This document shows positions 1 through 40,752 of a DNA stretch of 40,752 bases, piece after piece (the first letter of the stretch is position 1; every line of letters begins with the position of its first letter). Both the position numbers and the translations under genes were made by a program. The stretch covers positions 1 to 40,752 of the forward strand of contig NZ_RWKQ01000019.1 in assembly GCF_003946885.1 (NCBI RefSeq), given 5' to 3'. The stretch is from Specibacter cremeus (lineage in GTDB: Bacteria > Actinomycetota > Actinomycetes > Actinomycetales > Micrococcaceae). The notes beneath the pieces were generated by a model. The model did not search any database. It was not told the origin of the DNA and worked only from the letters and a program-made list of their open reading frames with translations.

Positions 1-39
1 TGACACCAGCCCGCCCAGCCTAACTACACGGCATTGGCA

Positions 40-975
40 CTAGCCGTGCAACGCCAGCGCGTCCTCGACCTCCTCCGCCGTCGGGTAGGCCGCCTGGGTG
101 CCGCATTTCGTCGTGGCCAGAGCGGCCGCCACGGACGCGTACCGCGCCGCGTCCACGAGTGCGTCGCCCGCCGCCAGGCGTGCGGCCACGGCGCCCGTGA
201 ACGCGTCGCCGGCGCCGGTCGTGTCGACGGCGGCCACGGTGGTCGGTGCAACCCGCACCGGTTCGCCGCCGGTCGCCAGCACCACGGAGCCCTGCGAGCC
301 GAGGGTCACCAGCGCGTTGGGGATGCCGCGGGCGGTGAGGGCCTCCGCCACCGGCGCCCACTCACCGGCGGCCGCATCCGCCCCGGGCAGGGCCGGGACG
401 TCCAGGAATTGCGCGGCCTCGTGCGCGTTGACGAGCAGCACATCGCAGTACCGCACCAACTCGTCGTCGACCGCGGCGTACGGTGACAGGTTCAGCAACA
501 CCGTTGCCCCGGCGTCGTGCCCCAACCGCGCCGCGGCCGTGACCGTGGGGGGCGGCACCTCCAGGCACAGGCAGACGACGGCGGCACCGGCGAACGCGGC
601 CGGGTCCAGGTCGGCGGGGGTGAGCGTGCCGTTGGCGCCGGCGTCGATGATGATGGTGTTCTCCGCGTGCGCGTCGACGGAGATGACGGCCACACCCGTC
701 GGCGCGTCGGCACGGCGGATGCGGCCGGTGTCCACCCCGGCACCGGACACCGACGCCAGCAGCATGTCGCCGTTCGCATCGGATCCGACGGCGCCGAGCA
801 GTGCCGTGTCGCCGCCGAGGCGAGCCGCCGCGACGGCCTGGTTGGCGCTCTTGCCGCCCGGGTTGACGGCGAAACCGTGCCCGTGCAGCGTTTCGCCCGG
901 TTGCGGGAGCCGGTCCGTGTAGATGGTGAGGTCGGCGTTCAGCGACCCGGCCACGACGATGCGTGCGGAATTCAT
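40..975 (-). CDS. rbsK: ribokinase (PfkB family)
   Basis: Phosphorylates D-ribose to ribose-5-phosphate in the cytoplasm. The 311-residue protein has normal ribokinase length. It opens with a substrate-binding strand (VVAGSLNADL), has the PGGKSANQA segment (usually PGGKGANQA) near residues 39-47, and carries the PfkB signature DTTGAGDAFTG near the C terminus, whose Asp is the catalytic base. An AAAGG ribosome site sits before the ATG at 975. It is the last gene of a three-gene operon after the nucleoside hydrolase and MFS transporter (37-nt gap), which fits use of ribose released from nucleosides. Other PfkB sugar kinases are possible, but the neighbours favour ribose. Confidence 0.88.
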   Translation of the reverse strand: MNSARIVVAGSLNADLTIYTDRLPQPGETLHGHGFAVNPGGKSANQAVAAARLGGDTALLGAVGSDANGDMLLASVSGAGVDTGRIRRADAPTGVAVISVDAHAENTIIIDAGANGTLTPADLDPAAFAGAAVVCLCLEVPPPTVTAAARLGHDAGATVLLNLSPYAAVDDELVRYCDVLLVNAHEAAQFLDVPALPGADAAAGEWAPVAEALTARGIPNALVTLGSQGSVVLATGGEPVRVAPTTVAAVDTTGAGDAFTGAVAARLAAGDALVDAARYASVAAALATTKCGTQAAYPTAEEVEDALALHG

Positions 976-1012
976 GGCGTGCCTTTCGATGCGGTGCGGG
1001 GTGGAGGCCGGC

Positions 1013-2431
1013 TCAGGCGTGGACCTCGGCCTCCACGGGCTTCGGGATCAACAGGGACGCCGCGAGCGCCAGCGCCGTGATGACCAGTGCCACGACCACG
1101 ACTGTCGTGTACGAGGCAACGACGCCCATGGACGCGGTGGCCACCAGGATGGCGGGCAGCACCAGGAAACTCAGCCCGGCGCCCAGGTTGAACGCGCCGG
1201 CGTTCATGCCGGGCAGGAAGCCGGGGTTGCCCTTGGGGGAGTGCACCACGCCAAGACCGTTGAGCATGATGTTCACCGTGCCGGCGTACATGATGCCCAG
1301 CAGCGCCGTGCCGGCGATCATCAGCGGCAGGTTGTGCAGGCCGAGGAAGCCGATCACGGCCAGCGCCACCAGGGCGCCGACCATGCCCGTGCGCAGCACC
1401 CTGGTGTAGCCCAGCACGGGGGCCAGCCGGCCGCTGATCGGGCCGAAGACCCAGCCCAGCAGCGCGTACGGGGTGAGGATCAGCAGCGACATTTCGGTCG
1501 CCCCGATGGCGAAGCCCGGCTTGGCGGCCTGCACGAACGCGGGCACGATGCCGTTGATCGCGGCGAAGATGCCCGTCATGGTCAAGATGGTGGTCAGCAG
1601 GGTGGCCCAGGTGGAGCGCTGGCGCAGGTGCACGATCTGGACCATCGGGTGCTTGGAGCGCTTCTCCGTCGCCCAGAACAGGATGAAGGCGATCGCGGCG
1701 ATCGCGGCCAGGGCGATGACCAGCACCAGGGTGCTGGTCGAGTAACCGCCCAGCAGGGCCGTGGCCTCGTTCAACATGGTCAGCAGGGCGCCGACGGCGA
1801 TGACGATGAAGAGCACGCCCCACCAGTCCATCCGGGTGCCCTCGCCGGGCTTGCTCTCGCGGGCCAGGACCGCCACCAGGACGGCGGCCGCCGCGCCCAG
1901 GACAACCATCAGCCAGAAGACGCTGCGGAAGCCGTAGTGCTGGGCCAGGAAGCCGCCCACGAACGAGTCGATGCCGGCGATGCCGCCGTTGACGGCCGTG
2001 ATCAGGCCCATCAGGACGCCGTATTTTTTCGGGTCGGTGACCTCGGAGCGCAGCATGATCAGGGCCAGCGGAACGGTGGGGCCGCTGACGCCCTGGATGA
2101 TGCGTCCCACAAACAGCCAGGTCACGTCGGGGGCGAGCGCGGAGATGACCGAGCCGACGGCCATGAGGACCATCATGGCCAGCAGCACCCTTTTGCGGCC
2201 GATGATGTCGCTGAGACGGGGCAGGAACAGGGAGAACAGTGCGGCGGCGGTGAAGAACGAGGTCTGGGACAGGCCGATCACGGCCTGGTTGGTGTGCAGT
2301 TCCTCGCCCATGATGACCAGCGCCGGGCTGAGCATGGACGCGTTGAGCTGGAACGCGATGCAGGCGGCCAGCAATGCCACCATCAGGGCCGTGACGTTGC
2401 CGGCCTTGGACTTGGCTGCGGCGATGCTCAT
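1013..2431 (-). CDS. MFS transporter, probable nucleoside permease
   Basis: A 472-residue major facilitator protein with 12-14 predicted hydrophobic helices. It resembles the DHA2-like drug:H+ antiporters: the loop after helix 2 reads RLSDIIGRKR, the classical MFS motif A, and the next region WLFVGRIIQGVSG is motif-B-like. I place the start at the ATG at 2431, which overlaps the stop of the upstream nucleoside hydrolase in an ATGA junction and so indicates translational coupling. The open frame continues upstream inside the hydrolase but has no family similarity there. Sitting between a nucleoside hydrolase and ribokinase, it probably imports ribonucleosides; that substrate is inferred from context only. 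Confidence 0.85.
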   Translation of the reverse strand: MSIAAAKSKAGNVTALMVALLAACIAFQLNASMLSPALVIMGEELHTNQAVIGLSQTSFFTAAALFSLFLPRLSDIIGRKRVLLAMMVLMAVGSVISALAPDVTWLFVGRIIQGVSGPTVPLALIMLRSEVTDPKKYGVLMGLITAVNGGIAGIDSFVGGFLAQHYGFRSVFWLMVVLGAAAAVLVAVLARESKPGEGTRMDWWGVLFIVIAVGALLTMLNEATALLGGYSTSTLVLVIALAAIAAIAFILFWATEKRSKHPMVQIVHLRQRSTWATLLTTILTMTGIFAAINGIVPAFVQAAKPGFAIGATEMSLLILTPYALLGWVFGPISGRLAPVLGYTRVLRTGMVGALVALAVIGFLGLHNLPLMIAGTALLGIMYAGTVNIMLNGLGVVHSPKGNPGFLPGMNAGAFNLGAGLSFLVLPAILVATASMGVVASYTTVVVVALVITALALAASLLIPKPVEAEVHA

Positions 2432-3408
2432 GCCGCCACGTCCCCGATCCGCACCAGGGCGTCGGTCACCAGGCCCCAGAATTTCTCGTGGTCCAGGGTG
2501 ACGGCAACGGAGGTGTTGCAGTCCGCGGGCGGCTCGGCGCGGAAATCGGCGACGGTCATGCCGAGTGTCAGGGTGCCGGTCAGTTCGATGTCGACCGGGA
2601 CCTTCCGGGTGGTCATCACGGTCGGGTCGATCACGTAGGCGACGGCGCACGGGTCGTGGACGGGCGGGTAGTCGAAGCCCTGGGCGTCCTTGTAGGTCTT
2701 GGTGAAGAACTCCATCAATTCCATGACGAACCTGGCGGGCCCGGTGCCGACGGCCTCGATCTTGGCCACGACGTCGGGGGTTGCCAGCGCCTGGTGGGTC
2801 AGGTCCAGGCCCACCATGACCACGGGCCACTTCTCGTTGAACACGATGTGCGCGGCCTCGGGGTCGATCTTGATGTTGAACTCGGCCACCGCGCTCCAGT
2901 TGCCCACATGGTAGCCGCCGCCCATGAGCACGACCTCCCGCACGCGTTCGACGATGCGCGGCTCCTTCCGGGCTGCCATGGCGATGTTCGTCAGGCCGGC
3001 CGTGGGCACCAGCGTCACGGTGCCGGGCTCGTGCGCCATGATCGTGTCGATGATGAGGTCGACGGCGTGGCGCGGGTCCAGCTCGATGGTCGGCTCGGGC
3101 TGGGCGGGGCCGTCCATGCCGGATTCGCCGTGGATGTCCGGCGCCGTTTCGATGCTGCGCACCAGCGGGCGGTCGCAGCCGGCCGCGAACGGGACGCCGG
3201 TGATGCCGGCGATGGTGCCCACGACCAGGGCGTTGCGGGTCACCTTCTCCAGTGTCTGGTTGCCGACGACGGTGGTCACGGCCAGCAACTCGATGTTGGG
3301 GTTGCCGTGGGCCAGCAGCATGGCGACCGCGTCGTCGTGGCCGGGGTCGCAGTCCAGGATGATCTTGCGGGGGGTGGTGGCCGGTGCCGGGCTGGATTCG
3401 GGGTTCAC
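2428..3408 (-). CDS. ribonucleoside hydrolase (IunH/RihA-C family)
   Basis: Hydrolyses the N-glycosidic bond of ribonucleosides to give base and ribose. The hallmark DCDPGHDDAVA near the N terminus supplies the Ca2+-binding and catalytic aspartates, and VLMGGGYHVGN and a C-terminal HDPCAVAY segment (Ca2+/ribose-binding region) are also present. I chose GTG at 3408 (326 residues) because GGAGAG lies 6 nt upstream and the family core starts soon after. An ATG at 3495 would add 29 residues without similarity and would sit inside a LacI-type operator. First gene of the operon; its stop overlaps the MFS start. Substrate preference (purine or pyrimidine) cannot be read from sequence. Confidence 0.88.
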   Translation of the reverse strand: MNPESSPAPATTPRKIILDCDPGHDDAVAMLLAHGNPNIELLAVTTVVGNQTLEKVTRNALVVGTIAGITGVPFAAGCDRPLVRSIETAPDIHGESGMDGPAQPEPTIELDPRHAVDLIIDTIMAHEPGTVTLVPTAGLTNIAMAARKEPRIVERVREVVLMGGGYHVGNWSAVAEFNIKIDPEAAHIVFNEKWPVVMVGLDLTHQALATPDVVAKIEAVGTGPARFVMELMEFFTKTYKDAQGFDYPPVHDPCAVAYVIDPTVMTTRKVPVDIELTGTLTLGMTVADFRAEPPADCNTSVAVTLDHEKFWGLVTDALVRIGDVAA

Positions 3409-3487
3409 GGTGCTCTCCACGTCGTCGGGGTTCCTGCGCACGGCCGGCGCAGGGTCTTCCCTATGAAGTGTGACACCAGCGGAATGT

Positions 3488-3507
3488 GACGTCAAGCGCT
3501 TAACGTC
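3488..3507. promoter_or_regulatory. LacI-type operator, hydrolase-proximal
   Basis: GACGTCAAGCGCTTAACGTC is a 20-bp inverted repeat with 9 of 10 pairs matched, centred on the AAGCGCTT core typical of LacI/GalR operators. It lies between the divergent nucleoside hydrolase and LacI genes. Confidence 0.7.
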
Positions 3508-3525
3508 ATGAATTCGACGTCACGG

Positions 3526-3539
3526 ATCAAGCGCTTGAT
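3526..3539. promoter_or_regulatory. LacI-type operator, regulator-proximal
   Basis: ATCAAGCGCTTGAT is a perfect 14-bp palindrome sharing the TCAAGCGCTT core with the site at 3488-3507. The two centres are 35 bp apart. It lies 44 bp before the chosen start of the LacI gene, suggesting autoregulation together with control of the salvage operon. Confidence 0.75.
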
Positions 3540-3582
3540 GCCAGAAGCGGCGGGGGGCGCCGGCGGCCGCTACCATCGAGTC

Positions 3583-4644
3583 ATGGGGTCCGGCGAAGTT
3601 TCCAAGCACACGAACGGCTATGGGCAGTCCGCCCCGCGTGCGACGGCCGCCATGGTGGCCGCGCGGGCGGGGGTGTCCACCGCGACCGTGTCGCTCGTGA
3701 TCAACGGGAAGACGGCCGGGCGGGTCTCGGCGGACACGATCGAGGCGGTGCAGCGGGCCATCGCCGAACTCGGCTACGTCGTGGACGGCATCGGCAGTTC
3801 GCTGGCGCGCGGCGGCAGCAACATCGTGATCCTCGTCGCCCCGGATGTGGCGAACCCGTTCTACGCCGACGTCATAGCGGGGGTCCGTGGCGCCCTGGGC
3901 GACGACTACCAGCTGCTGCTGTCAGTGACCGACGCCGGCAAGACGCCGGAGCCCGGGGACATCCGCAAGTTGTTCTCGCTGCGCCCGGCCGGGTTGCTGG
4001 TCGACGCCCCGGGCACGGACTTCCTGGCCCACCTGGCGCCCGTGAGCCCGATGGTGCTGCTGGACGCGCCCGGCATTGACAGCACGGCGCCGTCCGTGAA
4101 CTTCGACGTCGCCCACGGGGCCCGCGAGCTGGCCGACCACCTGGCCGGCCTCGGGCACCGGCGCGTCGCCTACCTGGACGCCGTGACGGGCACGGGCACG
4201 TTCCGGCTGCGCCGGGACGCCTTCCTGGCCCGGGCGGTCGAGCGGGGCCTGAAGACCGTTGCCGACGCCGGCGCGAAGGTCGACATTGCGGCGTCCGCCG
4301 CCGCGTTCGCCGACGCCTGGCCGCGCTGGGCACCCGCGGGGGTGACCGCCGTCGTCTGTGCCACCGACACACACGCCTACGGCGTGTTCGCGCAGGCACG
4401 GCGGGCCGGGCTGCGGATACCGGACGACGTGGCCGTGGCCGGGTTCGACGACCTGCCGTACTCGGCCACCAGCACTCCCGGGCTGACGAGCGTCCGCCTG
4501 CCCGCCGCCGCGCTCGGCCGGGCGGCCGGCAGCCAGCTGCGCCGGCTCATGGAGGGCATGCCCGTCGAGGAGTCCCGCGTGCTGCTGCCCAGCCGGCTCA
4601 TGGTGCGCGGATCGACGGACCCGTCGCATCCAGGGCGCGCGTAG
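3583..4644 (+). CDS. LacI-family repressor of the nucleoside salvage operon
   Basis: A 353-residue LacI/GalR regulator. The N-terminal helix-turn-helix (residues about 22-42, VAARAGVSTATVSLVING) is followed by a hinge and a periplasmic-binding-protein-like effector domain ending in the usual DDVAVAGFDDLPYS and TSVRLP segments. I start at ATG 3583; an in-frame ATG at 3508 lies next to the operators and adds a low-complexity Gly/Ala/Arg stretch. Divergent from the hydrolase-MFS-ribokinase operon with two palindromes between, so it is probably a local repressor responding to a ribonucleoside or ribose. The effector is inferred, not visible. Confidence 0.88.
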   Translation: MGSGEVSKHTNGYGQSAPRATAAMVAARAGVSTATVSLVINGKTAGRVSADTIEAVQRAIAELGYVVDGIGSSLARGGSNIVILVAPDVANPFYADVIAGVRGALGDDYQLLLSVTDAGKTPEPGDIRKLFSLRPAGLLVDAPGTDFLAHLAPVSPMVLLDAPGIDSTAPSVNFDVAHGARELADHLAGLGHRRVAYLDAVTGTGTFRLRRDAFLARAVERGLKTVADAGAKVDIAASAAAFADAWPRWAPAGVTAVVCATDTHAYGVFAQARRAGLRIPDDVAVAGFDDLPYSATSTPGLTSVRLPAAALGRAAGSQLRRLMEGMPVEESRVLLPSRLMVRGSTDPSHPGRA

Positions 4645-4665
4645 GTGGCTGTCAGGAACAGCCAC
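4645..4665 (+). terminator. hairpin after the LacI gene
   Basis: GTGGCTGT and ACAGCCAC form an 8-bp perfect stem with a 5-nt loop directly after the LacI stop codon and 15 nt before the lysS start. No U-tract follows, as is common in actinobacteria. It could also act in the lysS leader. Confidence 0.5.
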
Positions 4666-4679
4666 TAAGCTTGGTTGGC

Positions 4680-6179
4680 GTGAGTGCTGAAAATACCGTG
4701 ACCCTCGAGGCCGGCGATGTTTCCGAGCAGATGCATGTTCGTTTGGAGAAGCGGGCCAAGCTGCTCGAACGCGGTGAGCAGGCCTACCCGGTGGGCGTCG
4801 CCCGCACCCACACCATCGAGGAAATCCGCGAGAAGTTCCCCGACCTGGCCCCCGACGACGCCACCGGTGAGATCGTCGGCGTCGCCGGCCGCGTCGTGTT
4901 CGTCCGCAACAAAGGAAAGCTCTGCTTTGCCACGCTGCAGTCCGGCGCCGGGACGCGCCTGCAGGTCATGTTGTCGCTGGCGGGCGTCGGCGAGGATTCG
5001 CTGGCCGACTGGAAGTCGCTGGTGGACCTGGGTGACCACGTCTTCGTGCACGGGGAGGTCATCAGCTCCCGCCGCGGCGAACTGTCCGTCATGGCCGATT
5101 TCTGGTCGATGGCCTCGAAGTCGCTGCGCCCCCTGCCGGTGCTGTACGCCGAGTTGTCCGAGGAGATGCGGGTCCGGCGGCGTTATGTCGACCTGATTGT
5201 GCGCGACGCGGCCCGCGAGCAGGTGCGTACGCGTTCGGCCATTGTGAAGGCCATTCGCGACACGCTCAATGCCGAGGAATACATCGAGCTGGAAACGCCG
5301 ATTCTGCAGCTGGTGCACGGCGGCGCCGCGGCCCGTCCGTTCCGCACCCACATGAATGCGTTTGACCAGCCGATGACGCTGCGAATTGCGTTGGAGCTAT
5401 ACCTGAAGCGGGCCGTCGTGGGCGGCCTGGACAAAGTCTTTGAGGTGGGGCGCATCTTCCGCAATGAGGGTGTTGATTCCACCCACAGCCCGGAATTCAC
5501 CATGCTCGAGGCGTATGAGGCCTACGGCGACCAATTCACCATGGCCAAAACCATTCAGCGGGTAATCCTGGCCGCCGCCGACGCCGTCGGATCACGCGTC
5601 ATCGAGACCGACCGCGGCACCATCAACCTCGAGGGCGTTTGGCCGTGGCTGCCCGTCTACCGGGGATTGTCCGACGCCGTGGGCCGGGAGATCACCCCGG
5701 ATACCCCGGCGGAGGTGCTGCGCGAAATAGCGGCCGCCCATGAGATGAGGATTGACCCGGCCTGGAATGCCGAGAAGCTGGTCGTGGAATTGTTCGGCGA
5801 AATCGTCGAACCGACGCTCATCCAGCCCACATTCGTGTGCGACTACCCGCCGTCGGCCCAGCCGCTGGCGCGTCCGCACCGTGACAACCCGGCCCTGATC
5901 GAGGCGTGGGACCTGGTCATTGACGGCCGGGAGACGGGCACCGCCTTCTCGGAGCTCGTCGATCCGGTCATCCAGCGCCAGCGCCTGACGCAGCAGTCGC
6001 TGGCCGCCGCCGCGGGCGATCCGGAGGCCATGCAATTGGATGAGGATTTCCTGCGCGCCTTGGAATACGGGGCTCCGCCGATGGGCGGTTTGGGCTTGGG
6101 GGTCGACCGGTTGGTGATGTTGTTCACCCGGGTCGGAATTCGTGAGGCGATCCTCTTCCCCCTGATGAAACCTGAGTAG
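4680..6179 (+). CDS. lysS: lysine--tRNA ligase, class II
   Basis: Charges tRNA-Lys with lysine. The 499-residue protein has the N-terminal OB-fold anticodon-binding domain (the beta strands around GVAGRVVFVRNKGKLCFA) and the class II catalytic core. Motif 2 is FRNEGVDSTHSPEFTMLE at roughly residues 259-277, and motif 3 is GLGLGVDRLVMLF near the C terminus. I start at GTG 4680; a TTG three codons upstream is possible, and neither has a clear Shine-Dalgarno site, so a leaderless or weakly initiated transcript is possible. The small membrane protein follows after 12 nt and then lsr2, a gene order I recognise from Arthrobacter. Confidence 0.96.
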   Translation: MSAENTVTLEAGDVSEQMHVRLEKRAKLLERGEQAYPVGVARTHTIEEIREKFPDLAPDDATGEIVGVAGRVVFVRNKGKLCFATLQSGAGTRLQVMLSLAGVGEDSLADWKSLVDLGDHVFVHGEVISSRRGELSVMADFWSMASKSLRPLPVLYAELSEEMRVRRRYVDLIVRDAAREQVRTRSAIVKAIRDTLNAEEYIELETPILQLVHGGAAARPFRTHMNAFDQPMTLRIALELYLKRAVVGGLDKVFEVGRIFRNEGVDSTHSPEFTMLEAYEAYGDQFTMAKTIQRVILAAADAVGSRVIETDRGTINLEGVWPWLPVYRGLSDAVGREITPDTPAEVLREIAAAHEMRIDPAWNAEKLVVELFGEIVEPTLIQPTFVCDYPPSAQPLARPHRDNPALIEAWDLVIDGRETGTAFSELVDPVIQRQRLTQQSLAAAAGDPEAMQLDEDFLRALEYGAPPMGGLGLGVDRLVMLFTRVGIREAILFPLMKPE

Positions 6180-6191
6180 AAGCTGGGAAAT

Positions 6192-6344
6192 ATGGAGTAT
6201 GTAGCAGTTATCGTTCCATCCGTCGGCGTCGGGGTCCTATTCTTCTTCGCCATGAAGGCCATCTTTAACGCGGACCGCGCCGAGCGCGAAGCGCTGGCCG
6301 CGGCGGAGCGCGAAGCCGCGCAAAAGGATGAATTTCCGCGCTAA
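6192..6344 (+). CDS. 50-residue single-pass membrane protein
   Basis: A short ATG-to-TAA reading frame 12 nt after lysS, with a weak purine-rich GGGAAA just upstream of the start. The product begins MEYVAVIVPSVGVGVLFFFAM: about 18 hydrophobic residues forming one membrane helix. A charged, Ala/Glu/Arg-rich helical tail (DRAEREALAAAEREAAQKDE) follows and is probably cytoplasmic or coiled coil. The amphipathic design and tight spacing to lysS argue that it is a real gene. I believe related small proteins occur at this position in other Arthrobacter genomes, but that is recollection. Function unknown. Confidence 0.7.
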   Translation: MEYVAVIVPSVGVGVLFFFAMKAIFNADRAEREALAAAEREAAQKDEFPR

Positions 6345-6388
6345 TTGCGCGCCCCTTTGACGCGGGGCCATGGGCCGAGCATAATTTA

Positions 6389-6411
6389 GGTTGAATCAAT
6401 GATATTCAACC
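6389..6411. promoter_or_regulatory. HAIR-like inverted repeat upstream of lsr2
   Basis: GGTTGAAT and ATTCAACC are perfect 8-bp arms separated by 7 bp, in a locally AT-rich stretch 24 bp before the lsr2 start. Arm sequence and spacing resemble the HspR-associated inverted repeat (CTTGAGT-N7-ACTCAAG), differing at the outer and penultimate bases. It may instead be a site for another MerR-type regulator or for Lsr2 itself. Confidence 0.45.
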
Positions 6412-6435
6412 CTATATGTGAGGCGGTAAGTCACC

Positions 6436-6765
6436 ATGGCACAAAGAGTCGAGATCACCCTGGTGGATGACCTGGACAAGTCCGCGGCCGATGAGAATGT
6501 GACGTTCGGGCTTGACGGGGTCAGCTACGAAATCGATCTGTCGAGTGCAAACGCACAGGAATTGCGCGACGCACTTGCCAAGTACATCGCCGCCGGCCGC
6601 CGTGCCGGTGGGCGCGCCATCCGCGGCCGCGGGCCGGCCGCCGCCTCGCGCAAAAGCGATGTCGGCGACATCCGGGCCTGGGCCCGTGACAATGGCTACA
6701 ACGTGCATGATCGCGGCCGCATCCAGGCCGACGTCCGTGAGGCCTACTACGCCGCGCAGGGCTGA
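6436..6765 (+). CDS. lsr2: Lsr2 family nucleoid-associated protein
   Basis: A 109-residue H-NS-like xenogeneic silencer that bridges AT-rich DNA. The N-terminal dimerisation domain reads MAQRVEITLVDDLD and includes the conserved TFGLDGVSYEIDL strands (residues 23-35). A basic linker rich in Arg/Gly follows. The C-terminal DNA-binding domain has the minor-groove-binding RGR (93-95) in NVHDRGRIQADV. Length and order match the family. Start ATG 6436. The upstream AT-rich inverted repeat may control it. A strong hairpin follows, separating it from clpC. In this GC-rich chromosome it would silence acquired DNA such as the 26-30 kb island. Confidence 0.95.
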   Translation: MAQRVEITLVDDLDKSAADENVTFGLDGVSYEIDLSSANAQELRDALAKYIAAGRRAGGRAIRGRGPAAASRKSDVGDIRAWARDNGYNVHDRGRIQADVREAYYAAQG

Positions 6766-6786
6766 GCGGCAACGTCCACCACATTG

Positions 6787-6824
6787 GACGCCGTCCGTCC
6801 CGGGAACCCGGGGTGGGCGGCGTC
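6787..6824 (+). terminator. lsr2 terminator hairpin
   Basis: GACGCCGTCCGTCCCGGG pairs with CCCGGGGTGGGCGGCGTC across a 2-nt AA gap. The stem is 18 bp with three G-U wobbles on the plus-strand RNA, so it pairs better as RNA than as DNA. It starts 21 nt after the lsr2 stop. No U-tract. Confidence 0.7.
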
Positions 6825-6928
6825 TGCCGCGTTAACAAGGGTGCACATTTCCCCTGTGGCGAACAAGCGCCCATCCGGGCTCGCACCTGCGTAGCATCAA
6901 AGTACGCAGTAGCTAGGAGTGTGGCGAA

Positions 6929-9418
<2,490 letters not shown>

Positions 9419-9440
9419 CCAAGGTCTCGACAGGCTGGAC

Positions 9441-9494
9441 ACCGGGGTCTCGACGGGCTCGACCACCGGTGGTCGAGCCCGTCGAGACCCCGGT
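9441..9494. repeat. 54-bp perfect palindrome (GGTCTCGAC...GCTCGACCACCGG family)
   Basis: A perfect palindrome centred on ACCGGT between 9467 and 9468; each arm reads ACCGGGGTCTCGACGGGCTC then GACCACC. Partial copies of the same unit flank it at 9422-9440 and 9495-9508. Related copies occur at 12551-12598, 14330-14383 and the window's right end, so this is a dispersed intergenic REP-like element. Confidence 0.85.
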
Positions 9495-9512
9495 AGTCGA
9501 GCCGAGACCCCG

Positions 9513-9557
9513 ACGACGCCGGTGACCCACCTTCCAAAGGTGGGTCACCGGCGTCGT
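9513..9557 (+). terminator. strong 21-bp hairpin after clpC
   Basis: A 21-bp perfect stem (left arm ACGACGCCGGTGACCCACC then TT) with a 3-nt CCA loop, 38 nt before the acetyltransferase start. It is the likely factor-independent or bidirectional terminator of clpC; no U-run follows. Confidence 0.65.
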
Positions 9558-9595
9558 GCGTTAAGCCCGCCCCGCCCGGGCCATAGACTGGCACG

Positions 9596-10102
9596 GTGAC
9601 CACCCACTTCCAGCTTCGCCCCGCCCGCACCTCCGACGTCGGCGCGATCAAGGCGCTGGTGGCGCCACTGGCCGACCGGCGCATCCTCATCGCCAAGGAG
9701 TCGGTGGCCTACTACGAGGCGCTGCAGGAATTCAGCGTCGCCGAGAGTGCCGGAAAGGTCATCGGCTGCGGCGCCCTGCACGTCATGTGGGAGGACCTGG
9801 CGGAGATCCGCACCCTGGCCAGCGCGGACGCGTGGCGGGGCCGGGGCGTGGGGCACGCGCTCGTCGAACGCCTGCTGCACGAGGCCCGCGAACTGGGCGT
9901 CAGCCGGGTCTTCTGCCTCACCTTCGAGGTCGAGTTCTTCCTGCGCCACCGCTTCACCGTGATGGCCAACCAGGAAGCCGTCGACCCGGCCGTGTATTCG
10001 GAACTGCTGCGGTCCCAGGACGAGGGCGTGGCCGAATTCCTCGACCTGGCCCGGGTCAAGCCCAATACGCTCGGCAACACGCGCATGATCCGCCACCTGT
10101 AA
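9596..10102 (+). CDS. amino-acid N-acetyltransferase (ArgA-like GNAT)
   Basis: A 168-residue GNAT protein probably transferring acetyl from acetyl-CoA to glutamate, the first step of arginine synthesis, as in the short stand-alone Rv2747-type ArgA of mycobacteria. It starts with the family's R-x-A beta strand (LRPARTSDVGAIKALV). The acetyl-CoA pyrophosphate loop is WRGRGVGHALVERLL at about residues 80-94. The segments GCGALHVMWEDLAEIRTLA and FCLTFEVEFF match the N-acetylglutamate synthase subgroup as I remember it. GTG start at 9596. Stand-alone gene between a hairpin and dhaK. Another amino-acid acetyltransferase is the main alternative. Confidence 0.75.
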   Translation: MTTHFQLRPARTSDVGAIKALVAPLADRRILIAKESVAYYEALQEFSVAESAGKVIGCGALHVMWEDLAEIRTLASADAWRGRGVGHALVERLLHEARELGVSRVFCLTFEVEFFLRHRFTVMANQEAVDPAVYSELLRSQDEGVAEFLDLARVKPNTLGNTRMIRHL

Positions 10103-10204
10103 CGTCCCCTACCCACGGCGCACGCCTGCCGGTAGGGTCGAGCCATGAGGCCGCCCCGCCGTTGCGCGGCCTTCGCTCACTGATTGCACTCGGAGGGTTC
10201 CGCC

Positions 10205-11206
<1,002 letters not shown>

Positions 11207-11208
11207 CC

Positions 11209-11877
11209 GTGGCCGGATTGGGGACGGACTGGGCCGTTGCATGGCTGCGGCGCAGCGCCGCGGTCGTCGCGGAGCACCGGGTGGAGCTGATCGAGCTGGA
11301 CCGGGCGATCGGCGACGGCGACCATGGGGAGAACATGGACCGCGGCTACACCGCCATCCTGGCCAGGCTTGACGAGACGCCGCCGGCGACGCCCGGGGCG
11401 GCGTTCAAGCTGGCCGCCATGACGCTCATGTCGAAGGTGGGCGGAGCGGCCGGGCCGCTGTACGGGACGGCGTTCCTGCGCGCCGCCACCGCGGTCGGGG
11501 AAGCCGGGACGCTGGACTCCGGGCTGGTCGCCGCCGCCCTGGCCGCGGCCCGGGACGGCGTCGTGGCCCGCGGCAAGGCCGAGTCCGGCGACAAGACCAT
11601 GGTCGACGCGTGGACGCCCGCCGTGGATGCGGCGGCGGCCGCTGCCGCGTCCGGCGCCGAACCGTCGGCCGTGCTGGGTGCCGCGGCGGACGCGGCGGAG
11701 GCGGGCGCCGTCGCCACGGATCCGCTGATCGCCCGCAAGGGGCGTGCCAGCTACCTGGCCGAACGGGCCATCGGGCACCGCGACCCGGGCGCCGCGTCCT
11801 CCGCGCTCATCCTGCGCGCCGCCGCCGACGCCGCCTCGGACGCCGCCTCCGGGGCGCCTTCCGGGGCGGCGGCATGA
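11209..11877 (+). CDS. dhaL: dihydroxyacetone kinase, nucleotide-binding subunit DhaL
   Basis: The ADP-binding subunit that relays phosphate from phospho-DhaM to dihydroxyacetone on DhaK. The Mg-ADP-binding aspartates lie in ELDRAIGDGDHGENM (D31, D36, D38), and the helical barrel continues with SKVGGAAGPLYGTAF. The 222-residue length is normal for a separate DhaL. I chose GTG 11209, two nt after the dhaK stop and downstream of a G-run; a longer frame from 11161 overlaps dhaK without similarity. Its stop overlaps the next start in an ATGA junction. The last 20 residues are Ala/Ser-rich and probably disordered. Confidence 0.93.
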   Translation: MAGLGTDWAVAWLRRSAAVVAEHRVELIELDRAIGDGDHGENMDRGYTAILARLDETPPATPGAAFKLAAMTLMSKVGGAAGPLYGTAFLRAATAVGEAGTLDSGLVAAALAAARDGVVARGKAESGDKTMVDAWTPAVDAAAAAAASGAEPSAVLGAAADAAEAGAVATDPLIARKGRASYLAERAIGHRDPGAASSALILRAAADAASDAASGAPSGAAA

Positions 11878-12548
11878 GCGTCTCCCTGGTCATCGTCTCG
11901 CACAGTGCCAAGCTCGCCGAGGGGGTGGTGGAGTTGGCGGCCCAGATGGCCCCGGACGTCACCCTGGTCGCCGCCGGCGGGATGGACGACGGCGGCATCG
12001 GGACGTCGTTGGAGAAGGTCCTGGGAGCGCTGGGGTCGGCGGATCGCGGTGACGGGGTCGTGGTGTTGACGGACCTCGGCTCGGCGGTCATGACGGCCGA
12101 GTCGGCGCTGGAATTCATGGGGCATCCGGACACCGCGCGGCTTGCTTCGGCGCCGCTGGTGGAGGGCGCCGTGGCCGCGGCCGTGGCAGCACAGTCCGGC
12201 GCCGCGCTGGGCACCGTGGTGAAGGCGGCCGAGACCGCGCTGGAACCGGTTGACGACGGGCCCGCCGTCGCGGCGGCTCCGTCGCCCGCCGTCGCGGTCA
12301 CGGCGTCGCTGACCCTGATCAACCCGCTGGGGTTGCACGCCCGCCCGGCCGCCGTGCTGGCCGGTGAGCTTGGGGCCCTGGACGTCGACATCGAGATCAA
12401 CGGTGTCGACGGGCAGTCGGTGATGCTGCTGATGACCCTCGGCGCCGGCAAGGGGACGGTGCTGGACGTGAGCGCGTCCGGGCCGGACGCGCAACGCGCC
12501 GTCGACCTGGTCCGCCGCGAGGTGGAGAACGGCTTCGGCGAGCTCTGA
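11874..12548 (+). CDS. dhaM: PTS phosphocarrier DhaM: EIIA-Man domain fused to HPr
   Basis: A two-domain phosphocarrier of 224 residues. Residues 1-125 are the EIIA-mannose-like DhaM domain (VSLVIVSHSAKLAEGV with phosphorylatable His10, then VLTDLGSAVMTAE). After an Ala/Pro linker, residues about 140-224 form a complete HPr domain with the GLHARPAA active-site His and the downstream region SVMLLMTLGAGKG. Enterobacterial DhaM adds an EI-like domain, which is absent here, so a separate enzyme I elsewhere must donate phosphate from PEP. Start overlaps the dhaL stop (ATGA). The fused HPr may be dedicated to this kinase. Confidence 0.92.
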   Translation: MSVSLVIVSHSAKLAEGVVELAAQMAPDVTLVAAGGMDDGGIGTSLEKVLGALGSADRGDGVVVLTDLGSAVMTAESALEFMGHPDTARLASAPLVEGAVAAAVAAQSGAALGTVVKAAETALEPVDDGPAVAAAPSPAVAVTASLTLINPLGLHARPAAVLAGELGALDVDIEINGVDGQSVMLLMTLGAGKGTVLDVSASGPDAQRAVDLVRREVENGFGEL

Positions 12549-12550
12549 CC

Positions 12551-12598
12551 CGGGTCTCGACAGGCTCGACCACCGGTGGTCGAGCCTGTCGAGACCCG
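12551..12598. repeat. 48-bp perfect palindrome (GGTCTCGACAGGCTCGACC family)
   Basis: A perfect palindrome centred between 12574 and 12575 in CACCGGTG; each arm reads CGGGTCTCGACAGGCTCGAC then CACC. It sits in the 62-bp gap between convergent dhaM and mutY, where it could terminate both. Same family as 9441-9494. Confidence 0.85.
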
Positions 12599-12610
12599 CT
12601 CCCCGGTCGG

Positions 12611-13537
12611 TCAGCGGGGCAGGTGGTATCCGGCGTCCGACATCTCCGCCAGGCCGTCCGCCACGAGACCGGCCAGTGACCGTTCGAGCTGCGGTGCATG
12701 CGTGTTCAGGTCGTGCAGCGCCGACAGGGCCCGGAGCACCTCGCCCGGATGCGCCATGGAGGCGGCCACGACCGATGTCACGGGTCCCCACAGCAGGTCC
12801 GCGTGCACGGGCGACTCCGCAGCCCGCAGCACGGCCAGGACGGCGCCGCGCACCTGCCTGTCCGTCCCCGCCCACGGCTGCCCCTTGGGCACATACGTCG
12901 GCTCGGGCTGGCCGGCCGCGATCCAGGCGCACTCGGCCTGGACGGGGCAGGCATCGCACTTGGGGCGCCGGGCCGTGCACACCAGGGCACCCAGCTCCAT
13001 GACCCCGGCGTTCCACGCCACGGACTCGGCGTCGTCGGCCGGCAACAGCTCCGCGGCGAGCCGCATCTCGGCGGCCGTCAACGCCGGGGCCGGCAACGCC
13101 TGGCCCAGCACCAGCCGTGCGTGCACCCGGCGGATGTTCGTATCCACCACCGTGCTCCGCCGGCCGAACGCGAACGCGGCGACGGCCGCGGCCGTGTACG
13201 TCCCGATGCCCGGCAAAGCCAGCAGCTCGTCGACCGTGCCCGGCACCAGCCCGTCATGGCGTTCAACCATCACCCGCGCCGCCTCGTGCAACCGCAGCGC
13301 CCGCCGCGGGTAGCCCAGCCGCCCCCACGCGCGCACCACCTCGCCCGCCGGCTCGGCCGCCAGGTCAGTGGGTGTGGGCCACCGCCGCAGCCACTCCTCC
13401 CACACGGGCAGGACGCGCACCACGGGCGTCTGCTGCAACATGATTTCACTGACCAGCACACCCCACGGGGAGCACTCGCCGCGCCACGGCAGGTCGCGGG
13501 CGGTGACGGCGAACCAGTCGAGAATGGCCTTGTGCAC
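12611..13537 (-). CDS. mutY: A/G-specific adenine DNA glycosylase
   Basis: Removes adenine mispaired with 8-oxoguanine. The 308-residue protein contains LPWRGE, catalytic Glu31 in SEIMLQQTPV, the helix-hairpin-helix LPGIGTYTAAAVAAFAFG, Asp132 in VVDTNIRRVHARL, and four [4Fe-4S] cysteines spaced C-X6-C-X2-C-X5-C (187, 194, 197, 203). I start at GTG 13537 after AAGGAA; an upstream extension to 13615 shows no similarity. The C-terminal segment after residue 210 looks like the short winged-helix-type tail of actinobacterial MutY rather than the NUDIX-like 8-oxoG-recognition domain of E. coli MutY. Convergent with dhaM. Confidence 0.92.
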   Translation of the reverse strand: MHKAILDWFAVTARDLPWRGECSPWGVLVSEIMLQQTPVVRVLPVWEEWLRRWPTPTDLAAEPAGEVVRAWGRLGYPRRALRLHEAARVMVERHDGLVPGTVDELLALPGIGTYTAAAVAAFAFGRRSTVVDTNIRRVHARLVLGQALPAPALTAAEMRLAAELLPADDAESVAWNAGVMELGALVCTARRPKCDACPVQAECAWIAAGQPEPTYVPKGQPWAGTDRQVRGAVLAVLRAAESPVHADLLWGPVTSVVAASMAHPGEVLRALSALHDLNTHAPQLERSLAGLVADGLAEMSDAGYHLPR

Positions 13538-13636
13538 GGGGAGTTCCTTGTGGTCTGACGTTCGGGTGACCACACAAACTCTAGATGACGGCGTGGTGGT
13601 CCGCCCCGGCAGCACACCCTTCGCTAGGGTAGAGGC

Positions 13637-14320
13637 GTGGGCGAGAACGGCGGCAGGGCGGGCGGAGGTGCCGGGCAGCGCCCCGTACCCAGGAAACCCG
13701 TGTCTGCGGCCGTGTACCGGCGTCGCCGCCTCGTTGTCGGCGTTCTGGCGCTTGTGGTCGTCGCGGCGCTTGTCGTCGGTGCCGTTGCGCTGGTGCGACT
13801 GGTTGGGCGCGCAGGCACGACGGCGGCGCCCGCCGCCGACCAGCAGCCAAGCGCAGAACAGTCAGGTTCGGCCGGCCCGACGGCCACCGCCACGGGGAAC
13901 GCCTCCGGATCGCCCAAGACATCGGCGGCGGCGAGCGTGTGCGCCCAGGCCGACATCCAGGTCGCCGCCCTCACCGACAAGCAGGCCTACGCCCCCGGCG
14001 ACAAGCCGATGCTCACCCTGAAGGTCACGAACACGGGCGCGTCCGCCTGTGACGTCAATGTCGGCACGAACCAGATGGCGTTCATCGTCACCAGCGGCAA
14101 CGATCCGGTGTTCAACTCTCAGGACTGCCAGGTCGGCGGCACGGATCTGGTCAAGACCATCGCGCCCGGCAAGAGCGAGACGGCCAACTTCCCGTGGCAG
14201 CGCAATCGCACCATCGCCGGGTGCGGGAAGGTCGAGTCGTCGTTGGGTGCCGGAACCTACGTGTTCACGGCGCAGCTGGGCAAGATCGCCAGCAATGATG
14301 CGCGGTTCACGCTGAACTGA
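13637..14320 (+). CDS. membrane-anchored extracytoplasmic protein, Cys-bridged domain
   Basis: A 227-residue protein of unknown function starting at GTG 13637 (TAGAGG upstream). A basic cytoplasmic N terminus (residues 1-30, ending YRRRR) precedes one long transmembrane helix (about 31-56), a Ser/Thr/Ala/Pro linker (57-98) typical of exposed actinobacterial proteins, and a compact domain of about 125 residues. The domain has four cysteines (in ASVCAQ, SACDV, QDCQV, AGCGK) that probably form two disulfides, and its strand pattern (LTLKVTNTGASACDV ... GTYVFTAQLG) resembles an immunoglobulin-like or DUF4232-type beta sandwich. Lies between mutY and disA. Confidence 0.72.
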   Translation: MGENGGRAGGGAGQRPVPRKPVSAAVYRRRRLVVGVLALVVVAALVVGAVALVRLVGRAGTTAAPAADQQPSAEQSGSAGPTATATGNASGSPKTSAAASVCAQADIQVAALTDKQAYAPGDKPMLTLKVTNTGASACDVNVGTNQMAFIVTSGNDPVFNSQDCQVGGTDLVKTIAPGKSETANFPWQRNRTIAGCGKVESSLGAGTYVFTAQLGKIASNDARFTLN

Positions 14321-14329
14321 GTCCCGGGC

Positions 14330-14440
14330 GGTGGTCGAGCTTGTCGAGACCGGGACCCCGGTGGTCGAGCTTGTCGAGACCGGTACCGGGGGTGATTTCG
14401 ACAGGCTCAATCACCGTTTACGGGCTCAATCACCGTTTAC
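14330..14440. repeat. composite repeat cluster at the 3' end of disA
   Basis: Three repeat layers. Two tandem copies of GTGGTCGAGCTTGTCGAGAC (14331-14350 and 14361-14380) match one arm of the 9441 palindrome family. Next comes an inverted pair GGTGATT / AATCACC (14391-14397, 14409-14415). Last come two direct copies of GGCTCAATCACCGTTTAC (14404-14421 and 14423-14440), 19 bp apart. The second copy contains the disA stop codon. Confidence 0.8.
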
Positions 14441-15507
14441 AGGAATCTGTCCAGCAGGCTGGCCTCGGCGATCCGGGACAGTCCCTCGCGCACGGAACGG
14501 GCGCGCAGTTCGCCGATGCCATCCACGACCATGAGCTCGTCGATGGTCGCCGCCATGAGGTTCTGCAAGCTGCCGAAATGGTCCACGAGGCGGGCGGCCA
14601 CGGCGCCCGGGACGGCCTTGAGCCCGGAGACCAGCCGGTACCCCCGCGGTTGGATGATGGCGTCCAGCGACTCGTTGCCGGCGGTCAGGCCTACGATGTT
14701 CGCGATCTGGACCAGGTCGATCAGGTCGGCCTGGTCGATGCCTCGCAGCGCCGCCACGGCGGCGTCGACGTCCGTGGCCTCCGGGTCGGTGTAGTCGCGG
14801 ATGACGGTGCCGGCGCCCGGCCCGCGGGACGCCGTGAGTTCGTCGAGCTGCAGCGACAGGAGCCGGCCGTCAGTGCCCAGTTCCAGTACGTACTGGGCGA
14901 TCTCCTCCGAGATCCGGCGCACCATCTCGTGCCGTTGCAGGGTGACGGCGACGTCCCGCACGGTCACCATGGCCTCGATCTCGAGGGCGGAGAGCGAGTT
15001 CGTCACCTGGTCCAGGCGGGAGCGGTACCGTTCCAGGGTCGCGAGGGCCTGGTTGGCGCGGACCAGCACCTTCTCCGAGCCCTCCAGCACGTACCGCAAC
15101 CCATCCACGTACAGGGCGATGATCTGCATGGACTGGCTGACCGAAATGACCGGAAGCCCGGTCTGGATGGCCACGCGTTCGGCCGTGCGGTGCCGTGTGC
15201 CGGACTCCTGCGTCTCGATGCTCGGATCGGGGACCAGCTGGACGGCGGCGCGCAGGATCCTGGTTGCGTCCTTGTCACAGACGATCGCCCCGTCCATCTT
15301 GGCCAGCTCACGCAGCCGGGTCGGGGCGAAGTCGATGGCGATCTCGAACCCGCCCGAACACAGCTGTTCCACGGTCTTGTCGGAGCCGAGCACGATCAAG
15401 GCGCCGGTGCGGCCACGCAGGATGCGTTCGAGCCCGTCACGCAGCGGCGTTCCGGGGGCGACGCGCGCCAAAGTGGCCCTGAGGGTCTCTTCGGGGCTAC
15501 GAACCAT
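14437..15507 (-). CDS. disA: DNA integrity scanning diadenylate cyclase DisA
   Basis: Makes cyclic di-AMP from two ATP while scanning DNA. The 356-residue protein has the N-terminal DAC domain with DGA (72-74) in KMDGAIVCD and the RHR triad (105-107) in SGTRHRTAER. A helical linker follows, then a C-terminal helix-hairpin-helix DNA-binding domain (DELMVVDGIGELRARSV). Length is standard. ATG start at 15507. radA lies just upstream on the same strand (81-nt gap); the disA-radA pairing is common in actinobacteria and Firmicutes, and RadA modulates DisA activity in characterised species. Confidence 0.97.
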   Translation of the reverse strand: MVRSPEETLRATLARVAPGTPLRDGLERILRGRTGALIVLGSDKTVEQLCSGGFEIAIDFAPTRLRELAKMDGAIVCDKDATRILRAAVQLVPDPSIETQESGTRHRTAERVAIQTGLPVISVSQSMQIIALYVDGLRYVLEGSEKVLVRANQALATLERYRSRLDQVTNSLSALEIEAMVTVRDVAVTLQRHEMVRRISEEIAQYVLELGTDGRLLSLQLDELTASRGPGAGTVIRDYTDPEATDVDAAVAALRGIDQADLIDLVQIANIVGLTAGNESLDAIIQPRGYRLVSGLKAVPGAVAARLVDHFGSLQNLMAATIDELMVVDGIGELRARSVREGLSRIAEASLLDRFL

Positions 15508-15588
15508 GGGGGCATTCCTTCGAGTACGCGCGCGGGGACCCGCACTTGACCACTTGCCCCATGATAATGGGCGCGCGCCCGAATGCCG

Positions 15589-16986
15589 TTATGCGGCGGC
15601 GGCCGCCCGCAACAACTCGATGGCCTCGAACACGTGCTCGATCTGCTTGACCATGAAGTTCGGCGGCAGCGTGCCCGGACCGTTCTGGCTGCGCGGCACC
15701 AGCGCGTGCGTGTAGCCGAGCCGGTGGGCCTCGTGGATGCGCTGGTTGATGCCCGGCACGGCGCGCACCTCCCCGGCCAGCCCCACCTCCCCGAACGCGA
15801 CGAGTTTTTGCGGCAGCGGGACCCGGGACTTGGCCGACATCACGGCCAGCGCCATAGCAAGATCCATGGCCGGTTCGGTGAGCCTGGCCCCACCCACCGT
15901 GGCGACATAGACGTCGTCGTTCTCCACCCGCACCGGCGTGCGCGCGGCCAGCACCGCCAACATCATGGTCATGCGGGACGAATCGAGCCCGTTCGCACTG
16001 CGCCGGGGCTGGCCGGCGGACTCCGCGACGAGCGCCTGGACCTCGGCCAGCAGCGGCCGCCGGCCCTCCAACGCGACCGAGATGCACGTCCCGGACACCG
16101 GGGGAGTGACGCGCGTGATGAACAGCCCGCTGGGATCGGTCAGGCCCTCGATGCCGGTTTCGGTCAGGTCGAAGCAGCCGACCTCGTCCGTCTGCCCGTA
16201 CCTGTTCTTCGTGGCGCGCAGCAGCCGCAGCCGGGAGTGCCGTTCGCCGTCGAACTGGCACACCACGTCGACCAGATGCTCGAGCAGGCGCGGGCCGGCG
16301 ATGGAACCGTCCTTCGTCACGTGCCCGACGAGCAGCGTGGCCATATTGTCCTTTTTTGCCGCCGCGATGAGTGACGCGGCGACCTCGCGCACCTGGGACA
16401 CGCCGCCGGCGCTGCCGTCCACCAGCGTGCTGCTGAGCGTCTGGACCGAATCCACTATCAACAGTTCCGGGGACGCCTCCGCCACATGGCCGAGCACCGT
16501 TCCCAGGTCCGTCTCCGCTGTCAGGTACAGCGTGTCCGCGACCGCCTCGATCCGGTCGGCGCGCAGCTTCACCTGGGCGGCCGACTCCTCGCCGGTCACG
16601 TACAGCACCTTGCGCGCCTTCATGCCGTGCTCGTTGCGGGCGAACTTCGCGGCGACGTCCAGTAGCAGCGTCGACTTGCCCACCCCCGGTTCGCCGGCCA
16701 ACAGGATCACGGCGCCCTGCACGATGCCGCCGCCGAGCACCCGGTCCAGCTCGGGCACGCCCGTGGGCTGGTAGGCGGCCGTCGTGGCGTCGACGTCGGC
16801 GATCGGCTGGGCCGGGCGCGCGACAGCGGTGGCGGCCGTGGTGCGGGCCACGACGACGCCGAGCTCCTCCACGGTGCCCCAGGCCTGGCACTCACCACAC
16901 CGGCCGACCCACTTGGCCGTGGTCCAGCCGCATTCGGCGCATCTGTAGTTCTGGGTGGTGGGCTTGCGGGCCGTCTTCGTTGCCAT
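15589..16986 (-). CDS. radA: DNA repair protein RadA (Sms)
   Basis: A 465-residue RecA-like branch-migration helicase in recombinational repair. The C4 zinc finger occupies residues 16-33 (cysteines 16, 19, 30, 33 in CAECGWTTAKWVGRCGEC). Walker A is GEPGVGKST (98-106). The RadA signature KNRFG appears as KNRYG in RATKNRYGQTDE. The C-terminal Lon-protease-like domain includes DLAMALAVMSA and FGEVGLAGEVR. I chose ATG 16986; an ATG ten codons upstream is possible. It precedes disA on the same strand and probably shares its transcript. Confidence 0.96.
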   Translation of the reverse strand: MATKTARKPTTQNYRCAECGWTTAKWVGRCGECQAWGTVEELGVVVARTTAATAVARPAQPIADVDATTAAYQPTGVPELDRVLGGGIVQGAVILLAGEPGVGKSTLLLDVAAKFARNEHGMKARKVLYVTGEESAAQVKLRADRIEAVADTLYLTAETDLGTVLGHVAEASPELLIVDSVQTLSSTLVDGSAGGVSQVREVAASLIAAAKKDNMATLLVGHVTKDGSIAGPRLLEHLVDVVCQFDGERHSRLRLLRATKNRYGQTDEVGCFDLTETGIEGLTDPSGLFITRVTPPVSGTCISVALEGRRPLLAEVQALVAESAGQPRRSANGLDSSRMTMMLAVLAARTPVRVENDDVYVATVGGARLTEPAMDLAMALAVMSAKSRVPLPQKLVAFGEVGLAGEVRAVPGINQRIHEAHRLGYTHALVPRSQNGPGTLPPNFMVKQIEHVFEAIELLRAAAAA

Positions 16987-17023
16987 GCCACCAACCCTAC
17001 AAGCGGGCTCCGACAACGACTCC

Positions 17024-18145
17024 CTACAGCCGCGGCATCAGGTCGCGGGCCTCGGTCGGGTCCATCCGCGCGATCTCCAACAGGTCGACCATGAGCGTGC
17101 GGAACAACAGCACCACCGTCTGACCCTCGATCCGCGTGATGTCCAGCCGGGACGGGTGCAGCCGGGTGGCGACGACGGCCAGCGTGTCCCGCACATGGTG
17201 CAGGGAGCCGCCGCTCGACCGCGGGTCGGACAGTGCCGCGGCCAGCTCCTCGACGGCGGCGGCCGCGTCGCCGATCACCTCCGCCAGGTGGTCCTGGCCG
17301 GTGTCGGACAGGGCGGCGTTGGTGATGGCGCTCGTCAACCGGCGGGCCAGGACCCGGCTGCTGCGGAACGCGAAGTCGACCCGCTCCATCGTCACCGTCA
17401 AACCCTCGACCTCGTCCAGGTGCCGCCGGTATAGCGGCGAGAGCCGGGCCACCTCCCGGGACCCGCGCAGGCCGGCGCGCATGGCGTCGATGCGCGGCTG
17501 GATGCCCCGGGCGCGCACCAGCGCGTGCCAGGCCGTCGTCGCGTCGTTGTAGGCCAGGGCGGCCGCGCATTCGCGCAGCACGGCGGCCAGCTCGCCGAGC
17601 ACCAGCAACAGGTCCTCGCGCGGCTGCCGCCGCGGGTCCCGGGAGACCAGGAACGTGGCCAGGAGCGCGAAGACACCGCCGACGACGGCGTCCAGGCTGC
17701 GCGTGAACGGGCCTCCCGCGGGGACGGGCAGCAGCACCACGAGCAGCGACTGCATGGCCAGCTGCGTGGTGAAGATGGCGCCGCTGTCCAGGAACCGGGC
17801 CAGCAGGATGGAGATGAACATGACGAGCGCGGCCTGCCAGATGCCCGACCCCAGCCAATGCAGCAGCGAGTCACCGATGGCGATGCCCAGGGTGCAGCCG
17901 ATGCCCACCTCGAGCACGCGGCGCAGGCGCGAGTCGCGGGAGAAGCCGAGCGCGATGATGGCGCTCGTGGCGGCGAACAGCGGGCCCTGGTGGCCGAGCG
18001 CAAACTCGGCGACGTAGAACGCGGCGACGGCCACGACGCTCATCATGGCGGCCCGCGGGATCGACATGACGCTGCGACGCATCCCCAGCCGGGCCCGGAC
18101 CTTCACGAACGTGAGCGTCTTCGCGACCCCGGACGACTCAGCCAT
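17024..18145 (-). CDS. FUSC-type (aromatic acid exporter-like) membrane protein
   Basis: A 373-residue membrane protein. Residues about 30-165 form a bundle of six hydrophobic segments (AAMMSVVAVAAFYVAEFALG, LFAATSAIIALGF and following). The remaining half is a soluble, helix-rich cytoplasmic region with many Arg/Glu, ending DPTEARDLMPRL. This layout matches the FUSC/ArAE-like families, whose characterised members export aromatic acids; the substrate here is unknown. ATG start at 18145. Same strand as radA (37-nt gap), so possibly co-transcribed. Divergent from pstS across a 224-bp region. Confidence 0.75.
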   Translation of the reverse strand: MAESSGVAKTLTFVKVRARLGMRRSVMSIPRAAMMSVVAVAAFYVAEFALGHQGPLFAATSAIIALGFSRDSRLRRVLEVGIGCTLGIAIGDSLLHWLGSGIWQAALVMFISILLARFLDSGAIFTTQLAMQSLLVVLLPVPAGGPFTRSLDAVVGGVFALLATFLVSRDPRRQPREDLLLVLGELAAVLRECAAALAYNDATTAWHALVRARGIQPRIDAMRAGLRGSREVARLSPLYRRHLDEVEGLTVTMERVDFAFRSSRVLARRLTSAITNAALSDTGQDHLAEVIGDAAAAVEELAAALSDPRSSGGSLHHVRDTLAVVATRLHPSRLDITRIEGQTVVLLFRTLMVDLLEIARMDPTEARDLMPRL

Positions 18146-18155
18146 GGAGCAAGCC

Positions 18156-18225
18156 TAGTGGCCGAGGGGCCCCGGGTGAGCGAAGCGAGGTCGGGGAGGC
18201 CAATAGGCGCTAGTGGCCGAGGGGC
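18156..18225. repeat. direct repeat TAGTGGCCGAGGGGC, two copies
   Basis: The 15-mer occurs exactly at 18156-18170 and 18211-18225, 55 bp apart, between the FUSC gene and pstS. GAGCGAAGCGAG (18178-18189) lies between the copies. Significance unknown. Confidence 0.6.
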
Positions 18226-18245
18226 GCACCAAGAATCCGCATGCC

Positions 18246-18263
18246 GTTTACCGGGCGTTCACC
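18246..18263 (+). promoter_or_regulatory. PHO-box-like direct repeat upstream of pstS
   Basis: GTTTACC (18246-18252) and GTTCACC (18257-18263) are direct repeats with an 11-bp period, matching the repeat units bound by PhoP-type response regulators in Streptomyces. A -10-like TATCGT follows at 18295. The site is 107 bp before the pstS start, as expected for phosphate-starvation induction of the pst operon. Confidence 0.7.
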
Positions 18264-18321
18264 TCGGCGGGCCGGTTTCGTTACCTGCCCCTCCTATCGT
18301 CATGGTGTCAACCGTCTTAGA

Positions 18322-18348
18322 CCCCGCAGGGGACAACCCCGCAAGGGG
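18322..18348 (+). promoter_or_regulatory. twin mini-hairpins in the pstS leader
   Basis: Two tandem similar stem-loops, CCCC-GCA-GGGG (18322-18332) and CCCC-GCAA-GGGG (18337-18348), in the predicted 5' untranslated region, 21 nt before the pstS start. They may stabilise the leader or affect translation; function is not established. Confidence 0.45.
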
Positions 18349-18369
18349 CAACACAGTAAGGGACAAAAA

Positions 18370-19485
18370 GTGAAGGCACTTCACATTGGCCGCGTCGCAG
18401 CCGTCGTCACCGTCGGCGCGCTGGCTCTGACCGCCTGTGGCACCGATAACGTGGTTGGTTCCGGCACCACGCCTGCCGCCACCACGAGCGGTGCGACCGT
18501 GACCGGCACCCTGACCGGGACGGGCGCCACCTCGATCTCCGCCGCCATGGACGCCTGGAAGGCCGGCTTCGAGTCCGCCAACACGGGTGCGAACGTCCAG
18601 TACTCGCCCGAGGGGTCCGGAGCCGGGCGCAAGGCCCTGATCGCCGGCGCCGTGCAGTTCGCCGGCTCCGACGCGTACCTGAAAGACGAGGAGCTGGCGT
18701 CCGCGAAGGCCAAGTGCGGTCCCGACGGCGCGATGAACATCCCGTGGTACATCTCCCCGATCGCCGTCACGTTCAACGTCCCGGGCGTGAAGGACCTCAA
18801 GCTCGACGCCGGCACGGTCGCCAAGATCTTCCGCGGCGAGATCAAGACGTGGAACGACCCGGCCATCGCCACGGCCAACCCCGGCGCCAAGCTGCCGGAC
18901 CTGGCCATCACCGCGGTGCACCGCTCGGACAACTCGGGCACCACGCAGAACTTCACCGACTACTTGAACAAGGCCGCCGCGTCCGTGTGGACCGACAAGG
19001 CCTCCGGCGACTGGCCGGCCGCACTGCCCGGTGAGAACGCCAAGGGCACCTCCGGCGTCGTCAAGACCGTCACCGAGACCGCCGGCGCCATCGCCTACGC
19101 CGACGACTCCGCCGTGACCGACGCCCTGGGCAAGGCCGAGTTGAAGGTCGGCGACGCGTACGTGGCCGTCACGGCCGAGGCGGCCGCCAAGGCCGTTGAC
19201 TCCGCCACCGTCGTTCCGGGCCGCTCCGCCAACGACCTGTCGCTGAAGCTCAACCGCACGCCCAAGGATGCCGGCGCCTACCCGGCCGTGCTCGTCTCCT
19301 ACGCCGTGGTCTGCCAGACCTACCCGGATGCGGCCACCGCGGCCCTGGTGAAGGCGTTCGGCACGTTCGCCGTCGGCGACGCCGGCCAGCAGGCGTCCGT
19401 CGCGGCAGCCAAGAGCGCCCCGTTGTCCAGCACGCTCGCGGCCAAGGCCAAGGCCTCCTTCGCGTCGATCAAGGTCGCCAAGTAA
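18370..19485 (+). CDS. pstS: phosphate ABC transporter substrate-binding lipoprotein PstS
   Basis: The high-affinity phosphate-binding protein, anchored outside the membrane. GTG start at 18370 with AAGGGA upstream gives 371 residues. The N terminus is a lipoprotein signal: basic VKALHIGR, hydrophobic core, lipobox LTAC with the lipidated Cys at about residue 22. The mature protein has TGTGATSISAAMDAW and SPEGSGAGRKALIAGAVQFAGSD, and the phosphate-contacting segment VHRSDNSGTTQNFTDYL. Frame upstream of 18370 lies in the promoter and is not coding. First gene of pstSCAB, behind a PHO-box-like repeat. Confidence 0.95.
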   Translation: MKALHIGRVAAVVTVGALALTACGTDNVVGSGTTPAATTSGATVTGTLTGTGATSISAAMDAWKAGFESANTGANVQYSPEGSGAGRKALIAGAVQFAGSDAYLKDEELASAKAKCGPDGAMNIPWYISPIAVTFNVPGVKDLKLDAGTVAKIFRGEIKTWNDPAIATANPGAKLPDLAITAVHRSDNSGTTQNFTDYLNKAAASVWTDKASGDWPAALPGENAKGTSGVVKTVTETAGAIAYADDSAVTDALGKAELKVGDAYVAVTAEAAAKAVDSATVVPGRSANDLSLKLNRTPKDAGAYPAVLVSYAVVCQTYPDAATAALVKAFGTFAVGDAGQQASVAAAKSAPLSSTLAAKAKASFASIKVAK

Positions 19486-19534
19486 GCCTGCCGGATACCC
19501 CGGCACCCGACTGGTAAACGACAAGGGAAGCAAT

Positions 19535-20464
19535 TTGTCCATCACCAAACAGGCAGGTTCGGCCGGCGGCCGCACCGGAGACAAGGTGTTCTCCGGTGCG
19601 GCCCTGGGTGCCGGCGTCCTGATCATGGTCGTCCTGTTCGCCGTCGCGGTGTTCCTGCTCGTGCAGGCGCTGCCGGCGTTCACGGCGGCCCCCGCGGACG
19701 TGACCGGCGGGAGGGGCTTCACCAGCTACATCGTCCCGATCGTGGTCGGCACGCTCATTGCCGCCGCCATCGCACTGGTCATCGCCACGCCCATCGGCGT
19801 GGCCGTGGCCCTGTTCATCTCGCATTACGCCCCGCGCCGGCTGGCGCAGGGCCTCGGCTATGTCGTGGATCTGCTGGCCGCCATCCCCTCCGTCGTGTAC
19901 GGCGCCTGGGGGGCCAGTTTCCTTGCCAGCCAACTCAAGGAACCGTACCAGTGGCTCGCCGACAACCTCGGCTGGATCCCCATATTCGCCGGACCGGCCT
20001 CCAGCACCGCCAAGACCATGCTGACCGCGGGCATCGTGCTCGCCGTCATGGTCCTGCCCATCATCGCCTCACTGTGCCGTGAGATCTTCCTGCAGGCCCC
20101 CGCGCTGCACCAGGAAGCCGCGCTGGCGCTGGGCGCCACCCGGTGGGAGATGGTCCGCATGGCCGTCCTCCCGTTCGCCCGCGGCGGCATCATCAGCGCC
20201 GTCATGCTCGGCCTGGGCCGGGCCCTGGGCGAGACCATGGCCGTGGCCCTGGTCCTCTCCTCCGGCCCGCTGATGGCCAGCCTGATCCGGTCCGGCAACC
20301 AGACGGTCGCCGCCGAGATCGCACTGAACTTCCCCGAGGCGTTCGGGCTGCGCCTGCACGAACTGATCGCCGCCGGCCTGGTGCTGTTCATCATCACCCT
20401 GGTCGTGAACATGGTTGCCCGGTGGATCATCAACCGGCACAAGGAATTCTCGGGAGCCAACTGA
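19535..20464 (+). CDS. pstC: phosphate ABC transporter permease PstC
   Basis: A 309-residue inner-membrane permease subunit with about six transmembrane helices. It carries the cytoplasmic EAA loop that contacts PstB (LHQEAALALGATRWEMVRMAVLP) and the conserved AIPSVVYGAWG segment. The start is a TTG at 19535 with AAGGGAAG placed correctly upstream; no ATG or GTG start fits better. It lies 49 nt after pstS, and its stop overlaps the pstA start by one base (TGATG). Confidence 0.93.
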   Translation: MSITKQAGSAGGRTGDKVFSGAALGAGVLIMVVLFAVAVFLLVQALPAFTAAPADVTGGRGFTSYIVPIVVGTLIAAAIALVIATPIGVAVALFISHYAPRRLAQGLGYVVDLLAAIPSVVYGAWGASFLASQLKEPYQWLADNLGWIPIFAGPASSTAKTMLTAGIVLAVMVLPIIASLCREIFLQAPALHQEAALALGATRWEMVRMAVLPFARGGIISAVMLGLGRALGETMAVALVLSSGPLMASLIRSGNQTVAAEIALNFPEAFGLRLHELIAAGLVLFIITLVVNMVARWIINRHKEFSGAN

Positions 20465-21570
20465 TGTCGACGCTTTTGACCGAGCGGAAGAGCTCCAACC
20501 TGACCCGCGGCAGGCTGCCCGGGTACGCGTCGTACGTGACCGCGGGCGCCGCCGTCGTCCTCGCCGCGGCGCTCATGGCGCTCGCCGGCTTCAACGTGCT
20601 CGGCTGGGCCGTGCTTTCCGGCCTGCTGTACGCCGTCGGCACCGTGACCAGCGCCGCCGTCGTCGAGGGCCGGCGCAAGGCCGTGGACCGGCTGGCGACC
20701 GCACTGGTGGTGGGGGCGTTCCTCGTGGCGCTGCTGCCGCTGGTGTCCGTCATCATCACCGTGCTGATCAACGGCATCCCCGGGCTGCTGGCCCCCGGCT
20801 TCCTGGGCACCTCGATGAACGGCGTCTCCGGCATCCAGGACAACCAGTCCGTGGCGAACCACACCACGGTTCTCGGTGGCGCCTACCACGCGCTGGCCGG
20901 GTCCGTCCTGATCACGCTGTGGGCCACCCTGATCTCCGTGCCGATCGGCCTGCTGACCGCCATCTACCTGGTCGAATACGGTGCCGGGAACAAGCTGTCC
21001 AAGGCCATCACGTTCCTGGTCGACGTCATGACCGGCATCCCGTCGATCGTGGCCGGCCTGTTCGCCGCGGCGCTGTTCAGCATGCTGCTCGGCCCCGGCA
21101 CGAAGACCGGCTTCGTCGCGGCCATCGCGCTGTCCGTCCTGATGATCCCGGTGGTGGTTCGCTCCAGCGAGGAAATGCTCAAGATCGTGCCGAACGAGCT
21201 GCGCGAGGCGGCCTACGCCCTGGGTGTGCGCAAATGGCGCACCATCATGAAGGTCGTCATCCCCACGGCGATCTCCGGCATCGCCTCCGGCGTGACGCTG
21301 GCCATCGCCCGCGTGATCGGCGAGACGGCCCCGCTGCTGGTGACGGCCGGGTTCGCCACGACCATCAACTTCAACGTCTTCAGCGGCTGGATGGCCTCGC
21401 TGCCGACGTTCATCTACACGCAGATCATGACCCCGACGTCGCCGTCCAACCCGGACCCGTCGACGCAGCGTGCCTGGGCGGCCGCCCTGCTGCTGATCCT
21501 CCTGGTCATGCTGCTGAACCTGGCCGCCCGCCTGGTGGCGCGCCTATTCGCCCCGAGGAAGGGCCGTTGA
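20464..21570 (+). CDS. pstA: phosphate ABC transporter permease PstA
   Basis: The second channel subunit, 368 residues. An N-terminal extension with two extra hydrophobic segments (around VVLAAALMALAGFNVLGWAVL) precedes the usual six-helix permease core. Family segments are MTGIPSIVAGLF and the EAA loop LREAAYALGVRKWRTIMKVVIP. The ATG at 20464 shares its A with the pstC stop, so translation is coupled. The extended N terminus is common among actinobacterial PstA. pstB follows 36 nt downstream. Confidence 0.93.
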   Translation: MSTLLTERKSSNLTRGRLPGYASYVTAGAAVVLAAALMALAGFNVLGWAVLSGLLYAVGTVTSAAVVEGRRKAVDRLATALVVGAFLVALLPLVSVIITVLINGIPGLLAPGFLGTSMNGVSGIQDNQSVANHTTVLGGAYHALAGSVLITLWATLISVPIGLLTAIYLVEYGAGNKLSKAITFLVDVMTGIPSIVAGLFAAALFSMLLGPGTKTGFVAAIALSVLMIPVVVRSSEEMLKIVPNELREAAYALGVRKWRTIMKVVIPTAISGIASGVTLAIARVIGETAPLLVTAGFATTINFNVFSGWMASLPTFIYTQIMTPTSPSNPDPSTQRAWAAALLLILLVMLLNLAARLVARLFAPRKGR

Positions 21571-21606
21571 TGCCCGCCGCCACTACTCTCGAAATGGATC
21601 AACCAC

Positions 21607-22386
21607 ATGTCTAAGCGCATCGACGTGAGCGACCTCAACGTCTTCTACGGCGACTTCCTGGCCGTGGAGGGCGTGAACATCACCCTCGACGCCAAGTCCG
21701 TCACCGCGTTCATCGGCCCGTCCGGCTGTGGCAAGTCGACGTTCCTGCGCACGCTGAACCGCATGCACGAGGTCGTTCCCGGCGGCCGCGTGGAAGGCAG
21801 CGTGCTGCTGGACGGCGACAACCTGTACGCCGACGGCGTCGACCCCGTGCTGGTGCGCAGCCAGATCGGCATGGTGTTCCAGCGGGCCAACCCGTTCCCC
21901 ACCATGAGCATCCGCGACAACGTGCTGGCCGGGGTGAAGCTGAACAACCGGCGCATCTCCCGTTCCGACGCGGACGCCCTGGTGGAGGCGTCGCTGCGCG
22001 GGGCGAACCTGTGGAAGGAGGTCAAGGACCGGCTGGACAAGCCCGGCTCGGGGCTGTCCGGCGGCCAGCAGCAGCGCCTGTGCATCGCCCGGACCATCGC
22101 GGTGAAGCCGGATGTGATCCTCATGGACGAACCCTGCTCGGCGCTGGACCCGATCTCCACGCTCGCCATCGAGGACCTGATCAACGAGCTCAAGGACCAG
22201 TACACGGTGGTCATCGTCACGCACAACATGCAGCAGGCGGCGCGCGTGTCGGACAAGACGGCGTTCTTCAACATCGCCGGCACCGGCAAGCCCGGCAAGC
22301 TGATCGAGTTCTCCGAAACGACGACGATCTTCAACAACCCGGTCGAGAAGGCCACCGAGGACTACGTCTCCGGCCGCTTCGGGTAA
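21607..22386 (+). CDS. pstB: phosphate ABC transporter ATPase PstB
   Basis: The 259-residue ATP-hydrolysing subunit. Walker [10 protein letters not shown] lies at 37-45, the Q-loop in [11 protein letters not shown], the ABC signature as [16 protein letters not shown], Walker B in [13 protein letters not shown], and the switch His in IVTHNMQQA. It ends [12 protein letters not shown], the typical PstB tail. ATG start at 21607 with only a weak purine-rich region upstream. No phoU follows here; a DUF47 PhoU-like protein is present further on with the PiT transporter. Confidence 0.95.
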
Positions 22387-22473
22387 ACCGCAGGATCGCG
22401 CACTTGGCGATTCGCAACCCCCGGGTGTGCCAGAGTTGACCCCAAGCGTTCAGCCACCGTCGAAGGGGTGCCC

Positions 22474-23568
22474 ATGGCCGGTCCAGGAAGTTCCGAACAG
22501 GCCCCGGGCCGCACCGTCCCCGCAAGGCGGGCCATCGACCAGGCGTTCCGCTGGGGCCTGACCGCCACGCTCGGGGCGCTGACCGGGCTGGCCATCGGCT
22601 ACATCCTGTTGGGGCTCAAGGGCATCATGCTCTCCGTGCTGGCCTCGCTGTTCCTGGCCCTGGCGCTCGAGCCGCTCATCGTCTGGCTGGGCCGGCACCA
22701 CATGCCGCGCGGCCGGGCCATCGCCGTGGTGGGCGGCGCCTTCGGCCTGGCCACGGCCGCGTTGCTGTGGCTCGTGGTGCCGTTCGCGGTCCGGCAGTTC
22801 ACGAACCTCGTGGCCGTCCTGCCGCAGGCGCTGGACCAGGTGGAGCGGCAAAAGTGGTTCACGCGCGTGGACGAGCTGACGAACGGCCGCCTGGACTCCA
22901 TCCTCGAATGGGTCCAGGGCCTGATCGGCAACGCCGACTTCCTTCGCCAGGTCGGCGGCGGCCTGCTGCACTTGGGCGTGGGCGTCGCGTCGGCGGTCTC
23001 CAGCGGCATCTTCATCGTCATCTTGACGATTTACTTCGTGGCGTCGATGCGGCCCATGAAGCGCGGCGTCTACTCGCTGGTGCCGGCCTCGCACCGGCTG
23101 GCGTTCATGCGCCTGACCGAGCGGATCGCAGACTCCGTGGGCAAGTACCTCAGCGGCATGGTGGTGCTGTCCACGTGCAACGCCCTGCTCACGTTCCTGC
23201 TGCTGACCATCGTGGGGGTGCCGTTCGCGTGGCTGTTCGCCCTGCTGGCCCTGTTCATCACGCTCATCCCGCTCATCGGCACCATCGTCACGACCGCCAT
23301 GATGACAGTCGTCGCGCTGTTCACCTCGCCCATGGCCGCCATCATCGTGCTGGTCGTCATGCTCGTCTATATGCAGGTGGAGGCATATTACCTGACCCCG
23401 AAGGTCATGAGCCGCGCCGTGCAGGTCCCCGGCGCCGTCGTGCTGATCTCGGCCGCCGCAGGCGCCGCGCTGCTCGGCCTGTTCGGCGCGCTCATCGCGG
23501 TGCCCGTCGCGGCCGCCATCATGACGATCGTGCGCGCGGTGGTGGTCCCGGCGCAGGCGCGCCGCTGA
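22474..23568 (+). CDS. AI-2E family transporter (PerM-like)
   Basis: A 364-residue polytopic membrane protein of the AI-2E transporter (UPF0118) family. Two N-terminal helices (GLTATLGALTGLAIGYILL and the next) precede a large soluble region. Further helices follow, including VGVPFAWLFALLALFITLIPLIGTI, and the C-terminal core is PKVMSRAVQVPGAVVLISAAAGAALLGLFGALIAVPVAAAI, the family signature region. I prefer ATG 22474 because GAAGGGG sits 6 nt upstream; GTG 22468 is alternative. Family members export varied substrates; the substrate is unknown and a link to phosphate is not shown. Confidence 0.85.
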   Translation: MAGPGSSEQAPGRTVPARRAIDQAFRWGLTATLGALTGLAIGYILLGLKGIMLSVLASLFLALALEPLIVWLGRHHMPRGRAIAVVGGAFGLATAALLWLVVPFAVRQFTNLVAVLPQALDQVERQKWFTRVDELTNGRLDSILEWVQGLIGNADFLRQVGGGLLHLGVGVASAVSSGIFIVILTIYFVASMRPMKRGVYSLVPASHRLAFMRLTERIADSVGKYLSGMVVLSTCNALLTFLLLTIVGVPFAWLFALLALFITLIPLIGTIVTTAMMTVVALFTSPMAAIIVLVVMLVYMQVEAYYLTPKVMSRAVQVPGAVVLISAAAGAALLGLFGALIAVPVAAAIMTIVRAVVVPAQARR

Positions 23569-23600
23569 GTCACCGGGGTTGCCGAGGATCGTCCGCGTGC

Positions 23601-23668
23601 CGAGGTAGCGCCAAGACGTCGAGGTGCACGGAAATATCCGTGCACCTCGACGTCTTGGCGCTACCTCG
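23601..23668. terminator. 68-bp near-perfect hairpin between convergent genes
   Basis: Arms CGAGGTAGCGCCAAGACGTC... and ...GACGTCTTGGCGCTACCTCG pair across 68 bp with a single mismatched A-A pair near the centre at 23634.5. It lies between the AI-2E gene and the convergent PiT gene, and its right arm (23661-23668) includes the PiT stop codon. A bidirectional terminator or dispersed palindromic element. Confidence 0.75.
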
Positions 23669-24683
23669 ACGCGCCCGCCAGCGGCGACAGGGCCAGGTAG
23701 AACGCGCCCCCGGCCAGTGCGCACACCACGATGGTCGCCACCCAGGCGCCGACGATGCGCAGCATGAGCGGGCCGTTCGTGACGCTGAAGCGCTGGTTCG
23801 CCCCGGCGCCGGCCGCCGCCGCCGTGACCGTGTGCGTGGTGGATAACGGCAGGCTCAGGCCCAGCGCCCCGACGAACAGCAGCACGGCGCCGACCAGCTG
23901 GGCCACGAATCCGCGCATCGGGTCGATCCGGACCAGCCGGTGCCCCAGCGTGTAGGAGATCCGCCAGCCGCCGCACAGCGTGCCGGCGGCCAGCAGCACG
24001 GCCGTGAAGACCGGTACCCACCCGGGCACCTCCCCGACCCCGGCGGCACCGGCGGCCACCAGCGCCAGCAGCACGACCGTCGTCGTACGCTGGCCATCCT
24101 GCAGGCCGTGGCCGAAGGCGACGGCGGCGCTGGTGACCGACTGGATCTGGCGCGTGCGGCGGTTCACCTCGTGCGGGGCCGTGTTCCGTGCCGCCCACAG
24201 CGCCGGGTAGACGGCCAGGAAGGACAGCGCGAACGCGACCAAGGGGGACAGCAGCAGCGGCAGCACCACGAGCGTCAGCAGCGTCGAGTCGATGCCCTCG
24301 AGCCCGTGCCGGCCGATCAGCGAGGACCCCAGCGACGCCCCGAGCAGGGCGCTGATGAGCGCATGCGTGGAGGACGACGGGTAGCCGCGCCACCACTGGT
24401 AGACGCCCCACAGGCAGGCGCTGGCAAGGGCGGCGAGCAGCAGGATCAGCCCGTCCCGTCCGGCCGGGACGGTGAAGAGCCGGCCCGCGAAGGCCTGGAC
24501 GAAGCCGACGCTCAGCAACGCCCCGGCCAGGTTGCACACCGCCGCGAGCAGCACCGCGATGGTGGGGGTGAGTGCGCGCGTGCGCACGGAAAGGGCGACG
24601 GCGGAGGAGACGTCGCGGAAACCGTTCAGAAACGCGAAAATCGCCGCGCCAAGGAGCACGACGACCAGCAGGAGGACAACCAC
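23661..24683 (-). CDS. inorganic phosphate transporter, PiT family
   Basis: A 340-residue low-affinity phosphate:H+ symporter with about ten transmembrane segments. The PiT repeat motif is visible in FLNGFRDVSSAVALSVRTRALTP (usually GxNDxxN) and again, inverted, in AVAFGHGLQDGQRTTTVVLLAL. The N-terminal Asn-Asp is changed to Asn-Gly here, a departure from the usual FxNGxxD/N variation that is also seen in other actinobacterial members. GTG start at 24683, one nt after the stop of the DUF47 gene, so the two are co-translated. The stop codon lies in the arm of a long palindrome. Confidence 0.87.
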   Translation of the reverse strand: MVVLLLVVVLLGAAIFAFLNGFRDVSSAVALSVRTRALTPTIAVLLAAVCNLAGALLSVGFVQAFAGRLFTVPAGRDGLILLLAALASACLWGVYQWWRGYPSSSTHALISALLGASLGSSLIGRHGLEGIDSTLLTLVVLPLLLSPLVAFALSFLAVYPALWAARNTAPHEVNRRTRQIQSVTSAAVAFGHGLQDGQRTTTVVLLALVAAGAAGVGEVPGWVPVFTAVLLAAGTLCGGWRISYTLGHRLVRIDPMRGFVAQLVGAVLLFVGALGLSLPLSTTHTVTAAAAGAGANQRFSVTNGPLMLRIVGAWVATIVVCALAGGAFYLALSPLAGASR

Positions 24684-24684
24684 C

Positions 24685-25302
24685 CTACGATTCCTTGACG
24701 ATGATCGACCCGATCCGGGTGGCGACGCGGCGCATGTTCAAGCTGCCCTGCGCCAGCTGGTCCGCCAGCGCGCGGTACTTCGTGAACTGTACGAACGTGT
24801 GCTCGGCCAGCAGCTCGGCCAGGAACGCCCGGTGCGTGTGGTCGGCGCGCTTGGCCAGCCGCAGCACCTCCAGCCAGTAGTCCTCCAGCGAGTCGAGGTC
24901 CTCGGTGCGGGCCATGGCCGTGACGGTCAGCTCCGCCTGGCGGGCCAGGATTTCCAGCTGGTCGCCGGCGCGGCCGGGGAAACGCTCCAGCCTGAACAGC
25001 GTGATGACCTCCGCCGCGCCGGTGAGCGTCTCGGCGGCCTCGTTGAGTCCGCGGCCGATCGCGAACAGGTCCTCGCGCGGCAGCGGGTTGATGAAGCTGG
25101 TGCGCATGGTGGTCATGAGCGTGGCGAAGTTGGCGGTCGAGGCGGCCTCGTGCCGGCGCATCTCCTCGGCCAGGTCCCCGTGCCCGTCGCGGGCGGCGCC
25201 GAGCAACTCGGCGAGCGTCTGGGTGCCGGCCAGGACGTGTTCGGCCATGCCGCGCAGGATGTCGAGCCCGGCGGTCTCCTGGGGGAACAGTCGGAACTTC
25301 AA
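24685..25302 (-). CDS. DUF47 family PhoU-like protein
   Basis: A 205-residue all-helical protein of the DUF47/PhoU-like family. It begins MKFRLFPQETAGLDILRGMAEH, a typical DUF47 start, and includes SFINPLPREDLFAIGRGLNEAAE, the conserved segment whose acidic residues bind metal in PhoU-like folds. DUF47 proteins are usually encoded with PiT transporters and are thought to regulate them; here the PiT start lies 1 nt downstream. ATG start at 25302. A long inverted-repeat element lies upstream, with no PHO box that I could see. Confidence 0.9.
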   Translation of the reverse strand: MKFRLFPQETAGLDILRGMAEHVLAGTQTLAELLGAARDGHGDLAEEMRRHEAASTANFATLMTTMRTSFINPLPREDLFAIGRGLNEAAETLTGAAEVITLFRLERFPGRAGDQLEILARQAELTVTAMARTEDLDSLEDYWLEVLRLAKRADHTHRAFLAELLAEHTFVQFTKYRALADQLAQGSLNMRRVATRIGSIIVKES

Positions 25303-25332
25303 GATTGAGCCTCACGTGAGCGGTCCATGGCG

Positions 25333-25466
25333 GTCAGGCGGGACAGAAAAATGGTGTCGAACCGGGGAGCGCCTCTCGGCGTTAGGCCGCTCGAAGCGGC
25401 TAAAAGATGGAGCCCGGGGGTTCCACGGTTCGACACCACTTTCAGTTTTCTACGTCGCCGCCTGAC
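25333..25466. repeat. 134-bp inverted-repeat element (MITE-like or structured RNA)
   Basis: Outer arms GTCAGGCGG / CCGCCTGAC (25333-25341, 25458-25466) and inner arms TGGTGTCGAACCG / CGGTTCGACACCA (25352-25364, 25426-25438) are perfectly complementary. A central hairpin GCCGCT-CGA-AGCGGC spans 25386-25400. Spacing between outer and inner arms differs (10 versus 19 bp). It sits between the DUF47 gene and a hypothetical gene on the same strand. It has no coding capacity; it could be a non-autonomous mobile remnant or a structured transcript. Confidence 0.6.
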
Positions 25467-25506
25467 TGTCAACTGCGCCCCTGTGGACAACCCCTTGCGG
25501 GATCGT

Positions 25507-26154
25507 TCAGTCGAGCTCGCCCTTGCGCCAGGCCGCCGCGCAGCCCTCCAGGTCCTCGGCCGTGCGGACCAGCTGGTGCGCCTTGCGCGTCAGCGCCGTG
25601 GCGTGCTCGCCGTTGGACTTCTCGCGTTCGTCGGCGATGGTCGCCTGGCCGAGGGCGACGACGCGGCAGAACGCGGCGAACCGTTCCAGCGCCACATCGA
25701 AGTCGCCGTCGAACGCGCCGGAGAGGATGGCATCCGCCATGGTGGCGATCTCCTCGGCGCCGGGCGGCTCGGACACGCCGGCGACGGCGCTGGAGACCTG
25801 GGCGGTCTTCTGGCCGGCGCGGAAGAACACGCTGATGCCCTCGGCGTCCTGCTTCGTCGCGGCGCGCAGCGCGTACAGCCGCCACAGGGCGCCGGGCAGC
25901 GACCGGGCCGGGCTGGCGGCCCACATCTCGGCGATGGCCTCCAGGCCCTGCCGGTCGGCCAGCTTGACCAGGCGCTTGCGGACCTCCGGGTCCTCCGACT
26001 CGCGGCCGCGGCGCACGAGCGCCTGGGCGGCCAGGTGCGCGGCCTCGGACACGCGCGCCGGATCCGTGCCGCCTGCGAACGGCTCGAAATCCGCCGGCGC
26101 GAACGGCCGCGGCTTGTGCGGACGGGGTGCACGCGTGGCTGGTCCTTGGTTCAT
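25507..26154 (-). CDS. conserved hypothetical protein, helical
   Basis: A 215-residue soluble protein I cannot assign. After a basic, Pro-rich N terminus (ATRAPRPHKPRPFAPADF) it is almost entirely predicted helix, with ARVSEAAHLAAQALVRRGRESEDPEVRKRLV, WAASPARSLPGALWRLYALR and a charged C terminus ending WRKGELD. No signal peptide, membrane segment or catalytic motif. ATG start at 26154, stop at 25507. Codon use is like the neighbouring core genes, so it is a real gene. I believe homologues are widespread in actinobacteria near phosphate or tRNA-Lys genes, but this is not verified. Confidence 0.7.
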   Translation of the reverse strand: MNQGPATRAPRPHKPRPFAPADFEPFAGGTDPARVSEAAHLAAQALVRRGRESEDPEVRKRLVKLADRQGLEAIAEMWAASPARSLPGALWRLYALRAATKQDAEGISVFFRAGQKTAQVSSAVAGVSEPPGAEEIATMADAILSGAFDGDFDVALERFAAFCRVVALGQATIADEREKSNGEHATALTRKAHQLVRTAEDLEGCAAAWRKGELD

Positions 26155-26240
26155 GATTCGACATTACCCCCGTGCGGTGACGGGGTCGAGAACCGCCGCG
26201 GGGCGCTGTGGACGGACGAATTTCCGGCGATTCCGGTCGG

Positions 26241-26270
26241 TTGCTTGGGTGCGATACGATGGTTGACGAC
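26241..26270 (+). promoter_or_regulatory. predicted tRNA-Lys promoter
   Basis: TTGCTT (26241-26246) and TACGAT (26265-26270), separated by 18 bp, form a plausible sigma-70-type promoter whose transcript would start about 39 nt before the tRNA. Confidence 0.5.
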
Positions 26271-26315
26271 CACTGTGGCGCCGCATTAATGCTGGCTGCC
26301 TTGGTGGCCGAGTGC

Positions 26316-26388
26316 GGGCCTTTAGCTCAGTTGGTAGAGCATCGGACTTTTAATCCGTGGGTCGTGGGTTCGAGCCCCACAGGGCCCA
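26316..26388 (+). tRNA. tRNA-Lys (anticodon UUU)
   Basis: A 73-nt gene folding as a standard cloverleaf. The 7-bp acceptor stem is GGGCCTT / AGGGCCC with one G-U pair, the D stem is GCTC / GAGC, the anticodon loop is CTTTTAA with anticodon TTT, the variable loop is GGGTC, and the T arm is GTGGG-TTCGAGC-CCCAC. The discriminator is A; CCA is not encoded (ACT follows). It forms the left border of the accessory island. Confidence 0.97.
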
Positions 26389-26392
26389 CTAA

Positions 26393-26420
26393 CGAGATGG
26401 TCGTCTGGGCGGTCATCTCG
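26393..26420 (+). terminator. possible tRNA-Lys terminator hairpin
   Basis: CGAGATG and CATCTCG form a 7-bp stem with a 14-nt loop starting 4 nt after the tRNA. Weak but well placed. The rest of the gap up to 26610 holds no gene I can support. Confidence 0.4.
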
Positions 26421-26610
26421 GAACGCTCACCTGGCGTCCGGCTGTGCGCGAGAGGGTCGTATGCGCGACTCTGAACCGACGGGCAGTCTCGTGGGCGGGG
26501 AGAGGCCGGAGATCGGCGAAGTTGCCGCCATCCGTCGGCGGCGCCATTTGCGGCTGGCCGTCGAGTATCCAATGCGTGGTGGCACTACGGCCCTATCGAT
26601 CACACCAGCC

Positions 26611-27591
26611 TTACGGGGTCTGCGAAGGACCCGACCACAATCGCTCTTGGTGCCAGTGACTGGGGAAGCCCATCTCTGCGACAGCGCGTGCGGGAATTGG
26701 GATGAAGGAGACTTCGATGAGTGAGCGCACCTTCGCGGTCCAGGTCGTTCCTGGAGATATTCCTTGTAGAAGGAATCCCATGACGGTCAGCGCCCCGTAG
26801 AGGCGTTCGCTCTGCCCCTCGGGCAGTGAGCGCAGGTCGTCGAGCGTGCGCAGGGCCGCGGTGCTGACCGGGGCGAAGGAGCGGTTCCAGACACGGGAGT
26901 GGTGGGCGCACGTGTTGCGCAGGACGGTCAGCTGCTCGAGCCACCGGGCGAGCGGATGCGACTTCCTGGTTTTCTTCTGTTGGTTCGCGCTGAGGCCAGA
27001 GTCGTCGATGGTGATGCCCAGCCGTTCGGCGATCGCCCATTGGTCTCGGGCGCGGAGTCCGTCGTAGAGCTTCGAGACATCGGAGAAGTCGAGCACCTCG
27101 GTCAACACCTAGATTGGCAGTTCACCGTTGTACTTCGCTTCGTGGTGACGAATTGGTTCGCTATGCCTGCGGGCGCGGGCCGCCCGAAGGCGTGCCGTAG
27201 CCAGCCAGATGTCGTGATCAAAGGTGGGACGGAAGATGGAGGTGTCTCGGTAAGCGAGCGGCCCGATCGAGCCGATCCGGTAGCTCACGTGGCTGCGCAG
27301 CGCGACCTCGATGCGCTCGATGCCGTCATGGATGAGCGTGCGCAACTTGCGGTCGAACTCATACAGCCGGACCACATCATCGAAGCCCGCGCCTGGGACG
27401 AAGTGATCGCGGCGCGCCTGTTGCGATGGATCACCGATCTCACGGTAGGGGTACCAGTATCCGCTCAGCCGGTAGTAGCCGACGCTCCTCAACCACTGCT
27501 CGGCGACAGTCCGATCCAGCGCAAGTCCGCGTGACGCGAGGACATCGACCTGCTCGTCGATGCTCGCGAAGGGCTTGACGGGCTGCGTCAC
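26611..27591 (-). pseudogene. Abi_2 family abortive-infection protein, one in-frame amber stop
   Basis: A full-length Abi_2 (AbiD/AbiF-like) gene of 327 codons interrupted by a single TAG at 27109-27111 (codon 161) with no frameshift. The first part has KPFASIDEQVDVLASRGL, WLRSVGYYRLSGYWYPY and LYEFDRKLRTLIHDGIERIEVALR, the classic Abi_2 N-terminal signature. The second continues in the same frame with VLTEVLDFSDVSKLYDGL and an RNTCAHHSRVWNR segment. Across the stop it reads LPI-stop-VLTEV where the family has Trp, so TGG became TAG by one G-to-A change. Start taken as GTG 27591. Abi_2 proteins abort phage infection. Probably inactive, unless the amber is read through or the halves reassociate. 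Confidence 0.85.
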
Positions 27592-27695
27592 GTCAGTATG
27601 AACCCCTCCGAAAGAGATCCAGCCCACACCAGGAGACCTGGGCGGGCTGAACGATTGACATCAGTCTAACACCTGCCGACCGCGGCACCGGAGCG

Positions 27696-28204
27696 TCAGG
27701 ACCGCGGCATCGTGATTTCCGTGGGATGGGTGGCATCGGGGAGCTCGAGGGCGTTTCGCGTGGCGCGACCGATGGCGGCGCCGAACATGGTGGGAAACCT
27801 GTGCGGGAAGAGCCGGGTGACGGTGCCACGGCGAACAGCTGTGTTTGCCCCGACGACAGCTCGTGCGGGAAGCGCAATGCCAGCTTGTCCAGCAAGAATT
27901 CGGACAACAGGGTGTCGGCGCGTACCCAGGCCTCGGGCAGCCCCCACGAGGACGCGACCAAGGCAAGGTGTTCGCGCAGCGTCAGGTTTCGGGCCAGCGG
28001 CGGCAGACCGATCAGGGCGGCGACCAATGCCCGGAAGGCCCGGTCGCGCTCGTCGGGCGGGGAACCGGCGACCGACACGGTGCCACGGTGCACCGCGTAC
28101 TTTGCGCAAATCGTCCGAACCGGCATCGCGGCCTCGTAGTCCGCGACGATTTCGGCGCGCCTCGGTGGGCTCAACCGTATTTGAGACTTCACCGAATTCT
28201 TCAC
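27696..28204 (-). pseudogene. mosaic pseudogene: HTH fragment + ABC ATPase fragment + unknown tail
   Basis: Remnants of at least two genes. From GTG 28204, about 40 codons give a recombinase/resolvase-type helix-turn-helix (RLSPPRRAEIVADYEAAMPV then RTICAKYAVHRGTVS). The same frame then passes into an ABC ATPase fragment: SPPDERDRAFRALVAALIG, then LTLREHLALVASSWG, and the signature motif RFPHELSSGQTQLFAVA. Walker A and Walker B are absent. After FAVA the sense shifts one frame, giving VTRLFPHRFPTMFGAAIGRA and ending ITMPRS at 27696; the origin of this tail is unknown. Most likely deletion junctions in a decaying island. Confidence 0.6.
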
Positions 28205-28361
28205 GACTGGACCACGCGTATCGTGGATGTCGGACCCCGCCCACGCGCACGACGCATCCCAGACCCCTTGAGAACCTGGCGAATCAGCGTTTTCACCGGC
28301 TGCCGCGTGTTTGAGAAGCTACCCGCAAGGTCCACTCCTGCCGGGGTCCGGTCTGCAACGG

Positions 28362-28928
28362 TCATGGCCGGCCGTCGGCATCGGGGGACAGCAGACCGTT
28401 TTCGTTCGCCCAGCGTGCGAAATCTCCCGGACGAAATGGCAGGCGGTACTGGGTCTCCATCAGGTGGTCGGCCAAGTCACTCACCAGAGCAACGGTCAGA
28501 AGACCCTCCCGGATGGCTTGGCAGAGCATCCCTAACGTGCCTTGGAAGCTGACGGCGGCCTCTTGTGCGGCGCGTCGCGCTACACCGTCGTCGAGGACGG
28601 CGGTGGAGTGATGGACATGGGCGTACGCGAGAACCGCGGCTTCGCCGATGTTGCGCGTTCCCACGACCAGCAGGCTGGAGAAGTGCGCGAAAGCGGCCAA
28701 TTCGACGTCCGAAGTGAGCGTGGATGTCCCGATCCAAGCGGCGTCGAGGACGGACTATAGGTGCGGGTGCGTGTGCAGCCCTTGGCGCAGTTCGCACTCG
28801 ACGGCATCGGGGATGACGACTCGCCGGCTGCCCGCGATCGTCCTCAGGACGCCGAGCCAGCCCGCTTCGGCCAGATGGCTGAGCGGTCCGGTGTCGATGA
28901 CCAACTCGCCATCGTCTTCGTCGGTCAC
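28362..28928 (-). pseudogene. PIN-domain (DUF3368-like) toxin gene, one in-frame amber stop
   Basis: A 189-codon frame starting at GTG 28928, overlapping the stop of the upstream XRE-ImmA gene (GTGA), and interrupted by one TAG at 28755-28757 (codon 58). Before the stop: ELVIDTGPLSHLAEAGWLG, with the first PIN acidic residue at D12, and VVIPDAVECELRQGLHTHPHL. After it, in the same frame: SVLDAAWIGTSTLTSDVELA, GTRNIGEAAVLAYAHVHHST and AVLDDGVARRAAQ, the remaining acidic sites of the DUF3368 group of predicted nucleases. One C-to-T change of CAG would explain the stop. Probably an RNase toxin now inactivated; the downstream part could start internally at TTG 28700. Confidence 0.8.
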
Positions 28929-30055
28929 GAGACGAACTGCCAGATTTCCTGTTCGGTCCGGGGCGGCAGGACCGGCAGATCGGCGGCGTTCCAGGTGTCG
29001 AGCAGCAGGTCCAGGGCGCGCACGTCACTGATCGTCTCGGACTTGAACAGGCGGAGAACGGCTGCCGCGTACTCCCGCGGAAGCTCGCCACCCGGCAGTT
29101 CATCGGCGACGACGAGATCGTATTCGACGAGGTCGGCCCGGCCCGTCCGGACCGTCCGCACGTAGCCGGCCTGGCGATCGTTGATCAGGTTGAGGTCGCG
29201 CAGGCGTCGAGCCAATGTTGACATGTCGACGCGATAATGACTGGCAGTTCGCACCGCTGCCGCGCGCAGGTCGCTGTTGTCGTCAGCGCACCAGGCCCGC
29301 CACTTCTCGCGCAGTGACGTTTCGGGGAGCAGAAATGCTCGGGCGAACCGATCGAGCCCATGCTCCCGGCGATTTGCCTCAATGCTGTTGTCGATGCGCC
29401 AGTCGACGGTGTACTCGTCGGCGATGAGAACGTGGCCGAATTCGTGGGCCAAGGACAGCCGCCGTCGTCCGGTGTGAAACGTGCCGTTGACGATGGCCAC
29501 GGCACCTGCAGGAAGAAGGACGCTTGCCGCATCGGCCGCATCCGCCCCGAGATCGACGACGAACGTCAGAACCCCGGCGGCCGAGAGCTTGGCGCCCAGC
29601 CCGTGAAGGGATTCGCCGGGTTCCACATTGAGGACTTCCTCGCGCGCCTGCCGAGCCAGCGCTTCGGCCTCCGCCAAGGTCGTCGGTTCGGGCAAGGGAG
29701 GAATCGCCCGAAGCGTCCCCCGCAACTCGGCGTCGTGCTGAGCGACGAACTCCACGGCACGCACAACACGCTCGATGACGGCATCGATGCGTGGGCTCGG
29801 CTCGCCGGGATCGACCGCGTTTCGGTGGGACACGATGGCGGGAGGAGCCTCATCGACGAACCATTCGATTCGCTCACCGACCGCCTCGGCGATCCGGGCC
29901 AGCTCCAGGGCAGTGATGCGACGGGCCCCGGTCTCGATCTTGGCAAGGGCGGAACGTTCCAGCCCTACTGTCGGGGCGAGATCGTCTTGCGTGAGCCCGG
30001 CGCGCTGACGTGCCTGGGCAACGCGCATTCCAAGTCCACCTGAGTCAAGGATCAT
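28925..30055 (-). CDS. XRE helix-turn-helix - ImmA/IrrE metallopeptidase regulator
   Basis: An intact 376-residue protein. An N-terminal Cro/C1-type HTH (residues 10-66, MRVAQARQRAGLTQDDLAPTV...LERSALAKIETGAR) is joined to a long helical linker and an ImmA/IrrE-type Zn-peptidase (M78) domain with HEFGH at 204-208 and the downstream DRFARAFLLPE. This architecture occurs in regulators that cleave repressors or act as antitoxins. The ATG at 30055 is preceded by TAGAAT 7 nt upstream and no Shine-Dalgarno, so the mRNA may be leaderless. It overlaps the PIN gene by four bases, which suggests a two-gene toxin-antitoxin or defence unit. Only the PIN half is broken. Confidence 0.85.
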   Translation of the reverse strand: MILDSGGLGMRVAQARQRAGLTQDDLAPTVGLERSALAKIETGARRITALELARIAEAVGERIEWFVDEAPPAIVSHRNAVDPGEPSPRIDAVIERVVRAVEFVAQHDAELRGTLRAIPPLPEPTTLAEAEALARQAREEVLNVEPGESLHGLGAKLSAAGVLTFVVDLGADAADAASVLLPAGAVAIVNGTFHTGRRRLSLAHEFGHVLIADEYTVDWRIDNSIEANRREHGLDRFARAFLLPETSLREKWRAWCADDNSDLRAAAVRTASHYRVDMSTLARRLRDLNLINDRQAGYVRTVRTGRADLVEYDLVVADELPGGELPREYAAAVLRLFKSETISDVRALDLLLDTWNAADLPVLPPRTEQEIWQFVS

Positions 30056-30059
30056 ATGT

Positions 30060-30077
30060 GCGATTCTAGAACATCGC
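30060..30077. promoter_or_regulatory. candidate operator/-10 region of the XRE-ImmA gene
   Basis: GCGATTCTAGAACATCGC is an imperfect inverted repeat (outer GCGAT / ATCGC, inner TTCTAGAA) covering the TAGAAT -10 element on the minus strand, just before the ATG at 30055. A second pair, GCGAC / GTCGC, follows at 30076-30089. Consistent with autorepression by the XRE domain. Confidence 0.5.
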
Positions 30078-30147
30078 GACAAGCGTCGCCAGACCACGAC
30101 GGTCCGCCACAACGCCGAGGGGCCCACGGACCGAGCCCTCGCCGCGT

Positions 30148-31056
30148 CTACCCCGACGCCACCCGCGCCGCACCCAAGGCACCTGCGTACTCGTCGCCGT
30201 CGGACATCAGCAATTCCGGCGCCGGGAAGCACCCGGTGACCGACGCGAGTGCCCGCTCCAGCGCCGGCATGAACGCGCGGTGGTATTGCGCCACGCTGCC
30301 GCCGATGACAACGCATGCGCTGCGGTGCACCGTGAGCAGGTCGGCCAGGCCGGCCGCCACGGTCCGCCCGAACGAATCAAACAACGCACGGGCCGCGGGG
30401 TCGCCGGCCAGGGCGTTTCCAAACGCCGTGCCGATGTCCGCCGGCGTGCCGGTCGCCGAGCCGAGCAGGCGTCCCGCGTCCCGTTGGAGCGCCGACCGGG
30501 ACGCAAGTTGCTCCCAACAGGCGCCCCGGCCGCAATAGCACGGCGCATGGGCGCCGGCCACGCTGAGATGGCCGGCTTCCGGGTGCACCCCGTCGGCGCC
30601 CCGGACGGGCAGCCCGCCGCGGATCGCGCACACGCCCACACCGGTCCCCAGCGTCACCACGAGCGCGCTTGCGCGGTCACGCGCAACACCGTTGGACGTC
30701 TCGAAGATCGCCGCGGTCACGGCATCGTTGTCGATGGCCGGGCGCACGCCGAAACGGCGTTGCAACGGTCCCAGGATGTCGATCCCGGTGAAGGCGGGCA
30801 GCGTTTCCGGGTTGCGGATGGTGCCGTCCGCGTCGATGGGCCCGCTGGCGCCGATGCCGATGCTGTGTGCGGGTCGCCCGGCCAGGACGTCCTCGATGTG
30901 GTGGGCCAGGAACGCGTGGACCTGCCCTGCACCGTCCTTGGGCGTGGCGACGGACGCACGGGCCGCGACCCGGCCGGCGTCGTCCACGGCCACGAACCGC
31001 GAACCGGTGCCGCCGAGGTCGATGCCGACCGAGAGGCCGCCGCGGGTGCCATTCAT
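30148..31056 (-). CDS. ROK-family sugar kinase
   Basis: A 302-residue cytoplasmic sugar kinase without an HTH domain, so an enzyme rather than a ROK repressor. The phosphate loop is VGIDLGGTGSR (residues 10-20), the catalytic Asp lies in PAIDNDAVTAA, the second nucleotide motif is VVTLGTGVGVC, and the Zn-binding ROK signature is HAPCYCGRGACWEQL. Its ATG overlaps the stop of the GMC-SIS fusion (ATGA), so it is translationally coupled. ROK kinases typically act on glucose, glucosamine, N-acetylglucosamine/mannosamine, fructose or allose. Here it probably phosphorylates the sugar or amino sugar handled by the fusion protein; which comes first is unknown. Confidence 0.85.
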   Translation of the reverse strand: MNGTRGGLSVGIDLGGTGSRFVAVDDAGRVAARASVATPKDGAGQVHAFLAHHIEDVLAGRPAHSIGIGASGPIDADGTIRNPETLPAFTGIDILGPLQRRFGVRPAIDNDAVTAAIFETSNGVARDRASALVVTLGTGVGVCAIRGGLPVRGADGVHPEAGHLSVAGAHAPCYCGRGACWEQLASRSALQRDAGRLLGSATGTPADIGTAFGNALAGDPAARALFDSFGRTVAAGLADLLTVHRSACVVIGGSVAQYHRAFMPALERALASVTGCFPAPELLMSDGDEYAGALGAARVASG

Positions 31057-33656
31057 AGGATCGTTGTGACCTTGCTGCCGAAGGCGAAGTCTCCGGGGAC
31101 AACCCCGTTGGCCCGCGCCAGCTCCACCGCGGCGAGCTCGGCGACGACGGCGTTCGTCGCCAACCGTTCGAGGGTGGTGGCCCCCGCCGCCGGGATCGTG
31201 ATCGCGCCGTCGAGCTCAACGTCGCCGATGAGGACCACCGTCGAACCGGTGTCGAGCAGGTCGGTGGCCAGCCGGGGCAGCGTCTCGTCATCGGAGGACG
31301 AGTCGGCGCCGTAGAGGAACGCCGTGAGCCCCGGTCCGGCGAGCTCGAACGGGCCGTGCCGGAACTGCCCGCCGATGAACCCCTCGATGGCCACCTTGGA
31401 GGCCTCCTTGGTGATCAGGCCCGCGAGCAGCGCGGTGGCCGCATCGTCGCGTTTCCCGACGGCGGCGATCCGCCGGCCGGGGGCGGCGATGATCCGTTCG
31501 GCCAGCCGGCCCAGGCGCGTTTCACCGATCGCCGTCTCGACGATCGCCGCGACCGCGCGGATCTCATCGTTGACCGGGGCCGCATCCTTGCCCATGAACG
31601 CGGCGGCGATCTGCCGGTGGACGCCCAGGGTGTTGAGGTAGCTCTTCGTGCTGACGGTCGCCTCCGGCCCGCTGAACAGCGGAAGGAACACGTCGGAGGC
31701 CCGGGCCAGGGGGCTGGATTCGTCGTCCGCGACGCCCACGAGCGCGCCCACGCTTGCCGAACCGGACCGGACCATCTCAAGCAACTCGACGATCTCACCG
31801 CTGGCGCCCGACTGGGACGTCGCGACCAGCAGCGTGTCCGGAGTGAGCAGCTCGATCGAATCCAGGAGCTGGCCCGAGTCGACCCACCAGGTGGGCCGGC
31901 CGGTGGCGGCCAGGGCCCGCCACGTGGGCAGCGCCGAGAAGTGGGAGCTGCCCATGCCGGTGAAGACAATGCGCTGCCACGGGCGTCCGGCGATCGCACG
32001 GAGGGCACGGTAGTCGCCCGAATCCGCGAGGCGCGCGAGCGCGCGGGGCTGCTCGGCGATGTCCTGCTCGAACGACGTGTTGGCGGACAGGCCGCGCGGC
32101 GGGGCGGCCAACACCCGCGCCGGGGCGGCCAGGTTCGCGTCCACCACCTCGACCGGCGCGGCCCCGGCCATCAGGGCCGCGATGTTGGCGCCGATCATGG
32201 CGGTGGGCAGGTTGATGTTGCCGCGGGTGATGGCGGGCATGATCGACGCATCGGCGACGAAGAGCCCCCGCACGCCGTGCACCTGGCCGTTGTCGGCTAC
32301 GACGGCCAGCGGGTCGCTGGCCGGGCCGAGCTTGCAGGTGCCGGCCGGGTGGCAGTAGTTCACGATGTCCTCGAGCGGGTCGGCCGGCCCGGTGATCACC
32401 CGCTCGCCCAGGATGGGCGCGAGTTCCTCGCGGGCCACCATGCGTTCGAGCAGGTCACGGGCCTCCTGCAGGACCGTCCTGTCGTGGTTCTCGGGGTCGG
32501 TGCCGTAGCGGTGGTCGATGACCGGGTTCACCACGTCCAGGCCGGGGCCGAGCGTGACCGTGCCCTCGGACTTGGCGCGCATCGCCCCGCCGTACAGGCT
32601 GATCGGGGGCAGGCCCGGGTGGCCGCTGTTGGCGCCGGCCACCATGAACACGTGGATGTCGTACGGCCCGTCGTCGCAGACGCTTGACCGGGCACGGCCG
32701 AGCGCCTGCTCGTCCGGGTGCAGTTCCAGTGCGGCCAACTCCTCCAGCAGGCCGGGCCGGCCGGCGAAGTCGAGCTGGATGCAGGAGTGGTCCAGCAGGT
32801 GCTTGCCCACGCCGGGGAGGTCCCGCTCGACCTCGATGCCCAGGGCACGCAGCTCGTCCGCGGACCCCACCCCGGAGCGCAGCAGCAGGGCGGGGGAGTG
32901 GTAGGCGCCGGCGGCCAGGACCACGCGCTGGGCGGCGATGTACGACGTCGTGCCGTCACCTTGGGTGACGAAGGCGCCGCGGGCGCGGCCGTCGGCGATG
33001 TCGATGCGATCGACCGTGACATTGCCTTCGATGGTCATATTCGGGCGCTCGCGGACGGCGTCCAGGAACGCGAACGCGCTGTTCCAGCGCACGCCGTCGA
33101 CGATGTTCACGGGCATCGGGCCGATGCCCTCCGCCGCGGCCAGGTCGTCGAGGTCGTCGGCGAACGGCAGCCCGGTGGCCATGCCGGCTTCGACGAAGGC
33201 GCGCTGCGGCGGGGTCAATTCGGCCTCGGTGTAGCGGTTCACGCGGAACCGGTCGCGGACCCATTCGAGAAGGGGCGCCACCCGGTCGGCGGTCCAGGAC
33301 GGGTTGCCCCGGGCGGCCCAGTCGTCGTAGTCGTGGCGGGCGCCGATGGACGCCGTGCAGCCGTTGTGCGACGAGCAGCCGCCGAGGATGCGCGCCCGGG
33401 GCAGGTCCAGTACGCCCTCGCCGGCCGACCGTGGCGTGTGCAGGTCGTAGTCGTGGGACAGTGGGATGGCCCGGGCGTCGAGCATGTCGGCGGGCCATTG
33501 CCCGCCGGATTTCTTGCCGTAGTCCGGGCCGGCCTCGACGAGGAGGATCGTCTGGTCGGTGTGGGCGGCGAGCACGCCGGCGAAGGCGGCGCCGCCGGTG
33601 CCGCCGCCGATCACGAGGGTGTCGACCGTAGCCGGCAGGGGAGCGGTGGTGTTCAT
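31053..33656 (-). CDS. GMC-family FAD oxidoreductase fused to a SIS-domain sugar isomerase/deglycase
   Basis: One uninterrupted 867-residue frame joins two normally separate enzymes. Residues 1 to about 505 are a complete GMC oxidoreductase: FAD loop VIGGGTGGAAFAG (GGGTGG at 17-22), E41 for the ribose, GMC signature ILGGCSSHNGC (90-100), and the C-terminal HPAGTCKLG and RGNINLPTAMIGANIA segments with the catalytic His (about 435) and Asn (about 480). From about 521 a full double-SIS protein follows (FEQDIAEQPRAL; TGMGSSHFSALPTW about 565; TSQSGASGEI about 615; GGQFRHGPFEL about 764), as in GlmS-isomerase/AgaS/FrlB-type enzymes. ATG 33656 follows AAGGA. No glutaminase domain. Confidence 0.88.
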   Translation of the reverse strand: MNTTAPLPATVDTLVIGGGTGGAAFAGVLAAHTDQTILLVEAGPDYGKKSGGQWPADMLDARAIPLSHDYDLHTPRSAGEGVLDLPRARILGGCSSHNGCTASIGARHDYDDWAARGNPSWTADRVAPLLEWVRDRFRVNRYTEAELTPPQRAFVEAGMATGLPFADDLDDLAAAEGIGPMPVNIVDGVRWNSAFAFLDAVRERPNMTIEGNVTVDRIDIADGRARGAFVTQGDGTTSYIAAQRVVLAAGAYHSPALLLRSGVGSADELRALGIEVERDLPGVGKHLLDHSCIQLDFAGRPGLLEELAALELHPDEQALGRARSSVCDDGPYDIHVFMVAGANSGHPGLPPISLYGGAMRAKSEGTVTLGPGLDVVNPVIDHRYGTDPENHDRTVLQEARDLLERMVAREELAPILGERVITGPADPLEDIVNYCHPAGTCKLGPASDPLAVVADNGQVHGVRGLFVADASIMPAITRGNINLPTAMIGANIAALMAGAAPVEVVDANLAAPARVLAAPPRGLSANTSFEQDIAEQPRALARLADSGDYRALRAIAGRPWQRIVFTGMGSSHFSALPTWRALAATGRPTWWVDSGQLLDSIELLTPDTLLVATSQSGASGEIVELLEMVRSGSASVGALVGVADDESSPLARASDVFLPLFSGPEATVSTKSYLNTLGVHRQIAAAFMGKDAAPVNDEIRAVAAIVETAIGETRLGRLAERIIAAPGRRIAAVGKRDDAATALLAGLITKEASKVAIEGFIGGQFRHGPFELAGPGLTAFLYGADSSSDDETLPRLATDLLDTGSTVVLIGDVELDGAITIPAAGATTLERLATNAVVAELAAVELARANGVVPGDFAFGSKVTTIL

Positions 33657-33681
33657 GGTTGTTCCTTGGATCCGGTGGGGT

Positions 33682-34440
33682 TCATGCAATGAGGAGCTCG
33701 GCACCGGCCACCGAGAACTCCTTGCGTTGCTGCGCGGTGGCAGCATCGTCCGTGACAATGAGGTCGACGTCGTTCAGGCCGCAGATGCGCGCGAACGCTT
33801 CCTTCGCGAACTTCGATCCGTCCAGTGCGACGATGGTGCGTCGCGATGCGGAGAGCGCGGCCCGTTTCACGGCCGCGTCCTCGACGTTCCATTCGGTGAA
33901 GCCGGCGTCCGCCGAGGCTGCGGACGCCGTCATCACGTAAAGATCGAACCGAAATCCCCGCAGCGAGGTCTCGGCCTGGGAGCCGATGATGCTCGACTCC
34001 CCGGCGCGGATCTGCCCGCCGGGAACCATCACCCTGGTGGCCGAGTCGGCCGAGAGGATGTCCGCCACCCGGAGATTGAGGGCGCAGACCGTGATGTTGC
34101 GCCCCACCAGCTCCTCGGCGATGGCAACCGCCGTCGTGCCGCCGTCGAGAATCACCGTCTGGCCATCGATGACCTGGCGCGCGACGGCCAAGGCGATCCG
34201 GCGCTTCGCCTCGCTGTTGGTGCGGGACCGAAGCGCAAAGGGAGGCTCGAAACTCCCGCTGGCCGCCGGTGCCGCCCCTCCGTGCGTGCGGACCACCAGG
34301 CCGGCGGAGGCCAGCTGGGTCAGGTCGCGGCGCACGGTCATCTCGGAGACGTTGTAGCGGGCGCTGAGTTCGGCGATGGTGACCTCGCCACGGTTGTTCA
34401 GCTGCTTGAGGATGTCTTGTTGGCGTGTCTCGGCGTTCAC
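33682..34440 (-). CDS. DeoR/GlpR-family transcriptional regulator
   Basis: A 252-residue repressor. The N-terminal winged helix reads ETRQQDILKQLNNRGEVTIA then LSARYNVSEMTVRRDLTQL (residues 4-45), followed by the GxxxRxHGGA hinge (VVRTHGGAA). The C-terminal DeoR effector domain binds phosphorylated sugars (VILDGGTTAVAIAEEL; IVALDGSKF). GTG start at 34440 with AAGGAG 7 nt upstream; the frame continues upstream into the permease but is not coding there. Third of the operon components in sequence order, 25 nt before the GMC-SIS gene and 32 nt after the permease. It probably senses the phosphorylated pathway intermediate. Confidence 0.9.
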   Translation of the reverse strand: MNAETRQQDILKQLNNRGEVTIAELSARYNVSEMTVRRDLTQLASAGLVVRTHGGAAPAASGSFEPPFALRSRTNSEAKRRIALAVARQVIDGQTVILDGGTTAVAIAEELVGRNITVCALNLRVADILSADSATRVMVPGGQIRAGESSIIGSQAETSLRGFRFDLYVMTASAASADAGFTEWNVEDAAVKRAALSASRRTIVALDGSKFAKEAFARICGLNDVDLIVTDDAATAQQRKEFSVAGAELLIA

Positions 34441-34472
34441 AGGGGTGCTCCTTCGGGCCGGGCGATTTCGGT

Positions 34473-35921
34473 TTAGTCGACATCGGGCAGCTCGCCCGCG
34501 TGCTGCATCCAGTCTCGCCGTCCGGGCCGCAGGTTGCGAAAGACGAGCAACGCCACTCCGAGCAGCACATAGAACAGGGCGACGAACGGTGCCAGCAGCA
34601 CCGGGAAGTCCGGCAGCGGAACGATGCTGTTGTAGGCGATGACCACGAGCGCGACGGTCGAGACAATCGGTGCCGCCACGTGGGCCCAGACGCTGAACTC
34701 GTCGCGATGGCGCTTGAAGAAGAAGATGAAGGCGGCGATGTTCATCAGGATGAAGATGGGGATGTAAACGAAGGTTCCCGTCGTACCCAGCAGGTTGAAC
34801 AGGTTGAATGGCCCCATCGGAATACCGGCCGCAAGGCAGATGATGATGGCGATGATCGATTGGGCGTACACGGCGACGATCGGCGTCCGGTGCTTGCGCT
34901 GTACTCGCGCCAGGATCGCGGGGAGCGCACCCGTGCGGGCAATCCCGTACAGGGTGCGAGTGGCGCTGGTGGTGCAGGCAATGCAAACACCGAGGCCGGA
35001 ATTCACGAGGGCGATCAGGATGATGATCGATGCGCCATTGAAGAGACGGTCGGCCAGCACGAAGGCCGGTGCGGTCGGGGAGTCCGCCAACGCCGCAAGG
35101 TTCTGTGTGCCCCAGCCGATCTGCAGGCCCCAGGCCGTGACGACATAGAACACGCCAATGAGGACCAGGGAACCGATGATGGCCTTGGGGATGATGCGCT
35201 TCGGATCCCGTGATTCCTCACCCACCACGGCCGCGCTCTCGAAGCCGGTGAACGCGAAGATGGACAACACGATCGCCAGGAAGAAACCCGAGCCGTTCGT
35301 GATGTTGGCGGGATTGAAACCGTCGAGGTTCACCCCACCCTTCCCGGGCATCGACAGGCCGGCCACGGCCAGGCCCAGGCCAACGGCCATTTCAAAACAG
35401 GTCATCACCACGAGGAACTTGATCGAGATCACGATTCCCCGGTAGGCGCAGGCGAAGCAGATGACCAGGATGACGACGGAATAGGCCCACCAGGGAACAC
35501 CGATTCCGTACTTGCCGCCGAGTTCATCCTCGAGGACGGCGCCCGTGAAGGCGGACAGCGCCGCCGGCACGATCGTGACCATGATGGCGTACAGCCAACC
35601 GGTCATGAAGCCGGCCATCGGACCGATGCCGGCCGAGACGTAGGTGTAGAAGCCGCCGGCCGACGGGAGGTGCCGGGCCAGGCCCAGCATCGGCACGGCG
35701 ATCACCAGGCACACGAGGAAGGCGGCCAGATACGTGAGCGGTGCGCTGACCCCGGCCTGCCCCGTCGTGAACGCGATCGTGTAGAAGATCCCGAGTGTCG
35801 GGGAGATCTGGGCAATTGACTGCATCAAGGCTCCGCCGAGCCCGATCGAGCCCTTGCGCAGTCCTGATTCTTGGCCGCTCGGGGCGGTCCGGGGTGAGGC
35901 TTTGGGTTGCGCGGTAGACAT
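34473..35921 (-). CDS. APC-superfamily amino acid/amine permease
   Basis: A 482-residue permease with about twelve transmembrane helices. The unwound first helix has SIAQISPTLGIFYTIAF, and the next segments are VIAVPMLGLARHLPSAGGFYTYVS and the diagnostic FAFTGFESAAVVGEESRDPKRIIPKAI of helix 6, typical of the APC amino-acid transporter family. The ATG at 35921 follows GGAGAG; frame upstream to 35999 is promoter. First gene of the permease-DeoR-GMC/SIS-ROK operon, divergent from TetR. An APC permease beside a SIS deglycase recalls FrlA, which imports fructoselysine, so an amino-acid-sugar conjugate is a reasonable guess for the substrate. Confidence 0.87.
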   Translation of the reverse strand: MSTAQPKASPRTAPSGQESGLRKGSIGLGGALMQSIAQISPTLGIFYTIAFTTGQAGVSAPLTYLAAFLVCLVIAVPMLGLARHLPSAGGFYTYVSAGIGPMAGFMTGWLYAIMVTIVPAALSAFTGAVLEDELGGKYGIGVPWWAYSVVILVICFACAYRGIVISIKFLVVMTCFEMAVGLGLAVAGLSMPGKGGVNLDGFNPANITNGSGFFLAIVLSIFAFTGFESAAVVGEESRDPKRIIPKAIIGSLVLIGVFYVVTAWGLQIGWGTQNLAALADSPTAPAFVLADRLFNGASIIILIALVNSGLGVCIACTTSATRTLYGIARTGALPAILARVQRKHRTPIVAVYAQSIIAIIICLAAGIPMGPFNLFNLLGTTGTFVYIPIFILMNIAAFIFFFKRHRDEFSVWAHVAAPIVSTVALVVIAYNSIVPLPDFPVLLAPFVALFYVLLGVALLVFRNLRPGRRDWMQHAGELPDVD

Positions 35922-36247
35922 GGGCTCTCCTTCGAACGACCGAAAACGCGCCGCCCGGATCAGGTGATCCGAACATTTGACGTGTTCAGTATGACACACA
36001 ATGCGTTAGATTCAACCCAGTTTCGTTCGATTTTTTGTTACCGCCGAGTTGTGCATCGGGACCCGCCCGGCCTGTCGGTCTGCCGGGCCAACGCCGCCAG
36101 AGGGGCGGCGCCGGTGCCGGTTTGGCCGCCGACGTACAGGCCCCGGGAATTCCCCCAATAAGACAAGCAACCGTGGACGGACTAGGCTGGAGAAGCGCCG
36201 GAGTCCGGCCCAACACCCAAAATCGGCACGATACAAATGGAGCCGCA
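35922..36247. promoter_or_regulatory. divergent promoter region between permease and TetR genes
   Basis: A 326-bp gap with no supported gene. The permease-proximal part (35965-36045) is clearly AT-richer. On the minus strand TTGAAT and TACTGA are 18 bp apart, a plausible promoter for the permease operon, and GTGT-N8-ACAC (35980-35995) overlaps it as a possible operator. The TetR-proximal half is GC-rich and shows nothing I can assign apart from GGAG at 36239-36242, the TetR ribosome site. Confidence 0.45.
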
Positions 36248-36841
36248 TTGCCCAGGAAAATCGATCACGACCAGCGTCGAAAAGAAGTCATTGACGTCAC
36301 CCGTGAACTCATCGTCGACGGCGGCATCGAGGCCGCCACAATGCGCGAGATCGCCCGCCGGGCCGGGTTTGCCAATGGTGCGCTCAAGCACTTCTTCACC
36401 GGCAAGGACCAAATCATCCAGGGCACCTACGAGCAATCGCTCGGCATGATGACCGAGCACCTCGACGCCGAGCTGGGGCAAAAGCGCGGGTTTGAGGCGC
36501 TGCGCGCCATGTGCGTGGCCACCATGCCCACCGATCCGGAGCGGATCACGGCCGGCCGGGTGCTGCTGTCGTTCTGGGAGCGCGCGGTCTCCAACAAGGA
36601 ATTGCACGACACCTATTCCAAGCACCTCACGGCGTGGCGGGCAGCGCTCGGGAATTACATTGTGCAGGGGCGCGAGGACGGGGATATCGTCACCAATACC
36701 GCCGACGACGAGCTAATTGATGAAATCATCATGATGAATGTGGGCGCGAACATCCTGACGCTGCTCGAACCGGGCGTATTCACCATCAAACGCCAAGAGG
36801 CGAATTTGGCGTCCTTCTTCACCCGGCTCCGGGAGCCGTAG
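36248..36841 (+). CDS. TetR/AcrR-family regulator (BetI-like)
   Basis: A 197-residue one-component repressor. The N-terminal HTH is IDHDQRRKEVIDVTREL then GGIEAATMREIARRAGFANG (about residues 5-45), followed by ALKHFFTGKDQIIQGTYEQS and an all-helical ligand domain. I place the start at TTG 36248, giving LPRKIDHDQRR, because the family begins just there and GGAG lies 5 nt upstream; an extension to 36035 has no similarity. It is divergent from the APC permease operon, its most obvious target, but it could also bind the paired operators at 37968 and 39802. Ligand unknown. Confidence 0.85.
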   Translation: MPRKIDHDQRRKEVIDVTRELIVDGGIEAATMREIARRAGFANGALKHFFTGKDQIIQGTYEQSLGMMTEHLDAELGQKRGFEALRAMCVATMPTDPERITAGRVLLSFWERAVSNKELHDTYSKHLTAWRAALGNYIVQGREDGDIVTNTADDELIDEIIMMNVGANILTLLEPGVFTIKRQEANLASFFTRLREP

Positions 36842-36871
36842 CGCGCGGGGTGCCGAAGAGCCCGCAACACG

Positions 36872-36922
36872 GCGTCCGTCGCCGGCGTTCCCCAAGATCG
36901 GCGGAACGCCGGCGACGGACGC
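36872..36922. terminator. 20-bp hairpin between convergent TetR and methyltransferase genes
   Basis: GCGTCCGTCGCCGGCGTTCC (36872-36891) and its exact complement at 36903-36922 flank an 11-nt loop. Lying between two convergent stop codons, it is a likely bidirectional terminator. Confidence 0.75.
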
Positions 36923-36939
36923 GAGCGAGGCGGTGAAGC

Positions 36940-37932
36940 CTAGACGGCCTTGGCCACCAGGATGCGCGGGCTGCCCGGCAGGGTGATGACCTCGACCGGC
37001 GACCAGCCGGCCGCGGCGAGCCAGTCGCGGACCACGGATTCCGGGTACACGACCGTGCCGTCGATGTTGTAGTACTCCCCGGCGTGCAGGGCGTCGATCT
37101 TGCGCTGCACGGCGTCGTCGTCGAGGAAGAAGTCAAGCATGGCCAGCGTGGCCCCGGGGGCCGCGGCGGCCCGGGCGTTGGCCAGGATCCGGCGATTTGT
37201 CGCATCGTCGAAACGGTGCGCCACGTGGTTGACCATGACCAGGTCATGGTCGCCGGCCGGCGTCGCCGTCTCGGTGTCGGCTCCCTCCACCTGGGCGCGC
37301 CCGGCCAGGCCGGCCGCGTCCACGGCCGCCTGGACGCTGGCGGCGAAGTCGGGCGCGACGACGAAGCGCGTCGTGAGCTCCGGGTTGCCCAACATCGCCT
37401 TGATGGCGAACGCCGGGCTCAGTCCACCCAAGTCCAGCACGTTGCGGAACGGGGAGAAGTCGAAGTGGCGGGCGAACATCTCGGCGTGCAGCTCGTTGTA
37501 CGTCATGACCCCGTTCATGAACTCGCCCCAGCCGGCCTCGTCGAGTGCCAGCGTGCCGGCCTCGTTGGTGTCGACCGTCTTGTCGTAGCCGCGCCACTGG
37601 TCGTAGCTGATCGTACCCAGGAAGGCCAGGAACGGGGCCAGATCGAGCTCGGCGTTCTCGCCGGTCAGGTAGGCGGCCGAGTCGGCGGTCAGCGCGTAGC
37701 GGCCGGCCTGGCGGGTGAGCAGGCCCTGGGCGGCCATGCTGTCGGCCAGGATACCCACCTGCTGGGCCGCCACGCCCGTTGCCGCGGCGAACTCCTCCAC
37801 GGTGGACGCGCCCTGGTCGATGGCGTTGAACAGCCCGATGCGGCTCGCGGCGAAGAGCTGCTTGGCGCCCATGAAGCCGATGGCGATGTCGACGATGGCC
37901 TCGGGGGTGGCGGTTTTGGTGGACGTGGTCAC
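36940..37932 (-). CDS. class I SAM methyltransferase-fold protein with N-terminal dimerisation domain
   Basis: A 330-residue protein with the layout of plant-caffeate/CalO-type O-methyltransferases. A winged-helix dimerisation domain (residues 10-95: AIVDIAIGFMGAKQLFAASR, VEEFAAATGVAAQQVGILADSMAAQGLL) precedes a Rossmann domain. The SAM loop is degenerate, VLDLGGLSPAFAIKAML where GGGSG is usual, but LVMVNHVAHRFDD and LAMLDFFLDDD fit motifs of the family. It may be a methyltransferase or a SAM-fold enzyme with another role. GTG start at 37932 with AAAGG upstream. Divergent from the hydrolase gene with an 18-bp operator between. Confidence 0.75.
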   Translation of the reverse strand: MTTSTKTATPEAIVDIAIGFMGAKQLFAASRIGLFNAIDQGASTVEEFAAATGVAAQQVGILADSMAAQGLLTRQAGRYALTADSAAYLTGENAELDLAPFLAFLGTISYDQWRGYDKTVDTNEAGTLALDEAGWGEFMNGVMTYNELHAEMFARHFDFSPFRNVLDLGGLSPAFAIKAMLGNPELTTRFVVAPDFAASVQAAVDAAGLAGRAQVEGADTETATPAGDHDLVMVNHVAHRFDDATNRRILANARAAAAPGATLAMLDFFLDDDAVQRKIDALHAGEYYNIDGTVVYPESVVRDWLAAAGWSPVEVITLPGSPRILVAKAV

Positions 37933-37967
37933 GGTCGGGCACCTTTCGTTGGGGGTAGTGAAACCAG

Positions 37968-37985
37968 AGTCTACATGCGTAGACT
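37968..37985. promoter_or_regulatory. operator AGTCTAC-N4-GTAGACT between methyltransferase and hydrolase
   Basis: Perfect 7-bp inverted arms around a 4-bp ATGC spacer. Each half contains TAGACT, a good -10 hexamer, on the corresponding strand, so one bound repressor would block both divergent promoters. Matches 15 of 18 positions of the site at 39802-39819. TetR or MarR-type site. Confidence 0.75.
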
Positions 37986-38042
37986 AATAGTGTCCATAGG
38001 TCCAGCAGGCCAGAAGTCCGCCCCAACCAGCCAGGAGAACCA

Positions 38043-38792
38043 GTGACCCAGTACGCACCCCTCGCCGCCGTCCACACGCTATCGGCAGGGACCGCCGCGG
38101 CACGCCCGGTGGTCCTCATCCACGGGTTCGCCTCGTCGGGCGCCGAGGATTTCACGGCCACCGGCTGGGCTGCCGACCTGGCCGCCGCCGGCCACCATGT
38201 CACGGTCGTCGACCTGCCCGGCCATGGGGACGGTCCTGCCGTCGCGAACCCGGCCGAGGCGCAAACCGCCCGCGTCGTCGCCCAGCTGGCCGCCGTCGTC
38301 GACCGCGTCCTGGCGGACACCGGTGCGGCCACCGCCGACGTGATCGGCTACTCGCTCGGCGCCCGGCTGGCCTGGGAGCTGCCGGCCGCGGCGCCCGGCC
38401 GCGTGGGACGCCTGGTGCTCGGCGGCATCAGCCCGATGGAGCCGTTCGCCATGGTGGACACCGACGAGCTGCGCGCCGTCGTTGTCGGCGCCTCCGAGCC
38501 GACCAACCCGCTGGTCGGCATGATGGCGCAGATGGTCGGCGCCTCCGGGCGCGACACGGGTTCGCTGATCAACCTCATCGGCGGGCTCGCCGCGGAACCG
38601 TTCGCCCCGGCCGGCAACGCCCCGGCCGTGCCGACCCTGTTCGTGGCCGGCGCGGACGACATGATGACCGGCGGCATCGAGGAACTGGCGGCGCTGGTTC
38701 CCGTCGCCTCGCTCACGCGCGTGCCCGGCGACCACCGCGGCGCGCTGGACTCACCCGAGCTCCGCAAGGCCGCGATCGACTTCCTCGCCTAG
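38043..38792 (+). CDS. alpha/beta hydrolase
   Basis: A 249-residue soluble hydrolase. The oxyanion region is VVLIHGFASSG (residues 23-33), the nucleophile elbow is IGYSLGARL with Ser104, the acid is Asp205 or 206 in VAGADDMM, and His231 lies in RVPGDHRGAL, completing the Ser-Asp-His triad. GTG start at 38043 after GGAG. Its promoter is shared face-to-face with the methyltransferase, and its TAG stop overlaps the stop of the convergent aldo/keto reductase in a common CTAG. Probably an esterase, lactonase or C-C hydrolase; substrate unknown. Confidence 0.87.
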   Translation: MTQYAPLAAVHTLSAGTAAARPVVLIHGFASSGAEDFTATGWAADLAAAGHHVTVVDLPGHGDGPAVANPAEAQTARVVAQLAAVVDRVLADTGAATADVIGYSLGARLAWELPAAAPGRVGRLVLGGISPMEPFAMVDTDELRAVVVGASEPTNPLVGMMAQMVGASGRDTGSLINLIGGLAAEPFAPAGNAPAVPTLFVAGADDMMTGGIEELAALVPVASLTRVPGDHRGALDSPELRKAAIDFLA

Positions 38793-39769
38793 GAAGGCGC
38801 CGGCCAGGTGCCGTCCGCGTTGACGTCGCGGTCCAGCCACAGCCCGGCCGTCGCCTCACGCAGCGCGCCGGCGCCGACCCGCTCCAGCAGGTCCAGGGCG
38901 CCGAGGTTGTCGTCGAACTGGGCCACGCTGCTGACGCCGAACAGCACGTTCGCGGTCGCCGGGTTGGCCAGCGCGAAGGCGATGCCCAGCTGCGTTGGCG
39001 TGGCACCCAGCGCCTCGGCGATGCGCGCCACCTCGGGGTACGCGGCGACGATGCGCTCGCGGATGCCGCCCACATCCGCGCCGATCTTGCGCGCCGGGGT
39101 CAGCTTGCCGGCCAGGATGCCGCCCTCGAAGATGTCGGAGGCCTGCAGCGCCAGCGTGCCGGCCTCGAACAGCGGCTTGTAGGAGGACCCCTCCGCCATC
39201 GTGCGTCGCACCAGCCCATACTTCAGCTGCGCGAACGACGGCGGCGTGAGACCCTGCGCGGCCGCGTGGTCGAGCGCCAACCGCAGGTCCGTGATGGCCC
39301 AGTTGTTCACGCCCCACGAATCGAAGCGGCCGGCCGCGATCTCGGCCGCGACGTCGTCGACAATCCGCCGCACGTCGATCGGCCCCATGTAGTCGCCCAC
39401 CACCACGGCGTTCGCCTTCTCGATGCCGATGCGCTCCAGCGACGTCGTCATCTGGTCGGCGAACCCGGTGGTCGGGTACTCCCACAGCCACAGCTTGCCG
39501 CACAGCCTGTAGTCCGCCCGGGCCAGCCCGGCCTCGCGCACGGCGTTGCCGAAGATGATGTCCGTGCGCGCGTTCTCGGCGTGCGGGCCCATGTTGTAGT
39601 GCGCCACGTCGAAGAACGCGGCCCCGGCCTGCGCGGCGCGGGCGATCAGCGCCACCGAGTCGTCGAACTCCATCCGGTCCCACGTGTTCCAGGAGCCGAG
39701 CGAGAACACGGGGACGTCGGGGCCGCCCGGGCCGAGCGGGCGGGTGGGAACGGTCTGGGTGAGTGCCAT
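38789..39769 (-). CDS. aldo/keto reductase
   Basis: A 326-residue NAD(P)H-dependent oxidoreductase of the AKR (beta/alpha)8 fold. Catalytic Asp54 and Tyr58 are in FFDVAHYNMGP, and Lys92 is in CGKLWLWEYP. The usual tetrad His is not obvious after the Lys. The closing cofactor region ATPTQLGIAFALANPATANVLFGVSSVAQFDDNLGAL matches the Kv-beta/YghZ-like group. Start ATG 39769. Divergent from the SDR gene with a copy of the shared operator between, and convergent with the hydrolase (4-nt overlap). Confidence 0.88.
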   Translation of the reverse strand: MALTQTVPTRPLGPGGPDVPVFSLGSWNTWDRMEFDDSVALIARAAQAGAAFFDVAHYNMGPHAENARTDIIFGNAVREAGLARADYRLCGKLWLWEYPTTGFADQMTTSLERIGIEKANAVVVGDYMGPIDVRRIVDDVAAEIAAGRFDSWGVNNWAITDLRLALDHAAAQGLTPPSFAQLKYGLVRRTMAEGSSYKPLFEAGTLALQASDIFEGGILAGKLTPARKIGADVGGIRERIVAAYPEVARIAEALGATPTQLGIAFALANPATANVLFGVSSVAQFDDNLGALDLLERVGAGALREATAGLWLDRDVNADGTWPAPS

Positions 39770-39801
39770 CGGGGTCTCCCTGGGGGTGCGAACAAGTTTT
39801 T

Positions 39802-39819
39802 TGTCTACGTGCGTATACT
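39802..39819. promoter_or_regulatory. second copy of the shared operator, between aldo/keto reductase and SDR
   Basis: TGTCTACGTGCGTATACT aligns with the operator at 37968-37985 at 15 of 18 bases. It contains TATACT (39814-39819), a near-consensus -10 for the SDR transcript, and TAGACA on the other strand for the aldo/keto reductase. Confidence 0.72.
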
Positions 39820-39827
39820 ATAACGCC

Positions 39828-39869
39828 ATGCGCCCCATCCCGGCGGCGCCCGTGAAGGAGGAACCGTGA
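39828..39869 (+). CDS. possible 13-residue leader peptide of the SDR gene
   Basis: ATG at 39828 opens a 13-codon frame (MRPIPAAPVKEEP) whose TGA stop overlaps the SDR GTG start (GTGA). The -10 TATACT ends 8 nt before this ATG, so transcription should begin at or next to it, making a leaderless ORF. The SDR ribosome site AAGGAGG lies inside it. Might couple SDR translation; could be chance. Confidence 0.4.
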   Translation: MRPIPAAPVKEEP

Positions 39870-40606
39870 GCAGTCCACGCAACGTCATCGTCACCGGCGG
39901 CGCCGGCGGGATCGGCCGCAGCATCGCCGAGGCATTCATCGAACGCGGGGACCGCGTCATCCTGGCCGACCTGGACACGGAGGCCGTCACGGCCGTGGCC
40001 ACGCAGATCGGCGCCACGCCGCTGATCGTCGACATCACCGACAGGGACACGGCCCCGGCCATCCTGGCGGACGCCGCGGCCGGGCACGGCGGCATCGACG
40101 TGCTGGTCAACAACGCCGGCCTGCTCTCGCTGCACGGCTCCATCACCGAACTGGACCCGGCCGACTACGAGGCCACGCTGCGCGTCAACGTGCTCGGCAC
40201 CTTCCTGGTCACCCAGACCGTGGCCAAGGCCATGATCTCCGCCGGCAAGGGCGGGGTGATCGTGAACATCTCCTCGATCGGCGGACGCCAGCCCACCCCG
40301 GGCATGGGCGGCTACGAATCCAGCAAGGCCGCCGTCGACTCGCTCACCCGCTGGGCCGCGATCGAGCTGGCCGGTCACGGCATCCGGGTCAACGCCGTGG
40401 CGCCGGGCCCCGTGCTGACCCCCATGCTGGCCATGGCCATGCCGGAGGGCTCCGAGGCGCGCGCGGCCTGGGAGTCGCGCATCCCCCTGAAGGCGCTCGC
40501 CGCCACCACCGACGTGGCCGCGGCCGCGGTGTTCCTGGCCAGCGCCGACGCCGGGCACATCACCGGCGTGAGCCTGCCGGTGGACGGCGGCCAGCTGCTC
40601 ACCTGA
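39866..40606 (+). CDS. short-chain dehydrogenase/reductase (SDR)
   Basis: A 246-residue classical SDR of the FabG-like type. Cofactor loop TGGAGGIG is at 10-17, Asp35 (ADLD) suggests NAD(H) preference, and NNAG is at 82-85. Catalytic Ser137 (NISSIGG), Tyr150 and Lys154 (YESSK) have standard spacing. The C-terminal PVDGGQLLT is typical. GTG start at 39866 behind a strong AAGGAGG. Divergent from the aldo/keto reductase. It probably oxidises or reduces an alcohol/ketone in the same pathway as the methyltransferase and hydrolase. Confidence 0.93.
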   Translation: MSSPRNVIVTGGAGGIGRSIAEAFIERGDRVILADLDTEAVTAVATQIGATPLIVDITDRDTAPAILADAAAGHGGIDVLVNNAGLLSLHGSITELDPADYEATLRVNVLGTFLVTQTVAKAMISAGKGGVIVNISSIGGRQPTPGMGGYESSKAAVDSLTRWAAIELAGHGIRVNAVAPGPVLTPMLAMAMPEGSEARAAWESRIPLKALAATTDVAAAAVFLASADAGHITGVSLPVDGGQLLT

Positions 40607-40611
40607 GCCGG

Positions 40612-40672
40612 CCGGTGATTGAGCATCGAAATCAGGGGTCTCGACGGTGATTTCGACAAGCTCAATCACCGG
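40612..40672. repeat. inverted repeat after SDR (GGTGATTGAGC...GCTCAATCACC variant)
   Basis: Outer arms CCGGTGATTGAGC / GCTCAATCACCGG (40612-40624, 40660-40672) enclose inner arms TCGAAATCA / TGATTTCGA (40626-40634, 40648-40656). The GGGGTCTCGAC motif lies in the loop. It combines the two flavours of the dispersed palindrome family; a partial GGCTCGACCACCG ends the window at 40740-40752. May terminate the SDR transcript. The sequence from 40673 to 40739 shows nothing else. Confidence 0.75.
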
Positions 40673-40752
40673 GGTCTCGCTCCCCAGCCGCTCCCCACCC
40701 TCGCAAGCTCGGGCGGGGCCCCTCGCGGCCGTGGGCCCAGGCTCGACCACCG

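Follow-up and report, generated by a model that had tools for sequence, protein, structure and literature searches.

The fused gene and its operon

In the window analysed here, a stretch of 40,752 nucleotides from Specibacter cremeus, four genes of the minus strand are tightly arranged in the order APC permease, DeoR regulator, fused GMC-SIS gene and ROK kinase. The fused gene lies at 31053-33656, with its ATG at 33656, the SD-like word AAGGA directly 5′ of it, and its TGA at 31053-31055; this assignment is based on the translation, the SD-like word and Pfam/NCBIfam models. The translation is a single open frame of 867 residues with no internal stop, and the genome holds one full copy. The protein consists of a GMC flavin oxidoreductase half (about residues 1-498; 32163-33656), an Ala/Pro-rich linker of about 25 residues (about 499-523; 32088-32162) and a tandem SIS phosphosugar isomerase half (about 524-867; 31056-32087). 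The stop-free frame, together with the domains recognised on both sides by Pfam or by fold, bears out the claim of the first-pass annotation that the two enzymes are joined in one protein.

The APC-superfamily permease, of the amino-acid type (34473-35999; Pfam AA_permease, E 5e-42), is given as its longest frame, and its true start may be further in; its partners in the operons of relatives are 66-80% identical. The DeoR/AgaR-like regulator (33682-34440; Pfam DeoRC and HTH_DeoR) has 252 residues and a GTG start. The ATG of the ROK-family sugar kinase (30148-31056; Pfam ROK, E 5e-46, 158 bits against a cut-off of 22.9) overlaps the TGA of the fused gene by 4 bp, and no ROK subfamily among the NCBIfam models listed reached its cut-off.

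The two halves of the protein

In the fused protein, Pfam identifies GMC_oxred_N at residues 12-291 (E 1e-30) and GMC_oxred_C at 362-489 (E 9e-24), both above the gathering score. The FAD motif, the GGCSSHN motif containing His97 and the active-site pair His436/Asn480 are also present, which places this half among the GMC oxidoreductases. Its nearest solved structures include choline oxidase and choline dehydrogenase, HMF oxidase, pyridoxine 4-oxidase and the alcohol oxidase 8rpg. The choline oxidase, choline dehydrogenase and HMF oxidase group (2jbv, 9lq0, 4udp) shares the fold and the His/Asn pair with the GMC half, although identity in the Foldseek comparison is 26-29%. Choline oxidation was considered as a function and ruled out, as the half misses the NCBIfam cut-offs for betA (204 of 732 bits) and choline dehydrogenase (233 of 605 bits), and the alignment puts Cys292 at the position of Glu312, the ammonium-binding residue of choline oxidase. 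The score for the mycofactocin-associated MftG (TIGR03970) is likewise below the threshold (218 of 387 bits).

The SIS half carries the phosphate loop TSQSGAS (613-619), EGFIGGQFRHGP and a C-terminal lysine, Lys862. Its first SIS domain is found by Pfam at residues 560-682 (E 3e-14). The second has no separate Pfam match; GlmS and NagB-II models extend to residue 780-816, and the structure predicted for this half, with a mean pLDDT of 89, fits that of the GlmS isomerase domain with its two SIS units (TM 0.76-0.83 in the top rows). The tandem architecture is thus given by a Pfam cut-off for one domain and by a predicted fold for the other. Ser614, Gln615, Ser616, Gly617 and Ser619 of the phosphate loop, as well as His767 and Lys862, are invariant in an alignment of 23 SIS rows (whose numbering is that of the 867-residue protein minus 519).

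Compared with solved structures, the SIS half scores 92 bits against GlmS (4s1w), 69 bits against NagB-II and 28.9 bits against the fructosamine deglycase 3eua; judged by sequence, its nearest solved kin are therefore GlmS/NagB-II enzymes rather than fructosamine deglycases of the FrlB/FraB type. In the label of isomerase/deglycase given earlier, the second part is consequently doubtful. With the isomerase domain of GlmS and with NagB-II (4s1w, 1moq, 8eol, 3hba) the half shares the tandem SIS fold, the Ser-rich phosphate loop and the HGP motif; like GlmS, it also has a C-terminal lysine. By contrast, identity to these structures is about 16-21% in the Foldseek rows, the N-terminal partner is a GMC enzyme instead of the GlmS glutaminase domain, and the family cut-offs are missed by far, both for GlmS (TIGR01135 and PRK00331, 54 of 418 and 60 of 381 bits) and for the NagB-II GlcN6P deaminase (NF046059, 55 of 430 bits).

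Both halves had been described as complete, and the relatives agree with this: the window protein keeps all 67 columns that are invariant among 19 SIS relatives and 176 of the 177 that are invariant among 18 GMC relatives. These counts leave out the distant rows L042, L043, L095, L058 and L091 as well as L036, L054 and L056, which were absent from the alignments; for GMC they also leave out L041. The motifs quoted in the first-pass annotation (SQSGASGE, QFRHGPFEL, GGCSSHN and His436/Asn480) are all present.

The junction and the separate genes of relatives

Among 22 distinct relatives, the permease, DeoR, GMC, SIS and ROK genes occur together in 18, and GMC and SIS are two genes in every one. 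In 17 relatives GMC lies directly ahead of SIS, always with its own stop and followed by a SIS gene with its own start. In the 15 measured, the two genes overlap by up to 4 nt or lie up to 31 nt apart, and an SD-like word at usable spacing precedes SIS in 14 of 15 such relatives examined (15 of 19 relatives overall). In two others (L027 and L029) the genes are kilobases apart. A continuous tblastn match had made Subtercola and one MAG (L024-L026) candidates for a second fusion, but these were rejected, as an in-frame TGA ends the GMC part and a separate ATG opens SIS. So far, the fusion is a single-tip event.

Since the fused gene is known from one assembly (of 98 contigs), an error in sequencing or assembly, hiding two genes like those of the relatives, has to be weighed. 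Such an origin is consistent with the two genes found in 22 of 22 relatives, with the lack of any match at E 1e-90 in the other 394 family genomes searched, and with the lack, among the matches listed, of any that spans both halves in the other 97 relatives. The junction itself argues against it. Across codons 496-535 every frame is free of stops, ATG is absent beyond codon 496, and no ribosome site or SD-like word at usable spacing was found ahead of the SIS half, in contrast to most relatives with GMC followed by SIS. Although stops are likewise missing from the other two frames in 47% of the 31-codon windows of the fused gene, which makes the stop-free junction a weak argument by itself, a single indel error does not explain the simultaneous loss of stop, start and usable ribosome site. 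Additionally, the G+C content at third codon positions (0.95 in GMC, 1.00 in the linker and 0.92 in SIS) is as expected for translated DNA in a high-GC genome. Of the doubts raised by the first-pass annotation, the one that all close homologues would prove to be two genes was correct, while the assembly error that was to accompany it is not supported by the junction; we consider such an artefact very improbable, and the merger looks real.

Variation of the operon

The composition of the cluster varies outside the GMC and SIS genes. A CUT1-type sugar ABC importer replaces the APC permease in L037 (the only one of these on which Pfam was run) and L041, and the ORF starts indicate the same gene starts in L036; the substrate-binding proteins of L037 and L042 match assorted sugar binders. 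A relative on a Deinococcus plasmid has three of the five operon genes, with neither an APC nor a ROK match within 18.6 kb. In Erwinia aphidicola, SIS, ROK and DeoR lie beside a CUT1 ABC importer with no GMC match. Similarly, a Klebsiella plasmid has a DeoR-SIS-ROK-MFS cluster in which SIS, adjoined by ROK and DeoR, is 41.5% identical to the SIS half; its annotation lists an MFS sugar porter and no GMC gene in the stretch read. These two clusters without GMC suggest that SIS and ROK form a core to which GMC is a front end.

GMC homologues of 36-45% identity were set aside as belonging to other pathways, as tblastn at E 1e-20 found no SIS match in the four neighbourhoods read at 18 kb (L083-L086). 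A weak match to SIS only (31% identity) was seen in the neighbourhood L087 and offered no further clue.

Proposed pathway and its alternatives

We somewhat favour the view that the permease, DeoR, GMC, SIS and ROK genes form a catabolic operon, whose adjacent GMC and SIS genes have here become one, and that this operon works as follows. The permease would import a sugar or sugar alcohol that is small and polar and carries an amine. The GMC half, in which His97 is the probable covalent attachment point of FAD and His436/Asn480 the likely catalytic pair, would oxidise a hydroxyl to a carbonyl, yielding an amino-ketose or amino-aldose, and the ROK kinase, judging from its family, would phosphorylate this product. 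In the SIS half, the TSQSGAS loop would bind the phosphate, and a GlmS/NagB-II-like chemistry using the C-terminal lysine would isomerise and/or deaminate the compound to a hexose 6-phosphate and an amine, while DeoR would probably sense an intermediate. In one lineage, the fusion would have exchanged close gene coupling for covalent linkage, which would fix expression at 1:1 and co-locate two steps of the pathway with no need for direct channelling. The operon is likely to serve the breakdown of a sugar or alditol with an amine group, and the APC class of the permease suggests an amine substrate. Nevertheless, the CUT1 importer of L037 and L041, and the lack of APC and ROK matches on the Deinococcus plasmid, leave the substrate class not fixed. 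It is also assumed that GMC acts ahead of the kinase; alternatively, its substrate could be the amine part once this has been released.

The first-pass annotation had proposed that the substrate is channelled from oxidation to isomerisation, as might be expected from two covalently linked halves with intact motifs. This idea does not hold well: the invariant SIS phosphate loop and the separate kinase gene, kept adjacent in 18 of 22 relatives, indicate that phosphorylation probably takes place between the two steps, and the enzymes are separate proteins in the relatives, with genes kilobases apart in L027 and L029. Direct transfer is consequently unlikely, and true channelling of unphosphorylated intermediates within the fusion is hardly credible. 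The choice of substrate offers other alternatives. For instance, an N-substituted amino alditol, of the glucamine or mannityl-opine type, could be oxidised by GMC to an Amadori ketosamine, phosphorylated by ROK and deglycated by SIS. A transporter, a kinase and a SIS enzyme in one operon, as in the window, recall the fructosamine (Amadori) operons frl/fra, where FrlA is of the APC type. However, the kinase of those operons is PfkB-type and that of the window belongs to ROK, GMC is an addition, and the SIS half is closer to GlmS/NagB-II than to the deglycase 3eua, to which it is weakly similar. The mannopine/santhopine catabolism of Agrobacterium offers a possible likeness in logic, an amino alditol being oxidised and the ketosamine then broken. 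DFG (santhopine) is reported to arise during mannopine catabolism (PMC4231840), and Arthrobacter with soc genes are reported to degrade santhopine (PMC8262997). We regard an N-substituted amino alditol as an unlikely substrate. Rather unlikely, too, is an amino alcohol in glycated or sugar-linked form, which SIS would set free for oxidation by a choline-oxidase-like GMC; choline oxidase and dehydrogenase are among the nearest solved kin, and GGCSSHN is shared with the former, but Cys292 at the Glu312 position and the choline-family scores far below their cut-offs argue against it.

Significance

Among the open-licence literature matches listed (titles and abstract starts), none describes a GMC-SIS fusion or a GMC/SIS/ROK operon, and none names a substrate for the cluster. 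Taken alone, the fusion is of modest evolutionary interest, as it occurs at one tip. It hints strongly that GMC and SIS act in one pathway, and it makes both enzymes available for assay as one construct. The conserved five-gene cluster, present in several actinobacterial families, brings a flavin oxidase together with a sugar kinase and a GlmS-like isomerase. Tentatively, this cluster may represent an oxidative pathway, so far undescribed, for amino sugars or for alditols with an amine group. Its GMC oxidase would make a keto- or aldo-compound that the kinase and the GlmS-like SIS enzyme would break open, the first and last enzymes of the route having been welded together in one lineage.

A fused gene with two intact halves

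The frame 33656-31053 on the minus strand is translated without a stop into 867 residues, in which Pfam places GMC_oxred_N and GMC_oxred_C at residues 12-489 and SIS at 560-682, and the GlmS and NagB-II models of NCBIfam extend the second half to residue ~780-816. Each half was folded separately. The AlphaFold2 model of the second (21 sequences, mean pLDDT 89, pTM 0.89) has a double SIS fold, whose best PDB matches among the top Foldseek rows are GlmS-type isomerase domains (TM 0.76-0.83); the model of the first (20 sequences, pLDDT 83, pTM 0.89) matches alcohol oxidase 8rpg, choline oxidase, pyridoxine 4-oxidase and HMF oxidase. The stop-free frame, the Pfam domains and the predicted fold bear out the two domain sets in one protein described in the first-pass annotation. 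The full fusion is present once in the genome. Elsewhere in it there are two further GMC proteins, at 35%, and a single weak match to SIS, at 27%.

Both halves appear intact. The SIS half retains 67/67 columns invariant among 19 operon relatives, and the GMC half 176/177 among 18 (the exception being Met443, replaced by Leu); the distant rows L042, L043, L095, L058 and L091 were removed before counting, L036, L054 and L056 are absent from both alignments, and L041 from that of GMC as well. His97, within GGCSSHN, aligns with choline oxidase His99, the residue that binds FAD covalently there, and His436 and Asn480 align with the catalytic His/Asn pair of that enzyme. By contrast, the position of choline oxidase Glu312 is occupied by Cys292. 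Across 23 rows of the SIS half, Ser614, Gln615, Ser616, Ser619, His767 and Lys862 never vary, and Glu758 hardly does.

Relatives and the origin of the fusion

A pattern-based scan of genome contigs gave 29 loci, 18 of which (L024-L041) encode both halves (63-76% identity for GMC, 51-63% for SIS). Whole-genome searches, whose thresholds would miss a weak SIS, matched 12/396 genomes of the order at E 1e-70 (five besides the window's own with both halves, six with a GMC of 36-42% only) and, at E 1e-90, 4/396 of the phylum (the window's own and three with GMC only), 13/398 of the family of another genome, G245 (eight with both halves, five with GMC only), and 1/395 of the window's family, its own. 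Because the other 394 family genomes gave no match at E 1e-90, the operon was perhaps acquired by the window's species. Judged by shared 40-mers, most whole-genome loci repeat L024-L038, the new ones being L054, L056 and L072; with one further relative, on a plasmid of Deinococcus sp. QL22, 22 distinct relatives carry both genes.

None of the 22 is fused. In the 17 with GMC directly before SIS, every GMC has its own stop and every SIS its own start codon, with a gap of -4 to +31 nt in the 15 measured; the remaining five have another gene order, also with separate genes (the L036 SIS is interrupted by a contig end, and the L041 GMC is partly masked). In a tree of 19 concatenated rows, the window forms a terminal branch by itself, 0.36 long, and no small group that includes it is well supported; L072 and Galbitalea L031 are nearest by tree path. 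As no relative is fused and the window is alone on its branch, the fusion appears to have arisen in this lineage alone.

The first-pass annotation had considered that close homologues might be two separate genes and the frame an assembly error; the former proved correct in 22/22 relatives, and the latter lost ground, as the junction holds no stop, ATG or usable SD. The fusion does rest on one assembly, without reads. Across codons 496-535 every frame is free of stops, and codon 496 is not followed by any ATG; stop-free other frames are not telling alone, because 47% of 31-codon windows in the gene share them. Codons 491-530 contain a single SD-like word, GAGGT, which overlaps GTG 504 and directly abuts GTG 505; GTG 515 and TTG 516 lie ~31 nt or more past it, so that no usably spaced SD-start pair was found there. 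By contrast, an SD-like word at least four letters long precedes SIS in 14/15 GMC-then-SIS relatives examined (Deinococcus is the exception), and in 15/19 once four others are included. Additionally, all third positions of the linker (31 codons) are G or C, against 0.935 for the whole gene. Taken together, these observations make a read error unlikely, and the fusion is very probably real.

The operon and its variants

Upstream of the fusion, also on the minus strand, lie genes for a DeoR regulator (33682-34440) and an APC permease (34473-35999); downstream, on the same strand, the ATG of a ROK kinase gene shares four bases with the fusion TGA. An SD-like word stands upstream of each of the fusion, ROK and DeoR. 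A protein with HTH and IrrE/M78 peptidase domains (28925-30316, minus strand; weak spr1629-like match) adjoins the ROK gene downstream, its longest frame running into the ROK gene end.

All five genes are present in 18/22 relatives, ordered APC-DeoR-GMC-SIS-ROK in 11 (L026, L028, L030-L033, L035, L038-L040, L072), DeoR-APC-GMC-SIS-ROK in five (L024, L025, L034, L054, L056) and SIS-ROK-APC-GMC, with DeoR pointing away, in two (L027, L029). In L036, L037 and L041, SIS precedes GMC, a ROK of 30-31% identity lies ~3 kb further on, and no APC was found; CUT1-type ABC importer genes stand between (Pfam: L037 only). In this variant operon (L037 6001-10966), importer genes, including SBP_bac_1 in L037, replace the permease. 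On Deinococcus plasmid unnamed5 (L094 7165-10582), DeoR-GMC-SIS occurs at 58-72% identity, with no APC or ROK match within the 18.6 kb read; its presence in another phylum suggests horizontal transfer.

Two Erwinia loci (the importer genes of one, L042, are of CUT1 type) also have SIS-ROK-DeoR but gave no GMC match, and the one Klebsiella plasmid read, K. pneumoniae NZ_CP050373.1 (L095 8309-12633), carries DeoR beside SIS-ROK-MFS sugar porter. There are matches in 98 Klebsiella plasmid records, the 16 listed all lying in the SIS part (41.5%), and this looks like a sugar-use cluster of conjugative plasmids. IS66 parts and one IS26 lie close by in L095.

A possible pathway

Excerpts of published papers provide context. 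FrlB, of which FraB is a paralogue, converts 6-phosphofructose-lysine to glucose 6-phosphate and lysine (PMC9609667); deoxyfructosyl-glutamine, a source of mannityl opines that also arises in mannopine catabolism, is broken down by the socABCD products (PMC4231840); santhopine is degraded by Arthrobacter isolates with soc genes (PMC8262997); and an AgaS-type SIS gene adjoins the gene of an actinobacterial glucosamine kinase from a different family (PMC6520443). These excerpts describe neither the operon nor the fusion.

Its loop marks the SIS half as a phosphosugar enzyme. The deglycase reading of the first-pass annotation is disfavored, as GlmS 4s1w (92 bits) and NagB-II 8eol (69 bits) are closer to this half in a profile search than fructosamine deglycase 3eua (29 bits). 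The loop suits a phosphosugar, an oxidase working on an imported compound yields an unphosphorylated product, and ROK adjoins SIS in 18/22 relatives; the simplest order puts the kinase between: after uptake, the GMC half would oxidize the imported compound, ROK would phosphorylate the product, and the SIS half would isomerize or deaminate it. An amine-bearing sugar or alditol would satisfy both lines of transporter evidence, because APC argues for an amine and the CUT1 and MFS variants for a sugar.

The fusion is very probably real and, by its sequence, intact, within a conserved operon, at one tree tip; the families are known and their combination is new, and we infer the function. As Erwinia and the Klebsiella plasmid read have SIS-ROK-DeoR with no GMC recognized beside it, GMC appears to be a front end that would supply a central kinase-isomerase route with a more reduced substrate.
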